Source of the DNA: Gemmobacter lutimaris
GTDB lineage: Bacteria > Pseudomonadota > Alphaproteobacteria > Rhodobacterales > Rhodobacteraceae
DNA length: 64,000 nt
Direction: 5' to 3'
NCBI RefSeq assembly: GCF_003570715.1
Contig: NZ_QXXQ01000001.1
Span: 186,001 to 250,000, forward strand
Below, piece by piece: positions 1-64,000 of the stretch (within the stretch, counting starts at the first letter, position 1; each line of letters starts with the position of its first letter). The position numbers and the translations under genes are program-made. The notes beneath the pieces were generated by a model, which worked only from the letters and a program-made list of their open reading frames with translations, did not search any database and was not told the origin of the DNA.

Positions 1-8
1 CACCCGCC

Positions 9-209
9 ATGAAGGCAGAACTTTCCGAAGACGGGCAAAGCTTCACACTGACGCGCGGCGCGTGGTCGAACAGCTATCCGCTGGCCGATCTGCCAAAATG
101 GATGGCCTTCTATCGCAAGCAACCGCTGGACTTTCCGAAATCGGGCGATTCCTATGCCGCCTCGATTGCCGCGCTGGAGGCATTGGCCGCCCGGCTGGAC
201 CAAGGCTGA
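9..209 (+). CDS. hypothetical protein, 66 aa
   Basis: A 66-residue frame beginning with ATG eight bases inside the window. The frame stays open to the window edge, so the true start could lie further upstream. No family is recognised. The protein has no signal peptide or membrane segment, is rich in aromatic residues in its first half and ends in an Ala/Leu helix. Most codons end in G or C as in neighbouring genes, which supports coding. The next gene starts 67 bases downstream on the same strand. Function unknown. Confidence 0.55.
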   Translation: MKAELSEDGQSFTLTRGAWSNSYPLADLPKWMAFYRKQPLDFPKSGDSYAASIAALEALAARLDQG

Positions 210-276
210 TCCGCGACGGAAACCCGGCGGCGCGGCGTATCAGGGGAACTGACCCTGATGCACCGGAAGCCTCCTC

Positions 277-780
277 ATGAAATCCATGTTTCTTCGCTAT
301 GCGACCCCGTTCACCACCGGGCTGTTCCTCGTCTCGCTCGTCTCGGGGGTGGCCTTGTTCTTTCATATCGGCCCGATGGCCTTTCACGGCATGCATGAAT
401 GGCTCAGCATGGTGCTGATCCTGCCCTTCGTGCTGCATGTCTGGCGGAACTGGCGGCCGATGACAGCCTATTTCCGCCATGTTCCGATGATGGTGGCGCT
501 GGCGGCATCGGTTCTGGCGGGGGCGGTGTTCTTCCTGCCGTCTGGCGGCACCGGCCAGGGCGGGCGTCCGCCGCAATTCGCAGTGGCGAACCGCCTTCTG
601 GCGGCCACCCCCGCCCAAGTCGCCCCCGCGCTGGGCCTGAGCGAAACCGCGCTGCGTGAAAGCCTGACGTCGGCGGGCTTTGCGGTGCCGACCGGGGCTG
701 AAAGCCTGCACGATCTGGCCACCGCCGCCGGACAGCAGGACAGCGCCATTCTGGCGGTTCTGGCCAGCACGGCGAACTGA
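277..780 (+). CDS. DUF4405-like small membrane protein
   Basis: A 167-residue protein with about three membrane segments near residues 12-30, 43-60 and 68-90, then a soluble tail of about 70 residues. Histidines at 30, 37, 40 and 54 sit at the ends of the first two helices. This is typical of the DUF4405 family, which resembles small cytochrome-b-like membrane proteins, but heme binding is only inferred. It is transcribed toward the amine locus. A LysR-type palindrome separates it from the hpaB-like gene, so it is probably not part of that operon. Confidence 0.7.
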   Translation: MKSMFLRYATPFTTGLFLVSLVSGVALFFHIGPMAFHGMHEWLSMVLILPFVLHVWRNWRPMTAYFRHVPMMVALAASVLAGAVFFLPSGGTGQGGRPPQFAVANRLLAATPAQVAPALGLSETALRESLTSAGFAVPTGAESLHDLATAAGQQDSAILAVLASTAN

Positions 781-811
781 CCGCGCGCCGGGCCTTTCCG
801 GGTCGGGCATC

Positions 812-826
812 TTAGGAAAATCCTAA
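812..826. promoter_or_regulatory. LysR-type operator TTAG-N7-CTAA (site A)
   Basis: Perfect inverted repeat TTAGGAAAATCCTAA, containing the T-N11-A core of LysR operators. Its centre is about 87 bases upstream of the hpaB-like start. The same TTAG-N7-CTAA palindrome recurs at 7631-7645 and 8684-8698, in the two other intergenic regions of this locus. It is inferred to bind the LysR protein encoded at 7669-8622. Confidence 0.65.
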
Positions 827-905
827 GCCAAGCTGAAAAACAGTTTGCTTTCGCCTGACCCGGCTCTGCGGCACTCTGGTTGCAATTCCAGAGGAACCCG
901 CAGCC

Positions 906-2399
906 ATGATCCGCACCGGCACAGAATACCGCGAGTCGATCCGTGACGGGCGTGAGGTTTACGTGAATGGCGAACGCGTGGCAGATGTCGGCAGCCACCC
1001 CGCCTTTCGCCCGCTGGTCGAGATGCGGGCCCGGATGCACGATATGGCGCATGACCCGGCCAGCCGCAAGGTGATGACCGTTACCCGCAACGGCGAGACG
1101 CAGGCCCTGTTGAACGCCCTGCCCTTCACACAGGCCGATTGGTGGGCCAAGCGCCGCGCCACCGATGCCGTGCTGGACATGGCAGGCGGCATCGTCACGC
1201 GGATCGGGGATGAAACCGTGGGCGAGATGTGGTCGCTGCACGATTGCGCAGACGCGCTGGCGGAACTGGACCCGCAATTCGCCCCGAACATCCGCAGGCA
1301 TGTCGAACGGGTTCTGACCTGCGACCTGTTCCACGTCTCTGGCAATGCCGGGCCTACCCCGGACGGATCGGACATGGCGCTGCATGTGGTGCGCGAAACC
1401 GATGCCGGCGTGGTGGTGCGCGGTGCCAAGTATGAAACCGCCGCAGCCTATGCCAATCAGGCTTTCATCAAGCCGACCTTGAGCGGCTGGGGTGAGGCGG
1501 CACAATCCGACAGCGCCATCGGCTTCATCTGCGACATGGCTGCCCCCGGTCTGAAATTCCTGTGCCGCGACAGCTTTGCCCGCCCCGCAAGCGCCGAGGA
1601 TTTCCCGCTATCCAGCCGGTGTGACGAGGTGGATACGCTTCTGATCTTCGATGATGTGCTGGTGCCCTGGGAAAATGTGATTTTCCACCGCCAGGCCCGC
1701 GCGGCCATGCAGGTCCGCGCGACACTGCACCGCTATTCCGCCTTCGCCTTCATGCAGCGCAGCCTGCGCATGGCCGACATGCTGATCGGCGTGGCCCTTC
1801 TGGCTGTGCGGCAGCGCGGGTTCGACCGTCAGCAGACCGTGCAGGAGAAGTTGACGCGGCTCGCGCTTTACCGCGAATCCATCCACGCCCATCTGACCGC
1901 AGCCATTGCCCTTGCCGAACGCTCGCCCGCCGGGCTGATGATGCCGAACCAGAGCCTGCTTTACGCAGGCCGGATGCATGCCACCGGGCAATTGCCCGCG
2001 ATGATGCAGCACACGCGTGAACTTTGTGGCGCCCAGATTGCGCTGATGCCGGAGACCGCGGCCTTTCAGGCGCCCGACACCGCACCCTGGCTGGAACGCT
2101 GCTATGCGGATGACGACTGGACTGCCGAGGACCGTCGCCGCCTGATGGCCTTCGCGCGCGACCTTCTGAATTCGGACTACGCGGGCCACCGTCTTACCTT
2201 CCAGCTTTTCGCCGAAGGCCCGCCCTATGCGCAGCTTGCCACCGTCTATCGCAACTTCGACTGGGAAGGGCCGATGACGCTGGTGAAAGACTGCGCCGGG
2301 CTTTCCGACCGGGCGGCAGGCGCCGACAGGCTGGTGCCGGGCGACTCGGCCGTATCGAAATGGTTTGCCACCGAAACCCCGCGCGGCCCCGCGCATTGA
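906..2399 (+). CDS. HpaB/PvcC-family FADH2-dependent monooxygenase
   Basis: A 497-residue protein of the 4-hydroxyphenylacetate 3-hydroxylase large-component family, close to the usual length of 480-520. The N-terminus (RTGTEYRESIRDGREVYVNG, then HPAF) is diagnostic of HpaB proteins. Members use reduced FAD from a separate reductase to hydroxylate aromatic or heteroaromatic rings. No HpaC-type reductase gene lies nearby, so the partner must be elsewhere. This is the first gene of the amine locus, downstream of LysR-type site A and 44 bases before the Rieske oxygenase gene. The substrate is unknown. It could be the phenolic or heteroaromatic acid made by the aldehyde dehydrogenase encoded downstream. 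Confidence 0.85.
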   Translation: MIRTGTEYRESIRDGREVYVNGERVADVGSHPAFRPLVEMRARMHDMAHDPASRKVMTVTRNGETQALLNALPFTQADWWAKRRATDAVLDMAGGIVTRIGDETVGEMWSLHDCADALAELDPQFAPNIRRHVERVLTCDLFHVSGNAGPTPDGSDMALHVVRETDAGVVVRGAKYETAAAYANQAFIKPTLSGWGEAAQSDSAIGFICDMAAPGLKFLCRDSFARPASAEDFPLSSRCDEVDTLLIFDDVLVPWENVIFHRQARAAMQVRATLHRYSAFAFMQRSLRMADMLIGVALLAVRQRGFDRQQTVQEKLTRLALYRESIHAHLTAAIALAERSPAGLMMPNQSLLYAGRMHATGQLPAMMQHTRELCGAQIALMPETAAFQAPDTAPWLERCYADDDWTAEDRRRLMAFARDLLNSDYAGHRLTFQLFAEGPPYAQLATVYRNFDWEGPMTLVKDCAGLSDRAAGADRLVPGDSAVSKWFATETPRGPAH

Positions 2400-2443
2400 A
2401 AGCCCGTGCATCGCAAGCCCATGCATCGAAAGAAGGACCGCAG

Positions 2444-3577
2444 ATGAACCACCACGCGCCGCTCAGCCCCGCCGCCGAACTTCATGCCAATGTCTCGGTC
2501 CCGTTCGAACGCGCTTTCGCCATGCCGAAATCGGTTTATACCTCGCCCGAGTTTCTGGCGCTGGAACAAAGCCATGTCTTCGCGCAGGACTGGCTTTGCG
2601 CCGGTCGCGCCGAAAGCCTGCCCGATCCGGGCGATTATCTGACCATGGAAATCGCGGGCGAGCCGGTCGTGGTGCTGCGCGACCGTGACGGCGCCATCCG
2701 CGCCATGTCGAACGTCTGCCGTCACCGTATGTCCACCCTGCTGCAAGGGCGCGGCAAGGTGCGGGCCATCACCTGCCCCTACCATGCCTGGACCTACAAC
2801 CTTGACGGCAGCTTGCGCGGCGCACCGGCGATGACGCTGAACGAAGGTTTCTGCAAAGAGGCGCTGGGCCTGCCCGCCATCCGCTGCGCGGTCTGGCAGG
2901 GCTGGATCATGGTCACGCTCAACCCCGAGGCCCCCGCCCCGGCCGAGGCATTGGCCGAAGTAACCGATCTTATCGCCCCCTTCGACATGACCGGCTACCG
3001 CGAGACCTTCCGCGAGAGTTTCCGCTGGGCGACCAACTGGAAGGTGCTGGCCGAGAATTTCATGGAAAGCTACCACCTGCCGATGTGCCACGCGGGCACC
3101 ATTGGCGGCGCGTCGAAGCTGGAGGAAATGGTCTGCCCGACCGGCGGCGCGGGGTTCAACTACCACTGGATTCTGAAGAATGATTCCGTGCCGCTGGCAC
3201 TGGCGCATCCGTCGAACACCACGCTGGAAGGCGATGACCGGCGCAAGACCTGGCTGCTGGCGATCTATCCCTCGCTGCTGATCACGCTGACGCCGGGCTA
3301 TTTCTGGTATCTCTCGCTCACCCCCGACGGGCCGGGCCATGTGCAGGTGCTGTTCGGCGGCGGCATGTCGGAAGACTGGCTGGCCGACCCGGCCGCGGAG
3401 GCGCATCTGGCCTCGGTGCGGGCGCTGCTCGACGATGTGAATGTCGAGGACAAGGGCTGCACCGAGAAGGTCTATCGCGGGCTTTGTTCCGGCCTCGCGC
3501 AGCCCGGCCCGCTCAGCCATCTGGAGCGGCCAAATTTCGAATTCGCCCAATACCTTGCCCGCCGCATCCCGGCCTGA
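2444..3577 (+). CDS. Rieske non-heme iron oxygenase, alpha subunit
   Basis: A 377-residue ring-hydroxylating-type oxygenase. The Rieske [2Fe-2S] ligands are Cys92, His94, Cys111 and His114. The mononuclear iron site is in the motif around Asn205, Glu208, His211 and His216 (ENFMESYHLPMCH). This start is preceded by AGAAGGA and fits the family; an in-frame upstream ATG at 2360 would overlap the hpaB-like gene. Family members oxidise rings or N-methyl groups (choline, carnitine and stachydrine type enzymes). No ferredoxin or reductase gene lies in the cluster. It follows the hpaB-like gene in one probable operon. The specific substrate cannot be read from the sequence. Confidence 0.88.
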   Translation: MNHHAPLSPAAELHANVSVPFERAFAMPKSVYTSPEFLALEQSHVFAQDWLCAGRAESLPDPGDYLTMEIAGEPVVVLRDRDGAIRAMSNVCRHRMSTLLQGRGKVRAITCPYHAWTYNLDGSLRGAPAMTLNEGFCKEALGLPAIRCAVWQGWIMVTLNPEAPAPAEALAEVTDLIAPFDMTGYRETFRESFRWATNWKVLAENFMESYHLPMCHAGTIGGASKLEEMVCPTGGAGFNYHWILKNDSVPLALAHPSNTTLEGDDRRKTWLLAIYPSLLITLTPGYFWYLSLTPDGPGHVQVLFGGGMSEDWLADPAAEAHLASVRALLDDVNVEDKGCTEKVYRGLCSGLAQPGPLSHLERPNFEFAQYLARRIPA

Positions 3578-3605
3578 GGCATTCCGGACAACAAGGAAGA
3601 ACCCC

Positions 3606-4874
3606 ATGTCAGTCGAAAGAACCGAGGCGCTGGTGGTCGGCGCCGGACAGGCCGGCATCGCCGCCAGCGAACACCTGACCCGCGCGGGCATCCCGCATCT
3701 GGTGCTGGAAAAGGATCGCGTCGCCGAACGCTGGCGCAGTTGCCGCTGGGATTCGCTGGTGGCGAACGGCCCGGCCTGGCACGACCGCTTTCCGGGGCTG
3801 GAATTCGCGGGCGACCCCGATGCCTTTGTCGGCAAGGAAGGGGTGGCTGATTACCTTGCGGCTTACGCCCGCAAATATGACGCCCCGATCCGTTGCGGGG
3901 TCGAGGTGAAGGGCGCGACCCGACTGCCCGACCGCGCAGGTTTCCGCGTCGAAACCTCGCAAGGCGTGATCGAGACAACCTATCTGATCTCGGCCACCGG
4001 CGCGTTCCAGACCCCGGTCATTCCGCCGCTGGTGCCGGAAAGCGCAGGGATCACCCAGATCCATTCCAACAGCTACCGCAACCCCGCGCAATTGCCCGAG
4101 GGCGGCGTGCTGGTGGTGGGCGCCGGATCGTCCGGCGTGCAGATCGCGGACGAACTTCTGGCCTCGGGCCGCAAGGTCTGGCTCTCGGTCGGGCCGCATG
4201 ACCGCCCTCCCCGCGCCTATCGCGGCCGCGATTTCGTCTGGTGGCTGGGCGTGCTGAACAAATGGGACGCCGACGCGCCGGAAGGCGCCGAACATACCAC
4301 CATCGCCGTCAGCGGTGCCCATGGCGGCGCGACGGTCGATTTCCGCAAGCTCGCCGCGCGGGGCATGGTGCTGCTGGGCCGGACCGAAAGCTTCGAAGGC
4401 GGCAAGCTGCACTTCGCCGGTGACCTCGGCACCAATATCCGCCGGGGCGACGCCAATTACCTGTCGCTGCTGGACGAGGCCGATGCCTGGATCACCCGCA
4501 ACGGCCTGTCCCTGCCCGAGGAACCGCAGGCGCGCGAGATCGGGCCCGACCCCGACTGCATGACGCAGCCGATCCACACGCTTGACCTGAAGGCTGCTGG
4601 CATCACCACGATCCTCTGGGCCACCGGCTTCAGCAATGATTTTGGCTGGCTTCAGGTCGATGCGCTGGATGACAAGGGCCGCCCCCGCCACCAGCGCGGC
4701 GTGTCGTCGGAACCCGGCGTCTACTTCCTCGGCCTACCCTATCAGTCGCGGCGCGGATCCTCCTTCATCTGGGGCGTCTGGCACGATGCGAAATTCGTGG
4801 CCGACCATATCGCCAAGCAACGCAGCTACCTTGCCTATCGCGCGCCCGGCGAAACCGCCGCCGCCGCAGAATGA
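3606..4874 (+). CDS. FAD/NAD(P)-dependent FMO-like oxidoreductase
   Basis: A 422-residue flavoprotein with two Rossmann motifs: VVGAGQAGIAA near the N-terminus (FAD) and VVGAGSSGVQIA near residue 175 (NAD(P)H). The EKDRVAERWRSCRWDSL region after the FAD motif is typical of flavin monooxygenase/CzcO-like proteins. The start is preceded by AAGGAAG. It might be an independent monooxygenase, or the electron source for the adjacent Rieske oxygenase, since no classical reductase is present. It is the third gene of the operon. Its stop overlaps an upstream alternative start of the RidA-family gene. Confidence 0.82.
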   Translation: MSVERTEALVVGAGQAGIAASEHLTRAGIPHLVLEKDRVAERWRSCRWDSLVANGPAWHDRFPGLEFAGDPDAFVGKEGVADYLAAYARKYDAPIRCGVEVKGATRLPDRAGFRVETSQGVIETTYLISATGAFQTPVIPPLVPESAGITQIHSNSYRNPAQLPEGGVLVVGAGSSGVQIADELLASGRKVWLSVGPHDRPPRAYRGRDFVWWLGVLNKWDADAPEGAEHTTIAVSGAHGGATVDFRKLAARGMVLLGRTESFEGGKLHFAGDLGTNIRRGDANYLSLLDEADAWITRNGLSLPEEPQAREIGPDPDCMTQPIHTLDLKAAGITTILWATGFSNDFGWLQVDALDDKGRPRHQRGVSSEPGVYFLGLPYQSRRGSSFIWGVWHDAKFVADHIAKQRSYLAYRAPGETAAAAE

Positions 4875-4888
4875 CCCGGAGAGACCCA

Positions 4889-5305
4889 ATGGCCCATACC
4901 CGCTACCGCAAGTTCAACACCCGCGACACCTACCCCGAGCAGCGCCTCGACAATGACCTCTGTCAGGCGGTCGCCACCCGTGGCGGCACGACGCTCTGGA
5001 TGCGCGGCCAATGCCCGCAGGATCTGGACACCGCGCAGAACATCGCCTCGCATGATCCGGTGGAACAGACCCACAAGGTCATGCAGAACATCCGCCAACT
5101 GGTCGAGGAAGCCGGCGGAAAGATGGAACATGTGGTGAAACTGGTGGTCTACCTCACCGATGTGCGCCACCGCGAGGCGGTCTACCGGACCATGGGCGAA
5201 TATATCAAGGGTGTGCACCCGGTCTGCACCGGCCTGACCGTAGTGGCGCTCGCCCGCCCCGACTGGCTGGTGGAAATCGACGCCACCGCCGTCATCCCTG
5301 ATTGA
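4889..5305 (+). CDS. RidA-family protein (YjgF/YER057c/UK114)
   Basis: A 138-residue Rid-family protein that starts at an ATG preceded by CGGAGAG; an in-frame ATG at 4871 overlaps the previous stop codon. The core TTLWMRGQCPQD and the C-terminal LVEIDATAVI strand match the family. Where RidA has the Arg-Ser-Cys motif (Arg105 in E. coli), this protein reads Pro-Val-Cys at 111-113. The canonical catalytic arginine therefore appears absent. Family members deaminate enamines/imines or 2-aminomuconate, and the missing Arg suggests a different Rid subfamily or substrate. It sits between an FMO-like enzyme and a DUF1028 hydrolase, as expected for handling a nitrogenous intermediate. Confidence 0.85.
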   Translation: MAHTRYRKFNTRDTYPEQRLDNDLCQAVATRGGTTLWMRGQCPQDLDTAQNIASHDPVEQTHKVMQNIRQLVEEAGGKMEHVVKLVVYLTDVRHREAVYRTMGEYIKGVHPVCTGLTVVALARPDWLVEIDATAVIPD

Positions 5306-5315
5306 TCCCACAGGA

Positions 5316-5437
5316 CCGGGGGTTTCACACCCCCGGACCCCCGTGGGATATTTCTGGACAGAAAATGAGCCTGGAAAGCGCCCTTGCCATTTTCTGTCCG
5401 AAAATATCCTCGGGGGTCCGGGGGCAGACAGCCCCCG
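5316..5437. repeat. paired inverted intergenic repeat (REP-like)
   Basis: A composite palindrome lies between the RidA-family and DUF1028 genes. Arms 5330-5367 and 5388-5424 are near-perfect reverse complements over about 37 bases, each carrying the motif GGATATTTTCGGACAGAAAA or a close variant. Each arm overlaps a smaller GC hairpin: CCGGGGGT/ACCCCCGG at 5316-5336 and CCGGGGGC/GCCCCCGG at 5419-5437. Related single copies occur near 41341-41405, 56604-56675 and 18511-18534. It is probably an RNA-stabilising or terminating hairpin and a dispersed genomic repeat. Confidence 0.75.
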
Positions 5438-5460
5438 GCGTTTTCCGAAAGAGACCCGGC

Positions 5461-6135
5461 ATGACCTTTTCCCTTGTTGCCCGCTGCGCGAAGACCGGCC
5501 AGTTCGGCATGGTGATCTCCTCCTCCTCCCCCGCCGTGGCGGCGCGCTGTGCGCATGTGCGGGCGGGCGTGGGCGTAGTGGCGAGCCAGAATGTCACCGA
5601 TCCCACGCTGGGGCCGCTGGTGCTGGAGGCGCTGGCCTCGGGCCTTGGCGCGGAAGCGGCGCTTGCGAGGGTGACGACGGCGCGCGCGCATATTGACTAT
5701 CGGCAATTGCTGGTCGTCGATGGCAGCGGTGCAACCGCGATCCATTCCGGGCAGCAGGTGCTGGGCATCTGGGCCGAAGCGCGGGGGCAGGATTGTGCCT
5801 CGGGCGGCAATCTGCTGGCAAATGATGGCGTGCCCGCTGCCATGGTGGCGGGGTTCGAGACGGCCACCGGCCATCTGGGTGACCGCCTGATCGCCGCCCT
5901 ACGCGCCGGACTTGCGGCAGGTGGCGAGGCTGGCCCGGTGCATTCGGCGGGGCTGAAGATCGCCGACCGGCTGGACTGGCCGCTGGCCGATCTGCGCTGC
6001 GACTGGACGGAAACCTGCCCCATCGAGGCGGTAGCCGCCGCATGGGAGGTCTATAAACCGCAGATGGCCGCCTATGTGCAGCGCGCCGAAGATCCGACAC
6101 AGGCGCCTTCCTACGGAGTTCCCGGCGATGAATGA
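5461..6135 (+). CDS. DUF1028 Ntn-hydrolase-like protein
   Basis: A 224-residue protein of the DUF1028 family, recognised from the N-terminal TFSLVARCAKTGQFGMVISS and the following SPAVAARC and VASQNVTDP blocks. The family has an Ntn-hydrolase-like fold and is often encoded beside Rid proteins and amine or pyrimidine catabolic enzymes. Its reaction is not established. The start at 5461 gives the conserved N-terminus and follows GAAAGAGA. An in-frame upstream start at 5302 would translate the palindromic repeat and is rejected. The 3' end overlaps the aldehyde dehydrogenase gene by eight bases, indicating translational coupling. Confidence 0.8.
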   Translation: MTFSLVARCAKTGQFGMVISSSSPAVAARCAHVRAGVGVVASQNVTDPTLGPLVLEALASGLGAEAALARVTTARAHIDYRQLLVVDGSGATAIHSGQQVLGIWAEARGQDCASGGNLLANDGVPAAMVAGFETATGHLGDRLIAALRAGLAAGGEAGPVHSAGLKIADRLDWPLADLRCDWTETCPIEAVAAAWEVYKPQMAAYVQRAEDPTQAPSYGVPGDE

Positions 6136-7624
6136 CATCTCGCAATTCACCCGTGCCGACTGGCAGGCGCGCGCCGCCGTGCTGCGCTTCCGCAACCAGA
6201 TCTGGCTCGACGGGCGCGCCGTGCCCGCCGCCTCGGGCGCGCGGTTCGAAAGCGTCAACCCGGCCACCGGCGCCGTGCTGACCGATGTGGCGCGCGGTGG
6301 AGCCGAGGACATCGACCGCGCCGTCGCCTCGGCCCGCCGCGCCTTCGAGGATGGCCGCTGGAGCCGCAAGACCCCGGCTGAGCGCAAGGAGGTGCTGTTG
6401 CGTCTTGCTGCGCTGATCCGCGAGAATGTGCCGGAACTAGCGCTGCTGGACAGTCTGGACATGGGCAAGCTGGTGAAGGATGCCGCGACCATTGACGCCC
6501 CTGGCTCGGCGCATTTTTTCCAGTGGCATGCCGAGGCGATCGACAAGCTTTATGACGAGATCGCCCCGACCGGCGGTCGCGATCTGGCCATGGTGCGGCG
6601 GGTGCCGCTGGGGGTGGTCGGCGCGGTGGTGCCGTGGAACTTCCCGCTGGATATGGCGACGTGGAAGCTGGCGCCGGCACTGGCCACCGGCAATTCCGTC
6701 GTGCTGAAACCGGCTGAACAATCACCGCTGTCGGCGCTGCGCTTGGCCGAGCTGGCCGCCGAGGCCGGTCTGCCCGATGGCGTTCTGAACGTGGTGCCGG
6801 GCTTTGGCGAGGATGCCGGGCAGGCACTGGGTCGTCACGCGGATGTGGATTGCCTCGTCTTCACCGGCTCGACCGCCGTGGGCAAGCTGTTCCTGCGCTA
6901 TGCCGGTGAATCGAACATGAAACAGGTCTGGCTGGAAACCGGCGGCAAGAGCCCGAATCTGATCTTCCCCGACGCCGATCTGGAGGCCGCCGCCGATATG
7001 GCCGCCTTTGGCATATTCTTCAATCAGGGTGAGGTCTGTTCGGCGAACAGCCGGATGCTGGTGCATGCCTCGATTGCCGAGGAAATGATCGAACGCATGG
7101 CCGCCCGCGCCGCGCAGGCGCAGCCGGGCGACCCGCTGGACCCGGCCTCGGCCATGGGGCCGCTGGTGGACCGCAAACATGCCGATACGGTGATGGGGTT
7201 CATCGCCAGCGGCAAACAGGCCGGGCGGCTGGTCTGTGGCGGCGAGCGGATCGCGCGCAACGGCTCCGATGCCTATGTGCAGCCCACCATCTTCACCGAT
7301 CTGCGCCCCGATGCTCGCGTGGTGCGGGAGGAGATCTTTGGCCCGGTGCTGACCATCCAGACCTTCAAGACCGAGGACGAGGCGCTGACCATGGCCAATA
7401 ACTCGCCCTATGCGCTTGCCGCCTCGGTCTGGACCCGCGATCTGGGGCGGGCGCTGTCGGTCTCGGACCGGCTGAATGCGGGGACGGTTTCGGTCAACAC
7501 GGTCGATGCGCTGAGCGCGATGACCCCGTTCGGCGGCATGAAGCAATCGGGTTTCGGGCGTGACCTGTCGATCCACAGTTTCGACAAATATTCCGCGCTC
7601 AAGACGACTTGGATCAAATACTGA
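6128..7624 (+). CDS. NAD(P)+-dependent aldehyde dehydrogenase (PuuC-like)
   Basis: A 498-residue aldehyde dehydrogenase with the oxyanion Asn171 (PWNFP), Lys194 (LKPAEQ), the base Glu270 (LETGGKSP) and the nucleophile Cys304 (GEVCSANSR). The full catalytic set fits an oxidising, non-CoA-acylating enzyme. It resembles the PuuC/AldH group acting on amino- and aryl-aldehydes. It overlaps the DUF1028 gene by eight bases and follows GGAG. In this locus it is the natural next step after the amine dehydrogenase, turning the aldehyde from oxidative deamination into a carboxylate. Confidence 0.92.
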   Translation: MNDISQFTRADWQARAAVLRFRNQIWLDGRAVPAASGARFESVNPATGAVLTDVARGGAEDIDRAVASARRAFEDGRWSRKTPAERKEVLLRLAALIRENVPELALLDSLDMGKLVKDAATIDAPGSAHFFQWHAEAIDKLYDEIAPTGGRDLAMVRRVPLGVVGAVVPWNFPLDMATWKLAPALATGNSVVLKPAEQSPLSALRLAELAAEAGLPDGVLNVVPGFGEDAGQALGRHADVDCLVFTGSTAVGKLFLRYAGESNMKQVWLETGGKSPNLIFPDADLEAAADMAAFGIFFNQGEVCSANSRMLVHASIAEEMIERMAARAAQAQPGDPLDPASAMGPLVDRKHADTVMGFIASGKQAGRLVCGGERIARNGSDAYVQPTIFTDLRPDARVVREEIFGPVLTIQTFKTEDEALTMANNSPYALAASVWTRDLGRALSVSDRLNAGTVSVNTVDALSAMTPFGGMKQSGFGRDLSIHSFDKYSALKTTWIKY

Positions 7625-7630
7625 TCCGGG

Positions 7631-7645
7631 TTAGGCTGTCCCTAA
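7631..7645. promoter_or_regulatory. LysR-type operator TTAG-N7-CTAA (site B)
   Basis: TTAGGCTGTCCCTAA lies between the aldehyde dehydrogenase stop and the lysR start, centred about 31 bases before that ATG. The close position suggests autoregulation of lysR. Confidence 0.65.
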
Positions 7646-7668
7646 TCTGAACGCGGCTGAGGTAAGCC

Positions 7669-8622
7669 ATGCCCTTGCGATTCACCCTGCGGCAGTTGGA
7701 ATACCTCGTCGCCGTGGGCGAATGCGGCTCGATTGCGCTGGCGTCGGAACGGGTGAATGTGTCTTCGCCCTCAATATCCGCAGCGATTTCGCAGCTGGAG
7801 CAGGAATTCGGCCTGCCGCTGTTCGTGCGGCGCCATGCACAAGGGCTGTCACTGACGCAGGGCGGCAAGCAGTTCGTGGAACAGGCGAAAGTGGTCCTGG
7901 CACAGGCGGCGCGGCTGAACGATCTGGCCAACAGCATCACCGGCAAGGTGCGCGGGCCGCTGAACGTGGGATGTCTGCTGACCTTCGCGCAGGTGGTTCT
8001 GCCGCAGCTTCGGCGCAGCTTCGTCGATGCCTGGCCCGAGGTCGATTTCCACCAGTTCGAGCGCAACCAGTCGGAAATCTTCGACGGGTTGCGCAATGCG
8101 ACGCTGGATCTGGCGCTCAGCTATGATCTGAACATCCCCGCCGATCTGGAATTCGTGCCGCTGGCGACGCTGCCCCCTTACGCTGTCTTGCCCGATACGC
8201 ATGAGCTTGCGCACCTGGCCGCAGTCTCGCCCGCCGAACTGGCGGATTATCCGATGGTGCTGCTCGACCTGCCGCTGAGCGCCGAATATTTCCTGTCCTT
8301 CTTCACCGAAATTGGCGTGCGGCCGCAGATTGCTGAACGCACCCGCGACATGGCGGTGATGCAGAGCCTTGTCGGTCAGGGCTTTGGCTATTCCATCGCC
8401 AATATCCGGCCCTGGTCGGACAACAGCCCCGACGGGCGGCGGCTGCGCTATGTGCCGCTGACCGGGCCGGTCCGGCCGATGCGGCTGGGGCTGGTTCTGT
8501 CAGAAGGGGCCAGCGCCTCGCAGACGGTGCGCGCTTTCGTCGATCATTGCCGCGCCAATGTCAACGCGGAACGCGCCGCCGGGCTGCGGCTGCGGCTGGA
8601 CGGGCCACAGCGCGATTTCTAG
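7669..8622 (+). CDS. LysR-family transcriptional regulator of the amine locus
   Basis: A 317-residue LysR regulator. The N-terminal winged helix-turn-helix covers about residues 5-65 (FTLRQLEYLVAVGECGSI, then SSPSISAAISQLEQEFG), followed by a substrate-binding-like effector domain. It lies inside the locus on the same strand, between the aldehyde dehydrogenase and amine dehydrogenase genes. Three identical-architecture palindromes flank the transcription units it probably controls, including one just upstream of itself. The effector is probably the pathway amine or a derivative (inference). Confidence 0.9.
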   Translation: MPLRFTLRQLEYLVAVGECGSIALASERVNVSSPSISAAISQLEQEFGLPLFVRRHAQGLSLTQGGKQFVEQAKVVLAQAARLNDLANSITGKVRGPLNVGCLLTFAQVVLPQLRRSFVDAWPEVDFHQFERNQSEIFDGLRNATLDLALSYDLNIPADLEFVPLATLPPYAVLPDTHELAHLAAVSPAELADYPMVLLDLPLSAEYFLSFFTEIGVRPQIAERTRDMAVMQSLVGQGFGYSIANIRPWSDNSPDGRRLRYVPLTGPVRPMRLGLVLSEGASASQTVRAFVDHCRANVNAERAAGLRLRLDGPQRDF

Positions 8623-8650
8623 GCTTCCCCGGTTGCACAAGGCCACGCCA

Positions 8651-8667
8651 CTTCGCCCAAAGCGAAG
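8651..8667 (+). terminator. short hairpin downstream of lysR
   Basis: CTTCGC/GCGAAG stem with a five-base loop, 28 bases after the lysR stop and upstream of site C. No U-tract follows, so a terminator role is weak. Confidence 0.3.
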
Positions 8668-8683
8668 GCACGGCCGCCTTGCG

Positions 8684-8698
8684 TTAGCCGTAGCCTAA
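8684..8698. promoter_or_regulatory. LysR-type operator TTAG-N7-CTAA (site C)
   Basis: TTAGCCGTAGCCTAA lies in the 188-base gap before the amine dehydrogenase gene, about 120 bases upstream of its start. It matches sites A and B and would control the dehydrogenase-transporter operon. Confidence 0.65.
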
Positions 8699-8810
8699 TT
8701 CCAGCTTCCGAAGGCGATTATTTACCCGAAGCCCCCTGCCGGGTTCTGCTGGGGCAACCCCGCGTCCTATCGACGCCCTTTCTCGCCCTTCCAAGACGGA
8801 GCCCGGAGCC

Positions 8811-10892
8811 TTGCGCGATCCCCGCTACGACATCCTGTTTCAGCCCATGGCCATTGGCCCGCTGACCGCGAAGAACCGTTTCTATCAGGTGCCGCATTGC
8901 AATGGCGGCGGCTATCGTGACCCTTCCGCCGCCGCTGCGATGCGCGGCATCAAGGCCGAAGGCGGCTGGGGCGTGATCTTCACCGAACAGACCGAGATGC
9001 ACCAGACCTCGGAAATCACGCCCTTCATCGAGCTGCGGCTGTGGGAGGACAAGGATATTCCCGGCCTGCGCAAGATGTCGGAGGCGATGAAGACCCATGG
9101 CGCGCTGGCGGGCATCCAACTGGCCTATTCGGGCATCAACGGGCCGAACTTCTATACCAAGGAAGTGCCGCTGGCGCCGACCGCCCTGCCGATCCGCACC
9201 TTCACCAATGATCCGGTGCAGGCGCGAGCGATGGACAAAAGCGACATCCGCAACCTGCGCCGCTGGTTCGTGAACGCGGCGAAACGCTCGAAACTGGCGG
9301 GGTTTGACCTGATCTGCCTTTACGGCGCGCATGGGTTTGGCATCTTCCAGCATTTCCTCAGCCGCGCCACCAACCAGCGGTCGGACGAGTATGGCGGCAG
9401 TCTGGAAAACCGCTCGCGCTTTGCGCGCGAGGTGGTGGCGGATATGCGCGATGCCGTGGGCGATACGATGGCGCTGACGATGCGGGTCAGCCTTGACGAA
9501 AGCATCGGCGATCTGGGCTTTTCCAATGCCGAGGTGCGAGAGTTCATCGAGATGAACGCCGATCTGCCCGATCTGTGGGATCTGGCGCAGGGGACGTGGG
9601 AAGATTGCTCCGGTCCCTCGCGCTTCAAGGAGGAGGCGGCGCAAGAGGTGCTGGTGAAGGGCATCCGCGAACTTTCCTCGAAACCCGTGGTGGGCGTGGG
9701 CCGCTTCACCTCGCCCGATGTGATGGCGCGGATGATCCGGCAGGGCACGCTGGATTTCATCGGCTGCGCGCGACCGTCGATCGCCGATCCCTTCCTGCCG
9801 AAGAAGGTGGAGGAAGGCCGGATTGAGGATATCCGCGAATGTATCGGCTGCAATATCTGCATCACCGGCGACATGACGATGAGCATCAGCCGCTGCACCC
9901 AGAACCCCACCTTCATGGAAGAATGGCGCAAGGGCTGGCACCCGGAAAAGATCGCCGCACGGGGTGAAAGCGAGAATGTGCTGGTGATCGGTTCCGGCCC
10001 CGCCGGGCTGGAGGCGGCGCGGGCGCTCAGCTTGCGCGGCTATGACGTGGCGCTGGCCGAGGCCGGCGATGCGTTCGGCGGTCGTGTGGCGCGCGAACGC
10101 TTGCTGCCCGGCCTGTCGGCTTGGGGGCGGGTGATGGATTACCGGCTCTATCAGATCGGCCAACGGCCGAATGTGCAGATGTATCCGGGATCGGAACTCG
10201 GCGTGGAGGAGGTGCTGGACTTCGGTTTCCAGAACATCTGCGTGGCGACCGGCAGCCAGTGGCGCGCCGATGGCGTGGCGCGGCAGCATGTGGTGCCGAT
10301 GCCGGGCTTGGGCGCCCTGCCCAGCTTCACGCCGGACGACCTGATGGCGGGGCGGATGCCCAAGGGTCGCGTCGTGGTCTATGATGACGATCATTATTAC
10401 ATGGGCGGCGTGCTGGCCGAGCTTTGCGCCAAGGCTGGCTGCGCCGTGACGCTGGTCACCCCCGCCGCCTTCGTGTCCGACTGGACGCGCAACACGCTGG
10501 AACAGGGCGCCATTCACCGCCGTCTGGTGGAGGCCGGGGTGCAGATCGTGCTCAACACCGGCGTCACCGCATTGCGTGCCGACGGGGTGGAGGCCAACTG
10601 CGCCTATACCGATGCCCGCCGGGTGATCGAGGCCGATGCGGTGGTGCTGGTCGCCTCGCGCGCCTCGAACGATGCGCTTTACCACGGGCTGAAGGCGCGG
10701 CAGGCCGATTGGGCCGATGCCGGCATCCGCAGCGTGCAGATCATCGGCGACGCCGCCGCCCCCGGTCCGATCGCCTGGGCGACCTATGCCGGGCACCGCT
10801 ATGCCCGCGAACTCGATACCGGCGTCTGGGGCGAGGACTGGGGCGATACGCTGTCCTTCCGGCGCGAGATCACCGAACTGGCGGCGGATTGA
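8811..10892 (+). CDS. TMADH/histamine-dehydrogenase-family amine dehydrogenase
   Basis: A 693-residue iron-sulfur flavoprotein starting with TTG. Domain order is an old-yellow-enzyme TIM barrel, a 4Fe-4S cluster and FAD/NAD-like domains. Cys30 (VPHC) matches the cysteine binding FMN covalently in trimethylamine dehydrogenase. Tyr171 and His174 match its active-site pair, and Cys344, Cys347, Cys350 and Cys362 form the cluster motif. TMADH holds its substrate in a bowl of Tyr60, Trp264 and Trp355. Here the equivalents are Gln60, Trp256 and Asp354, the pattern I recall for histamine dehydrogenase, so a primary-amine substrate is likelier than trimethylamine. The reaction would be amine to aldehyde plus ammonia. 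The gene is followed after three bases by the ABC transporter operon. Confidence 0.88.
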   Translation: MRDPRYDILFQPMAIGPLTAKNRFYQVPHCNGGGYRDPSAAAAMRGIKAEGGWGVIFTEQTEMHQTSEITPFIELRLWEDKDIPGLRKMSEAMKTHGALAGIQLAYSGINGPNFYTKEVPLAPTALPIRTFTNDPVQARAMDKSDIRNLRRWFVNAAKRSKLAGFDLICLYGAHGFGIFQHFLSRATNQRSDEYGGSLENRSRFAREVVADMRDAVGDTMALTMRVSLDESIGDLGFSNAEVREFIEMNADLPDLWDLAQGTWEDCSGPSRFKEEAAQEVLVKGIRELSSKPVVGVGRFTSPDVMARMIRQGTLDFIGCARPSIADPFLPKKVEEGRIEDIRECIGCNICITGDMTMSISRCTQNPTFMEEWRKGWHPEKIAARGESENVLVIGSGPAGLEAARALSLRGYDVALAEAGDAFGGRVARERLLPGLSAWGRVMDYRLYQIGQRPNVQMYPGSELGVEEVLDFGFQNICVATGSQWRADGVARQHVVPMPGLGALPSFTPDDLMAGRMPKGRVVVYDDDHYYMGGVLAELCAKAGCAVTLVTPAAFVSDWTRNTLEQGAIHRRLVEAGVQIVLNTGVTALRADGVEANCAYTDARRVIEADAVVLVASRASNDALYHGLKARQADWADAGIRSVQIIGDAAAPGPIAWATYAGHRYARELDTGVWGEDWGDTLSFRREITELAAD

Positions 10893-10895
10893 GCC

Positions 10896-11966
10896 ATGGA
10901 ACGCAAGAAAGCCATCGAGGTTCAGAACGTCGCCAAATCCTTCGGCAGCTTTCAGGCGCTGAAGGGGGTCAGCTTCGACATCTACGATAACGAATTCTTC
11001 ACCATGCTGGGGCCGTCGGGCTGCGGCAAGACTACGCTGCTGCGGATGATTGCCGGGTTTGAAAGCCCGACCTCCGGCACCATCCGCCTGCATGGCCGCG
11101 ACATCCTTGACCAGCCGCCGCACAAGCGTCGGGTCAATACGGTGTTCCAAAGCTATGCGCTGTTCCCGCATATGACGCTGGAGGCCAATATCGCCTTCGC
11201 GCTGGAAAATCTGGGCTGGGAAAATGCGCGCATCCGCGACCGCGTGGCGCAGATGCTGGACCTCGTGCATATGACGCCGTTCGCCCGCCGCCGCCCGGCG
11301 CAGCTTTCGGGCGGGCAGCGGCAGCGCATCGCGCTGGCCCGGGCGCTGGCGTCCGAACCCGAGGTGCTGCTGCTGGACGAGCCGCTTTCCGCGCTGGACC
11401 TGAAACTCCGGCAGGCGATGCGAGACGAGTTGCGCGCCTTGCAACGCGCCACCGGCATCACCTTCATCTTCGTGACCCATGATCAGGAAGAGGCGCTGGA
11501 CATGTCCGACCGCATCTGCGTGCTGGGCGCGGGCGAGGTGCAGCAGATCGGCGCCCCGAACGAGATCTACGAAGACCCCGAAAACCGCTTTGTCGCGGAT
11601 TTCATCGGCGAGACGAATTTCCTGCCCGCCGAGGTGGTTTCGGTCGAAGGCGACCGGGCGACGGTGACAACCCCGCTGGGGCCGGTCACCACCTGGCACA
11701 AGGGCGCGGTGGCGGGGGCGCCGGCCATGCTGTCACTCCGCCCCGAAAAGATCGGGATGGAGGATCAGGCCCCGGGCGAGGCGCTGCATGGCACCATCAC
11801 CGGGCGCAATTACATGGGCGGCTATACCCATTACACCGTCACGGTGAACGGCACCGAATTGCGGGTGTCGAAACGCAATGCGGTGTCGCATGGTGCGAGC
11901 CTTGCCGTCGGTGCCCCGGTGCAACTGGCATTCCGCCCCGACAGCGCGCGGGTGCTTGCACGATGA
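10896..11966 (+). CDS. potA: polyamine-type ABC transporter ATP-binding protein (PotA-like)
   Basis: A 356-residue importer ATPase with Walker A GPSGCGKTT at 39-47, Q-loop Gln85, signature LSGGQ at 137-141, Walker B LLLDEP at 158-163 and a C-terminal TOBE domain (about 280-350). It belongs to the spermidine/putrescine (PotA) group of the MalK-like family. It starts three bases after the amine dehydrogenase stop and overlaps the next permease gene by four bases, so the dehydrogenase and its importer are one operon. The likely cargo is the amine oxidised by that dehydrogenase. Confidence 0.9.
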   Translation: MERKKAIEVQNVAKSFGSFQALKGVSFDIYDNEFFTMLGPSGCGKTTLLRMIAGFESPTSGTIRLHGRDILDQPPHKRRVNTVFQSYALFPHMTLEANIAFALENLGWENARIRDRVAQMLDLVHMTPFARRRPAQLSGGQRQRIALARALASEPEVLLLDEPLSALDLKLRQAMRDELRALQRATGITFIFVTHDQEEALDMSDRICVLGAGEVQQIGAPNEIYEDPENRFVADFIGETNFLPAEVVSVEGDRATVTTPLGPVTTWHKGAVAGAPAMLSLRPEKIGMEDQAPGEALHGTITGRNYMGGYTHYTVTVNGTELRVSKRNAVSHGASLAVGAPVQLAFRPDSARVLAR

Positions 11967-12841
11967 GCTGGCGCGATTTCCGCATCTGGGGCCTTGCCCC
12001 CGCATGGGTCATCATGGCGCTGACGCTGGTCTTGCCCATCGGCATCGTGGTGCTGGTCAGCCTTTCCATCCGCGGCGCCTATGGCGGGTTTGACTGGGGC
12101 CTGTCCTTCGACAGCTATGCGAAGATCCTGTTCGAGGAGGATTGGGACGGCAACCTTGCCTTCACCCCGCAATACCTTGCCATCATCGGGCGCACGCTGT
12201 GGCTTGCCGGGCTGACGACGCTGATCTGCGCGGTGCTTGCCCTGCCCGCCGCCTATGTCATCGCGCAGGCCCCGGCGCGCTGGAAGGCGGTGCTGGTCTA
12301 TCTGGTCACGCTGCCCTTCTGGGTGTCGATGATCGTGCGGGTCTATGCCTGGATCATCATTCTGGGCAATGACGGGGTGATCGAGAAAACCCTGCGCGGG
12401 CTTGGCCTTGTCACCGATATGGACAGCCTTCTGTTCACCAATGGCGCCATGCTCACGGGGTTGGTCTACAGCTACATCCCGCTGATGATCCTGCCGGTTT
12501 TCGCCAGTATCGAGAAGCTGGACCCCGCCTTGATCGAGGCGAGCCATGATCTTTACGGCTCGCGCTGGGTCACCGCGCGGCGGGTGATCCTGCCCCTGAC
12601 CCTGCCGGGGCTGATGGCCGGCGCGGTGCTGGTCTTCGTGCCCTGCCTTGGCGCGGTGCTGGAGCCGATCCTTCTGGGTGGCGGCAAGACCATGATGATG
12701 GGCAATCTGATCCAGACCCAGTTCGGCGGCGGGCGAAACTGGCCCTTCGGCGCGGCGATTGCCGTCACACTCATGGTGCTGGTGATGGTGTTCCTGATGC
12801 TGAACGCGCTGCGCGCGCGGCGGGAGGTGGGCCATGCGTGA
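11963..12841 (+). CDS. potB: polyamine-type ABC transporter permease (PotB-like)
   Basis: A 292-residue integral membrane permease with about six segments. The cytoplasmic EAA loop lies near residues 190-205 (IEASHDLYGSRWVTARRVILP). The N-terminus LAPAWVIMALTLVLPIGIVVLVS is typical of PotB/PotH. It overlaps the ATPase gene by four bases and the next permease gene by eight. Confidence 0.88.
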   Translation: MSWRDFRIWGLAPAWVIMALTLVLPIGIVVLVSLSIRGAYGGFDWGLSFDSYAKILFEEDWDGNLAFTPQYLAIIGRTLWLAGLTTLICAVLALPAAYVIAQAPARWKAVLVYLVTLPFWVSMIVRVYAWIIILGNDGVIEKTLRGLGLVTDMDSLLFTNGAMLTGLVYSYIPLMILPVFASIEKLDPALIEASHDLYGSRWVTARRVILPLTLPGLMAGAVLVFVPCLGAVLEPILLGGGKTMMMGNLIQTQFGGGRNWPFGAAIAVTLMVLVMVFLMLNALRARREVGHA

Positions 12842-13625
12842 CGTGCGGCGCTATCCCGGCGCGCGGATCTTCACCGCGCTGTTCTTCGTCTGGCTTTATC
12901 TGCCGATCCTTGTGGTCATCGCCTACAGCTTCAACGAAAACCGCCTCGCCTCGGTCTGGACCGGGTTTTCCTGGCGCTGGTATGAAAGCGCGCTGCAAAA
13001 CCGGGCACTGCTGGATGCGGTGAAAATCTCGCTGACCGTGGCCAGCATCGCCACGGCCATTGCGACCACGGTCGCCCTGATGGCGGCGCTGGTGCTGGTG
13101 CGGGGGCGCGACGTGAAACTGCGGCGCCTGTCGGAGACCGTGGTGAACCTGCCCCTGCTGCTGCCGGAAATCGTGCTGGCGGTGGCGGTGCTGATCCTGT
13201 TCTCGCAGATCGGGTTGCAGAACGGCCTTCTGAAACTGGTGATCGCGCATTCGGCCTTCTGCATCCCCTTTGCCTTCCTGCCGATCCGTGCCCGCCTGCA
13301 AGGGATGGAGGCCGATTTCGAGGAAGCCGCACAAGATCTTTACGCCTCGCCCTGGGTCACGTTCCGCCGTGTCACCCTGCCCTTGATCGCGCCGGGGGTC
13401 TTTGCCGGGGCGATGCTGGCCTTCGTGATCTCGATGGATGATTTCATCACCTCGAACCTGCTCAACTCCGGCGGCTCGACCACGCTGCCGGTCTATATCT
13501 TCGGCCTGATCAAGCAGGGCACCACGCCCGAACTGAACGCGATTTCCACGCTGATCGTGCTGGGCTCGCTGATCCTTGCCACCACCGCGCTTGTTCTGAC
13601 CTTCCGCAACCCCGACCGGGCATGA
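12834..13625 (+). CDS. potC: polyamine-type ABC transporter permease (PotC-like)
   Basis: A 263-residue permease with six predicted membrane segments and an EAA loop (EEAAQDLYASPWVTFRRVTLP). The conserved Leu-Pro-Glu-Ile motif in its middle is usual for PotC/PotI. It is the second permease of the heterodimeric channel and overlaps potB by eight bases. The solute-binding protein gene starts 29 bases downstream. Confidence 0.88.
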   Translation: MRDVRRYPGARIFTALFFVWLYLPILVVIAYSFNENRLASVWTGFSWRWYESALQNRALLDAVKISLTVASIATAIATTVALMAALVLVRGRDVKLRRLSETVVNLPLLLPEIVLAVAVLILFSQIGLQNGLLKLVIAHSAFCIPFAFLPIRARLQGMEADFEEAAQDLYASPWVTFRRVTLPLIAPGVFAGAMLAFVISMDDFITSNLLNSGGSTTLPVYIFGLIKQGTTPELNAISTLIVLGSLILATTALVLTFRNPDRA

Positions 13626-13654
13626 AGACCCGACCATCCTGACAGGAGAGACAT

Positions 13655-14683
13655 ATGACCAGAACCACCCGCCTTCTTGGCCTGACCGCCGCGCTTGCCA
13701 CCCTGCCGCTGGCCGCCATGGCCGAGGGAGAGCTGCATATCTACGCATGGTCCGACAGCATCGCCCCCGATCTGGTGGCGAAGTTCGAGGCCGAGACCGG
13801 CATCAAGGTCACCATGGACGGCTTCAACGCCAACGAAGACCTGCTGACCAAGTTGCAGGCCGGGGCCTCGGGCTATGATCTGGTGACGCCCTCGCAGCAT
13901 TTCGTGCGGATCATGATCGACCAAGGACTGCTCGAGGACATCGACGCCCATGATCTTGCCGCCTATCAGGCGGTGGACGAAAAGTGGCGCGGCCAGTGGT
14001 GGGACGAGACCAACGAATATTCCATCCCGCTGGCCTATGGCACCGCTGGCTTCACCGTGAACCGCGATCAATACAAGAGGCCGGTGGATAGCTGGTCGGT
14101 GTTCTTCGAGCCGACGGAAGACCTGAAGGGCAAGATCGCGCAGCTTTCCTACCCTGACGAGATCGTGGGCGCCGCGCAGCTTTACCTTGGCGTGCCCTTC
14201 TGTTCCGAGGACTCGGCCGAAATGAAGCGCGTCTATGACCTGCTGGCCGCACAGAAACCCTTTGTCGCCGCCTATACCAGCGACAATATCGAAAACCGCA
14301 TCGGCGGCGGTGAAGTGGCGATGCACTTCTGGTGGGACGGCAACTCGATGAAGACCCGCCTGAACGACAAGGCCCCCATCGAATATGCCATGCCGAAAGA
14401 GGGGCTGGTCGGCTGGCTTGACAGTTTCGTGGTGCCCAAGGGGGCTGCGAATGTCGAAAATGCCAAGAAGTTCATCGACTTCATGTCCACGGTGGAGAAT
14501 GCGACGGCGCAGTATAACTACTACGGCCATTCCGCCCCGGTGAAGATCGACACCGCCACCGCGACCTATACGCCGGAAAACGCGCCGGAACTGTTCCCGA
14601 CGGTGAAGGTGGAATTTTCACGCGCCTGCTCGCCCGCCGCGCAGGATCTGGTGACGAAGGTCTGGACCCAGCTTCTGCAATGA
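13655..14683 (+). CDS. potD: periplasmic amine/polyamine-binding protein (PotD-like)
   Basis: A 342-residue extracellular solute-binding protein with a Sec signal peptide (hydrophobic stretch 7-18, cleavage after AAMA near 23). The mature part begins ELHIYAWSDSIAPDLVAKFE, typical of PotD/PotF proteins. Trp and acidic residues in the pocket region (WWDETNEYS, FWWDGNS) suit a cationic amine ligand, but the specific ligand is unknown. It is the last gene of the importer operon before a strong hairpin with a U-tract. Confidence 0.88.
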   Translation: MTRTTRLLGLTAALATLPLAAMAEGELHIYAWSDSIAPDLVAKFEAETGIKVTMDGFNANEDLLTKLQAGASGYDLVTPSQHFVRIMIDQGLLEDIDAHDLAAYQAVDEKWRGQWWDETNEYSIPLAYGTAGFTVNRDQYKRPVDSWSVFFEPTEDLKGKIAQLSYPDEIVGAAQLYLGVPFCSEDSAEMKRVYDLLAAQKPFVAAYTSDNIENRIGGGEVAMHFWWDGNSMKTRLNDKAPIEYAMPKEGLVGWLDSFVVPKGAANVENAKKFIDFMSTVENATAQYNYYGHSAPVKIDTATATYTPENAPELFPTVKVEFSRACSPAAQDLVTKVWTQLLQ

Positions 14684-14691
14684 TCCCCCTC

Positions 14692-14722
14692 GCCCGGCGG
14701 CGCGCTGCCGCCGGGCCTTTTT
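14692..14722 (+). terminator. intrinsic terminator after potD-like gene
   Basis: Stem GCCCGGCGGC/GCCGCCGGGC with a five-base loop, followed by CTTTTT. It separates the transporter from the amidohydrolase gene, so that gene may receive only read-through or use its own promoter. Confidence 0.8.
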
Positions 14723-14738
14723 CCGGCCGGAGACCGCC

Positions 14739-16361
14739 ATGGACCTCGTGATCCGCAATGCCCGCAGTTTTCCCGATGGTGCCGCCGTGGCACTGGCGGT
14801 GCAGGACGGCCTGATCGCCTGGATCGGGCCGGACGGCGAGGCGCCCGCCACTACGCAGATCATCGACGCGGGCGGCGCCACGCTGCTGCCGGCCTTCACC
14901 GAAAGCCATGTGCACCTGTTTCTGGGCGGCACCGCGCTGGGGCAATTGAACCTCGCCGCCATCGGTGACACCGCCAGCTTCCGGTCAGCCTTGCGCCACT
15001 TCGCGGACAGCCTGTCGCCGGGCGCGTTCCTTTGCGGCTATGCCGCGAATTACGAAATGCTCGGCCCCGGCACCCGGCCCGACCGGCATGCACTGGATGC
15101 GGCGGTGGCCGATCGGCCAGTGTTCATCACCTCCACCGACTATCACGCGGCTTGGGCCAATACGGCGGCGCTGCAACTGGCAGGTATCCTGCACGGTGCC
15201 GAAACCCCGCCGGGAGCGGAGGTGGTGATGGGGCCAGATGGCCTTGCCACCGGCGAATTGCGCGAAGGCGCGGCGATGGAGCTGATCCGCCGTCTGACGC
15301 CGACCGGCGGGCGCGACAGCACCGCCATGATCGGGCAAGAACCGCCCGGCACACCCGATGCCGCGATGCGCGCCCGCGACAAGGCCACCATCCTGCGCGC
15401 CTGCCATGAACTCGCCCGCCACGGCATCACCAACGCGGTGAACATGGATGGCAACCTTTATCAGGCCGGGTTGTTCACAGAACTGGCAGAGGAATTGCCG
15501 ATCCGGGTCAAGCTGCCGATGAACCTGACCGAGGATCAGGACGATGCGCGCGTGGCCGCCCTGATCACGCAGGCGCAGGCAGCGCCGGTCGGGCGGCTGG
15601 AATTCGGCATGATCAAGATGTTCATGGATGGCGTTTATGACACATGGACTGCGCATGTCGTCGGCGGCTACCCGGACGACCCCGCCAATGACGGGCCGCG
15701 ACTGATTTCCGCCCCCGCCTTCGCGCGGCTGTGCACGATGGCCGATGCGGCGGGATTGCAGATCGCGGTGCATGCCGTGGGTGATGGCGCGGTGCGCGCG
15801 GTGCTGGACGGCTACGAGGCCGCCCGCACCGCCAATGGCCCACGCGACAGCCGCCACCGCATCGAACATATCGACACCATCACCGAGGCGGACCTGCCGC
15901 GCCTGCGCACCCTTGGCGTCATGGCCTCGATGCAGCCGGTGCATCCACCGGGCAGCGCGGGCCTGCCGCTGGAGCCGACGATTTCCATCATGGGCCGCGC
16001 CCGTTGGCCCACCGCCTTCCCTTGGGCGCGGATCGCGTCGCAGGGCACGCCGCTGGCCTTCGGCACCGACTGGCCGGTCTCGCCGCTCGACCCGCTCTAT
16101 TGCCTGCATTGCGCGCTGTCCCGCCGCCCCTGGGCCGCGGATATGCCCGACCAGCGGCTTGATCTCGCGGCTGCCCTTGCCGCCTATAGCGCTGGCGGCG
16201 CCTATGGCATGTTCGCCGAAGCCCGGCGCGGTGCGCTGCGCCCCGGCATGCAGGCGGATGTGATCCTCGTCGCGGGCGATCTGACGGCGCTGGCGGACTG
16301 TGCCGATGCCGCCCGTGTGACGCTGACCCTGCGCGAGGGCGAAATCATCTGGCAGGCGTGA
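14739..16361 (+). CDS. YtcJ-type metal-dependent amidohydrolase
   Basis: A 540-residue amidohydrolase of the YtcJ/N-substituted formamide deformylase group. Metal-site motifs are His-Val-His (ESHVHLFL, about residue 54), HAVGDGA near 345, HRIEHID near 373 and the terminal GTDWPVS near 445. Members hydrolyse amide or formamide bonds of small N-containing compounds. It follows the transporter operon after a terminator and converges on the nitrilase-family gene with a 17-base 3' overlap. In this context it could open a ring amide or remove a formyl or formimino group from a pathway intermediate (inference). Confidence 0.85.
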   Translation: MDLVIRNARSFPDGAAVALAVQDGLIAWIGPDGEAPATTQIIDAGGATLLPAFTESHVHLFLGGTALGQLNLAAIGDTASFRSALRHFADSLSPGAFLCGYAANYEMLGPGTRPDRHALDAAVADRPVFITSTDYHAAWANTAALQLAGILHGAETPPGAEVVMGPDGLATGELREGAAMELIRRLTPTGGRDSTAMIGQEPPGTPDAAMRARDKATILRACHELARHGITNAVNMDGNLYQAGLFTELAEELPIRVKLPMNLTEDQDDARVAALITQAQAAPVGRLEFGMIKMFMDGVYDTWTAHVVGGYPDDPANDGPRLISAPAFARLCTMADAAGLQIAVHAVGDGAVRAVLDGYEAARTANGPRDSRHRIEHIDTITEADLPRLRTLGVMASMQPVHPPGSAGLPLEPTISIMGRARWPTAFPWARIASQGTPLAFGTDWPVSPLDPLYCLHCALSRRPWAADMPDQRLDLAAALAAYSAGGAYGMFAEARRGALRPGMQADVILVAGDLTALADCADAARVTLTLREGEIIWQA

Positions 16362-17088
16362 AATCCACGCCTTGCGTCGAGGCCCGTGCGGGATCGCGTG
16401 CGGGCAGATCGGCGATCAGCAGCGCCTCGGTTGTGCCCGCCCGCGCCACCACCTCACCCTGCGGCCCCGCGATGACCGAGCCGCCGGCATAGGCCAGATC
16501 GCCCTCCGCGCCGCAATAATTGGCGTAAAGGATCGACAGCCCGTGATTGGCCGCCATGGCGGGCACCGTCACCTCGGCCACATGAGTGAAGGGCAGCATA
16601 TTGGCGGTGGGCACGCAGATCACCTCGACCCCGCGTGCGGCCAGCGCCGCGACATGCGGGGCGAATTCGACGTCATAGCAGATGAGCAGCGCCGCCCGCA
16701 CCCCGTGCAGATCGAACAGCACATATTCGGCACCCGGCGCGAACAGCCGCTTCTCGCGCGGGCCGTAAAGCTGGATCTTGCGATAGCGCGCCTCCTCGCC
16801 CGCCGGGCCAATGACGCTCGCGCTGTTCCACAAACGCCCACCGTCCCGCTCGGCCCAGCCGGTCACCAGCCGACAGCCGGGCGGTGCCATGGCCACCAGA
16901 CGCGCCAGCCAGTCGGCATCGGCCAAAGCGCCCGGATCGGCACAGTTGTAGCCGGGCAGAAACAATTCCGGCACTACCAGAACACCCGCACCAGCCGCCT
17001 CTGCCGCCACCCATATGGATGCAAGCCGCGCAAAGCCCCTCTCCACCGCGCCCGCAACCGGCAGCGCCTGCCAGAGCGCAACCCTCAT
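16345..17088 (-). CDS. carbon-nitrogen hydrolase (nitrilase superfamily)
   Basis: A 247-residue CN-hydrolase with the Glu-Lys-Cys triad: Glu in VVPELFLPGYN, Lys in YRKIQLYGPREK and Cys in LLICYDVEFAP. It resembles amidase/N-carbamoylase-like branches rather than true nitrilases. It is on the opposite strand to the amine locus, overlapping the amidohydrolase 3' end by 17 bases and the NnrU gene start by four. It may belong to either neighbourhood. A role in hydrolysing a linear amide of the amine pathway is plausible but unproven. Confidence 0.85.
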   Translation of the reverse strand: MRVALWQALPVAGAVERGFARLASIWVAAEAAGAGVLVVPELFLPGYNCADPGALADADWLARLVAMAPPGCRLVTGWAERDGGRLWNSASVIGPAGEEARYRKIQLYGPREKRLFAPGAEYVLFDLHGVRAALLICYDVEFAPHVAALAARGVEVICVPTANMLPFTHVAEVTVPAMAANHGLSILYANYCGAEGDLAYAGGSVIAGPQGEVVARAGTTEALLIADLPARDPARASTQGVDFTPAR

Positions 17089-17753
17089 GGCAGCGGGCTC
17101 ACGCCGATGACAGGTTCATGCAGATGCCAGAGCGCGGCCCAGATCACGACCGCCAGCAAGACCCGCCACCACGCAGGCCGCCAGCCACGCCAGTTCCCCG
17201 CGAAAGGCATATTGGACGTGCCCGTAGTCAGCGCCTGCCAGCGCGCAGCGCCCCACAGCCGCCGGTTCCTTCCATCAATCGCCCGCATCCCCAGCGCGGC
17301 GAAAACTGCGAACAAGCCAAAGAGGATGACATGCGCCAGATCACCATTGGCCACCAGATGCGCGCCGGACCACAGCAGAAGCGCCCAAAGCAGCGGATGC
17401 CGGACCAGCCCTGCAACTCCGGGCCGCGCGGGGTCAAACCCCTCTGCCCGCCCGCCAAAGCTCAGCGGATTGGGGGCACCGGCGGCAAGACAGGCCAGCA
17501 AGACCACAACCGGCATCACCAGATTGACCAGCCAGCGCATCCATGTCGCCTGATCCCAAAGCGGCACGAAAGGCGCCCGGCCAGCCGCAAAAATGACCCA
17601 TGCCAACAGCAGCAGGGACAACAGCCCATAGGCCGCCCCATAGCCCGCCCTGCCCAGCCGCGCCACCAGCGCACCCCGCAATGCGGGGCGCGAGGGCACC
17701 ATATGGCTGACCATGAAGGCCACCATCGCCAGGATGAATTCCGTCCAGCCCAT
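17085..17753 (-). CDS. NnrU-family membrane protein
   Basis: A 222-residue protein with about six hydrophobic segments beginning FILAMVAFMVSHMVPSRPALR, characteristic of NnrU. The RHPLLWALLLWSGAHL motif is the methyltransferase-like membrane signature shared with isoprenylcysteine methyltransferase-type proteins. NnrU is associated with denitrification in some alphaproteobacteria, but no denitrification genes are visible here. The stop overlaps the downstream CN-hydrolase start by four bases, so they are probably cotranscribed. Confidence 0.85.
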   Translation of the reverse strand: MGWTEFILAMVAFMVSHMVPSRPALRGALVARLGRAGYGAAYGLLSLLLLAWVIFAAGRAPFVPLWDQATWMRWLVNLVMPVVVLLACLAAGAPNPLSFGGRAEGFDPARPGVAGLVRHPLLWALLLWSGAHLVANGDLAHVILFGLFAVFAALGMRAIDGRNRRLWGAARWQALTTGTSNMPFAGNWRGWRPAWWRVLLAVVIWAALWHLHEPVIGVSPLP

Positions 17754-17828
17754 CGCTCACCTCCAGCTTCAGGCTTACGCGCTCTGCGCGCGCTGGACAA
17801 TCGCCGCGCGGCGCCTATGTTCTGCCCC

Positions 17829-18575
17829 ATGCCCGACGCCCTTCTGATCGCCCATGGCTCCCCCGCCGACCCGGAACCGCAGGAACTCGCCCTTCAGGCG
17901 CTGGCCGCGCGGGTTCGGATGTGGTGCCCAGGCTGGCGCATCCACGGCACCACGCTGGCCCTGCCCGGCGCGTTGGAACGGGCTGTCGCCACCCTGCCCG
18001 AGGCGGTCATCTTCCCCTTTTTCATGGCCGAGGGCTGGTTCACCTGCAAACAACTGCCCAAACGGCTGGCCGAGGCCGGGATGCCAGCCCCCCGGCAACT
18101 TGCCGCTTTCGGCCATCTGCCGGACATGCCCGCCCTCGCGCGCCACCTCGCCCTGACCGCTGCCCGCAACCACGGCCTGCCCGATACCGCAACCCTGCTT
18201 CTCGCTGCCCATGGCAGTCAGGTCTCCCGCGCCTCCGCCACCCGGACCGAGGAAATCGCCGCGACCCTGCGCGCCACCACTCCGTTCCGCGTTGTCACCG
18301 GCTATGTCGAGGAAACCCCTTTCCTGCACGATGCCGCCCGGATTGACGGCCCTGCCCTGTGCCTGCCGCTGTTCGCCACCCGTGCGGGCCATGTCGCACA
18401 GGATGTGCCCGACGCGCTTGCCGCCGCCGGGTTTACCGGCCCGCTGCTCCCCGCCATCGGCGAAGCACCCGAGGCCGCCCGGCTCATCGCCACCGCGCTA
18501 CAGGATTACCTGTCCGAAAATATCCCTGCCCGAGACACCCGCGCCGGTCCGGTGCAGCCGGCCGGCGCGACATAG
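17829..18575 (+). CDS. CbiX/sirohydrochlorin-chelatase-like protein
   Basis: A 248-residue CbiX-type protein with two half-domains, each starting with a conserved histidine motif: LLIAHGSPAD near residue 6 and LLLAAHGSQVS near 125. CbiX and SirB insert cobalt or iron into sirohydrochlorin. Alternative ATG starts exist at 17817 and far upstream, but the conserved domain begins at once after this ATG. It is divergent from nnrU and convergent with mogA. No other cobalamin or siroheme gene is near. The last codons overlap a partial copy of the dispersed GGATATTTTC motif. Confidence 0.75.
   Translation: MPDALLIAHGSPADPEPQELALQALAARVRMWCPGWRIHGTTLALPGALERAVATLPEAVIFPFFMAEGWFTCKQLPKRLAEAGMPAPRQLAAFGHLPDMPALARHLALTAARNHGLPDTATLLLAAHGSQVSRASATRTEEIAATLRATTPFRVVTGYVEETPFLHDAARIDGPALCLPLFATRAGHVAQDVPDALAAAGFTGPLLPAIGEAPEAARLIATALQDYLSENIPARDTRAGPVQPAGAT
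18511..18534 (-). repeat. partial copy of dispersed GGATATTTTCGGACA motif
   Basis: On the minus strand this reads GGGATATTTTCGGACA, the core of the intergenic repeat at 5330-5424. It lies within the 3' end of the CbiX-like coding region, suggesting the C-terminus runs into repeat-derived sequence. Confidence 0.5.
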
Positions 18576-18582
18576 CTTTGCG

Positions 18583-18598
18583 CGGCCCGCACGGGCCG
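18583..18598. terminator. weak bidirectional hairpin between cbiX-like gene and mogA
   Basis: CGGCCC/GGGCCG stem with a four-base loop in the 45-base convergent gap. No U-tract is present. Confidence 0.35.
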
Positions 18599-18620
18599 TG
18601 CTCCGCCTGAAAAGCGCCGG

Positions 18621-19148
18621 TCACTTCGCGGGGCGAAAGGCCTTGCAGACATCGGGATCGGTCTCGATCCATCCTGCGCCCATCAGGTCAAGGCAATAGG
18701 GCACCGCCGGAAAGACCGCATCCAGACAGGTGGCGATGGCCGAGGGTTTGCCCGGCAGCGTGATGATCAGCGTCTTGCCCCGCGTCCCCGCGCCCTGCCG
18801 CGACAGGATGGCCGTCGGCACCTCGCGCAAGGACACCGCACGCATCAACTCGCCAAATCCGGGAAAAATGCGCTCCACCACATCTTCCATCGCCTCGGGC
18901 GTCAGGTCGCGCGGGCTGGGGCCGGTGCCGCCCGTGGCGAGGATCAGGTCCGCCCCGCCCTCATCGGCCCAGCGTCGGAAGGCGCTGGCCACCACATCGC
19001 GGCCGTCGGGCACGATCTCGCGGATGATCTCCACCTCCGAAATCACCGCCCGCTGTAGCCATGCCTCGATGGCCGGGCCCCCTCGATCCTCGTATTCCCC
19101 GCGCGAGGCGCGGTCGGAAACCGTCAGAACCGCAATCCGGGCCGTCAT
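18621..19148 (-). CDS. mogA: molybdopterin adenylyltransferase (MogA-like)
   Basis: A 175-residue MoCF-domain protein. It has VSDRASRGEYEDRGGP at the start, ATGGTGPSPRDLTPEA near 90-105 and LPGKPSA near 141, the substrate-binding loops of MogA/MoaB. It adenylylates molybdopterin before metal insertion. It overlaps the upstream DUF2478 gene by four bases and forms a small molybdenum-related operon with it. Confidence 0.88.
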   Translation of the reverse strand: MTARIAVLTVSDRASRGEYEDRGGPAIEAWLQRAVISEVEIIREIVPDGRDVVASAFRRWADEGGADLILATGGTGPSPRDLTPEAMEDVVERIFPGFGELMRAVSLREVPTAILSRQGAGTRGKTLIITLPGKPSAIATCLDAVFPAVPYCLDLMGAGWIETDPDVCKAFRPAK

Positions 19149-19645
19149 GCCGCACCCTCCGTCAGAACCTGTGACAGCCAGCCCGCCACCGCCTCGGGCG
19201 CCACGGGTTCGGCCCGATCGCCTGCAAATTCGTGGAACGCCGCCATATTGCCCCGATTAACCCCGATGAGCACCGGCAGACCGTCCGCCACGGCATCGGC
19301 GACCATCTGGCGAAAGCCACGACCCTCGGATTCATGCTTGCCGAACTTGTTGATGATCAGCAGCCGCGCGCCCTGCATCCGGCCCGCAACCTCGGCCACC
19401 GCGGTTTCCAGCGCGCCCGCGTCCAGCCGACAGCCCGAAGACCCCGCGCCAAGCTTCTGGCTGATGCGGATGACCGGCCCATCGGGCAGCACCTGCACAT
19501 CCATCTCGCAATCGGCGCCGCAATCGACATTGTGCTGAACCGCGCCCGCCACAGCGACGCCCCCCGCCAGCAGCCCGCGCGCGAGATCAGCCAGCAGCCT
19601 GTCGGTCGCCCCGCGTTCTTCCAGCGTCACATATCCGATGCGCAT
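19145..19645 (-). CDS. DUF2478 domain protein
   Basis: A 166-residue protein of the DUF2478 family. Diagnostic features are the Cys pair in HNVDCGADCEMDVQVL, the SSGCRLD segment and LLIINKFGKHESEGRG near 95-110. The family is often found beside molybdate transport or molybdenum cofactor genes and resembles nucleotide-binding proteins, but its biochemical role is unknown. It overlaps mogA, which supports a molybdenum-linked function. Confidence 0.8.
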   Translation of the reverse strand: MRIGYVTLEERGATDRLLADLARGLLAGGVAVAGAVQHNVDCGADCEMDVQVLPDGPVIRISQKLGAGSSGCRLDAGALETAVAEVAGRMQGARLLIINKFGKHESEGRGFRQMVADAVADGLPVLIGVNRGNMAAFHEFAGDRAEPVAPEAVAGWLSQVLTEGAA

Positions 19646-19706
19646 TCCGCCACCCTTCCGTTGCTTCGCAAGGAATGCCTGCGCATGCGCATCAGCGCAA
19701 GGCGGT

Positions 19707-20756
19707 TCAGCCGCCCAGCACGATCAGATCGCGCGAGGACAGACTCAGCTCCACCACCGCGCCCGGTGCTGGCGGAGGCTGATCGGCACGGTTGAACGTG
19801 TCCAGCGCCACCTGCATGCCCGCGACATCGGCGCCAATACGGATAACCGATCCAAGGAAATGCACATCGCGCACCGTGGCGGGCAGGACGACATCATTGC
19901 CTTCACGGCGACCCAGATACAGCGCCTCGGGCCGTGCGGCCAGATCGACGCTGCCCCCCGAAACCGGCGCGGGCAGCGTGACCGGCACACCCGCCAGCCG
20001 CACACGACCGGCGGCGCCATCCTCGACAGTGGCGGTAAAGGCATTGAGCTGCCCGACAAAATTCGCCACGAACCGGGTGGTTGGCCGGTTGTAGATCTCG
20101 AACGGCGGGCCGACCTGATCGGCGATGCCGCCGTTCATCACCACGATGCGGTCAGAGATCGACAGCGCCTCTTCCTGATCATGGGTCACGAAGATCGTGG
20201 TGATTCCCAGTTCGCGCTGGATCTCGCGGATCTCGTTGCGCAAGGAGACGCGCACCTTGGCATCCAGCGCCGACAGAGGCTCGTCCAGCAGCAGCACCTC
20301 GGGTTTCGGCGCCAAAGCACGGGCCAGCGCGACGCGCTGCTGCTGGCCGCCGGAAAGCTGGAACGGATAGCGGCCACCCAGATCGGGAAGTCCGATCAGG
20401 CGCAGCATCTCGGTCACCCGCGCCGCGATCTCGTCGCGCCCCTTGCCCTTGATCTTCAGCCCGAAGCCCACATTCTCGGCCACGGTCATGTTGGGAAACA
20501 GCGCATAGGCCTGAAACACCATGCCGATATTGCGCTGGTTCGGCCGCTTGCCCACCACATCGGTGCCCCCGATACGGATCGCCCCCGAGGACGGCGTTTC
20601 AAACCCCGCCACCATGCGCAGCACTGTCGTCTTGCCGCAGCCCGAGGGACCGAGAAGCGAGATGAACTCGCCCTGCCCGACATCGAGGTTGAAATCCTTC
20701 ACCACGCGGTTGGAGCCGAAGGATTTTTCCAGATGCGAAAGTTCGAGGAAGGCCAT
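19707..20756 (-). CDS. ABC transporter ATP-binding protein, polyamine/iron type
   Basis: A 349-residue importer ATPase with Walker A GPSGCGKTT, signature LSGGQ, Walker B LLLDEP, switch FVTHD and a TOBE domain at the C-terminus. It is the last gene of a four-gene operon (binding protein, two permeases, ATPase) and overlaps the upstream permease stop by one base. The set resembles spermidine/putrescine, iron(III) and 2-aminoethylphosphonate importers. The sequence alone does not decide among them. Confidence 0.88.
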   Translation of the reverse strand: MAFLELSHLEKSFGSNRVVKDFNLDVGQGEFISLLGPSGCGKTTVLRMVAGFETPSSGAIRIGGTDVVGKRPNQRNIGMVFQAYALFPNMTVAENVGFGLKIKGKGRDEIAARVTEMLRLIGLPDLGGRYPFQLSGGQQQRVALARALAPKPEVLLLDEPLSALDAKVRVSLRNEIREIQRELGITTIFVTHDQEEALSISDRIVVMNGGIADQVGPPFEIYNRPTTRFVANFVGQLNAFTATVEDGAAGRVRLAGVPVTLPAPVSGGSVDLAARPEALYLGRREGNDVVLPATVRDVHFLGSVIRIGADVAGMQVALDTFNRADQPPPAPGAVVELSLSSRDLIVLGG

Positions 20757-21547
20757 CAGCGCGCTACCTTGCTGTGCTTTGAGAAACGGGTGACAAGCTG
20801 GATCAGGCCCATGCAGGCCCAGGTGATGCCAAAGGCGATCACCGCCAGCGCGAAGGGCTCGTAAGGCTTGTTGGCGCCGATCCGTTGCAGATAGGGCCCG
20901 AAGGCCGGGCGGTCGAGCAGCGCCGCAAGGGTGAATTCGCCGATCACGATGGCGAAGGTCAGGAAGGCCCCCGACAGCACCGCCGGAATGACATTGGGCA
21001 GGATTACCCGGCCAAGGATGGTGACCCAGCCGGCGCCAAGGCTCTGCGCCGCTTCGGTCAGCGTTGCCACGTCGATGGTGCGCAGGCCGGTATCGACGGC
21101 GCGATACATATAGGGCAGCGCAAGGATCGTATAGCCGAAAGCCAGCAACAGGTTGGTGCCCATGATGCTGCCCGTCATCGGCAGCCAGCTGGAAGTATTG
21201 TAAAGCCGGATATAGCCGAAGACGATCACAATGGCCGGAATGACCAGCGGCATCAGCGTGATGAATTCGACATAGGGCCGTGCCCAGGGCATCTTCAGCC
21301 GCACCCAGAAAGCGGTTGGCACCACGATCAGGATGCCCAGCACGATGGTAACCAGCGCCATCATCACCGAATAGCCGAAGGTCGCCTGAAACTCCGGGTC
21401 GGCGATAACCTTGGCATAGGCATCAAGGCTGTAGACCCCGCGCCGCGCCTTGAGGCTGAATTCCGTCAGACCCAGCAGCGGCAGGGCAAAATAGGTCAGG
21501 CCGAAGATCAGGACGATCCAGCCGGTGAGGCGGCCCCAGAGGCTCAT
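20756..21547 (-). CDS. ABC transporter permease (PotC/ThiP-half type)
   Basis: A 263-residue permease with six predicted membrane segments and an EAA loop (TEAAQSLGAGWVTILGRVILP). The start is at MSLWGRLTG, overlapping the preceding permease gene by four bases. A longer upstream frame is only read-through. It is one of two permeases of the second importer. Confidence 0.85.
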   Translation of the reverse strand: MSLWGRLTGWIVLIFGLTYFALPLLGLTEFSLKARRGVYSLDAYAKVIADPEFQATFGYSVMMALVTIVLGILIVVPTAFWVRLKMPWARPYVEFITLMPLVIPAIVIVFGYIRLYNTSSWLPMTGSIMGTNLLLAFGYTILALPYMYRAVDTGLRTIDVATLTEAAQSLGAGWVTILGRVILPNVIPAVLSGAFLTFAIVIGEFTLAALLDRPAFGPYLQRIGANKPYEPFALAVIAFGITWACMGLIQLVTRFSKHSKVAR

Positions 21548-22419
21548 TTCATCCACCTTTCGGCGCGAATGCGCAGCCAGATGTAAACGATATTGGCGAT
21601 GGCGGTGACCACGATCATGCCGAAGGCCATGGCATAGCCGAGATTCGGATTGCCCAGCACATCGCCCCGGATCTGCGCGAACAACTGGATCGGCACGATG
21701 TTCAGCGCCGAGCCGGTCAGTGCGATGGCGGTCGCCACGGCCCCGAAAGCATTGGCGAACAGCAGCGCGAAAGTGCCCAGCAGCGACGGGAACAGGATCG
21801 GAAAGGCCACCATGCGCCAGTATTGCGCGGTGGTGGCACCCAGAACCTCGGCCGCCTCTTTCCATTCACGCCGCAAACCTTCCAGCGCCGGGGTGATGAT
21901 CAGGATCATCAAGGGGATCTGGAAAAACAGATAGGTGACCGTCAGGCCCCAGAAGCTGAGGATCGAGAAACCGAGGTCACGTTGCAGCACGATGCCGAAA
22001 TTGTTGCGCAGAAACAGGGTGACAAGACCGACCGGCCCGAAGGTCGCCAGAAAGGCAAAGGCCAGCGGCACGCCCGCGAAGTTGGAGGCCACGCCCGAGA
22101 AGGTCATCAACGGCGCCTTGATCGTCTTGGGCACCGCGCCAAAGACCACCGCCGCCGCCATGCCGAACCCGATCAGACACCCCAGCGCCGAGGAGGCGAC
22201 GGAGATCTTGATGGAAATCCAGTAGCTTGACGGGATGGTGCCGGTGTTCAGATCGCGCAGGTTTTGCAGCGTGAAACCGCCATCGCGGTCCTGAAAGGCG
22301 CCGATCACGATATACATGGTCGGCAAGACCAGAAACAGCGTGACAAAGATGACGAAGGGCAGCAGCCCCAGCCATGTCAACGGCAGGCGCCGCCGGGGCG
22401 CGGTGGATGCGGTGCTCAT
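21544..22419 (-). CDS. ABC transporter permease (PotB type)
   Basis: A 291-residue permease with six membrane segments and an EAA-like loop (KEAAEVLGATTAQYWRMVAFP). The start at MSTAS is chosen because GGAG lies about 11 bases upstream; an in-frame start at 22464 lacks a ribosome binding site. It overlaps the next permease gene by four bases. Confidence 0.85.
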   Translation of the reverse strand: MSTASTAPRRRLPLTWLGLLPFVIFVTLFLVLPTMYIVIGAFQDRDGGFTLQNLRDLNTGTIPSSYWISIKISVASSALGCLIGFGMAAAVVFGAVPKTIKAPLMTFSGVASNFAGVPLAFAFLATFGPVGLVTLFLRNNFGIVLQRDLGFSILSFWGLTVTYLFFQIPLMILIITPALEGLRREWKEAAEVLGATTAQYWRMVAFPILFPSLLGTFALLFANAFGAVATAIALTGSALNIVPIQLFAQIRGDVLGNPNLGYAMAFGMIVVTAIANIVYIWLRIRAERWMK

Positions 22420-22517
22420 GCGGCGCGGGTCTCCGGCTGTGCGGGTTGGCGGCCTTGCGGACATCAGAAAGGGAAACCCGGCCTGCGCGTGGCAGGCCGG
22501 GCCGGAGGCGTCAGACC

Positions 22518-23618
22518 TTACTGGACGTTGGCGCCGACAACGGCATCCCAGCCGCCGGTCACGGCGGTCTTGTTGGCATTCACCTCGTCCAGCGTCGGGA
22601 AGTAGGCCGCCTCATAGGCCGCGGCCGGGGGCAGCTTGGCCATGGCGTCGGCATCCAGCTTGCCCGCAGCCGACATCGCGTTGAAGCGCGCCGGGTGGCA
22701 GTAGCCCTTCAGCCAGAGGTTCTGGCCTTCATCCGAATACAGGTATTCCATCCACAGCTTCGCGGCATTCGGATGCGGCGCATAGGCCGAGATGCCCTGC
22801 ACATAGACACCGGCCAGAACGCCCGACTTCGGCACGACCACCTCGACCGGCGGGTTGCCGGCAAGCTCGTCTGCCCAGGCCAGGGCGTTATAGTCCCAGG
22901 CCACGACGATCGGCGTCGCGCCCTGCGCGATGGTGCCCGCCTTGCCGATGACCGGAACGAAGTTGCCCGCCTTGTTCAGCTCGGCGAAGTAGTCCAGCCC
23001 GGCCTTGCCCGCGGCCTCGCCCGCGGCGGCGCCGGTCGAAAGGCCAGCCGCCAGAACGCCCAGGATCGCCTGGTTCGAGGCACGCGGGTCGCCCGCCAGC
23101 GCCACCTGGCCGGCATAATCCGGCTTCAGCAGGTCAGACCAGTCGGACGGGGTTTCCGACACCAGATCCTTGTTCACGATGAAGGACATCACGCCGTAAT
23201 AGTCGCCATACCAATGGCCTTCCGGGTCCTTGATGCTGTCCGGGATGTCATCCCAGGTCGAAACCTTGTAGGGCATCAGCAGCCCTTCTTCCTTCATCGA
23301 CGGGCCATAGGCCAGACCCACATCGACAACGTCGGGCGCCTGCGGGCCCTTGTTGTCCTTGTTGGCCTTCACGGCTTCCACCTCGTCAGCCGAACCCGCG
23401 TCGGGGTTCAGTTCGTTCACCTGGATTTCCGGGTATTTGGCCTTGAAGCCTGCGATCACGTCGCCATAGCCACACCAGCTGTGCGGCAGGGCGATGGTGG
23501 TCAGCATGCCTTCGGCCTTGGCCGCGGCTTCCAGATCGGCCATCGCATCGGCCGAGACCAGGCCCGTGGATGCCATCAGCATCCCCACGGTCACGGCGGC
23601 GGTGAGTTTCATCTGCAT
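22518..23618 (-). CDS. periplasmic solute-binding protein of second ABC importer
   Basis: A 366-residue extracellular solute-binding protein with a Sec signal peptide ending near ASTGLVSADA. The mature region LTTIALPHSWCGYGDVIAGF and the later DYYGVMSFIVNKDLV match PotD/AfuA-like binding proteins. The start at 23618 is preceded at eight bases by GGGAG. GTG at 23627 is also possible. It is the first gene of the operon. The ligand is undetermined. The SpuC-like aminotransferase gene upstream hints at an amine or amino acid. Confidence 0.82.
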   Translation of the reverse strand: MQMKLTAAVTVGMLMASTGLVSADAMADLEAAAKAEGMLTTIALPHSWCGYGDVIAGFKAKYPEIQVNELNPDAGSADEVEAVKANKDNKGPQAPDVVDVGLAYGPSMKEEGLLMPYKVSTWDDIPDSIKDPEGHWYGDYYGVMSFIVNKDLVSETPSDWSDLLKPDYAGQVALAGDPRASNQAILGVLAAGLSTGAAAGEAAGKAGLDYFAELNKAGNFVPVIGKAGTIAQGATPIVVAWDYNALAWADELAGNPPVEVVVPKSGVLAGVYVQGISAYAPHPNAAKLWMEYLYSDEGQNLWLKGYCHPARFNAMSAAGKLDADAMAKLPPAAAYEAAYFPTLDEVNANKTAVTGGWDAVVGANVQ

Positions 23619-23828
23619 TCGGATCACTCCCTTGGGGCGCGCATCGGCCCATTGCGTCTCAGTCGCGTCTTATTCTTGGCATGTGACAGTTTTGTTTCAC
23701 CGCCCTGCCAGACGATCTAAGCGCGGAAGAAAGTCTCGCGCAATGAATCTGTTACGATCTTGTTACTTTTTCTTCACAGGGTGCGCGCGTGAACGATCAT
23801 TTTCAGGGCCATATGCGCAAAAAAGCGA

Positions 23829-23854
23829 AAAGGGCGCCCCGAGGGGCGCCCTTT
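23829..23854 (-). terminator. intrinsic terminator of the aminotransferase gene
   Basis: Strong stem AAAGGGCGCCCC/GGGGCGCCCTTT with a very short loop, followed on the minus strand by TTTCGCTTTTTT. It lies 38 bases after the aminotransferase stop and separates it from the ABC operon transcribed in the same direction. Confidence 0.85.
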
Positions 23855-23892
23855 GTCATCTTCGTTTCACGGCGTTCAGGGCCGAATCGCCC

Positions 23893-25290
23893 TCAGGCTT
23901 CGGTAAACAGCCCCTCGGCCTTCACCTCGGCATAGGCTGCGTCCAGCGACTTTGTGGCGCGGTCGATCAGCACGTCGATTTCCTCGGTCGTGATGACCAG
24001 CGGCGGCGAGATGATCATGCGGTCATAAACATGGCGCATGATCAGGTTGTTGCGGAAGCAATGTTCGCGCGTGCGGAAACCGATGGTGCCGGGTTTGGCC
24101 GCGAACTTCGCCCGCGTGGCCTTGTTCGGCGTCAGCTGGAGCGAGCCCATAAGGCCGACAAGACTGGTCTGCCCCACCATCGGGTGATCGCCCAGCTTGT
24201 GCCATTTCTCGGCCAGATAGGGATGCGCCACGTCGCGCACATGGTCGATGATGCCGTCCTCTTCGATGATGCGCAGGTTTTCCAGCGCCACGGCCGAAGC
24301 GACGGGGTGCCCGGAATAGGTATAGCCGTGGTTGAAATCGTCATCGGCATTGCCGATCACATGCGCCACCTCGTCACAGACGATGGAGCCACCGATGGGC
24401 TGATAGCCCGAGGACAGGCCCTTGGCGATGGTGATGATATGCGGCTTGATCCCGAAGGTTTCGCAGGCGAACCAGTTGCCGGTGCGGCCAAAGCCGGTGA
24501 TGACCTCGTCCACGATCAGAAGGATGCCGTATTTATCGCAGATGCGCTGGATTTCCGGCCAGTAGGTCGAGGGCGGCACGATGACGCCGCCGGCACCCTG
24601 GATCGGCTCGCCGATGAAGGCCGCCACCTTGTCGGCGCCGACTTCGAGGATCTTCTCCTCCAGTTCGCGGGCGCGCAGCAGGCCGAATTCCTCGGGCGTC
24701 ATCTCGCCGCCCTCAGCCCACCAATGCGGCTGGCCGATATGTTCGATCCCGTCGATCTTGCCACCCGCCGCATGGATATAGGGCATACCGCCCAGGCTGC
24801 CGCCGCCCATGGTGGAGCCGTGATAGCCATTCTTGCGCGCGATGATCACCCGACGCTCGGGCTGGCCCTTGATGTCCCAGTAGCGGCGCACAAGGCGGAT
24901 ATTGGTGTCGTTGGCCTCGGACCCCGAAGAGGCGAAGAACACATGGTTCAGGTCGCCCGGCGCCAGTTCCGCCAGCTTCGCGGCCAGCGCGATGGCGGGC
25001 ACATGGGTCGTCATGAAGAAAGTGTTGTAATAGCTCAACTCACGCATCTGGCGCGCGGCGGCATCGGCCAGTTCACCCCGGCCGTAGCCCACGTTCACGC
25101 ACCACAGCCCGGCCATGCCGTCAATGATGCGGCTGCCCTCGCTGTCAGTCAGCCAGACGCCCTGCCCCGAGGTGATGACGCGCACGCCCTTCTTGGCCAG
25201 CGCCCCGTCCGAGGTGAAGGGATGCATGTGATGCGCCGCGTCCAGCGCCTGAAGCTCTGCCGTCGGCAGGTGGTTGGTGATCTTGTTCAT
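23893..25290 (-). CDS. class III aminotransferase, SpuC-like
   Basis: A 465-residue PLP-dependent omega-aminotransferase. Landmarks are MAGLWCVNVGYGR, the cofactor-binding FFASSGSEANDT, the aspartate in LLIVDEVITGFGRTG and the PLP lysine in IAKGLSSGYQPIGG. It is very close in layout to putrescine/polyamine:pyruvate aminotransferase (SpuC), but beta-alanine or taurine:pyruvate activity cannot be excluded. It is a single-gene unit ending in a strong terminator, and an AT-rich palindrome lies about 90 bases upstream. Confidence 0.88.
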   Translation of the reverse strand: MNKITNHLPTAELQALDAAHHMHPFTSDGALAKKGVRVITSGQGVWLTDSEGSRIIDGMAGLWCVNVGYGRGELADAAARQMRELSYYNTFFMTTHVPAIALAAKLAELAPGDLNHVFFASSGSEANDTNIRLVRRYWDIKGQPERRVIIARKNGYHGSTMGGGSLGGMPYIHAAGGKIDGIEHIGQPHWWAEGGEMTPEEFGLLRARELEEKILEVGADKVAAFIGEPIQGAGGVIVPPSTYWPEIQRICDKYGILLIVDEVITGFGRTGNWFACETFGIKPHIITIAKGLSSGYQPIGGSIVCDEVAHVIGNADDDFNHGYTYSGHPVASAVALENLRIIEEDGIIDHVRDVAHPYLAEKWHKLGDHPMVGQTSLVGLMGSLQLTPNKATRAKFAAKPGTIGFRTREHCFRNNLIMRHVYDRMIISPPLVITTEEIDVLIDRATKSLDAAYAEVKAEGLFTEA

Positions 25291-25377
25291 TCTCGGCCTC
25301 GTCGTCAGAAGTGCGGAACCCGGATGCGGATTCGACGGATTGCCCCCACCTTACGGGCTTCGTGTGACAGGCGCAAG

Positions 25378-25391
25378 AATTTGATCAAATT
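25378..25391. promoter_or_regulatory. AT-rich 14-base palindrome upstream of aminotransferase
   Basis: AATTTGATCAAATT is a perfect palindrome in the 127-base gap between the aminotransferase start and usg. It stands out in GC-rich surroundings and is a candidate operator. The regulator is unknown. Confidence 0.4.
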
Positions 25392-25401
25392 AAACCTGCG
25401 G

Positions 25402-25433
25402 TCAGTGCAGCCGGATTTCAGTGCAGCCGGAAT
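25402..25433. repeat. 16-base tandem duplication at the usg 3' end
   Basis: TCAGTGCAGCCGGA occurs at 25402-25415 and again at 25418-25431. The inner copy includes the usg stop codon and last codons (RLH-stop). The outer copy repeats them just past the stop. Confidence 0.7.
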
Positions 25434-25687
25434 TCGCCGACCATGTTGCGCCACTCCCCCGGCCCGATCAGCTTGCGATGGGTAAAGCGAACGGAATGCA
25501 GCGGCCCCTCGATCTGTTCCTGCCAGAATTCGACAAAGCGAAAGAGGCGCGGGTAGTCGGGCGCCAGATCGTAGTCCTGCCAGATGAAGCTGTTCAGCAC
25601 ATGGCGGAAATCAGGCATCCGGTAATAGAATTCCGCGGTCGTCAGGCCATAGCCCTTCAGCATCAGTTCCGTCTCTTGATGGTCCAT
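25418..25687 (-). CDS. usg: Usg family protein
   Basis: An 89-residue protein with the family core LMLKGYGLTTAEFYYRMPDF, then SFIWQDYDLAPDYPRL and IEGPLHSV, ending in GEFRLH. This matches the alphaproteobacterial Usg family, first noted beside trp genes, whose function is unknown. The start has GGAGG six bases upstream; a longer upstream frame lacks support. It is divergent from gyrA. Confidence 0.88.
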   Translation of the reverse strand: MDHQETELMLKGYGLTTAEFYYRMPDFRHVLNSFIWQDYDLAPDYPRLFRFVEFWQEQIEGPLHSVRFTHRKLIGPGEWRNMVGEFRLH

Positions 25688-25889
25688 ATCATGCCTCCAC
25701 GTTTCTTCTTGTGGAATCATCCTGCCAAATCCGGGTTATTTTTCAATAAAAACAGTTTGTTGTCAGGCACCCCGCCCGGCTGCCAGATCGCGGCCAGATG
25801 CGCGGTTGCACCCCATATCTGCGATGGTCTATAGTGCCGCCAACTAGATCCGGGGCCTTGAAACCCCAAGTCAGAAGAAGGCGCCCCGC

Positions 25890-28604
25890 GTGTCCGATCA
25901 GCCGGAAGATATTGAAAACATGGAAGAACCGCCGCGTGGCACCTATGATGGCCCGCAGGTTTCCATCGAGAAAGAGATGAAGACGGCCTATCTCGATTAC
26001 GCGATGAGCGTGATCGTGAGCCGTGCCATCCCCGATCTGCGCGACGGCCTGAAACCTGTGCATCGGCGCATTCTTTACGCGATGCACGAAACCGGCAACA
26101 CGCATGACAAGCCCTATCGCAAGTCGGCGCGTCCGGTGGGCGACGTGATGGGGAAATATCACCCGCATGGCGATGGCGCGATCTATGACGCGCTGGTGCG
26201 GATGGCGCAGCCCTTCAGCATGTCGCTGAAATTGCTGGACGGTCAGGGTAACTTCGGCTCGATGGACGGCGATAACGCCGCCGCCATGCGCTATACCGAA
26301 GTGCGGATGGACAAGCCCGCCGCCTTCCTGCTGGCCGACATCGACAAGGATACGGTCGATTTTCAGGACAACTACGACGGCAAGGACAGAGAGCCGACCG
26401 TCCTTCCCGCCCGTTTTCCCAATATGCTGGTCAATGGCGCGGGCGGCATTGCCGTCGGCATGGCGACCAATATCCCGCCGCATAACCTTGGCGAGGTGAT
26501 CGACGGCTGCCTTGCCATGATCGAGAACCCCGACCTTTCGACCGAGCGGCTGATGGAGCTGATCCCCGGCCCCGATTTCCCGACCGGCGGCCAGATCCTT
26601 GGCCGGGGCGGCATCCGCAAGGCTTACCTTGAGGGGCGTGGCTCGGTCATCATGCGGGCCAAGACGCGCGTGGAGGAAATCCGCAAGGACCGCTGGGCCA
26701 TCGTCGTCGATGAGATCCCCTATCAGGTGAACAAGGCCACGATGATCGAAAAGATCGCCGAGCTTGTGCGCGAGAAACGGGTGGAGGGCATCGCCAATAT
26801 CGCCGACGAATCCGACCGGATCGGCGTGCGTGTGGTGATCGAGCTGAAACGCGACGCGACGCCGGATGTGGTGCTGAACCAGCTGTTCCGCTTCTCGCCG
26901 CTGCAAGGCTCGTTCGGCTGCAACATGCTGGCGCTGAACGGCGGGCGTCCCGAAACGCTGGCGCTGCGGGATTTCATCAGCCATTTCCTGACCTTCCGCG
27001 AGGAAGTTGTTGCGCGCCGCACCGCTTATGAACTCCGCAAGGCGCGCGAACGCAGCCATATCCTCTGCGGTCTGGCAGTGGCCGTGTCCAACGTGGACGA
27101 GGTGGTCGCCACCATCCGGTCGTCGGCCGATCCGGCCGAGGCACGCGAGCGGCTGATGACGCGGCGCTGGCCCGCGCATGATATCGCGGCCTATATCCGG
27201 CTGATCGACGATCCGACCCACAAGATGAACGACGATGGCACCTATAACCTGTCGGAAACGCAGGCCCGCGCCATCCTCGACCTGCGCCTGCAACGCCTGA
27301 CGGCGATGGGCGTCAAGGAAATCACCGACGAGCTGGAAGAGCTGGCCGCCAAGATCAAGGACTACCTTGATATCCTGTCGTCGCGCGACCGCATCATGGG
27401 CATCATCTCGGCCGAACTGACCGAGGTGAAAGACCTGTTCGCCATCCCCCGCCGCACCGAGATCATCGACTGGGCTGGCGACATGGATGACGAGGATCTG
27501 ATCGAGCGCGAGGATATGGTCGTCACCATCACCTCGGGCGGCTATATCAAGCGCACGCCGCTGGCCGAATTCCGCAGCCAGAACCGGGGCGGCAAGGGTC
27601 TGGCCTCGATGCAGACCAAGGAAGATGATGTGGTGACCACGCTGTTCGTGGCCAACACCCATACGCATCTTCTGTTCTTCACGACCGACGGCATGGTCTA
27701 CAAGCTGAAATGCTGGCGCCTGCCGCTTGCGGGGCGCACCGCGCGCGGCAAGGCCATCGTCAACATCCTGCCGATCGAAACCGGCATTTCCATCGCCGCG
27801 CTGATGCCGGTGGATGTGCCCGAGGCCGAATGGGACAGCCTGCAAATCGTCTTCGCCACCTCGGATGGGGATGTGCGGCAGAATGACCTCAGCGATTTCA
27901 CCAATGTAAAGCGTAATGGCAAGATCGCCATGAACCTGCCCGAAGGCGTGTCGCTGGTGAATGCCGCGATTGCCGACGAAAATGACGATGTGATGCTGGT
28001 CACTTCGGGCGGGCGGGCGATCCGCTTCTCGACGACCGATATCCGGGTGTTCAAGTCGCGCGGCTCGACTGGCGTGCGCGGCATCCGTCTGGCCGAGGGC
28101 GACCGCGTGGTGTCGATGTCGATCATCCGCCATTTCGAGGCCGAACCGGCCGAACGCGCGGCCTATCTGAAACAGCGCCGCCTGATGGCGGGCACGGTAG
28201 AGGACGAGGTCGAGGCAGATGATGAGGAAGCCGTGGCCGAAGGGCAGCTTTCACCCGAACGCTATGCCGAAATGTCGGCGGCCGAGGATCTGATTCTGAC
28301 CGTGACGGCCAAGGGTCTGGGCAAGCTGTCCTCCAGCCATGATTACCCCGTTCGCGGACGCGGCGGCATGGGCGTCACCGCCTTTGAAAAAACCATGCGC
28401 GGCGGGCAACTGGTGGCATCTTTCCCGGTCGATCCGTCGGATCAGATCATGCTGGCGACCTCCACCGGGCAGTCGATCCGGGTGCCGGTGGACCAGATCA
28501 GCTTCCGCTCGCGTTCTGCCGGGGGGGTGAAGGTGTTCAACACCGGCGGTGATGAAGAGGTGGTTTCGGTCGCCCGCGTGGCCGAAACCGGCGAGGAAGA
28601 GTGA
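25890..28604 (+). CDS. gyrA: DNA gyrase subunit A
   Basis: A 904-residue type IIA topoisomerase subunit starting with GTG. The catalytic tyrosine is Tyr135 ([10 protein letters not shown]. coli Tyr122). The quinolone region reads [10 protein letters not shown], so the position of E. coli Ser83 is Gly96 while the Asp87 equivalent is retained (Asp100). A GyrA-box-like QNRGGKG lies near 565 in the C-terminal DNA-wrapping beta-pinwheel. An acidic insert near 770-785 ([12 protein letters not shown]) is common in alphaproteobacteria. It breaks and rejoins DNA in the A2B2 gyrase complex. It is followed by a strong hairpin. Confidence 0.97.
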
Positions 28605-28606
28605 CA

Positions 28607-28631
28607 AAGGCCGGGGCAGCGCCCCGGCCTT
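28607..28631 (+). terminator. hairpin after gyrA
   Basis: Stem AAGGCCGGGGC/GCCCCGGCCTT with a three-base loop directly after the gyrA stop. The U-tract is poor. Confidence 0.65.
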
Positions 28632-28682
28632 AACCGTTTCGCAAGGCGACTCGGGGTCTGATGCGTCGAAAGGGAGACGCGG

Positions 28683-29033
28683 ATGAACCTTTATCACTGC
28701 ATGATCGAACTGAAGTCCGAGGCGCGGGCGCTGGCCTTCGCTGCGGCGGTGGATGGCTGGATGGCCTATCTGAAATCGGCGGGGCTGGTGCTGGACTGGC
28801 GGCTGATGCGTCGGAAACTGGGGCTGGCCTCAGGGCGGCACACCGATTTCCTGCTGGAAATTGCCCTGCCCGACATGGCCGCGCTGGATGCGGCCTTCAC
28901 GCTGTTGGCCAATGCCGACGAGCAGGCGACCCGACGCTATGACCAGATGCACCAGATGATTGCCGAGGTGCAGGTGGGGCTATATCGCCCCTACCCTGAT
29001 CCCGCGCAGCGGGAGCGCATTGCCTTGATCTGA
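28683..29033 (+). CDS. DUF6614-like small protein
   Basis: A 116-residue soluble protein beginning MNLYHCMIELKSEARALAFA, with a mixed alpha/beta pattern suggestive of a ferredoxin-like (dimeric alpha/beta barrel) fold. I recognise it as the rhodobacterial DUF6614 type, whose function is unknown. The start is preceded by GGGAGACGCGG. It stands alone between gyrA and trmFO on the same strand. Confidence 0.75.
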   Translation: MNLYHCMIELKSEARALAFAAAVDGWMAYLKSAGLVLDWRLMRRKLGLASGRHTDFLLEIALPDMAALDAAFTLLANADEQATRRYDQMHQMIAEVQVGLYRPYPDPAQRERIALI

Positions 29034-29060
29034 TCCGCGCATGGGTCTATCTGCGGGTCC

Positions 29061-30398
29061 ATGCGCGAGACAATTCATATCATCGGCGGCGGAATGGCCG
29101 GATCGGAAGCGGCATGGCAGGCGGCTCAGGCCGGTGTGCCGGTGGTGCTGCACGAAATGCGGCCCGAAGTCGGCACCTTCGCCCATCGCACCGGCAGCTT
29201 TGCCGAAATGGTCTGTTCCAATTCCTTCCGCTCGGATGATGACGAGCGGAATGCCGTGGGCCTGCTGCATTGGGAAATGGGCGCCGCGAACGGGCTGATC
29301 ATGGAAACCGCACGGGCGCATCGCCTGCCTGCGGGTGGCGCGCTGGCGGTGGACCGCGATCCCTTTGCCGAAGCGGTGACTGCGCGGCTGAAGGCGCATC
29401 CGCTGATTTCGGTGGAGTATGGCGAGATCACCGAACTTCCACGCGAGGGCCACTGGATCGTGGCAACCGGGCCGCTGACCTCCGGCGCGCTGGCGCAAAG
29501 CATCCGGGCGGAAACCGGGGCCGAAAGCCTCGCCTTCTTCGACGCCATCGCCCCCATCGTCTATGCCGAAAGCATCGACATGTCGGTGGCCTGGCGGCAA
29601 AGCCGCTATGACAAGGGCGAGACCGAGGAAGAGCGCACCGCCTATATCAACTGCCCGATGACCAAGCCGCAATATGAGGCGTTCATCGACGCGCTGCTGG
29701 CCGCCGACAAGACCGAGTTCCACGAAGGCGAGACGGCGGGTTACTTCGACGGCTGCCTGCCGATCGAGGTGATGGCGGAACGCGGGCGCGAAACCCTGCG
29801 CCACGGACCGATGAAGCCGGTCGGCCTGACCAATGCGCACAGGCCCGAGGAAAAGGCCTATGCGGTGGTGCAACTGCGCCGCGACAACCAGCTGGGGACG
29901 CTCTATAATATCGTGGGCTTCCAGACCAAGATGAAATACGGCGCGCAAACCGCTGTTTTCAAGATGATTCCGGGGCTGGAGAATGCGAGCTTCGCCCGCT
30001 TGGGCGGCATCCATCGAAACACCTTCATCAACTCGCCCCGTTTGCTGGACAATCAGATGCGCCTGCGCTCGCGCCCGAATGTCCGCTTTGCGGGTCAGGT
30101 GACAGGGGTGGAGGGCTATGTGGAAAGCGCCGCCATGGGCCTGCTTGCGGGCCGCATGGCCGCGGCGGAAATCAGGGGCGAGACCCTGCAGCCGCCACCG
30201 CCCGAAACCGCGATGGGCGCGCTGATCACCCATATCACCGGCGGAGCGGAGGCAAAGACCTTCCAGCCGATGAACGTGAATTTCGGGCTGTTCCCGCCGA
30301 TTGACGCCAAGGGCGGGCGCCGGGGCCGGAAGGACCGCTACAAGGCCTATACCGACCGCGCCAAGGATGCCTTCGCGCAATGGCTGGCGGCGCAGTAA
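29061..30398 (+). CDS. trmFO: tRNA (uracil-5-)-methyltransferase, folate/FAD dependent
   Basis: A 445-residue protein with an N-terminal FAD Rossmann motif [13 protein letters not shown] and the segment [14 protein letters not shown]. Cys52 in [11 protein letters not shown] and the cysteine in [15 protein letters not shown] are the conserved TrmFO cysteines. It methylates U54 of tRNA to ribothymidine with methylene-tetrahydrofolate and FADH2. It overlaps the gluQRS start by 19 bases, so two tRNA-modification genes are coupled. Confidence 0.95.
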
Positions 30399-31225
30399 CC
30401 CGTTTCGCCCCCTCGCCCACCGGGCCGCTGCATCTGGGCCATGCCTATGCGGCGATCGTCGCGCATGACATGGCGCGCGATCTGGGCGGGCGCTTCCTCC
30501 TCCGGATCGAGGACATCGACCGCGCCCGCTGCCGCCCGGAATGGGAGGCGCAGATTTACGATGATCTGCACTGGCTGGGCCTGGGCTGGGAACAGCCGGT
30601 GATGCGGCAATCCAACCGCCTGCCAGCCTATGCCGCCGCGCTCGACACCCTTGCCACGCGCGGATTGACCTATGCCTGCATCTGCACGCGTGGCGATATC
30701 CGTGCCGCGCTTTCCGCACCGCAGGAAGGCACGCCGATGATCGGGCCGGACGGGCCGGTCTATCCCGGCACCTGCCGCCATGCCGGGCATGAGCGCCGGG
30801 AGGCCGCCATCCGGCTGGACATGGCGCGTGCCATGGCTGCGGTCGGGCCGCTGGAGTTTATCGAAACCGGCCCCACCCATTCCGGCCAACACCGGATCGA
30901 CGCGGCGCAGATGATTGCCGGTGTTGGCGACATCGTGCTGGCGCGGCGTGACATGGGCACCTCCTATCATCTGTCGGTGGTGCTGGATGACGCGGCAGAG
31001 GGTGTGACGCATGTGACGCGGGGCGAGGATTTGTTCGAGGCGACCGCCATCCATGTGCTGCTGCAACGCCTGCTGGACTTGCCGACGCCGCTTTACCACC
31101 ATCACCGGCTGATCCGCGATGCCGCAGGCAAGCGGCTGGCCAAACGCGACGATGCGCGCGCGTTAGCGAAATACCGGGCCGAGGGCGTCACGCCGCAAGA
31201 AATTCGCGCCCTGATCGGATTGTGA
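30380..31225 (+). CDS. gluQRS: glutamyl-Q tRNA(Asp) synthetase
   Basis: A 281-residue truncated GluRS-like enzyme lacking the anticodon-binding domain. It has the HIGH-type motif HLGH at 18-21, a zinc-site pattern (CIC near 94, then Tyr and Cys in YPGTC) and a KMSKS-like KRLAKRDDA near 250. It attaches glutamate to queuosine in tRNA(Asp). It starts 19 bases inside the trmFO 3' end. Confidence 0.93.
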
Positions 31226-31353
31226 CGACGGAAAGTTCGGCGCCGCGCGTATCATCCGGCGGAACCGCATATGCATGGTTGCCGGAGGATGTCGCCAGAC
31301 CTAGCTTCTGCGGGCGCCCATCCCCTGCGACCCCAGAAGAACAGGATCTACAG

Positions 31354-32517
31354 ATGATTGCATCCCGCACAGCCAGCCTTGTTGCGCTGGCCGTCGCCCT
31401 GATGACAGGCATGGCCGGGGCACAGACCCCGCCCTCGGGAGCCGCGCGCGGGCCGACCAAAGTGGGCGTCATCGAGATGCAGCTACAGCCCGTGCGGCGC
31501 AGTTCCACCGTGCCCGGACGCGCGGTGGCCTTCGAGCAGGCCAATATCCGGCCCCGCGTGGGCGGTATCGTGACCGAAATCCTGTATACGCCGGGTGCCG
31601 AACTGGCCCCCGGCACCCCGATGTTCCGGCTGGACCGGACGCAATACGAGGCTGCGGTGGAAACCGCACGGGCTGCATTGGCGCGGGCACAGGCCACCCT
31701 GCCGGTTGCCGTCGCCACGCTGGAGCGGGCGCGCGCACTGGAGGGTTCGGGCAGCACCCGCGCGACGGTCGAAAGCGCCGAAGCCGCCGCCGCCTCGGCC
31801 CGCGCCGATGTGCAAAGCGCCGAAGCCGCGCTGAACGTGGCAGAGACCGAGTTGTCCTGGACCGTGGTCACCAGCCCGATCGAAGGCATCGCGGGCGTTC
31901 CCGAGGTTTCGGTCGGCGATCTGGTCACGGCGGGGCAAGGCGATGCGCTGGCGACCGTGACCCGGCTGGATCCGATCTATGTAGATATGTTCGAACCTTC
32001 GGCGCGTATTCTGTCGATTCAGGACCAGATCGCGCGGGGCGAGTTGAAGCCCGACGAAACGCTGGAGGTGAAGCTGACGCTGGAAAACGGCCAGACCCAT
32101 GCCAGCGGCGGCACACTGGTCGCGCCCTCGGTCACGGTCTCGCCCACCACCGGCACGCAGGACATCCGTTTCCGCTTCGACAACCCCGATCACCGCATCC
32201 TGCCCGGCATGTTCCTGCGCGGCGAAGTGGTTCTGGGCACGGTCGAGGCATTTCTGGTGCCGCAGCGTGCCACGACACTGGGCCGTGACGGCACGCTGTC
32301 AGCCTGGGTTGCCACCGCCGAAGGCAAGGCCGAACAGCGCCGGTTCGAGGCGCGTGGCACGCATGAAAACGCGTGGATCGTGACCTCGGGCCTCACAGCG
32401 GGAGACCGGTTGATCATCGACGGGCTGAACGGGCTGCGCGATGGCGCGGCGGTGGAGCCGGTGCCGGTGACCATCGACGCCATGGGTGTCGTGCAGGATG
32501 TGAAGGCGGCGAACTGA
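31354..32517 (+). CDS. RND efflux periplasmic adaptor (AcrA/MexA-like)
   Basis: A 387-residue membrane-fusion protein with a signal peptide (ASLVALAVALMTGMAGA) and no obvious lipobox. It has a lipoyl half-motif (ANIRPRVGGIVTEIL), an Ala-rich coiled coil near 95-150, then beta-barrel and membrane-proximal domains. The start at 31354 is preceded by AGGA; a longer upstream frame would put about 44 residues before the signal peptide. It lies one base before the RND pump gene. No TetR-family regulator is adjacent. Confidence 0.9.
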   Translation: MIASRTASLVALAVALMTGMAGAQTPPSGAARGPTKVGVIEMQLQPVRRSSTVPGRAVAFEQANIRPRVGGIVTEILYTPGAELAPGTPMFRLDRTQYEAAVETARAALARAQATLPVAVATLERARALEGSGSTRATVESAEAAAASARADVQSAEAALNVAETELSWTVVTSPIEGIAGVPEVSVGDLVTAGQGDALATVTRLDPIYVDMFEPSARILSIQDQIARGELKPDETLEVKLTLENGQTHASGGTLVAPSVTVSPTTGTQDIRFRFDNPDHRILPGMFLRGEVVLGTVEAFLVPQRATTLGRDGTLSAWVATAEGKAEQRRFEARGTHENAWIVTSGLTAGDRLIIDGLNGLRDGAAVEPVPVTIDAMGVVQDVKAAN

Positions 32518-32518
32518 A

Positions 32519-35500
32519 ATGGCGGGCTTTTTCATCGACCGGCCGGTCTTTGCCTGGGTTCTGGCCATCATCACCATGCTGGCGGGCGCCTGGGGGCTGA
32601 CCACCCTGCCCGTCTCGCAATATCCCGACATCGCGCCGACCACGATCCGCATTTCCGCAAGCTACCCCGGTGCCTCGGCGGAAACCATTGAAAACTCGGT
32701 CACTTCAGTGATGGAAGACGGGCTGACGGGGCTGGATGGCCTGCTTTACATGACCTCGTCCTCTTATGCCTCGGGACGGGCCACGGTCACGCTGACCTTC
32801 GGGGATTCAACCGACCCCGACATGGCGCAGATTCAGGTGCAGAACAAGTTGCAGCTGATCCAGAACGGCCTGCCCGAAACCGTGCGCCAGCGCGGCATCA
32901 GCGTCACGCGGTCCTCCTCGTCCATCCTGATGGTGGGGGCACTGGTGTCGCGTGACGGTCGCTTCACCTCGTTGCAACTGGGCGATCTGATGGGCCAGAT
33001 CGTCGAGGATGCGGTCTTGCGGACGGAAGGTGTTGGCTCGATCAACTCTTTCGGATCAGGCTATGCCATGCGCATCTGGCTCGATCCCCTGAAGATGGCG
33101 CAGTATCGGGTCACGACCGCTGATGTGACCTCGGCCGTATCGGAACAGAACAGCACTGTCACCGTGGGCAGCCTTGGCAGCCAGCCGGTCGTGCCGGGGC
33201 AGCAGTTGAGCGTGGCACTGAACGCGCAGGCGCAGCTTGCCACGGTGGAGGAGTTTGAACGCATCATCCTGCGCACCACCGCCGACGGCTCGACCGTCTT
33301 TCTGGGCGATGTCGCGCGGGTAGAGATCGGGCAGGAAAGCTATGGTGCGAGTTCGCGTTACAACGGCATGCCGGCGGCCGGTTTCGGTATCAACCTGGCC
33401 ACCGGCGCCAATGCGGTGGACACCGCCGAGCGGGTTCGGGAAACCCTGACGCGCGTCAGCGCCGCCCTGCCCGAAGGGGTGGAGGTGGTCTATCCCTACG
33501 ACACCTCGCCCTTTGTGGAGGCCTCGATCGAAAAGGTCTATCACACGCTGGGCGAGGCGGTGGTGCTGGTGTTCCTTGTCATCCTCGTGTTCCTGCAAAG
33601 CTGGCGCGCGACGATCATCCCGACCATCGCCGTGCCGGTCGTGCTGCTGGGCACCTTCGGGATTCTGGCCGCGGCCGGGCTGACGATCAACACGCTCACC
33701 ATGTTCGCGCTGGTGCTGGCCATCGGCCTCTTGGTCGATGACGCCATCGTGGTGGTGGAAAACGTCGAGCGGGTGATGGAGGAGGAAGGTCTGGAGGCTC
33801 GCGAGGCCACGCGCAAATCCATGCACCAGATCACCCCCGCGCTGGTCGGCATTGCGCTGGTGCTGTCGGCGGTGTTCCTGCCGATGGCCTTCATGTCGGG
33901 GTCGACCGGGGTGATCTACCGGCAGTTCAGCGTCACCATCATCTCGGCCATGATGCTGTCTCTGGCGGTGGCGCTGATTCTGACCCCGGCGATGTGCGCA
34001 AGCCTGTTGCGCCCGCGCCGCCATGGTGACGGGATTGCCCCGGCGCGCTGGTTCAACCGGGGGCTGGACGCCTCGACCAACGGCTATGTGCGGGTGGTGA
34101 AACATACCGTGCTGCGCCCCTTCCGCATGGTGATCCTGCTGGGTGCCATCGGCGGCGGCGCGTTCTGGCTGTATCAACACCTGCCCGGCTCGTTCCTGCC
34201 GCAGGAAGATCAGGGCGTGTTGATGGCGCAGGTCCGGCTGTCGGAAGGATCGACCACCGCTCAGACACAGGCGGTGCTGGAAGAGGTGGAAAACTGGCTG
34301 CTGACCCAACAGGATGGGGTGGTCGCCTCGGCCTATGGCGCGCTTGGCTTTTCGTTCGGCGGCGGCGGGCAGAATACCGCCATGCTGTTCGTGCGGTTGA
34401 AGGACTATGACGAACGCGCCGGCGGCGTGACGGCGGCGCAGTTTGCCCAGACCGCGAACCAGCGGTTTGGCGGGCATCGCGCGGGGCGCATCGTGTTCAC
34501 CCAGCCCCCGGCCATTCAGGGTCTTGGCAATTCCTCGGGCTTCACCATGTATCTGCTGGATCAGGCCGGGAACGGGCAGGCCGCGCTTCAGGATGCTGCC
34601 ACCGATCTGGTGGACCGCGCGACCGAGGACGGGCGCACCGGCTCGTTCCGGGGGTATGAGCAGACCTTCCGCCCGGCTCTGCGGCTGGACATCGACCAGC
34701 AGAAGGCCCGCGCCATGGGGCTGAGCCTCAGCGAGGTGAACAGCATGCTGGCGGTGATCTTCTCGGGGCGCGAGGTCAATGATTTCCCGCTTGGGACCGA
34801 GCTGAAGCCGGTGATCGTGCAGGGCGAGCCGGAATGGCGCATGCAGCCCGAGGATATCGACGGCTGGTTCGCCCGCAATTCCAGCGGCGAGATGGTGCCC
34901 TTCGCCGCCTTCATGACGCAGCGCTGGGATGAAACCTCGCCCTCGCTGGATCGCTACGGCGGCGCGCGCGCCATCGAGCTGTCGGGCGCACCGACCGAGG
35001 GCACCAGCTCCGGTCAGGCGATGGAGGTGGTGGAGCAACTGGTCGCCGACATGCCGGGCGGCTATGGCCTTGCCTGGACGGGGCTGTCCTATCAGGAACG
35101 GCTGTCGGGCAATCAGGCCCCCCTGCTGTTCGCCATGTCGGCGCTGGTGGTCTTCCTGTGCCTTGCCGCGCTTTACGAAAGCTGGACGGTGCCCTTCGCC
35201 GTCATGCTGTCGGTGCCGGTCGGCATTCTGGGGGCGCTGGGGTTTGCACTGCTGTTCGGCCAGTCGAATGACGTCTATTTCAAGGTGGGGTTGCTCACGA
35301 CCATCGGCCTTGCAGCGCGCAACGCCATCCTGATCGTCGAATTCGCGCAAAGCCTGACAGAGCGTGGCTATACCCTTGTCGAAGCGGCCGCCATGGCCGC
35401 GAAACAACGGTTGCGCCCGATCCTGATGACCACCTTCGCCTTCATGCTGGGGGTGTTGCCGCTTGCCATTGCGACCGGCGCCGGGGCCATGGCACAGCGC

Positions 35501-35623
35501 GCCATCGGCATCGGGGTGCTGGGCGGCATGACCTCTTCTGCGGTCATCGGCATCTTCATGGTGCCCGCCTTCTTCGTAATCGTGCGCCGGATGTTTCCGT
35601 CGAAGAAGCCGGTGACGGCCTAA
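32519..35623 (+). CDS. RND multidrug efflux pump (AcrB/HAE1 family)
   Basis: A 1034-residue inner-membrane proton-driven transporter of the usual AcrB length. The N-terminus is FFIDRPVFAWVLAIIT, the porter domain lies between TM1 and TM2, and the proton-relay pair Asp-Asp is in TM4 (GLLVDDAIVVVENVERV, about residue 405). A second transmembrane half ends in MFPSKKP. It works with the adaptor encoded one base upstream. No TolC-like outer-membrane gene lies next to it, so a shared channel is likely. It ends in a bidirectional terminator. Confidence 0.95.
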   Translation: MAGFFIDRPVFAWVLAIITMLAGAWGLTTLPVSQYPDIAPTTIRISASYPGASAETIENSVTSVMEDGLTGLDGLLYMTSSSYASGRATVTLTFGDSTDPDMAQIQVQNKLQLIQNGLPETVRQRGISVTRSSSSILMVGALVSRDGRFTSLQLGDLMGQIVEDAVLRTEGVGSINSFGSGYAMRIWLDPLKMAQYRVTTADVTSAVSEQNSTVTVGSLGSQPVVPGQQLSVALNAQAQLATVEEFERIILRTTADGSTVFLGDVARVEIGQESYGASSRYNGMPAAGFGINLATGANAVDTAERVRETLTRVSAALPEGVEVVYPYDTSPFVEASIEKVYHTLGEAVVLVFLVILVFLQSWRATIIPTIAVPVVLLGTFGILAAAGLTINTLTMFALVLAIGLLVDDAIVVVENVERVMEEEGLEAREATRKSMHQITPALVGIALVLSAVFLPMAFMSGSTGVIYRQFSVTIISAMMLSLAVALILTPAMCASLLRPRRHGDGIAPARWFNRGLDASTNGYVRVVKHTVLRPFRMVILLGAIGGGAFWLYQHLPGSFLPQEDQGVLMAQVRLSEGSTTAQTQAVLEEVENWLLTQQDGVVASAYGALGFSFGGGGQNTAMLFVRLKDYDERAGGVTAAQFAQTANQRFGGHRAGRIVFTQPPAIQGLGNSSGFTMYLLDQAGNGQAALQDAATDLVDRATEDGRTGSFRGYEQTFRPALRLDIDQQKARAMGLSLSEVNSMLAVIFSGREVNDFPLGTELKPVIVQGEPEWRMQPEDIDGWFARNSSGEMVPFAAFMTQRWDETSPSLDRYGGARAIELSGAPTEGTSSGQAMEVVEQLVADMPGGYGLAWTGLSYQERLSGNQAPLLFAMSALVVFLCLAALYESWTVPFAVMLSVPVGILGALGFALLFGQSNDVYFKVGLLTTIGLAARNAILIVEFAQSLTERGYTLVEAAAMAAKQRLRPILMTTFAFMLGVLPLAIATGAGAMAQRAIGIGVLGGMTSSAVIGIFMVPAFFVIVRRMFPSKKPVTA

Positions 35624-35625
35624 AG

Positions 35626-35665
35626 AAAACCGCCGCAGGGCTTTCCCCTGCGGCGGTTTTTCTTG
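35626..35665. terminator. bidirectional terminator between RND pump gene and map
   Basis: Stem of 15 pairs, AAAACCGCCGCAGGG with its complement around CTTTC, flanked by T-rich sequence on the plus strand and A-rich sequence serving the minus strand. It serves both converging genes. Confidence 0.9.
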
Positions 35666-35678
35666 GCGAACGGTGCTG

Positions 35679-36428
35679 TCAGCCCGGCAGCGTCACCACA
35701 ATCGGCCCGCGATCCGTCGCGACCACAGTATGTTCATATTGCACCACCGGGGCCGAGGGCTCGGCATAGAGCGTCCAGCCATCGTCACCCTCCTCTGCCC
35801 AAAGCCCGCCGGTGGACAGGAAGGGCTCCACCGTCAGCACAAGTCCTTTGGAAATGCGCCGTCGGTCACCGCGGGTGGGCCAGGTGGCGATTTCCTCGGG
35901 CGCCTCGTGCAGGGCGCGACCGATGCCATGGCTGGCCAGATTGCGGATCAGCGTGTACCCCCGCGCCGAGGCAAAGCGCCCGACCGCCGCGCCGATGCCC
36001 GCAAGTGGCTTGCCGCTGCCGACCTGCGCCACACCGATCTCGGTCGCGCGCTTGCCGTCGCGGCAGAGCCGGTCCAGCACGGGCGAGACCTTGCCCAGCC
36101 GGAAGGTCGCGCCGGTATCGGCGAAGAAACCATCGCGCGCGGCGGACACGTCGATATTCACCAGATCCCCCAGCGTCAGTTCGCGTGGGCCGGGGATGCC
36201 ATGGGCAATTTCCTCATTCACGCTGATGCAGGTCGCGCCGGGAAAGCCATAGGTGGACTCGGGCGCCGAAACGGCACCCTCGCGTTCCAGATGGGCGCGG
36301 CCGATGGCATCAAGCTCCAGCGTGGTCATTCCGGGCTGCATGGCGCGGGCCATGACCTGAACCGTATCGGCAACGATACGACCGATGCCGCGCAGCGCCT
36401 CCAGTTCGTCTTCCTGGGTGATCGTCAT
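35679..36428 (-). CDS. map: methionine aminopeptidase type I
   Basis: A 249-residue MAP. Metal ligands fall in the expected order: Asp in NIDVSAARDG, Asp in FFADTGATF, His in ASHGIGRALHE, Glu in TVEPFLS and Glu in QYEHTVV. It removes the initiator methionine. It overlaps the upstream Mth938-domain gene by four bases and is the last gene of the yajC-secDF operon direction. Confidence 0.95.
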   Translation of the reverse strand: MTITQEDELEALRGIGRIVADTVQVMARAMQPGMTTLELDAIGRAHLEREGAVSAPESTYGFPGATCISVNEEIAHGIPGPRELTLGDLVNIDVSAARDGFFADTGATFRLGKVSPVLDRLCRDGKRATEIGVAQVGSGKPLAGIGAAVGRFASARGYTLIRNLASHGIGRALHEAPEEIATWPTRGDRRRISKGLVLTVEPFLSTGGLWAEEGDDGWTLYAEPSAPVVQYEHTVVATDRGPIVVTLPG

Positions 36429-36790
36429 TCCGCGCCGCCGACCGGAAGCACCGCGATGGCGATGCGGCGGCCTTCGCTCAGCAGCACGTTGTAGGTGCGG
36501 CAGGCGGCGGGCGAGGACATGACCTCGACGCCAAGCCCTGCGGCCTCAAGTTCCGCGCGCAGGGATGCGGGGGCATGGGCGATGTCGGCCCCCATGCCGA
36601 GGAAGATCACATCCACCTCGCCCGCCAGCGCCAGCAGCGCGGCGGTATCCTCCAGCCCGCCCCAGGGGCCGGCGTCCCAAGGCGTGATGATGGCCGCGCC
36701 TTGCAGGACGCGGCCCCCGATGCGGAAGAAGCCGGGGCCATAGCCCTCGACCGGCTGCGCCTCGCCATAGCTGATCTCGGTCAGGCGCAT
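36425..36790 (-). CDS. Mth938-like domain protein (DUF498)
   Basis: A 121-residue protein of the Mth938/DUF498 family (NDUFAF3-like), with GPGFFRIGGRVLQGAAIITP and VDVIFLGMGAD. In alphaproteobacteria it typically follows secF. Its role may relate to membrane complex assembly, but this is unproven in bacteria. The start has GGAGG upstream. It lies 10 bases after the secF stop and overlaps map by four. Confidence 0.88.
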   Translation of the reverse strand: MRLTEISYGEAQPVEGYGPGFFRIGGRVLQGAAIITPWDAGPWGGLEDTAALLALAGEVDVIFLGMGADIAHAPASLRAELEAAGLGVEVMSSPAACRTYNVLLSEGRRIAIAVLPVGGAE

Positions 36791-36800
36791 CCCCACCTCC

Positions 36801-37781
36801 TCAGGCGTCGATATTGGCGAATTCGTGATCGCCTTTCGCACGCTCTTTCTTCTGCTTCTCGCTGCGGTCCACCCCCAGCATCAGCACGATGTTCTTGGCC
36901 ACATAAAGCGTCGAATAGGTGCCGATGATGACGCCGAAGAACATGGCGAAGACGAAGCCCCGGATCACGTCGCCGCCGAAGATGATCAGCGCGGCCAGCG
37001 CCAGAAGCGTGGTCGTTGCCGTCATCACGGTGCGCGAAAGGGTTTCGTTGGTCGTCAGGTTCATCATGTCGCGCAGCGGCATGGCCTTGTATTTTGCAAG
37101 GTTTTCCCGAAGGCGGTCGAAGATGACCACCGTATCGTTGACCGAATAGCCCAAGATGGTCAGCAGCGCCGCCACGATGGTCAGGTCGAACTTGATCTGG
37201 AAGATGGCGAAAACCCCGATGGTGACCAGCACGTCATGCACCAGCGCCGCCACCGTCCCCAGCGCGAATTGCCATTCGAACCGCAGCCAGACGTAGAAGG
37301 CGATCCCCGCGGAGGCGGCGACCACCGCCATGATGGCCTTCCAGATCAGCTCTTGCGACACTTTCGGGCCTACGGATTCGACCGACGGAAAGGTGATCGC
37401 CGCATCAACCTTCTTCAGAGCCTGCTCCACCGCGTCGATGGATTCGGGCGTCACCGCCTCGTCCCCTTCCTGCGGTGCGATGCGCAGCATGGCGACATGC
37501 TGGTCCGCGCGGAAGGACGGGTCGAAGACCTGCGTGATCGACACATCCCCCAGCCCAAGGTCAGAGACGGCGGCCCGATAGACCCCCACATCCACCGCAT
37601 TGGTGCTTTCAGTGCGGATCGTGGTGCCGCCCTTGAAGTCGATACCGAAGTTCAGCCCCATGATGACGACCGCAAGGATCGACACGATGGAGGCGATGAT
37701 GGACCCCCCGAAGGTGATCCACTGCCAACGGAAAAAGTCGATGTTCGTCTTGGCGGGAACAAGTTTCAGACGGAACGCCAT
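36801..37781 (-). CDS. secF: protein translocase subunit SecF
   Basis: A 326-residue membrane protein with six transmembrane segments. The N-terminal MGLNFGIDFKGGT motif is diagnostic of SecF, and the periplasmic P1 domain follows it. The C-terminal half carries the GYSVNDTVVIFDRLRE motif. With SecD it uses proton motive force to drive late steps of Sec export. It lies 12 bases downstream of secD. Confidence 0.96.
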   Translation of the reverse strand: MAFRLKLVPAKTNIDFFRWQWITFGGSIIASIVSILAVVIMGLNFGIDFKGGTTIRTESTNAVDVGVYRAAVSDLGLGDVSITQVFDPSFRADQHVAMLRIAPQEGDEAVTPESIDAVEQALKKVDAAITFPSVESVGPKVSQELIWKAIMAVVAASAGIAFYVWLRFEWQFALGTVAALVHDVLVTIGVFAIFQIKFDLTIVAALLTILGYSVNDTVVIFDRLRENLAKYKAMPLRDMMNLTTNETLSRTVMTATTTLLALAALIIFGGDVIRGFVFAMFFGVIIGTYSTLYVAKNIVLMLGVDRSEKQKKERAKGDHEFANIDA

Positions 37782-37793
37782 GGCTGCCCCTCC

Positions 37794-39461
37794 TCAGACG
37801 GTGATCGTTTTGGGGTGACGCCACCCCAGATACAGGTTGATGATCGCCCGCGTGACGTAAACGGCGGTGAACATCGAGGTCATGATGCCGATGCCGGTGG
37901 TGACGGCGAAGCCGCGCACGGGACCGGAGCCGACGATAAACATGATGACAGCAGTGATGATGCTGGTCAGGTTCGAGTCGACAATGGCCGACAGCGCCTT
38001 GCCAAAGCCGATCTCGATGGCCGCGCCCGGTGATTTGCCCTCGCGCAATTCCTCGCGCACGCGCTCATAGATCAGCACGTTGGCATCGACCGCGACGCCC
38101 ATGGTCAGCACGATCCCCGCGATGCCCGGCAGGGTCAGCGTGGCGCCGATGATCGACAGCACGGCAAAGATCATGGCGATGTTGAAGGCCAGCGCGACAA
38201 CGGCGAAGGTGCCGAAGATGCCGTAGCTGGCAATCATGTAAAGCGCGACCAGCGCGGCACCGACCAGCGCGGCCTTCTGGCCCGCGTCGATGCTGTCCTG
38301 CCCCAGTTCAGGGCCGATGGTGCGTTCTTCAAGGAAGGTCATCTCGGCCGGCAGGGCACCGGCGCGCAGCAGCACGGCCAGTTCGGTGCTTTGTTCCACC
38401 GTGAAGCTGCCGGTTATGATACCGCGTCCACCGGGGATGTGGCTCTGGATTACCGGGGCGGAAATCACCTCGTCATCCAGCACGATGGCGAAGGGCTTGC
38501 CGATATTGTTGGCGGTATAATCGCCGAACTTGCGCGCGCCGCCGGTGTTGAACTGGAACTCCACCGCGGGACGGCCGTTCTGGTCGAAGGCGGGCTGGGC
38601 GTTGGTCAGTTCCTCGCCGGTCACCACGGGGGTCTGTTCGACGATGTAATAGACGCCCTTTTCATCCATCGAGGGCAGAAGCTGATTGCGCGGGCCCGGA
38701 TTGGCGCCCGCATCCTGCGTCACGCTGACGACCGGATGGAAGGTCAGTTTCGCCGTGGTGCCGATCAGGGATTTCAGTTCTGCCGCCGATCCGATGCCGG
38801 GCACCTGAATCAGGATGCGATCCTCGCCCTGACGCTGGATCGTCGGTTCGCGGGTTCCGACCTCGTCCACCCGGCGGCGGATGATCTCAAGACTTTGCTG
38901 AATGGTGCGCTGGTCGGTGGCCTGACGTTCGGCCTCTGACAATTGCACCACGATGTCGCTGCCTTCGGCGCTGACATCAATGTCGTTCGAGCCGATGCCC
39001 GTGAGGCTGACCACCGGGGTCGCCAGAGCGCGCACCTTTTCCAGTGCGACGGCCATGCCGTCGGGGTTGGAGATGGCGACGCGCAACACCCCGTCCACCG
39101 AGGGCTGGCGCCGCACATTGCCGACCTGATCACGCACATCGCGCAGCGCATCGCGCACATCGGGCCACATGGCGTCAATACGGGCGGCGTAGACATCCGC
39201 CACCTTCACCTCGGCCAGCAGATGCGCGCCGCCCCGCAGGTCAAGACCCAGCGGCACGACATAAGACGGCAGCCAGTCAGGCCAGAGACTGCGCGCGGCC
39301 TCCTGTTCGGGCGTGGCCGTTCCGCCCGCCGTGGCGATCGCGGCAACCGCGTCATTGTGCTTTTCGACCCTGTCATAAAACAGGTTCGGCACCGAAAACG
39401 CGATCCCGAGGAGCACGATGCCCCAGATCAGCAGGTTTTTCCACAGCGGGGTATGGGTCAT
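37794..39461 (-). CDS. secD: protein translocase subunit SecD
   Basis: A 555-residue SecD. TM1 is followed by the GLDLRGGAHLLAEV motif, then a large periplasmic region (about 60-370) and five further membrane segments with GVAVDANVLIYERVREE. It is the partner of SecF. The order yajC-secD-secF is the standard operon. Confidence 0.96.
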   Translation of the reverse strand: MTHTPLWKNLLIWGIVLLGIAFSVPNLFYDRVEKHNDAVAAIATAGGTATPEQEAARSLWPDWLPSYVVPLGLDLRGGAHLLAEVKVADVYAARIDAMWPDVRDALRDVRDQVGNVRRQPSVDGVLRVAISNPDGMAVALEKVRALATPVVSLTGIGSNDIDVSAEGSDIVVQLSEAERQATDQRTIQQSLEIIRRRVDEVGTREPTIQRQGEDRILIQVPGIGSAAELKSLIGTTAKLTFHPVVSVTQDAGANPGPRNQLLPSMDEKGVYYIVEQTPVVTGEELTNAQPAFDQNGRPAVEFQFNTGGARKFGDYTANNIGKPFAIVLDDEVISAPVIQSHIPGGRGIITGSFTVEQSTELAVLLRAGALPAEMTFLEERTIGPELGQDSIDAGQKAALVGAALVALYMIASYGIFGTFAVVALAFNIAMIFAVLSIIGATLTLPGIAGIVLTMGVAVDANVLIYERVREELREGKSPGAAIEIGFGKALSAIVDSNLTSIITAVIMFIVGSGPVRGFAVTTGIGIMTSMFTAVYVTRAIINLYLGWRHPKTITV

Positions 39462-39490
39462 GTCGGCCTTCCGTCCTCAGGTGCCGGGCC

Positions 39491-39820
39491 TCAGGCGGCC
39501 GTGGCGGGCTCGGTCTTGTTCATCACCTGGGCGATGGTCTGGCGCGGGGTCTTGACCACGACACCCTGCGCGATCTCGACATCCAGCATGCCGTCCTCGT
39601 GCACCTTCACCACCTTGGCGACGATGCCACCCTGGGTCAGCACCTGATCGCCACGGCGCAGTTGTTCGACCATGGCCTTGTGGTCTTTCATCTTCTTCTG
39701 CTGCGGGCGGATCAGCAGGAAATACATGATCCCGAAGATCAGGATCAGCGGCACGAAGCTGGTGAAGGCCGAGGCGGCGCCGGCTCCGGCGGCCTGCGCA
39801 TAGGCGGGGGTTACGAACAT
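39491..39820 (-). CDS. yajC: preprotein translocase subunit YajC
   Basis: A 109-residue protein with one membrane segment (SFVPLILIFGIMYFLLIRPQ, about 20-39), the conserved RPQQKKMKDH and a cytoplasmic SH3-like domain (LRRGDQVLTQGGIVAKV). The start at MFVTPAYAQ is the family norm; the long upstream extension is not supported. First gene of the sec operon, divergent from serS. Confidence 0.94.
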   Translation of the reverse strand: MFVTPAYAQAAGAGAASAFTSFVPLILIFGIMYFLLIRPQQKKMKDHKAMVEQLRRGDQVLTQGGIVAKVVKVHEDGMLDVEIAQGVVVKTPRQTIAQVMNKTEPATAA

Positions 39821-40039
39821 GGGCTTTCGTCCTCTCGTTAGGCATGGGCCGGCGGGCCGGCTCTTTCGGTGGCGCAACCTATCCGCGCCCCGGCTGCAAG
39901 GCAAGGCACGCAGGTGCCTGCCCGCGCTGCACATAGGTGTGACCGCACAGGCAGCCAAGGGGCGCACCGCCTTTCCGCTTCACCACGGCGCGGCGATGTT
40001 GCATATGGAGGGCATCCATAGTCCTTGGAGATGAGAGAA

Positions 40040-41329
40040 ATGCACGACATCCGCGCCATCCGCGAAAATCCCGCCGCTTTCGATGCCGCCCTGGCACGCC
40101 GGGGTCTTTCGCCGCTGTCGTCGGATGTGCTGGCGCTGGACGAGGCGCGGCGCGCGCTGATCCATGCGGCCGAAACCGCGCAGGCGGCGCAGAATGCTGC
40201 CTCCAAGCAGGTGGGCGCGGCCAAGGCCAAGGGCGACGATGCGGAATTCGAGCGTCTGCGCGCGCTGGTGGCCGAGAAGAAGGCCGAGATCGCCGCGATG
40301 ACCGCCGAGGCCGACCAGAAGGATGCCGCGCTGCGCGACATGCTGATGCGCATCCCGAACAGCCCGCTGCCGGAGGTGCCGGAAGGCGCCGACGAGGCCG
40401 GCAATGTGGAGCTTCGCCGCTGGGGCACACCCCGCACCTTTGATTTCGCGCCGAAAGAGCATTTCGAGATTGCCGGTGTGAAACCGGGGATGGATTTCGC
40501 CACCGCCGCGAAACTGTCGGGCTCGCGCTTCGTGGTGCTGCGGGGCGCGGTGATCCGCGTGCATCGCGCACTGGCGCAACTGATGCTGGACACCCATGTC
40601 GGCGAGCACGGCCTGACCGAGACCTGGACCCCGGTTCTGGTCAAGGAAGAGGCGATGTATGGCACCAACCAGCTGCCGAAATTCGCGGAAGACAGCTATC
40701 AGACCACGAATGGCTGGTGGCTGGTGCCGACCTCGGAAGTGACGCTGACCAATACGGTGGCGGGCGATATTCTGGACGAGGCTGTCCTGCCGATCCGCAT
40801 GACCGCCCATACCCAGTGCTTCCGGTCCGAGGCCGGCTCGGCGGGCAAGGACACGACGGGCATGCTGCGCCAGCACCAGTTCGAGAAGGTCGAGATGGTG
40901 TCGATCACCACGCCCGAGACCAGCCTTGCCGAGCATGAGCGCATGACCCGCTGCGCCGAGGCTATCCTTGAGAAACTGGACCTGCCCTACCGGACTATCG
41001 TGCTGTGCACCGGCGACATGGGCTTTGGCGCGACCAAGACCCATGACCTTGAGGTCTGGCTGCCGGGGCAGAACACCTACCGCGAGATCAGCTCGGTCTC
41101 CGTCTGCGGCGATTTTCAGGCGCGGCGGATGAATGCGCGCTATCGCCCCGCGGGCGGCAAGCCCGAATTCGTCCATACGCTGAACGGCTCGGGCCTTGCG
41201 GTCGGGCGTTGCCTGATCGCGGTGCTGGAAAACGGCCAGCAGGCCGATGGCTCGGTCGATCTGCCGGAGGCGCTGTGGCCCTATCTGGGCGGCAAGCGGC
41301 GCATCGCGGCGAACGGCGATCTGGTGTGA
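40040..41329 (+). CDS. serS: seryl-tRNA synthetase
   Basis: A 429-residue class II synthetase. The N-terminal coiled-coil arm (about 30-100, Ala/Lys/Glu-rich) grips tRNA(Ser). Motif 2 falls around [15 protein letters not shown] and motif 3 around [17 protein letters not shown]. The start [10 protein letters not shown] is the usual N-terminus and follows GGAG; earlier in-frame TTG and ATG codons at 40025 and 40031 add only a few residues. Confidence 0.97.
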
Positions 41330-41340
41330 TCTGACGAAAG

Positions 41341-41405
41341 GAGGGGGCTGTCTGCCCCCTCTTGCCTGCGGCAATTCACCCCCGAGGATATTTTCGCCAA
41401 GATGA
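41341..41405. repeat. dispersed hairpin element: GC stem plus GAGGATATTTTC motif
   Basis: GAGGGGGC/GCCCCCTC stem with loop TGTCT at 41341-41361, then CACCCCCGAGGATATTTTC at 41378-41396 and an AT-rich tail. It has the same architecture as 56604-56675 and shares the core of the 5316-5437 element. It lies in the convergent gap between serS and the lytic transglycosylase gene and probably serves as their terminator. Confidence 0.75.
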
Positions 41406-41417
41406 AAACCCGTAGGG

Positions 41418-42023
41418 TCAGCTGCCGGCGATGACCTTCACGTAATTCTTGGTCTCGGCATAGGGCGGGATGCCGCCATGCTTTTCCACCGCCAGCGGGC
41501 CGGCATTATAGGCGGCGAGCGCATGGCGCCAGTTGCCAAATTTTCCATACATCATCGCAAGATAGCGCGCGCCACCCTCAAGGTTCTGATGCGGGTCATT
41601 GATATCGACACGCAGCAGGCGCGCGGTATCAGGCATCAGTTGTGCAAGCCCGGTCGCGCCCTTGGGCGAGACGGCATTGGGATTCCAGCCGCTTTCCTGC
41701 TGCACCAGCCGCAGGAACATGTCTTCCGGCACGCCATGCTTGCGCGCCATGGCCTTGGCGACCTCAAGATATTCGCCTTTGTAGCGCCCCGAATAGCGCG
41801 GCGTGGCGGCCGCGGCAGCATTCTCGATCTTGGGCTTGTTGGGTTTCAGGCGGTCGGAGCCTTCGTATTGCTTGGCCAGACGACCATCCAGAAGCGCCGT
41901 TTGCGACTTGAACAGCAGCCCGCGATTCTTGGTGGAGCCGGAAAGTTTCAGACCGTCCGCAAAAGCGGGAGCACAAAGCAGAACCCCCGCGACAAGGGCC
42001 AGCGAAACCACTTTCCGACGCAT
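41418..42023 (-). CDS. periplasmic lytic transglycosylase (SLT domain)
   Basis: A 201-residue protein with a signal peptide ([18 protein letters not shown]) and a linker, then an SLT domain from about residue 85. The catalytic glutamate is Glu110 ([20 protein letters not shown]), followed by [10 protein letters not shown] and [10 protein letters not shown]. It cleaves peptidoglycan glycan strands. The start MRRK is preferred because AAGG lies seven bases upstream; MHM at 42029 is an alternative. Confidence 0.9.
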
Positions 42024-42115
42024 GTGCATACCTTCGGCAACTATTCCGTTGCGCAGGACTATACGAATTTTCGCCTCCGCTGCCAGCGGATTCGCCCGCC
42101 GGGGCTTGTGGCGGG

Positions 42116-42661
42116 TCAGCCCGGCGCAGAGGCGTTCGGCGGGTTCCCGCCATCTGCCCTGCCTTCGACCAGCGGCGCACGCAACAGATCCTCGATCAGG
42201 AGCGAGGTCAACTGCCCCCGCCCCGTCACCCCGGCCTTGCGATAGATTGCATTCAGGTGGGTCTTGACCGTCGCCTCGGCCGAGCCGCGAAAGCCCGCGA
42301 TCTCGGCGATGGAATAGCCCTTGATGGTGAAGGCCGCGATATCCTGTTCGGATGGCGTCAATTTCCAGTCGCGGAAATAATTCTCCATCACTTCGTGCAG
42401 GGCACCGGCCGCGACACTCATCTGCCGTTCAAGCTGCGCCTGCCGCCGCAGCAGGCGCAACAGGTAGCGGATTTCAAAGGCGACGCCCAGAACCAGACCA
42501 ATGGTTGCGCCCAGTTCCGGCATCGTGTGGGCGTCCCGCACGCTGGCCCAGCCTTCGGCCTGAATATCCTCGATCACGTCCGCGATGAAGAAAAGCACAC
42601 AGATACTCTGGAACAGGATCAGCGCCGTAAGGCCGATCTGGCGCGAGGAAGGCGAAGTCAT
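42116..42661 (-). CDS. membrane-anchored LuxR-type regulator
   Basis: A 181-residue protein with two hydrophobic segments near 8-30 and 50-68, a short helical linker ([16 protein letters not shown]) and a C-terminal LuxR/GerE helix-turn-helix (about 100-160: [22 protein letters not shown], then [14 protein letters not shown]). It lacks a receiver or autoinducer domain. It probably senses something at the membrane directly. It lies 21 bases after the cytochrome b561 gene in the same direction, suggesting that it reports on that redox module. Confidence 0.82.
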
Positions 42662-42682
42662 GGGCAGGCCGGTCCGTTGTCT

Positions 42683-43219
42683 TCAGTCGTTCGGGAAGTT
42701 CTTGTAACCCGTAACCATCGAGGCGGGAAGGTTGATCCGCAACCGGCGGCTTTCCAGCGCCACGGCGGCGATATGGGCGACCACCGAAATCTCGGCCCAG
42801 GTCACCGCGATCTCGTGCAGATCCTCGACCCATGCGCGCCCGAAAAACATGAGCGTGGTCTGCATGTAGCCGCTGATCCCGACGATGATCAGCGTAATCA
42901 GCAGGTTGTAGATCATCAGCGCGCCCAGCGGCGAATGGCCGTGATGCGGGCGGCGGCGCCAGGCGGCCATTTCAGCGGCCTGATCGAAGGCACCGGAAAG
43001 GCTGGGCGGGAAATCGCTGAACCGGGCGTGGCGGCTGCCGATCAGGCCCCAGACAATGCGCGCGGCAACGAGGGCCAGCACGAAATAGCCGATCCAGTGA
43101 TGCAGATCGCGCTCGGGGTTGGTGAAGAGGGCATTGGCCGCGAATGCCAGCGCCAGCGACCAGTGGAACAGACGCACGAACACGTCCCAGACATAGGCTT
43201 TTTCCGTCATGCTTGGCAT
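42683..43219 (-). CDS. cytochrome b561-family membrane protein
   Basis: A 178-residue four-helix cytochrome b (PF01292 type). Histidines suited to heme ligation are in VRLFHWSLALAFAAN, DLHHWIGYF and near the C-terminus (VVAHIAAVALE). It would pass electrons across the membrane. The start may be this ATG or MTEK at 43210. It lies between a PepSY-like periplasmic protein gene and the LuxR-type gene, apparently as one operon. Confidence 0.87.
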   Translation of the reverse strand: MPSMTEKAYVWDVFVRLFHWSLALAFAANALFTNPERDLHHWIGYFVLALVAARIVWGLIGSRHARFSDFPPSLSGAFDQAAEMAAWRRRPHHGHSPLGALMIYNLLITLIIVGISGYMQTTLMFFGRAWVEDLHEIAVTWAEISVVAHIAAVALESRRLRINLPASMVTGYKNFPND

Positions 43220-43291
43220 CCGGTTCTGAGGGGAAAGGTCACGGCCGGTCCGCGCGATGTGGCGAACCGGCCTGAGGGACCGGAGAAGGTC

Positions 43292-43537
43292 TTATTCGTT
43301 GTTCGACTTGACGATGTTCATGTCGGCGTCGAGATACAGTTCGAAAGTTTTGCCATCCTTCACGGCGTAGACTTCGATCATGCCATCTTCCATGTCCACC
43401 TTGCGGACCTCGTAGCCCTGCGCGGTCATGGCGGCTGTGGCCTTGTCACGGGTCGCGTCGTCGATCTTGTCGCCCGAGGCGAAAGCCGGAGCGGCAACGG
43501 CGAGGAAGGCAGCAGCGAGGAGGGAAAGGGATTTCAT
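43292..43537 (-). CDS. small periplasmic PepSY-like protein
   Basis: An 81-residue protein with a signal peptide (SLLAAAFLAVAAPAFA) and a single PepSY-like domain (ATAAMTAQGYEVRKVDMEDG, then IEVYAVKDGKTFELYLD). PepSY proteins are exported inhibitors or accessory domains, often paired with membrane cytochromes. The start has AAGGA upstream. It is the first gene of the probable PepSY-cytochrome-LuxR operon. Confidence 0.82.
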   Translation of the reverse strand: MKSLSLLAAAFLAVAAPAFASGDKIDDATRDKATAAMTAQGYEVRKVDMEDGMIEVYAVKDGKTFELYLDADMNIVKSNNE

Positions 43538-43766
43538 CTTGCGTCCTTTCGGGAGCGTTTCGGGGTGCGCCGTGCCATGATGGCAGGGCTGGGGCCGATT
43601 TGCCCGGTGATCTGCCGGGTCGCCATCCGCAGCGGGTCGCAGGAACCGGCCCTGCAACCCCGGTTGCAGGCGTTGAAGCCCGCCCCCCGGCCCGCTATAG
43701 GAGGAGCAACGGAATATTTACCAATGCGGGCCAGCCTTGCCCGCAGATGAGAATCGGGAGTGGCGC

Positions 43767-44336
43767 ATGGCGGGTTCGGTCAACAAGGTCATCATCGTGG
43801 GCAACCTCGGCCGCGATCCCGAGGTGCGCAGCTTCCAGAACGGCGGCAAGGTGGTGAACCTGCGCATCGCCACCTCGGAAACCTGGCGCGACCGGAACTC
43901 GGGCGAGCGCAAGGAACGCACCGAATGGCATTCGGTCGCCATTTTCAGCGAGCCGCTGGCCAAGATCGCCGAGCAATATCTGCGCAAGGGCAGCAAGGTC
44001 TATATCGAGGGCCAGCTTGAAACCCGCAAATGGCAGGATCAGAGCGGGCAGGATCGCTATACGACCGAAATCGTGCTGCGCCCCTATCGTGGCGAACTGA
44101 CGCTGCTGGATGGCCGTGGCGAGGGCGGCGGCTCGGGTGGCGGCGGCTATGACGATCAGGGCGGCGGCTATGGCGGCGGCAATGATTACGAAGGCGGCCG
44201 GGGCGGTGGCAGTTTCGGCGGCAGCTCGGGTGGCGGTTACAGCGGTGGCCGTTCGGGTGGTGGCGGTAGCCAGCAGGGCGGCTTTGGCGGTGGCGGTGGT
44301 GGCCGCAACGATATGGATGACGAAATCCCGTTCTGA
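43767..44336 (+). CDS. ssb: single-stranded DNA-binding protein
   Basis: A 189-residue SSB: OB-fold domain 1-115 ([41 protein letters not shown]), a long Gly/Ser-rich disordered linker, and the acidic tip DDEIPF that recruits repair and replication partners. GGGAG lies six bases upstream of the ATG. Divergent from the PepSY operon. Confidence 0.96.
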
Positions 44337-44362
44337 GCCACCGGCAAACCTGACCGACCGCC

Positions 44363-45304
44363 ATGCAGCGCCGCCGCACGCTTGACCTGTTGAAGCTGGC
44401 GCTGGCCGTCATGGTGGTCGGCATCCACGTCAACCCTTTCGGGATCGACAGCCGCGCGGTGGTGCTGATCACGGGCGACGGTCTGTTTCGGGTCGCCGTG
44501 CCCGCCTTTTTTGTCATCAACGGCTATTTCTTCCAGCCGCGCGTGGCTGCCGGGACCGTTGGCCCCTATCTGCGGCGGCTGGTCTGGCTGTATATGGTGT
44601 GGATGGCGCTTTACCTGCCGGTCTGGCAAAGCGCCTTCTTCGCCTCGGACTGGCTGACCATCGGCCGGGTCTGGGCGGTGGGGTGGTGGCATTTGTGGTA
44701 TCTGATCGCCGCCGCGCTGGCCGCTGCCCTTGCGACGCTGGTTGCGCATTGGTCCACCCGCCGCCTGCTGGCACTGGCCGTTCTGGCCTTTACGGCCGGA
44801 GCGGCGGTGATGTGGGGCTTTGCCTGGCAGATCTGGCCACCAACGCCCTATTGGGTGGGCAGCCCGGTCTGGCTGCATCGGAACGGGCTGTTCCTCGGCC
44901 TGCCCTTCTTCCTGCTGGGTCTGCTGATCCGCCGCCACGACCTGCCTGCCCGGCTGGACCGGCACCCTGTCGGCATTGTCGCCCTGCTGGCCTGCGCCGC
45001 GCTGCCGCTGGAATCGCTGGCGCTGGAGGCCATCGCCCCGCAGGGCGTCAGCCATGACAATCTGCTGGGGCTGGCCCTCGCTGCACCTGCGCTGGTGCTC
45101 TGGGCGCTGATGGGCCGCAGCACGACCACCCGCGATTATGGCACCATGGCCAATGCGATCTACTTTTTGCACGTGTTCTTCGTGGCCTGGACGATCCGGT
45201 TGACCGACCTGCCCTACCCTCTGGTTTTCCTCTGGGCGCTGGCCGGGTCCGCCCTGCTGGGCTGGGGCATGATCCGTAGCGGGCTGGCACGACGGTTGCT
45301 GTAA
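44363..45304 (+). CDS. acyltransferase-3 family membrane protein
   Basis: A 313-residue multi-spanning protein with about ten hydrophobic segments. The N-terminus (RRRTLDLLKLALAVMVVGIH) carries the histidine of the acyltransferase-3 family, and PAFFVINGYFF is the second landmark. Members O-acetylate exported sugars or cell-surface polymers; the substrate here is unknown. It starts 26 bases after ssb but is functionally unrelated to it. Confidence 0.82.
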   Translation: MQRRRTLDLLKLALAVMVVGIHVNPFGIDSRAVVLITGDGLFRVAVPAFFVINGYFFQPRVAAGTVGPYLRRLVWLYMVWMALYLPVWQSAFFASDWLTIGRVWAVGWWHLWYLIAAALAAALATLVAHWSTRRLLALAVLAFTAGAAVMWGFAWQIWPPTPYWVGSPVWLHRNGLFLGLPFFLLGLLIRRHDLPARLDRHPVGIVALLACAALPLESLALEAIAPQGVSHDNLLGLALAAPALVLWALMGRSTTTRDYGTMANAIYFLHVFFVAWTIRLTDLPYPLVFLWALAGSALLGWGMIRSGLARRLL

Positions 45305-45368
45305 CGCCTGCTCTGGACCTTCGCCCGGTAATCCCTATATATTCGGTCAACTAAAGTGCGAGAGACCC

Positions 45369-45731
45369 ATGACCGAGGCTCAGGACCAGATCGAGGGCGC
45401 CCCCCTCATCAAACCCTCCACCACCGACCATCCGCTTTACGACAATGTGGTAGAGGCCTGCCGCACCGTCTTTGACCCGGAAATTCCGGTGAACATCTTC
45501 GACCTTGGCCTTGTCTATACGGTCGAGATCGGCAGCGCGAACGAGGTGGAGATCGTGATGACCCTCACCGCTCCGGGCTGCCCGGTCGCGGGTGAGATGC
45601 CGGGTTGGGTGCAGGACGCTGTGGAGGCCGTGCCGGGCGTGCAATCGGTGCGTGTGCTGATGACCTTCGATCCGCCCTGGGGCATGGAAATGATGTCCGA
45701 CGAGGCGCGGCTGGAACTGGGGTTCATGTAA
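45369..45731 (+). CDS. sufT: SufT-like Fe-S assembly protein (DUF59/MIP18)
   Basis: A 120-residue DUF59 protein with VFDPEIPVNIFDLGLVY and the conserved cysteine in LTAPGCPVAGEM, ending LMTFDPPWGMEMMSDEARLELG. SufT proteins help maturation of Fe-S enzymes. It precedes an A-type carrier gene by 70 bases on the same strand, a usual pairing in the suf context, although sufBCD are not in the window. Confidence 0.9.
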   Translation: MTEAQDQIEGAPLIKPSTTDHPLYDNVVEACRTVFDPEIPVNIFDLGLVYTVEIGSANEVEIVMTLTAPGCPVAGEMPGWVQDAVEAVPGVQSVRVLMTFDPPWGMEMMSDEARLELGFM

Positions 45732-45801
45732 CCCCCGTGCCGCCCCTTGAGGTGGCAGGTGCAAAAACCTATGTTTGTGCCATAGCATAAGGACCAACCC
45801 G

Positions 45802-46161
45802 ATGTTCGGCATCCCCGGCAAGCAAGCCGTGACCCTGACCCCCGCTGCGACGAAGCAGATCCTCCGCCTGATGGAAAAACAGGCGGCGCAGGGTCTGCGG
45901 ATCGGCGTCAAGAAGGGCGGCTGTGCCGGGATGGAATACACCATGGATTACGTCTCAGAGGTGAATCCGCTGGACGAGGTGATCGAACAGGACGGCGCGC
46001 GGGTGCTGATCGCCCCGATGGCGCAGATGTTCCTGTTCGGGACCGAGATCGACTATCAGGTTTCGGCGCTGGAGGCGGGCTTCCGCTTCAACAATCCGAA
46101 TGTGGTCGAGGCCTGCGGTTGCGGCGAATCCATCAAGTTCCGCGACGCGCCCGCAAGCTGA
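45802..46161 (+). CDS. A-type Fe-S cluster carrier (SufA/IscA-like)
   Basis: A 119-residue HesB/IscA protein with the three conserved cysteines Cys41 (KKGGCAGMEY), Cys105 and Cys107 (ACGCGES) that hold the cluster in transit. The start at 45802 has AAGGA upstream; the longer frame from 45775 lacks one. Works with SufT encoded upstream. Confidence 0.92.
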   Translation: MFGIPGKQAVTLTPAATKQILRLMEKQAAQGLRIGVKKGGCAGMEYTMDYVSEVNPLDEVIEQDGARVLIAPMAQMFLFGTEIDYQVSALEAGFRFNNPNVVEACGCGESIKFRDAPAS

Positions 46162-46193
46162 ACCCTTCCCTCAGGCTGACAGGTTTGGCATAA

Positions 46194-46217
46194 CCCTTTC
46201 CGAACTTTTCGAAAGGG
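46194..46217 (+). promoter_or_regulatory. hairpin covering the tpiA ribosome binding site
   Basis: CCCTTTC (46194-46200) can pair with GAAAGGG (46211-46217) across a ten-base loop. The right arm contains the AAAGGG Shine-Dalgarno of tpiA, so folding would mask it. Confidence 0.4.
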
Positions 46218-46223
46218 ATGGAT

Positions 46224-46967
46224 ATGCGCAGACTGGCCGCCGGAAACTGGAAGATGAACGGCACAGCCGCCGATCTGGCCGAAGTGGCGGCGCTGACAGC
46301 CGCACATCCGGCGCCCGGCTGCGAGATGTTGCTCTGCCCCCCCGCAACGCTGATCGACCGTATGGCGCGCGCCGCCCATGGCACTGCGCTGCGCATCGGC
46401 GGGCAGGATTGCCACGCCAGAGCCACCGGCGCCCATACCGGCGATGTTTCTGCACCGATGCTGGCCGAGGCCGGGGCGTCATACGTCATCCTTGGCCATT
46501 CTGAACGCCGCGCGGATCATGGCGAAACCGATGCTCAGGTCTGCGCCAAGGCCGAAGCCGCATGGGCCAGCGGGCTTGTCGCCGTGGTCTGCGTCGGAGA
46601 AACCGAGGCGGAACGCGATGCCGGTCAGGCGCTGGCCGTGGTCGGGCGGCAGGTCGAAGGCTCGGTGCCCGAGGGTGCCACGGCGGAAAATATCGTGATC
46701 GCCTATGAGCCGGTCTGGGCCATCGGCACCGGCCGCACCCCCACCCTGCACGAAATCGCCGAGGTCCACCGCTTCCTGCGCGCCGAACTGGTCAGCCGCT
46801 TCGGTGCGGCCGCCAAGGGCATCCGTCTGCTTTACGGCGGTTCGGTCAAACCCTCGAACGCGGCCGAAATCTTTGCCACCCCCGAGGTCAATGGCGCGCT
46901 GGTCGGCGGCGCGAGCCTCAAGGCCGCCGATTTCGGTGCCATCGTCGCGGCGCTGTCGGCAGCTTGA
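46224..46967 (+). CDS. tpiA: triosephosphate isomerase
   Basis: A 247-residue TIM barrel with Lys10 (NWKMNG), the electrophile His92 (LGHSERR), the base Glu in [11 protein letters not shown] and phosphate loop LYGGSVKP. It interconverts glyceraldehyde-3-phosphate and dihydroxyacetone phosphate. ATG at 46218 is also possible, but it directly abuts AAAGGG; the chosen ATG has six-base spacing. Confidence 0.96.
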
Positions 46968-47033
46968 TCCGCAGCGACATCCCCGGTCGCATATGGTCGC
47001 GCGGCTGCGCGCGGCCCGCGTCAGTCTGGCGTC

Positions 47034-47942
47034 ATGCGCATCCCGATGACCCCGCTTCTGGCGAACCTTCTCTGCCTCGGCTCCATGCTGGTCTGGGCCA
47101 TGGGCCTTCCGGCGGCCGAATATCTGATCGGGCCGATCCCGGCGCTGCCGCTGACCGCGCTGCGCATGTCCATCGCGGCGGCGGTGCTGCTGCCGGTCTG
47201 GCTGCTGATCGAAGGACCCGCCCGGCTTCGCACAGCGCCCTGGCGCCGGGGGCTGCTGCTCGGCGGGCTCAGCTTCGGGCTCAGCGGCGTGCTGCTGGTC
47301 ATGGCGCAGGCGGCGACCGATCCGGTGACCGTGGCGGTGATTTCTTCCGCCATGCCGGTCATCGGTATCGCCATCGAATGCGCGGCCGACGGCCGACGCC
47401 TGACCCTGCCGCTGACGATTGGCCTTGCGCTATCAGTCGCGGGCGGCGTCGTCAGCCTTGGTGGCGCCCTCGGCGCGGTGGATCTTGGCTTTGGCGCCTT
47501 CTGCGCCGCCGCCTCGATCCTCGCCTATACGCTCGGCTCGCGGTTCAGCGTCACCGCCCTGCCGGGGCTGAGCGCCTGGGGCCGCACCACCGTCACCCTG
47601 GCGGGCGCGGGGCTTGCCACCGGCATCGGCGCGGGCATCGCCGCGCTTACCGGCGGGCCTGCGGTGCAATGGGCGGCCATCGGCCCGACCGAAATCGCGG
47701 CGCTCGCGGTATTTTCCATCTGCGGCATGGCCTTGTGCCAGATTCTATGGATCGCCTCGGTCTCGCATCTTGGCATCGGCCTCGCGGCGCTGCATATGAA
47801 TGCGGCGCCCTTTTATGTGATGCTGTTCCTCAGCCTGCTGGGACAGCCCTGGAACTGGGTTCAGGCGCTTGGCGCCGCCATCGTTGGCGCGGGCGTGCTG
47901 ATCGCACAGCACCGCCCCACGCCCACCCGGCAACCCACCTGA
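47034..47942 (+). CDS. EamA/DMT-superfamily transporter
   Basis: A 302-residue protein with ten predicted membrane segments in two EamA repeats (about 10-135 and 145-290). It exports metabolites or drugs of unknown identity. It is followed after 10 bases by a cytochrome P450 gene on the same strand, so the two are probably cotranscribed. Confidence 0.87.
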   Translation: MRIPMTPLLANLLCLGSMLVWAMGLPAAEYLIGPIPALPLTALRMSIAAAVLLPVWLLIEGPARLRTAPWRRGLLLGGLSFGLSGVLLVMAQAATDPVTVAVISSAMPVIGIAIECAADGRRLTLPLTIGLALSVAGGVVSLGGALGAVDLGFGAFCAAASILAYTLGSRFSVTALPGLSAWGRTTVTLAGAGLATGIGAGIAALTGGPAVQWAAIGPTEIAALAVFSICGMALCQILWIASVSHLGIGLAALHMNAAPFYVMLFLSLLGQPWNWVQALGAAIVGAGVLIAQHRPTPTRQPT

Positions 47943-47952
47943 CGGAACCAGA

Positions 47953-49137
47953 ATGCAAAGCCTGAGCCAGTCGCCCACCGATCCCGATTTCGTGCAGAAC
48001 CCCTATCCGTTCTACGAACGCGCCCGCGCCGCCGGGCCGTTCTTCCTGTGGCAGGATTACGGGCTGATCTCGACCGGCAATTACGCCGCCGCCAATGCGA
48101 TCTACCGCGACCGCCGCTTCGGCCGTGAAATCCCGCCCGAGGCACGGCAGCCGAGCCCCGACCGGCTTGCCCCGTTCTACGCGGTCGAAGCGCATTCCAT
48201 GCTGGAGCTGGAGCCGCCGCGCCACACCCGCCTGCGCAGCCTCGTGCTGCGCGCCTTCACCTCGCGCCGTATCGCCGCGCTGGCGCCGGAAATCACGGCG
48301 CTGTGCCACGATCTGATCGACCGCCTGCCCGAAGGCGAGTTCGACCTGCTGGCAGAGTTCGGCCAGCGCCTGCCGGTCATCGTCATCGCCCGCCTGCTGG
48401 GCGTGCCCGAAGAAATGGCACCGGACCTGCTGCGCTGGTCCAATGCCATGGTCGGCATGTATCAGGCCGGACGCGACCGCGCGCGCGAGGATGCGGCGGT
48501 GGCCGCGACCGAGGATTTCGTAGCCTTCATGCGCCGCTATGTGGAGGACCGCCGCAAGACCCCGCGCGACGATCTGATCACCGCGCTGATCGCGGCCGAG
48601 GAAGCAGGCGAGAAACTTTCGACCGACGAGTTGATCACCACCTGCATCCTGCTGCTGAACGCCGGGCACGAGGCCACGGTGCACAGCATCGGCAATGGTG
48701 TGAAACTGCTTCTGGAACATAAAACCCCGCGCAGCGCCCTCGCAGCCCAGGCCATCACCGGCACGGTCGAGGAAATCCTGCGCCTCGATCCACCGCTGCA
48801 TGCCTTCACCCGCTGGGCCTATGAAGAGGTCGAGGTCATGGGCACCCGCATCCCGAAAGGCGCCGAGGTGCAGATCCTGCTTGCCGCCGCCAACCGAGAC
48901 CCGGCCGCATTCGACACCCCTGCCCGCTTCGACCCGGCCCGCCCGGTGAAGCCGAACCTCAGCTTCGGCGCCGGCATCCATTTCTGCGTCGGCGCCCCGC
49001 TCGCGCGGCTGGAATTGCAGGTCGCGCTGCCGATTCTGCTCGACCGCCTGCCCGGCCTGCGCCTCGCCGCACCGCCACGTTACGGCGATGTCTACCATTT
49101 CCACGGGCTCGAAGCCCTCCGCGTCACCGCGACCTGA
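47953..49137 (+). CDS. bacterial class I-type cytochrome P450
   Basis: A 394-residue soluble P450 with I-helix AGHEAT at 237-242, ExxR at 274-277 and the heme loop FGAGIHFCVG with ligand Cys345. It needs a ferredoxin and reductase encoded elsewhere. The substrate is unknown. It lies 10 bases after an EamA transporter gene, possibly an oxidise-and-export pair (inference). Confidence 0.94.
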   Translation: MQSLSQSPTDPDFVQNPYPFYERARAAGPFFLWQDYGLISTGNYAAANAIYRDRRFGREIPPEARQPSPDRLAPFYAVEAHSMLELEPPRHTRLRSLVLRAFTSRRIAALAPEITALCHDLIDRLPEGEFDLLAEFGQRLPVIVIARLLGVPEEMAPDLLRWSNAMVGMYQAGRDRAREDAAVAATEDFVAFMRRYVEDRRKTPRDDLITALIAAEEAGEKLSTDELITTCILLLNAGHEATVHSIGNGVKLLLEHKTPRSALAAQAITGTVEEILRLDPPLHAFTRWAYEEVEVMGTRIPKGAEVQILLAAANRDPAAFDTPARFDPARPVKPNLSFGAGIHFCVGAPLARLELQVALPILLDRLPGLRLAAPPRYGDVYHFHGLEALRVTAT

Positions 49138-49170
49138 GCCTCTTGCTTCTTGCAAAAATACTCAAATTCC

Positions 49171-49191
49171 CCGGCGCGGCACCCGCGCCGG
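49171..49191. terminator. hairpin between P450 and DUF808 genes
   Basis: CCGGCGCGG/CCGCGCCGG stem with a three-base loop in the convergent 61-base gap. An AT-rich CTTGCAAAAATACTC segment precedes it. Confidence 0.6.
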
Positions 49192-49198
49192 CCCAGAG

Positions 49199-50170
49199 TT
49201 AATGCGCCGCCGGCTTGCGCCCGGTCAGCGCCGCCACCACCGGCCCGATAACCCGCGTCACCACCGGAACCAGCAGCAATCCATAAAGCAGCCCCAGCAC
49301 ACCGTCGCAGAAAGCGGTCACCGCCCAGGCAACCAGCCCCGCCGCCATAGGCACGCCCCCGGCGGCCAGTTCGGCAAGATGATGGATGCTGGTGTAGGGC
49401 TCGTGCAGGCCCAGCTCATGCAGCCCGTGAATGACGATATTGCCACCGACCCACAGCATCGCCAGCGTGCCGACCGAGGACAGCACCGCCAGAAGCTTCG
49501 GCATCCCGCGCACCAGCCCGCGCCCGAGACCCCGGATCGCCCTGCCGCGCGCCGCGCGCGCAAGATGCAAGCCCACATCATCCATCTTCACGATCAGCGC
49601 CACCGCGCCATAGACCGCAACCGTGATCAGCACCCCCACCAGCGCCAGCGTGAACGCTTCCATCCATGGTCCACTTTCCGGGATGGCAGCCAGCGAGATG
49701 GTCATGATCTCGGCCGAGAGGATGAAATCGGTCTTGATCGCACCCGCGACCTTTTCCTCTTCCAGATGCGCCGGATCGCGGGTGTCGAAATCCCGCTCCA
49801 CCGCCGCATCGGCATGGGGCGCGAACATGTGCAACACCTTCTCGGCGCCCTCGAAACACAGATAACTGCCGCCCAGCATCAGCAGCGGGGTGATCAGGCC
49901 CGGAGCGAAATGGTTCAGCGCCAGCAGCGCGGGAAGCAGGATCAGCAGCTTGTTGCGCACAGATCCCAGCGCGATGCGTCCGATGATCGGCAACTCCCGA
50001 TCCGCCGAGAAACCATGCACATAGGCAGGCGTCACTGCGGTATCGTCGATCACGACGCCAGCCGCTTTGGCCCCCGCCTTGGCCGCCGCGGCCGCCACAT
50101 CATCGACCGAAGCCGCCGCGACCTTGGCAATGGCCGCCACATCATCCAGCAGTGCCAGCAAACCACTCAT
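49199..50170 (-). CDS. DUF808 family membrane protein (YedI-like)
   Basis: A 323-residue protein starting MSGLLALLDDVAAIAKVAAAS, with the DUF808 signature PAYVHGFSADRELPIIGRIALGS and several membrane segments. Function unknown. GGAG lies six bases before the chosen ATG; GTG at 50182 is less likely. Divergent from gap1. Confidence 0.88.
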   Translation of the reverse strand: MSGLLALLDDVAAIAKVAAASVDDVAAAAAKAGAKAAGVVIDDTAVTPAYVHGFSADRELPIIGRIALGSVRNKLLILLPALLALNHFAPGLITPLLMLGGSYLCFEGAEKVLHMFAPHADAAVERDFDTRDPAHLEEEKVAGAIKTDFILSAEIMTISLAAIPESGPWMEAFTLALVGVLITVAVYGAVALIVKMDDVGLHLARAARGRAIRGLGRGLVRGMPKLLAVLSSVGTLAMLWVGGNIVIHGLHELGLHEPYTSIHHLAELAAGGVPMAAGLVAWAVTAFCDGVLGLLYGLLLVPVVTRVIGPVVAALTGRKPAAH

Positions 50171-50244
50171 GCCGTTCTCCACTTCGTTACCGGGTCAGAC
50201 TAACGAAGCTGCATCGCGGCGAAAAGATGCCAATCGCTGCTTCT

Positions 50245-50277
50245 TGTTAGCGAAAACAGCCGATGTTTGCGCCAACA
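50245..50277. promoter_or_regulatory. two tandem LacI-type operator-like palindromes before gap1
   Basis: TGTTAGCGAAAACA (50245-50258) and TGTTTGCGCCAACA (50264-50277) are imperfect 14-base palindromes with centres 19 bases apart, upstream of the first GAPDH gene. They share TGTT-N-GCG with the sites at 51583 and 52773. The form resembles LacI-family operators of carbon metabolism such as CceR of Rhodobacter (family knowledge, not tested). Confidence 0.5.
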
Positions 50278-50371
50278 TTATGAAAACATGTCGCTTTTCA
50301 GCTTCCCCGACTCCCCCGCTTCCGGTATGGCCTGCCGAAGTTGCGGGGCTGGAAACACGGAGACGCGAGAC

Positions 50372-51376
50372 ATGACCATCACCATCGGCATCAATGGCTT
50401 TGGCCGCATCGGGCGCTGCACGCTGGCGCATATCGCGGAATCGGCCCGCAACGATGTGCAGGTCGTGGCGATCAACGCCACCGGCCCCATCGAAACCAAC
50501 GCCCACCTGCTGAAATATGACAGCGTGCATGGCCGCTTCCCCGGCAAGGTCTCGGTCGAGGGCGACACGCTGGATCTGGGCCGTGGCCCGATCCGGGTGA
50601 TGTCAACCTACAACCCCGACGAGCTGGACTGGGAAGGTATCGACGTCGTGCTGGAATGCACCGGCAAGTTCAATGACCGCGACAAGGCCGCTGTCCACCT
50701 TGGTCGTGGCGCCAAGCGCGTGCTGGTCTCGGCTCCCGCCAAGAATGCCGACAAGACCATCGTTTATGGTGTGAACCACCGTTCGCTGCTGTCGGAACAT
50801 CTGGTCGTTTCCAACGGTTCCTGCACCACCAACTGCCTCGCCCCGCTGGCCAAGGTGCTGAACGATGCGATCGGCATCGAAAGCGGCATCATGACCACGA
50901 TCCATTCCTACACCGGCGACCAGCCGACGCTGGACCGCCGCCACAAGGATCTGTATCGCGCCCGTGCCGCCGCCATGGCGATGATCCCCACCTCCACCGG
51001 CGCGGCCAAGGCCATCGGCGAGGTGCTGCCGGAACTCAAGGGCAAGCTGGACGGCTCGGCCATCCGTGTGCCGACGCCGAATGTCTCGGCCGTCGATCTG
51101 ACCTTTGTCGCGGGCAAGGACGTGACCGTCGCCGACGTGAACGAGATCGTGCGCGAGGCCGCCGCTGGCCATATGGGTGCGGTTCTGGCCTATGACCCGG
51201 AGCCCAAGGTCTCGATCGACTTCAATCACACCAGCCATTCGTCTATCTTCGCCCCTGACCAGACCAAGGTCGTGGGCGGCCGCACCGTCCGTGTGCTGGC
51301 CTGGTATGACAATGAATGGGGCTTCTCCTGCCGGATGGCCGATGTGGCCGGTGCGATGGGGCGGCTCCTCCAATAA
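50372..51376 (+). CDS. gap: type I glyceraldehyde-3-phosphate dehydrogenase, paralog 1
   Basis: A 334-residue GAPDH with the Rossmann motif INGFGRIGR, nucleophile Cys151 (SNGSCTTNC) and His178. The NAD-selecting Asp after beta-strand 2 is replaced: INATG (Ala36-Thr37) instead of INDL. The loop before HKDL reads Asp-Arg-Arg (189-190). Loss of the Asp and gain of arginines at the 2'-phosphate side suggests NADP acceptance. An erythrose-4-phosphate role is less likely. It is one of a tandem pair and sits behind LacI-type palindromes. Confidence 0.92.
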   Translation: MTITIGINGFGRIGRCTLAHIAESARNDVQVVAINATGPIETNAHLLKYDSVHGRFPGKVSVEGDTLDLGRGPIRVMSTYNPDELDWEGIDVVLECTGKFNDRDKAAVHLGRGAKRVLVSAPAKNADKTIVYGVNHRSLLSEHLVVSNGSCTTNCLAPLAKVLNDAIGIESGIMTTIHSYTGDQPTLDRRHKDLYRARAAAMAMIPTSTGAAKAIGEVLPELKGKLDGSAIRVPTPNVSAVDLTFVAGKDVTVADVNEIVREAAAGHMGAVLAYDPEPKVSIDFNHTSHSSIFAPDQTKVVGGRTVRVLAWYDNEWGFSCRMADVAGAMGRLLQ

Positions 51377-51386
51377 CGGAGGGGTC

Positions 51387-51530
51387 GTGACCGACCGCAT
51401 CGCCTTGGTTCTCGGCCTGCTGATCGTGGGTCTTATCGGCCTCGACGTTTTTTTGAACGGCGGGGCCGCTTTGGTTTTTCTGGGCCGCAAGATGCTGACC
51501 CTGATGGATTATCTGCGCTTCTGGAAGTGA
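51387..51530 (+). CDS. 47-aa membrane protein between gap genes
   Basis: A GTG-start frame of 47 residues preceded at close range by GGAGGGG, an excellent ribosome binding site, ten bases after the gap1 stop. It has one hydrophobic segment (IALVLGLLIVGLIGLDVFL) and a C-terminus GRKMLTLMDYLRFWK rich in basic and aromatic residues. No known domain is recognised. Its placement implies cotranslation with gap1. Confidence 0.7.
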   Translation: MTDRIALVLGLLIVGLIGLDVFLNGGAALVFLGRKMLTLMDYLRFWK

Positions 51531-51582
51531 CGGCGCTGCCACGCGCCCGAGTTTTTGGTTGATCTTTGGCCTTTTCTTGCCA

Positions 51583-51596
51583 TGTTAGCGCTACCA
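51583..51596. promoter_or_regulatory. LacI-type operator-like palindrome before gap2
   Basis: TGTTAGCGCTACCA contains the perfect core TAGCGCTA and lies 49 bases upstream of the second GAPDH start. It shares its first 13 bases with the site at 52773-52786. Confidence 0.55.
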
Positions 51597-51644
51597 AAAC
51601 CGACCGATTCGTCGGCCGGGTCGCGCATTGGCAAGGAGGCAGCC

Positions 51645-52646
<1,002 letters not shown>

Positions 52647-52679
52647 GGTCCGCGCAAGGATTTTCCTGAAATCGTGCAA

Positions 52680-52716
52680 ATTTCTTGCAAGAAATCTGGG
52701 GCGCCTTCGGGCGCCC
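52680..52716 (+). terminator. terminator after gap2 with adjacent palindrome
   Basis: GGGCGCC/GGCGCCC stem with a TTCG tetraloop (52699-52716), preceded by a perfect 16-base palindrome ATTTCTTGCAAGAAAT (52680-52695). Confidence 0.7.
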
Positions 52717-52772
52717 TTCGTCTTTGCCCAGCCATGCAGATGCTGCAACGCGGCATTGCCAGCCACCCACCT

Positions 52773-52786
52773 TGTTAGCGCTACCT
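52773..52786. promoter_or_regulatory. LacI-type operator-like palindrome before DUF1127 gene
   Basis: TGTTAGCGCTACCT, almost identical to the site before gap2, lies 74 bases upstream of the DUF1127 start. It links that small protein to the same carbon-responsive regulation. Confidence 0.5.
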
Positions 52787-52860
52787 TTCAGGCGCATCTA
52801 GGCGGGGTGACAGGCATCCGGCCTGACACATGGACTCCACGAGATGTGGAAGGAAAAGAC

Positions 52861-53028
52861 ATGACGAATATCTTCACCCGCCTGAAATCCGCCGCGGAAA
52901 AACGCGCGCGTTATATCGAAACCCGCAACGAGATCGCGCGGCTGCCGCAGGATGTGGCGCTGGATCTGGGGTTGTTTCCCGGTGACGCGCATCGCATCGC
53001 GCATCAGGCTGTTTACGGCCGGGGCTGA
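52861..53028 (+). CDS. DUF1127-like small protein
   Basis: A 55-residue Arg-rich protein (FTRLKSAAEKRARYIETRNEIARLPQDVALDLGLFP). The central R-N-E-[IL] and the L-x-D-[IL]-G-L segment recall the DUF1127/YjiS family, small proteins linked to RNA and phosphate or carbon metabolism in alphaproteobacteria. AAGGA lies upstream. The preceding palindrome matches the one before gap2. Confidence 0.75.
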   Translation: MTNIFTRLKSAAEKRARYIETRNEIARLPQDVALDLGLFPGDAHRIAHQAVYGRG

Positions 53029-53042
53029 AAAGCCCCTGCCCT

Positions 53043-53534
53043 TCAGCCATATTTGCGGCGCAAGGCCGCCTGAACATCGGGCGTGACGAATTTCGACACG
53101 TCCCCACCCAGCCGGGCGATTTCTTTCACCAGTTTCGAGGCAATGGCCTGCCGACGGGCATCGGCCATCAGGAAGACCGTCTCGATACTGTTGTCCAGCG
53201 CCCGGTTCATCCCGACCATCTGGAATTCATATTCGAAATCGGCAACGGCGCGCAGACCGCGCACGATGACCTGCGCCCCCACGTCGCGGGCGCAATTGAT
53301 CAGCAGGTTTTCGAACGGGTGCACCACGATCTCGCCTCCGCAGGCTTTGGCGATACCGGCGCATTCCGCCTCGACCATGGCGACCCGTTCCTCAAGCGAG
53401 AACAGCGGCCCCTTGTCGCGGTTGATGGCCACGCCGATGACCAGCCGGTCCACCAGTTGCATGGCGCGCTGGATGATATCGACATGGCCGAGCGTGATCG
53501 GGTCGAACGTGCCGGGATACAGGCCGATGCGCAT
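53043..53534 (-). CDS. coaD: phosphopantetheine adenylyltransferase
   Basis: A 163-residue nucleotidyltransferase with YPGTFDPITLGHVDII (TxGH motif), Arg in IVRGLRAVADFEYEFQM, and KLVKEIARLGGDVSKFV at the end. It makes dephospho-CoA from ATP and phosphopantetheine. The start MRIGLYPGTFDP is the family norm. Convergent with the DUF1127 gene. Confidence 0.96.
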   Translation of the reverse strand: MRIGLYPGTFDPITLGHVDIIQRAMQLVDRLVIGVAINRDKGPLFSLEERVAMVEAECAGIAKACGGEIVVHPFENLLINCARDVGAQVIVRGLRAVADFEYEFQMVGMNRALDNSIETVFLMADARRQAIASKLVKEIARLGGDVSKFVTPDVQAALRRKYG

Positions 53535-53619
53535 GGGCTCCCCCCTCATTTGCTGACGCCACGCAACAATATTGCGCGGCGCTTTGCAAGCGCGAATTTG
53601 CCGCGGCGCGGCAAGAGGC

Positions 53620-54054
53620 TCAGAAGCCCTTGATCATCCCTTCCAGCGCATCTTTCTCGGCGGCCAGTTCCATCAGCCGCGATTGCACCACATCGCCGAT
53701 GGAAATGAGGCCGATCATCTCGTCCCCTTCCATCACCGGCATGTGGCGGAAACGCCCCGCGCTCATCTTCTGCAACACGTCATGGGTGGTTTCATCCCGC
53801 GTGCAGGTGACGAGTTTCGTGGTCATCAGCCCGTCCACCGCCTCGGCCAGACAGGTCGGGCCGCGCTTGCCCAGTTCGCGCACGATGTCGCGTTCCGAGA
53901 CGATGCCCGCCGGGTGCTTGCCGTCTGCCGACACGATCACCGCCCCGATGCGGCGCATCGAAAGAACATGCGCAACCTCGGCGACGCTGGTGCCGGGGGC
54001 GACGGTGACAACCCCATCATCCGACTTGGTCTTGAGAATCTGCGCGACATGCAT
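53620..54054 (-). CDS. two-CBS-domain protein
   Basis: A 144-residue protein made of two CBS domains (about 10-65 and 77-132: IGAVIVSADGKHPAGIVSERDIVREL and FRHMPVMEGDEMIGLISIGDVVQ). It probably binds adenine nucleotides as a stand-alone regulator. The partner is unknown. It precedes coaD on the same strand with an 85-base gap. Confidence 0.9.
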   Translation of the reverse strand: MHVAQILKTKSDDGVVTVAPGTSVAEVAHVLSMRRIGAVIVSADGKHPAGIVSERDIVRELGKRGPTCLAEAVDGLMTTKLVTCTRDETTHDVLQKMSAGRFRHMPVMEGDEMIGLISIGDVVQSRLMELAAEKDALEGMIKGF

Positions 54055-54104
54055 GGCAACCTCCTTGGCTCATGTACAAAGCCTTGCGCCTGCGCAATTT
54101 TATG

Positions 54105-54989
54105 TCAAGAGACAGCTTCCAGGCGTAATACTTCTTTACGAATACCGTCCCCAAGGAGATCGGCAAAGCGGTTGAGTCGCTCTACACGCTGATCGTCGGC
54201 GTGACGGATCAGCCAGAACGCACGGGTCAAACGCAGATCCGGCAGGATGCGTTCCAGTTCCGGCGCCGCAGGGCGGGCAAAGTCATGCACCACACCGATT
54301 CCGGCGCCATGCCGCAGCCAGTTGAGTTGCACCGAAACCGAATTGGACGCCAGCGGCACTGCATCGAGACCAAGCTGGCTGAGGTAATCCAGTTCCTTGT
54401 CGAAGATCATGTCGGGGATATAGCCGACGATCCTGTGGCCGTGCAGCGAATCGGGGCCAGTGATCGGTGGATGCTTCGCAAGGTAATCGCGCGAGGCGGC
54501 AAGGCTCAGGCGATAATCGGTCAGCTTCTGCACCGTCAGCCGCCCGGTTTCAGGCCGCGACACCGCGATAGCCATGTCCGCCTCACGTTTCGACAGGTTG
54601 AAGACACGCGGCAGGGCGACGATCTGCACCTCCAGCCCCGGATTGGCATCGCAGATCGCGGCCAGAACCTGTGGCAGCAGATAATTGGCGCAACCATCCG
54701 GCGCGCCGATGCGGATCTGCCCGGTCAGACCTTGCGTCCCGCGCAATTCCTCGGTCACGCCGGTCACCGCCTGCTCGGCGCGTTCGGCATGGGCGAGGAT
54801 GCGCGCGCCTTCGTCCGTCAGCGCATATCCCTGCGGGCTTTTCACAAAGAGCCGCGCGCCAAGCGCCTCTTCCAGCCGCGCGATGCGGCGGCCGACTGTC
54901 GCCGGATCCAGCCGCAGCGCCCTCCCGGCGCCCGACAGGCTTTCGCTGCGCGCCACCGCCAGAAACAGTTTCAGATCATCCCAGTCCAT
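54105..54989 (-). CDS. LysR-family regulator, divergent from mmsA
   Basis: A 294-residue LysR regulator with a winged helix at MDWDDLKLFLAVARSESLSG and DPATVGRRIARLEEALGARL. The start at 54989 matches the family N-terminus; the longer upstream frame would run through the promoter. It is divergently placed 100 bases from mmsA and is probably the regulator of valine degradation. Confidence 0.88.
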   Translation of the reverse strand: MDWDDLKLFLAVARSESLSGAGRALRLDPATVGRRIARLEEALGARLFVKSPQGYALTDEGARILAHAERAEQAVTGVTEELRGTQGLTGQIRIGAPDGCANYLLPQVLAAICDANPGLEVQIVALPRVFNLSKREADMAIAVSRPETGRLTVQKLTDYRLSLAASRDYLAKHPPITGPDSLHGHRIVGYIPDMIFDKELDYLSQLGLDAVPLASNSVSVQLNWLRHGAGIGVVHDFARPAAPELERILPDLRLTRAFWLIRHADDQRVERLNRFADLLGDGIRKEVLRLEAVS

Positions 54990-54997
54990 CGCGCGCC

Positions 54998-55013
54998 TTT
55001 GCAGAAATGCAAA
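54998..55013. promoter_or_regulatory. LysR-type palindrome TTTGCA-N4-TGCAAA
   Basis: Perfect inverted repeat in the lysR-mmsA divergent gap containing a T-N11-A core. It lies close to the lysR start and further TTGC motifs follow toward mmsA. Confidence 0.6.
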
Positions 55014-55089
55014 ACTGATTTGGAAACTTGCCGCTTTTGCCGTGAAATTTGCAAGCCTATTGTAGCACCAGCAGATCGGGAGGATTCCA

Positions 55090-56589
55090 ATGCAAGAGAT
55101 CGGACACTGGATCAACGGCAAGATGGTGGCGGGCAAGTCGGGCCGCTTTGCCGAAGTCTACAACCCCGCCACCGGCGAATTGCAGGCGCGCGTCGCGCTG
55201 GCCACAGCCGACGAACTGGCCCATGCCATCGCCGAGGCGGAAAAGGCGCAGCCCGCATGGGCCGCCACCAACCCGCAGCGCCGCGCGCGGGTGATGATGA
55301 AACTCGGCGACCTGATCAATCAGCACATGGATGAACTGGCCGAGCTGGTCGCCCGTGAACATGGCAAAACCATCCCCGATGCCAAGGGTGATGTGCAGCG
55401 CGGGCTTGAGGTGATCGAGGTCTGCATGGGCGCCCCGGCCCTTCTGAAAGGCGAATATACCGACAGCGCCGGTCCGGGAATCGACCTTTATTCGATGCGG
55501 CAGCCGCTCGGCGTGGTGGCCGCCATCACCCCCTTCAACTTCCCCGCCATGATCCCGCTGTGGAAGATGGGCCCTGCCCTGTCCTGCGGCAATGCGGTGA
55601 TCCTGAAGCCGTCGGAGCGCGTGCCCTCCACCTCGCTGCGGCTGGCGCAACTGGCGCAGGAGGCCGGTATCCCTGACGGCGTGCTGCAGGTGGTGAATGG
55701 TGACAAGGAAGCCGTGGACGGGCTGATCGACAATCCGACGGTGCAGGCCATCGGCTTTGTCGGATCGACCCCGATCGCGCAATATATCTATGGCCGCGCC
55801 GCCACCAACGGCAAGCGCGCCCAGTGCTTCGGCGGCGCCAAGAACCACATGCTGATCATGCCCGACGCCGATCTGGACAAGGCGGCGGATGCGCTGGTCG
55901 GCGCGGGCTTCGGCGCGGCGGGCGAACGCTGCATGGCGATCTCGGTCGCGGTGCCGGTGGGCGACGAAACCGCCGACCGGCTGATCGAAAAGCTGGTGCC
56001 GCGCATCGAAAAACTGAAGGTCGGTCCCTATACTGCCGGCAATGACGTGGACTTTGGGCCGGTGATCACCCGTCAGGCGCAAGAACGTATCCTTGGCCTG
56101 ATCGGTTCGGGTGTGGACCAGGGCGCGAAGATCGTGGTCGATGGTCGTGGCCTGAAGATCCAGGGCTACGAGAACGGCTTTTACGTCGGCCCGACCCTGT
56201 TCGATAACGTGACCCGCGACATGGACATCTACAAACAGGAGATCTTCGGCCCTGTGCTCTCGACCGTGCGGGCCAAGACCTATGAGGATGCGCTGAACCT
56301 TGTGATCGACAACGATTACGGCAATGGCACCGCGATCTTTACCGCCGATGGCGATACCGCGCGCGATTTTGCGAGCCGGGTGAATGTCGGCATGGTCGGC
56401 ATCAATTTCCCGATCCCGGTGCCGCTGTCCTACTACACCTTCGGCGGCTGGAAGAAATCGGCCTTCGGCGATCTGAACCAGTATGGCCCGGATGCCTTCC
56501 GCTTCTACACCAAGACCAAAACGGTGACGGCGCGCTGGTTCTCGGGGATCAAGGAAGGGGCGGCGCTGAACTTCAAGGCGCTGGACTGA
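55090..56589 (+). CDS. mmsA: methylmalonate-semialdehyde dehydrogenase (CoA-acylating)
   Basis: A 499-residue ALDH-fold enzyme with nucleophile Cys281 (GERCMAIS) and GGAKNH in place of the general-base glutamate, the hallmark of CoA-acylating MMSDH. It has Asn150 (PFNFP) and Lys173. It converts methylmalonate semialdehyde to propionyl-CoA in valine and pyrimidine breakdown. GGGAGG lies upstream. It heads the mms cluster, separated from the next gene by a dispersed hairpin repeat. Confidence 0.96.
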   Translation: MQEIGHWINGKMVAGKSGRFAEVYNPATGELQARVALATADELAHAIAEAEKAQPAWAATNPQRRARVMMKLGDLINQHMDELAELVAREHGKTIPDAKGDVQRGLEVIEVCMGAPALLKGEYTDSAGPGIDLYSMRQPLGVVAAITPFNFPAMIPLWKMGPALSCGNAVILKPSERVPSTSLRLAQLAQEAGIPDGVLQVVNGDKEAVDGLIDNPTVQAIGFVGSTPIAQYIYGRAATNGKRAQCFGGAKNHMLIMPDADLDKAADALVGAGFGAAGERCMAISVAVPVGDETADRLIEKLVPRIEKLKVGPYTAGNDVDFGPVITRQAQERILGLIGSGVDQGAKIVVDGRGLKIQGYENGFYVGPTLFDNVTRDMDIYKQEIFGPVLSTVRAKTYEDALNLVIDNDYGNGTAIFTADGDTARDFASRVNVGMVGINFPIPVPLSYYTFGGWKKSAFGDLNQYGPDAFRFYTKTKTVTARWFSGIKEGAALNFKALD

Positions 56590-56603
56590 TTTCGACGACA
56601 AGG

Positions 56604-56675
56604 GAGGGGGGCTGTCTGCCCCCCTCTGCGCCGGACGGCGCATTCACCCCCCGAGGATATTTTCAGACAGAAAAT
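56604..56675. repeat. dispersed hairpin element after mmsA
   Basis: Stem with arms GAGGGGGGC/GCCCCCCTC and loop TGTCT (56604-56626), then CACCCCCCGAGGATATTTTC and CAGACAGAAAAT (56645-56675). It is nearly the same as the element at 41341-41405. It probably attenuates or stabilises the mmsA transcript. Confidence 0.75.
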
Positions 56676-56775
56676 CGGGGCGGGCCGCGCGAGGCCCGGC
56701 AAGATCGACCCTTGCAAAACTCTCGCAACAATCCAGAAATAAACATGTGTTCAATTCCAGCGGAGGAGGCTCGGG

Positions 56776-57915
56776 ATGGATTTTGCATTATCCGAGGAAC
56801 AACAGGCCATTTTCGAAATGGCGCAGGCGTTCGGGCAGGAACAGATTGCCCCCTTCGCACGGGAATGGGAGGTGGCGGGCACCATCCCCCGTGACTTGTG
56901 GGCCAAGGTGGCCGAGCTGGGTCTGGGCGGGCTTTACGTCAGCGAGGAGTTTGGCGGCACCGGCCTTGGCCGTCTGGATGCAACGCTGGTCTTCGAGGCG
57001 CTGGCGATGGCCTGCCCGGCGGTTTCGGCCTTCCTGTCGATCCACAACATGTGTGGCGGCATGATCGACAAGTTCGGCAGCGCCGAGATGAAGGCGCGTT
57101 ATCTCCCCGGCCTGTGCAGCATGGAAAAGGTGTTTTCCTACTGTCTGACCGAGCCGGGCTCAGGCTCCGATGCCGCAGCGCTGCGCACGAAAGCGGTGCG
57201 TGACGATCAGGGCTGGCGGCTGACCGGCACAAAGGCCTTCATCTCGGGCGGCGGCTATTCCGATGCCTATATCGTGATGGCGCGCAGCGGCGCCGAGGGG
57301 CCAAAGGGGATTTCGGCGCTGGTGATCGAGGATGGCGCGGCGGGGCTGAGCTTTGGCGGGCTGGAAGACAAGATGGGCTGGCGCGCGCAGCCGACCCGTC
57401 AGGTGCAGATGGATGATTGCGCGGTGCCTGCCGCGAACCTGTTGGGGGAAGAGGGCAAGGGCTTTGCCTATGCCATGGCCGGGCTGGATGGCGGGCGGCT
57501 GAACATCGCCGCTTCCGCCCTCGGCGGCGCGCAGGCGGCCTTTGACGCGACGCTGACCTATATGGCCGAGCGGCGGGCCTTCGGAAAGACGCTCGATCAG
57601 TTCCAGGCACTGCAATTCCGTCTGGCGGAGCTGGAAGTGAAGCTGCAATCGGCGCGCATCTTCCTGCGTCAGGCGGCGTGGAAGCTGGATACCGGCGCGC
57701 CGGATGCCACAAAGTTCTGCGCCATGGCCAAGCTTTACGTCACCGATGCGGCCTTTGATGTGGCGAACCAGTGCCTGCAACTGCATGGCGGCTATGGTTA
57801 CCTCGCCGATTACGGGGTGGAAAAGATCGTGCGCGACCTCCGGGTGCATCAGATTCTGGAAGGCACCAACGAGATCATGCGCCTGATCATCTCGCGCGCA
57901 CTGGTTTCGGCATGA
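56776..57915 (+). CDS. acyl-CoA dehydrogenase (isobutyryl-CoA type)
   Basis: A 379-residue acyl-CoA dehydrogenase: N-terminal helical domain, FAD loop YCLTEPGSGSDAAAL, FISGGGYSDAYIVMAR, and the catalytic glutamate in HQILEGTNEIMR. Context between mmsA and 3-hydroxyisobutyryl-CoA hydrolase genes points to isobutyryl-CoA dehydrogenase of the valine pathway. Its stop overlaps the next start (ATGA). Confidence 0.92.
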   Translation: MDFALSEEQQAIFEMAQAFGQEQIAPFAREWEVAGTIPRDLWAKVAELGLGGLYVSEEFGGTGLGRLDATLVFEALAMACPAVSAFLSIHNMCGGMIDKFGSAEMKARYLPGLCSMEKVFSYCLTEPGSGSDAAALRTKAVRDDQGWRLTGTKAFISGGGYSDAYIVMARSGAEGPKGISALVIEDGAAGLSFGGLEDKMGWRAQPTRQVQMDDCAVPAANLLGEEGKGFAYAMAGLDGGRLNIAASALGGAQAAFDATLTYMAERRAFGKTLDQFQALQFRLAELEVKLQSARIFLRQAAWKLDTGAPDATKFCAMAKLYVTDAAFDVANQCLQLHGGYGYLADYGVEKIVRDLRVHQILEGTNEIMRLIISRALVSA

Positions 57916-58949
57916 GCGACATTTTCCTCCGTAAGGCGGGGCGCGCGGGCCGCGTGACCTTCACCCGCCCGAAGGCGCTGAACGCGCTGAGCTACGAGAT
58001 GTGCAAGGCGCTGGATGCGGCGCTGGTGTCTTGGGCCGCTGACCCCGATGTGGCGCTGGTGGTCATTGATGCCGAAGGCGAGCGCGCCTTCTGTGCCGGG
58101 GGGGATATTGCCGAGCTTTACGCCGAAGGCACGGCGGGCAATGTCGCTTATGGGCAGGCATTCTGGCGCGACGAATACCGGATGAATGCCCGGATCGGCG
58201 CCTATCCCAAGCCGGTGGTCACGCTGGTGCAGGGCTTCTGCATGGGCGGCGGTGTGGGTGTAGCCTGTCACGCCAGCCACCGCATCGCCGGCGAAAGCGC
58301 ACAGATCGCCATGCCGGAATGCGCCATCGGGCTGGTGCCGGATGTCGGAGGCTCGGCGCTGTTGCGACACGGGCCGGGGCGGCTCGGCTGCTATCTGGGG
58401 GCAACCGGCACGCGGATGGGGACGGCCGATGCGATATACGCCGGTTTCGCCGATCACTTCGTGCCCGAGGCCGATTGGCCCGCGCTGATCGCGGCGCTGG
58501 AACGCTCCGGCGAGATTGCCGTGCTGCCACCCTTCCTGAAAGCGCCCGAGCCGGGCACCCTGCCCGACCTGCAAGCCGACATCGACCGGCATTTTGCCCG
58601 CGCCGATCTGGCGGTGATCGAGGCAAGCCTTGCCGCCGAGGATAGCGCCTTCGCCCACGACACGCTGAAGGCACTGCGTCGGGGGGCTCCGCTCGCCGTG
58701 GCGACCACGCTGGCGATGCAGCACCGCCTGCCCGCCGATGTGGCCCTGCCCGTGGCGCTGGAGATGGAATATCGCGTCACCCATCGCGCGCAGGAAATGA
58801 CCGATTTTCTCGAAGGCATCCGCGCCATGGTGATCGACAAGGATCGCAAGCCGCGCTGGCGCCATGGCTCGGGCGCCGAGGTCACGGCGGCCGAAGTCAA
58901 TGCCCTGCTGGCGCCACTGGGCGCCGAAACCCTGACGTTTACGGAGTGA
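57912..58949 (+). CDS. 3-hydroxyisobutyryl-CoA hydrolase (crotonase family)
   Basis: A 345-residue crotonase-fold protein, longer than simple hydratases and typical of HIBYL-CoA hydrolases. The oxyanion loop AFCAGGDIAELY, MGGGVGVACH and catalytic PECAIGLVPDVGGS are present. It releases 3-hydroxyisobutyrate. It overlaps the acyl-CoA dehydrogenase gene by four bases and precedes mmsB by four. Confidence 0.92.
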   Translation: MSDIFLRKAGRAGRVTFTRPKALNALSYEMCKALDAALVSWAADPDVALVVIDAEGERAFCAGGDIAELYAEGTAGNVAYGQAFWRDEYRMNARIGAYPKPVVTLVQGFCMGGGVGVACHASHRIAGESAQIAMPECAIGLVPDVGGSALLRHGPGRLGCYLGATGTRMGTADAIYAGFADHFVPEADWPALIAALERSGEIAVLPPFLKAPEPGTLPDLQADIDRHFARADLAVIEASLAAEDSAFAHDTLKALRRGAPLAVATTLAMQHRLPADVALPVALEMEYRVTHRAQEMTDFLEGIRAMVIDKDRKPRWRHGSGAEVTAAEVNALLAPLGAETLTFTE

Positions 58950-58953
58950 CACC

Positions 58954-59826
58954 ATGAAAATCGGATTCATCGGCCTTGGCAACATGGGCGGCCCGATGGC
59001 GGCCAATCTGGTGAAGGCGGGCCATGCGGTCACGGGCTTCGACCTGACCGCGCCCATGCCCGAGGGCGTGAGCAAGGCCGAAACGGCGGCCGAGGCGGCG
59101 GTGGGCGCCGAGGTCGTCATCACCATGCTGCCGAATGGCGCCATCCTGCGCAGCGTCGCGGCCGAGGTGATCCCCGCGATGTCGGCGGGTGCGGTGCTGT
59201 GCGACTGTTCGACCGTCGATGTGGACAGCGCCCGTGCCGTGGCGGGCGAGGCGCAGGCGGCGGGTCTGGGCGCGCTGGATGCGCCGGTGTCGGGCGGGGT
59301 TGGCGGCGCCACCAATGGCACGCTGACCTTCATGGCGGGCGGCGCGGATGCAGACTTTGCCAAGGTGAAGCCGCTTTTTGACATCATGGGCCAGAAGGCC
59401 GTGCATTGTGGCGCTTCGGGCGCAGGTCAGGCCGCGAAGATCTGCAACAACATGATCCTCGGCGTAACCATGATCGCCACCTGCGAAGCGTTCGCACTGG
59501 CAGACAAGCTGGGCCTCGACCGGCAGAAGATGTTCGATGTGGTTTCCACCTCCTCCGGCTATAGCTGGACCATGAACGCCTATTGCCCGGCGCCGGGTGT
59601 TGGCCCGACCTCGCCCGCCGATAATGGCTACAAGCCCGGTTTCGCGGCAGAACTGATGCTGAAAGACCTGAACCTCAGCCAGCAGGCGGCAGTTTCGGCC
59701 GATGCCGACACGCCGATGGGTCAGCTTGCAGCCGAGCTTTACCGCCGTTTCGTCGAGGACGAGGCCGGGCGCGGGATGGATTTCTCGGCCATGCTGCCGC
59801 GCTTTGAAAAGCGGGGCCGCGCCTGA
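58954..59826 (+). CDS. mmsB: 3-hydroxyisobutyrate dehydrogenase
   Basis: A 290-residue beta-hydroxyacid dehydrogenase with NAD motif GFIGLGNMGGPMAANL, substrate loop DAPVSGGVGGATNGTLTFM and the catalytic Lys in GAGQAAKICNNM. It oxidises 3-hydroxyisobutyrate to methylmalonate semialdehyde, the substrate of MmsA. Last gene of the valine cluster, followed by a hairpin. Confidence 0.95.
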   Translation: MKIGFIGLGNMGGPMAANLVKAGHAVTGFDLTAPMPEGVSKAETAAEAAVGAEVVITMLPNGAILRSVAAEVIPAMSAGAVLCDCSTVDVDSARAVAGEAQAAGLGALDAPVSGGVGGATNGTLTFMAGGADADFAKVKPLFDIMGQKAVHCGASGAGQAAKICNNMILGVTMIATCEAFALADKLGLDRQKMFDVVSTSSGYSWTMNAYCPAPGVGPTSPADNGYKPGFAAELMLKDLNLSQQAAVSADADTPMGQLAAELYRRFVEDEAGRGMDFSAMLPRFEKRGRA

Positions 59827-59830
59827 AATC

Positions 59831-59860
59831 CACGCGGCGCCCGCGTCAAGGCGCCGCGTG
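59831..59860 (+). terminator. hairpin after mmsB
   Basis: Stem CACGCGGCGCC/GGCGCCGCGTG with an eight-base loop just past the mmsB stop. No U-tract follows. Confidence 0.7.
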
Positions 59861-59876
59861 ACATTCGCCTCGTTTC

Positions 59877-59896
59877 ATTCCATATTCTGAATATGG
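59877..59896. promoter_or_regulatory. SqrR/BigR-type operator ATTC-N8-GAAT before DUF2892 gene
   Basis: ATTC-N8-GAAT at 59877-59892, overlapping a perfect 17-base palindrome CCATATTCTGAATATGG (59880-59896). It lies about 40 bases before the DUF2892 start. The spacing matches the motif I recall for the persulfide sensor SqrR of Rhodobacter. Confidence 0.55.
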
Positions 59897-59932
59897 CAAA
59901 TGTTCCCGCTGCGGAACGAAACGGAGGTTCCC

Positions 59933-60139
59933 ATGCCCACCAATGTCGGCGGTATCGACCGCATCCTGCGCATCGTCATCGGAGCGGCGCTGCTGGTCTG
60001 GTTCTTCGTGGATCAGGGCAGCGGCTTCTGGCACTGGGCCAAGCTTATCGGCATCGTGCCGCTGCTGACGGGCCTGCTGTCCACCTGCCCGCTTTACTCG
60101 ATCCTCGGGATGAATACCTGTCCGATGAAACGCGGCTGA
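59933..60139 (+). CDS. DUF2892 membrane protein (YgaP-like transmembrane domain)
   Basis: A 68-residue protein with two membrane segments (IVIGAALLVWFFV and LIGIVPLLTGLLS) and the TCPLYSILGMNTCPMK cysteine motif of the DUF2892 family. It corresponds to the membrane half of YgaP, which in E. coli carries a rhodanese domain. GGAGG lies upstream. Preceded by a sulfide-type operator. A separate rhodanese gene with the same operator lies 3 kb downstream. Confidence 0.88.
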   Translation: MPTNVGGIDRILRIVIGAALLVWFFVDQGSGFWHWAKLIGIVPLLTGLLSTCPLYSILGMNTCPMKRG

Positions 60140-60155
60140 CCCTTGAGGCGGCGGA

Positions 60156-63008
60156 TCATTCCGCCGCCACCTTTTTCGGCATCAGCATCGGGCCAAGGTA
60201 ACGGCCCGTATGGCTTTCCGCGACCTGTGCCACATGTTCCGGTGTGCCGGTCGCCACGATCCGCCCGCCGCCATCACCACCCTCGGGGCCAATGTCGATG
60301 ATCCAGTCGGCGGTCTTGATGACATCAAGGTTATGCTCGATCACCACCACCGTATTGCCTTGTTCGACCAGCTCGTGCAGCACTTCCAGCAGCTTGCGCA
60401 CATCCTCGAAATGCAGGCCCGTAGTGGGTTCGTCGAGGATATAGAGCGTGCGCCCGGTCGCCCGACGGGACAACTCCTTTGACAGCTTCACCCGCTGCGC
60501 CTCGCCGCCTGACAGCGTTGTCGCCTGCTGGCCGACCTTGATATAGCCAAGGCCCACCTGACACAGCGCCTCCATCTTGTCGCGGATCGCCGGAACAGCG
60601 CTGAAAAATTCGCGCGCATCTTCGCACGTCATGTCAAGAACGTCGGCGATGCTTTTGCCTTTGAAGCGAATTTCCAACGTCTCGCGGTTATAGCGGTGGC
60701 CTTTGCAGGTCTCGCAGGTGACATAGACGTCGGGCAGGAAGTGCATCTCGATCTTGATGACGCCATCGCCCTGACAAGCCTCGCAGCGCCCGCCCTTGAC
60801 GTTGAAGCTGAACCGACCGGGCTGGTAGCCGCGCGCCTTGGATTCCGGCAGACCCGCGAACCAGTCGCGGATCGGAGTGAAGGCGCCGGTATAGGTGGCG
60901 GGGTTCGACCGCGGTGTCCGGCCGATGGGCCGCTGGTCAATGTCGATCACCTTGTCCAGATGTTCGAACCCCTTGATCGTCTCGCAGGGCGCGGGCGTCT
61001 CATGCGCACCGTTGAGCCGCGTCGCGGCGGTCTTGAACAGCGTTTCAATGGTCAGTGTCGATTTGCCGCCGCCCGACACGCCGGTCACGCAGACGAATTT
61101 CCCCAGCGGGAAATCCACCGTCACATCCTTCAGGTTATTGCCCGAAGCCTTTACAACAGTTAGCTTTTTGTCGTTCCCGTCGCGCCGGTCCTTTGGCACC
61201 GCGATCTCGCGCTGGCCCGCCAGATACTGCCCGGTCAGGCTGGCGGGATCTGCGGCGATGGCCTCGGGCGTGCCATGCGCCACCACGCGGCCACCATGCA
61301 CCCCGGCACCGGGGCCAATGTCAAAGACGTAATCCGCCTCGCGGATCGCATCCTCGTCATGCTCGACCACCAGCACGGTATTGCCCTGATCGCGCAGCCC
61401 CTTCAGCGTGCCCAGAAGCCGGTCGTTATCGCGCTGGTGGAGCCCGATGGAAGGCTCGTCCAGCACATAAAGCACGCCGGTCAGGCCCGAACCGATCTGG
61501 CTCGCCAGCCGGATACGTTGGCTTTCACCACCCGACAGCGTGCCCGCATTGCGCGAAAGAGTCAGGTAATCCAAACCGACATTCACAAGAAAACCAAGGC
61601 GTTCTCGGATTTCCTTCAGAATGGCGCGAGCGATTTCGTTCTTCTGGTTGGTCAGGTGATCCGGCACCGTGCCGATCCAGGCATGCGCCTCGCGGATCGA
61701 CATCTGCACAACCTCGCCGACATGCAGACCGCCGATCTTCACAGCCAGCGCCTCGGGTTTCAGCCGGTAACCGTGACAGGTGCCGCAGGGGCGGTTGTTC
61801 TGGTAGCGCTCCATCTCCTCGCGCGACCAGGAACTGTCGGTCTCGCGGTAGCGGCGTTCCATATTGGGGATCACCCCCTCGAAGGTGCGTGTCACCTGAT
61901 AGATGCGGCCACCCTCGTCATAGCGGAACTCGATCTCCTCGCCACCCGAGCCGTAAAGGAACACCTGCCGCACCTTTTCGGGCAGGTCTTTCCACTTTTT
62001 CTTGCGGTCGAAGTTGTAATGCTTCGCCAGTGATTCAATGGTTTGCAGGAAATACGGGCTTTTTGATTTCGACCAGGGCGCGATGGCGCCTTGCGCCAGC
62101 GTCAGGTTCTGGTCGGGCACCACCAGCCGTTCGTCGAAGAACAGCTCCACCCCCAGCCCATCACAGGCCGGGCAGGCCCCGAAGGGTGCGTTGAAGGAAA
62201 ACAGCCGCGGCTCGATCTCGGGGATGGTGAAGCCCGAAACCGGACAGGCGAAATTTTCCGAAAACGTCTTGCGTTCCGGTGTGTCGGTCGCGGTTTCCAG
62301 CACGGCGATGCCATCCGCCAGATCCAGCGCGGTTCGGAAACTGTCGGCAAGCCGCGTCGCCAGATCGGGGCGCACCACGATGCGGTCGACCACCACGTCG
62401 ATGTCATGGCGGAACTTCTTGTCCAGCGTCGGCGGCTCGTCCAGCTCATAGAACTGCCCGTCCACCTTGACCCGCTGGAAACCCTGCTTGCGAAGCTCAA
62501 GGAATTCCTTGCGGTATTCACCCTTGCGGTCGCGCACAATCGGGGCCAGCAGATAGGCGCGCGTGCCTTCCTCCATCGCCAGTACGGCATCCACCATGTC
62601 CTGCACCTGCATCGCCTCGATCGGCAGGCCGGTGGCGGGGCTGTAGGGGGTGCCGACGCGGGCGAATAGCAGACGCAGGTAATCGTAGATCTCGGTCACC
62701 GTGCCGACGGTCGAGCGCGGGTTTTTCGACGTGGTCTTCTGCTCGATGGAAATGGCCGGCGACAGACCCGAGATATGGTCCACATCCGGCTTGCCCATCA
62801 TGTCAAGAAACTGCCGCGCATAGGCCGACAGACTTTCGACATAGCGGCGCTGGCCTTCGGCATAGATCGTGTCGAAGGCGAGGCTGGACTTGCCGGAACC
62901 CGACAGGCCGGTGATAACGACAAGCTGGTCGCGCGGGATGTCCAGATCCACGCCCTTCAGATTATGCTCGCGCGCGCCGCGCACCTCGATGAACTTCTGT
63001 TCCGCCAT
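60156..63008 (-). CDS. uvrA: excinuclease ABC subunit A
   Basis: A 950-residue UvrA with two ABC modules. The first Walker A is GLSGSGKSS at 34-42, the second GVSGGGKST, and two LSGGE signatures are visible. The first zinc module reads CPVS where E. coli has CPVC, followed by CPAC; I believe this is common in alphaproteobacteria. The second ([15 protein letters not shown]) is intact. It recognises DNA damage with UvrB. The start has GAGG upstream; a TTG at 63032 is rejected. Confidence 0.97.
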
Positions 63009-63158
63009 GACCGACCTCACTGAGACGGCCAAGATTTAAGGCATCGCCGGGGAATCGCCAACCGGAAAACGTGAACAATTAGTGAACTTTTATGATTTTC
63101 CGCAAAAGTCACGGTTTTGTGGGCAGAGAAAGATTTGATCCTCTTGCAAAGCAATCAC

Positions 63159-63174
63159 ATTCATTTATTTGAAT
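63159..63174. promoter_or_regulatory. SqrR/BigR-type operator ATTC-N8-GAAT before rhodanese gene
   Basis: ATTCATTTATTTGAAT fits ATTC-N8-GAAT exactly and lies 34 bases before the rhodanese start, in an AT-rich stretch likely to hold the promoter. Same motif as at 59877-59892. Confidence 0.6.
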
Positions 63175-63208
63175 ACAAATAAGCCCAATTCCGAAGACGG
63201 AGCCGCGC

Positions 63209-63577
63209 ATGTTTTCCTTCCTCAAACCCTCTGCCAATCGTTGCAAACCCATCAGCCCGGTCGATGCCGTGGCGCGCGCCGCCAAGGGCGATCTGGTGCT
63301 GATCGACGTGCGCGACATTTCCGAGCTGAAATCCAGCGGCAAGGCCAAGGGTGCAGTGCATGTGCCGCTGATGGCGCTGCAAAGCCGTATGGCACCGGGC
63401 GCCGCCGATCTGCCCAAGGGCGTGGCGCTGGACACCCCGATCTGCCTTTACTGCGCCTCGGGCGGCCGGTCGGGCATGGCCGCCGATACGCTCTTGGGCA
63501 TGGGCTATACTGAGGTCTACAACCTTGGGGGCCTCGGTCACTGGCAGGCGGGTGGCGGCGTGGTCGAACGAGTCTGA
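63209..63577 (+). CDS. single-domain rhodanese
   Basis: A 122-residue sulfurtransferase with the persulfide-forming Cys82 in the loop CASGGRS, LVLIDVRDISELKSSG and the C-terminal VYNLGGLGHWQAGGG. It moves sulfane sulfur and is probably part of sulfide detoxification. The operator upstream suggests persulfide induction. Its 3' end overlaps the convergent MFS gene by 40 bases. Confidence 0.92.
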   Translation: MFSFLKPSANRCKPISPVDAVARAAKGDLVLIDVRDISELKSSGKAKGAVHVPLMALQSRMAPGAADLPKGVALDTPICLYCASGGRSGMAADTLLGMGYTEVYNLGGLGHWQAGGGVVERV

Positions 63578-64000
63578 CGCGCCCGCCTTGCGCCCTGCAC
63601 CAGATGCAAGGCGATCCCGGCGGCAGAACAGAGTGCGACGAAAGCAGGCACCGCCATCACGCCTTGCGCGAGGATCAGCGCCGACAGGATCGGTGTGCCC
63701 AGCGTAGTGCCCACATTGCCCAGTTGCGCAATAGCCCCTGCCGCCAGTGTGCGCTCGCCCGCGCTGGCGTTGAGCGCGGGCACGGCGGCAAAGCTCGCCC
63801 CCTGCACCAGACCCAGCGCCCCGCCGATCCAGAGACTTGCGATCAGCCGCAGCGGCTCGGACGGCCAGCCGAGCCAGAGCGCCCCCGCGCCCGCCACCGC
63901 CAGCGCAAAGCCCAGCATGACCACCCGCACAGCGCCGAAGCGTCCCATCAGCCAGACCCCCAGCGTCAGCGACCCGGCGATGGAAACGAGCGGTAAAAGG
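63538..64000 (-). CDS. MFS-type transporter, C-terminal part (runs off window)
   Basis: The frame stays open to the window end, leaving at least 153 residues of the C-terminal half. It has about five hydrophobic segments (VVMLGFALAVAGAGALWLGW, LIASLWIGGALGLVQGASFAAVPAL, GAIAQLGNVGTTLGTPILSALIL, VPAFVALCSAAGIALHLV) and a WLMGRFG loop. This is typical of a major facilitator transporter. The substrate cannot be stated. It ends inside the 3' end of the convergent rhodanese gene. Confidence 0.75.
   Translation of the reverse strand, partial: LLPLVSIAGSLTLGVWLMGRFGAVRVVMLGFALAVAGAGALWLGWPSEPLRLIASLWIGGALGLVQGASFAAVPALNASAGERTLAAGAIAQLGNVGTTLGTPILSALILAQGVMAVPAFVALCSAAGIALHLVQGARRARQTRSTTPPPACQ

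Follow-up and report, generated by a model that had tools for sequence, protein, structure and literature searches.

Histamine dehydrogenases are members of the trimethylamine dehydrogenase (TMADH) family that carry covalent FMN and a 4Fe-4S cluster. For the enzyme from Rhizobium sp. 4-9 (6DE6, UniProt Q60I59), the residues assigned to the active site and tunnel include Gln60, Ile69, Phe72, Glu74, Asn110, Phe131, Tyr171, His174, Phe176, Thr262, Trp263, Asp354 and Met355, with Trp263 as the tryptophan of the substrate bowl (PMC10180351). Saturation mutagenesis gave no active variants at Tyr171, Phe176, Trp263, Asp265 or Asp354 and lowered the activity at Gln60 and Ile69; Asp265, which is intolerant of substitution, is treated there as the catalytic acid (PMC10180351). 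Relative to histamine, the Rhizobium enzyme oxidizes agmatine at a rate of about 10% and 1,3-diaminopropane at about 13%, and the Nocardioides enzyme is given as oxidizing putrescine at 30% (PMC10180351). The same paper also cites Asp358 of the Nocardioides enzyme as a proposed histamine-binding residue, on which its pairing with TMADH Trp355 rests, and cites mutants of the Nocardioides enzyme made towards Phe, Asp and Cys at the sites equivalent to 176, 265 and 266, in which redox potential and substrate inhibition were altered (PMC10180351).

The catabolism of histamine has been described as the hin pathway of Pseudomonas. For P. putida, HinC is assigned as histamine aminotransferase, HinD as aldehyde dehydrogenase, HinF as FAD monooxygenase, HinL as enamine deaminase, and HinH and HinG as amidases (PMC6467879). 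HinK of P. aeruginosa is a LysR regulator of histamine catabolism that responds to imidazole-4-acetate (PMC8231116).

Here we analyzed a 64,000-nucleotide stretch of the Gemmobacter lutimaris genome (contig NZ_QXXQ01000001.1, positions 186,001 to 250,000; hereafter the window) and found a gene that very probably encodes a Rhizobium-type histamine dehydrogenase starting a histamine catabolic pathway.

Results

The gene lies at 8811..10892 on the plus strand and encodes 693 residues from a TTG start, which is supported by close orthologues whose start codon (TTG, GTG or ATG) falls at the equivalent residue. Among solved structures, its best relatives are 6DE6 (1283 bits, 81% identity) and then the Nocardioides simplex enzyme 3K30 (814 bits, 55%); 6-hydroxypseudooxynicotine amine oxidase HisD (6L6J, 48%) and Methylophilus W3A1 TMADH (2TMD/1DJN, 42%) rank lower. 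The nearest named orthologue, that of Gemmobacter caeni, is 99% identical. A tree inferred from 51 homologues by maximum likelihood groups the window protein with 6DE6 and 3K30 in a single clade of 28 rows (support 100/100) that excludes TMADH (1djn) and 6L6J. The predicted model matched 6DE6 with a Z-score of 42.4, 3K30 with 41.4, 6L6J with 40.2 and TMADH (2TMD) with 38.9, where gaps of less than 1 count as ties. While the overall fold thus agrees, the pLDDT of the AlphaFold model is below 50 at residues 30-32, 110-113 and 353-357, which are the pocket loops; because of this, the model cannot test pocket geometry and was dropped for that use.

The sequence-only reading of this gene had proposed that the cofactor sites of TMADH are kept while its aromatic bowl is exchanged for the histamine dehydrogenase pattern, and our alignments agree with most of this. 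Cys30 (codon 8898..8900, plus strand), the covalent FMN site in TMADH and the histamine dehydrogenases, is retained, as are the catalytic pair Tyr171 and His174 (9321..9332, plus strand) and the 4Fe-4S cysteines 344, 347, 350 and 362 (9840..9896, plus strand), the last being invariant in alignments A1-A3. Gln60 (8988..8990, plus strand), corresponding to Gln65 of the Nocardioides enzyme, stands in place of TMADH Tyr60, again as proposed. The bowl tryptophan, by contrast, had been misplaced: in the alignment Trp256, the invariant tryptophan of the LWD motif, pairs with TMADH Trp254, which rules it out as a bowl residue, and the counterpart of TMADH Trp264 is Trp263 (9597..9599, plus strand). 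The proposed replacement of Trp355 by Asp354 (9870..9872, plus strand; Asp358 in Nocardioides) stands in part. An aspartate is indeed present at 354, but by sequence alone it lies opposite Glu356, with a gap opposite Trp355; since the TMADH loop has one extra residue, this one-residue gap ambiguity leaves the pairing unfixed by sequence. The bowl of the window protein is Gln60/Trp263/Asp354, where TMADH has Tyr60/Trp264/Trp355.

Around the bowl, 13 of 13 pocket residues checked (Q60, I69, F72, E74, N110, F131, Y171, H174, F176, T262, W263, D354 and M355) are identical to those of the Rhizobium enzyme. The likeness to 6DE6 extends over the whole length and includes the cofactor-binding residues and the trio Phe176/Asp265/Cys266, and none of the 19% of residues that differ lies at the pocket positions checked. 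With 3K30, the window protein shares the Gln/Trp/Asp bowl, Ile69, Phe72, Glu74, Asn110 and the Tyr/His pair, but Phe176-Asp265-Cys266 takes the place of Tyr181-Gly269-Asp270. With TMADH it shares the fold, the covalent FMN cysteine, the 4Fe-4S cysteines and the Tyr/His pair, whereas Tyr60, Trp355 and the position of Asp267 differ. HisD has the TMADH fold but carries Ala at 30, Glu at 60 and Val at 354, and acts on another substrate.

Gln60, Trp263 and Asp354 are retained in every full-length homologue of at least 56% identity. Two homologues outside the clade (L196_10859 and L140_1501, 54% identity) share this triplet and differ at residues 69, 72, 105 and 110, so the triplet is ruled out as a sole diagnostic. 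Therefore, the histamine dehydrogenase assignment is carried by the tree together with the wider signature, the Gln/Trp/Asp bowl with Ile69, Phe72, Glu74 and Asn110, which is present in the window protein. The same evidence bears on the reading implied by generic annotation, a trimethylamine or dimethylamine dehydrogenase. The TMADH fold and cofactors are shared (42% identity, Z 38.9), and Gln60 is presumably also found in dimethylamine dehydrogenase; yet in the tree the window protein groups with the histamine dehydrogenases and not with TMADH, and its bowl and second-shell residues also match those of histamine dehydrogenases, which makes this reading almost certainly wrong. The genome also has a second TMADH-family protein (L205; contig C45, 12031-14013, minus strand), 45% identical to the window protein, with a different pocket and with Ala at position 30, where covalent FMN would not be expected.

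A third catalytic residue of TMADH, Asp267, had been passed over in the earlier reading. An aspartate three residues after the bowl tryptophan is found in TMADH, 3K30, 6L6J and most distant homologues. In the window protein, this position is Cys266 (9606..9608, plus strand), and the acidic residue is Asp265 beside it. The cysteine lies in a W-x-x-C-S motif (9597-9611) shared by the window protein, 6DE6 and the rest of the Rhizobium-type subclade, and it is invariant (99/99 sequences examined). Residue 265 just before it is mostly Asp in these 99 sequences and elsewhere Glu, His or Ala. The difference between the Rhizobium and Nocardioides enzymes at these sites was already known; what we add is that the cysteine is invariant throughout the subclade and that residue 265 varies. 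Cys266 is thus a residue of interest for the mechanism of Rhizobium-type enzymes. In Xanthobacter (L055 and L061), two histamine dehydrogenase copies lie no more than about 7 kb apart; one is of the Rhizobium type and the other, 56-57% identical to the window protein and nearer the Nocardioides type, has Asp at the Cys266 position.

The dehydrogenase gene is surrounded by genes on the same strand, several of which resemble those of the hin pathway. A FAD monooxygenase of the Pyr_redox_3/FMO-like type (3606..4874) is HinF-like and may be an imidazoleacetate monooxygenase. It is followed by a RidA-family protein (4889..5305; TIGR00004 match below cut-off), HinL-like and thus a putative enamine deaminase, which has the same position in other hin-type clusters. 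Next come a DUF1028 protein (5461..6135, Pfam DUF1028), HinH-like by gene order, and an aldehyde dehydrogenase (6074..7624, Pfam Aldedh), HinD-like and predicted to convert imidazole acetaldehyde to imidazole acetate; the true start of the latter is probably downstream of 6135. The FAD, DUF1028 and aldehyde dehydrogenase proteins are 67, 54 and 55% identical, respectively, to their counterparts in one hin-type cluster of another genome (L190). A LysR regulator (7669..8622) has its best PDB sequence match in 6m5f/3fzv (206 bits; next distinct protein, 95 bits), and 6m5f, titled HinK, also ranks first in the fold search (Z 27.6); we therefore call it HinK-like. Only 3 bases past the dehydrogenase begins a polyamine-type ABC transporter (10896..14683, NCBIfam PotA/PotB/PotC/PotD matches), made up of an ATPase (10896-11966), two permeases (11963-12841 and 12834-13625) and a binding protein (13655-14683). 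At the edges are three variable partners assigned by Pfam or NCBIfam: an HpaB-type flavin monooxygenase (906-2399) and a Rieske oxygenase nearest glycine betaine monooxygenase GbcA (2360-3577) upstream, and an amidohydrolase (Amidohydro_3, 14739..16361) downstream. Two pairs of ETF genes are present in the genome.

Compared with the hin pathway of P. putida U and P. aeruginosa, the window has the FAD monooxygenase, RidA, DUF1028, aldehyde dehydrogenase and HinK-like regulator, with the F-L-H order. The Pseudomonas pathway begins with the aminotransferase HinC; no class-III aminotransferase was found in the window cluster, where the histamine dehydrogenase takes its place. An ABC transporter stands in for the HinA permease of Pseudomonas, and a HinG-type M20 amidase is absent from the window. 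The nearest M20 homologue elsewhere in the genome (G000:C4:75997, 49% identity) is no more than a candidate HinG, as nothing among its neighbours points to histamine genes. In other genomes, the FAD, RidA and DUF1028 genes occur in the same order beside an M20 amidase, and some such clusters add a class-III aminotransferase, an aldehyde dehydrogenase, a permease and a HinK-type regulator. Whether or not a hin-type cluster includes the dehydrogenase, its DUF1028 gene consistently follows RidA, and by this order the DUF1028 product is a candidate HinH amidase.

The gene set recurs beside the dehydrogenase across Rhodobacterales and Rhizobiales. We compared 66 orthologous loci of more than 20 kb. 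Within about 10 kb of the dehydrogenase, the FAD gene occurs in 60 of them, RidA in 59, DUF1028 in 57 and LysR in 61, and the first three occur together in 56 of the 66. An M20 amidase lies near the dehydrogenase in 54/80 loci, and a HinC-like aminotransferase (at least 35% identity) in 1/80. Among 397 Pseudomonadota genomes, a HinF-like gene occurs in all 11 with a dehydrogenase orthologue of at least 76% identity, compared with 40/397 overall (hypergeometric 2.7e-12, a value that ignores kinship, 6 of the 11 genomes being of one genus), and in 1 of the 9 whose best dehydrogenase homologue is 50-55% identical.

These counts also bear on two other readings of the cluster. A polyamine substrate is possible because the transporter resembles spermidine/putrescine systems: with this PotABCD-like transporter starting directly after it, the enzyme could be a diamine or agmatine/polyamine dehydrogenase for which histamine is only a side substrate, in line with the minor activities of the Rhizobium enzyme on agmatine and 1,3-diaminopropane and with that of the Nocardioides enzyme on putrescine (PMC10180351). 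The most constant neighbours, however, are the imidazole-ring genes resembling HinF, HinL and HinH (56/66) and the HinK-like regulator, while the PotA-like gene is present in only 41/66, and polyamine catabolism does not need an imidazoleacetate monooxygenase; we consider this reading unlikely. The second accepts a histamine dehydrogenase by descent but has the cluster mainly handle N-methyl or N-acyl histamines through the Rieske, HpaB and amidohydrolase proteins. The Rieske protein is indeed nearest to GbcA, a demethylating type, and the window does contain the amidohydrolase together with the accessory oxygenases. But these genes are missing from most orthologous loci (present: Rieske 11/66, HpaB 10/66, amidohydrolase 19/66) and for that reason cannot be the core function, so this second alternative is very unlikely. 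The window has both oxygenases beside its hin-like genes, where most related loci lack at least one of them, and the pair may extend the pathway to methylated imidazole compounds.

Histamine dehydrogenase accordingly remains the best-supported reading when homology, phylogeny, pocket and context are considered together. The earlier proposal of this activity is strengthened by the 81% identity to a solved enzyme, the fully supported clade and the hin-like neighbourhood with its HinK-like regulator. The dehydrogenase itself is ordinary for its family.

Discussion

We suggest a plausible route for histamine in this organism, a hin-type pathway leading to aspartate whose opening reaction is most likely catalyzed by the dehydrogenase; what we infer here is the substrate, the flow of products, the inducer, the acceptor of the electrons and what each lower-pathway gene does. 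Histamine would be imported by the polyamine-type ABC transporter, and its primary amine would be oxidized by the dehydrogenase at the covalent 6-S-cysteinyl FMN. From the flavin, electrons would travel through the 4Fe-4S cluster and on to an acceptor that is probably ETF. Hydrolysis of the resulting imine would give imidazole acetaldehyde, which the aldehyde dehydrogenase could convert to imidazole-4-acetate. The ring could then be taken to aspartate through the HinF-like FAD monooxygenase, the HinL-like RidA protein, the HinH-like DUF1028 protein and a HinG-like M20 amidase, the gene for this last step being in most related clusters and absent from the window. The HinK-like LysR regulator may respond to imidazole acetate. 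We found no description of a hin cluster started by a dehydrogenase in the open literature, to which our search was confined, key papers being available by subscription; we do not claim its novelty firmly.

If the proposed route is right, an enzyme known from tests for food histamine gains a likely physiological setting, a recurring and sometimes plasmid-borne catabolic cluster of Rhodobacterales and Rhizobiales, and a role is suggested for the DUF1028 and RidA proteins encoded nearby. The earlier warning that a generic annotation would mislead was justified: the dehydrogenase stays below the cut-off of every NCBIfam model (its highest score is 347 bits, where the cut-off is 793), and the records of plasmid-borne orthologues (77-81% identity) bear the names "FAD-dependent oxidoreductase" or "NAD(P)-binding protein," the latter being the name of the Leisingera plasmid protein. 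There are thus concrete grounds for renaming such records.

Leisingera, Shinella, Rhizobium and Paracoccus are among the genera with plasmid-borne orthologues at 77-81% identity (e.g., NC_023146.1 and NZ_OZ000532.1). On the Leisingera plasmid, the FAD, RidA, DUF1028, aldehyde dehydrogenase, LysR, dehydrogenase, dodecin, M20 and transporter genes follow in a row; on the Shinella plasmid, where the dehydrogenase relatives have 80-81% identity, the same parts are reordered, without the FAD gene and dodecin in that stretch. Because the Leisingera plasmid is typed as conjugative, we suggest that the module can move. A broader picture, in which alphaproteobacterial histamine catabolism is a mobile module with a Cys-bearing flavin dehydrogenase replacing the aminotransferase and with Rieske and HpaB enzymes extending it to methylated histamine metabolites, is speculative and, taken as a whole, rather unlikely. 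More distant homologues are also plasmid-borne: one of 53% identity occurs on Sinorhizobium meliloti plasmids in several strains (H25-H30).
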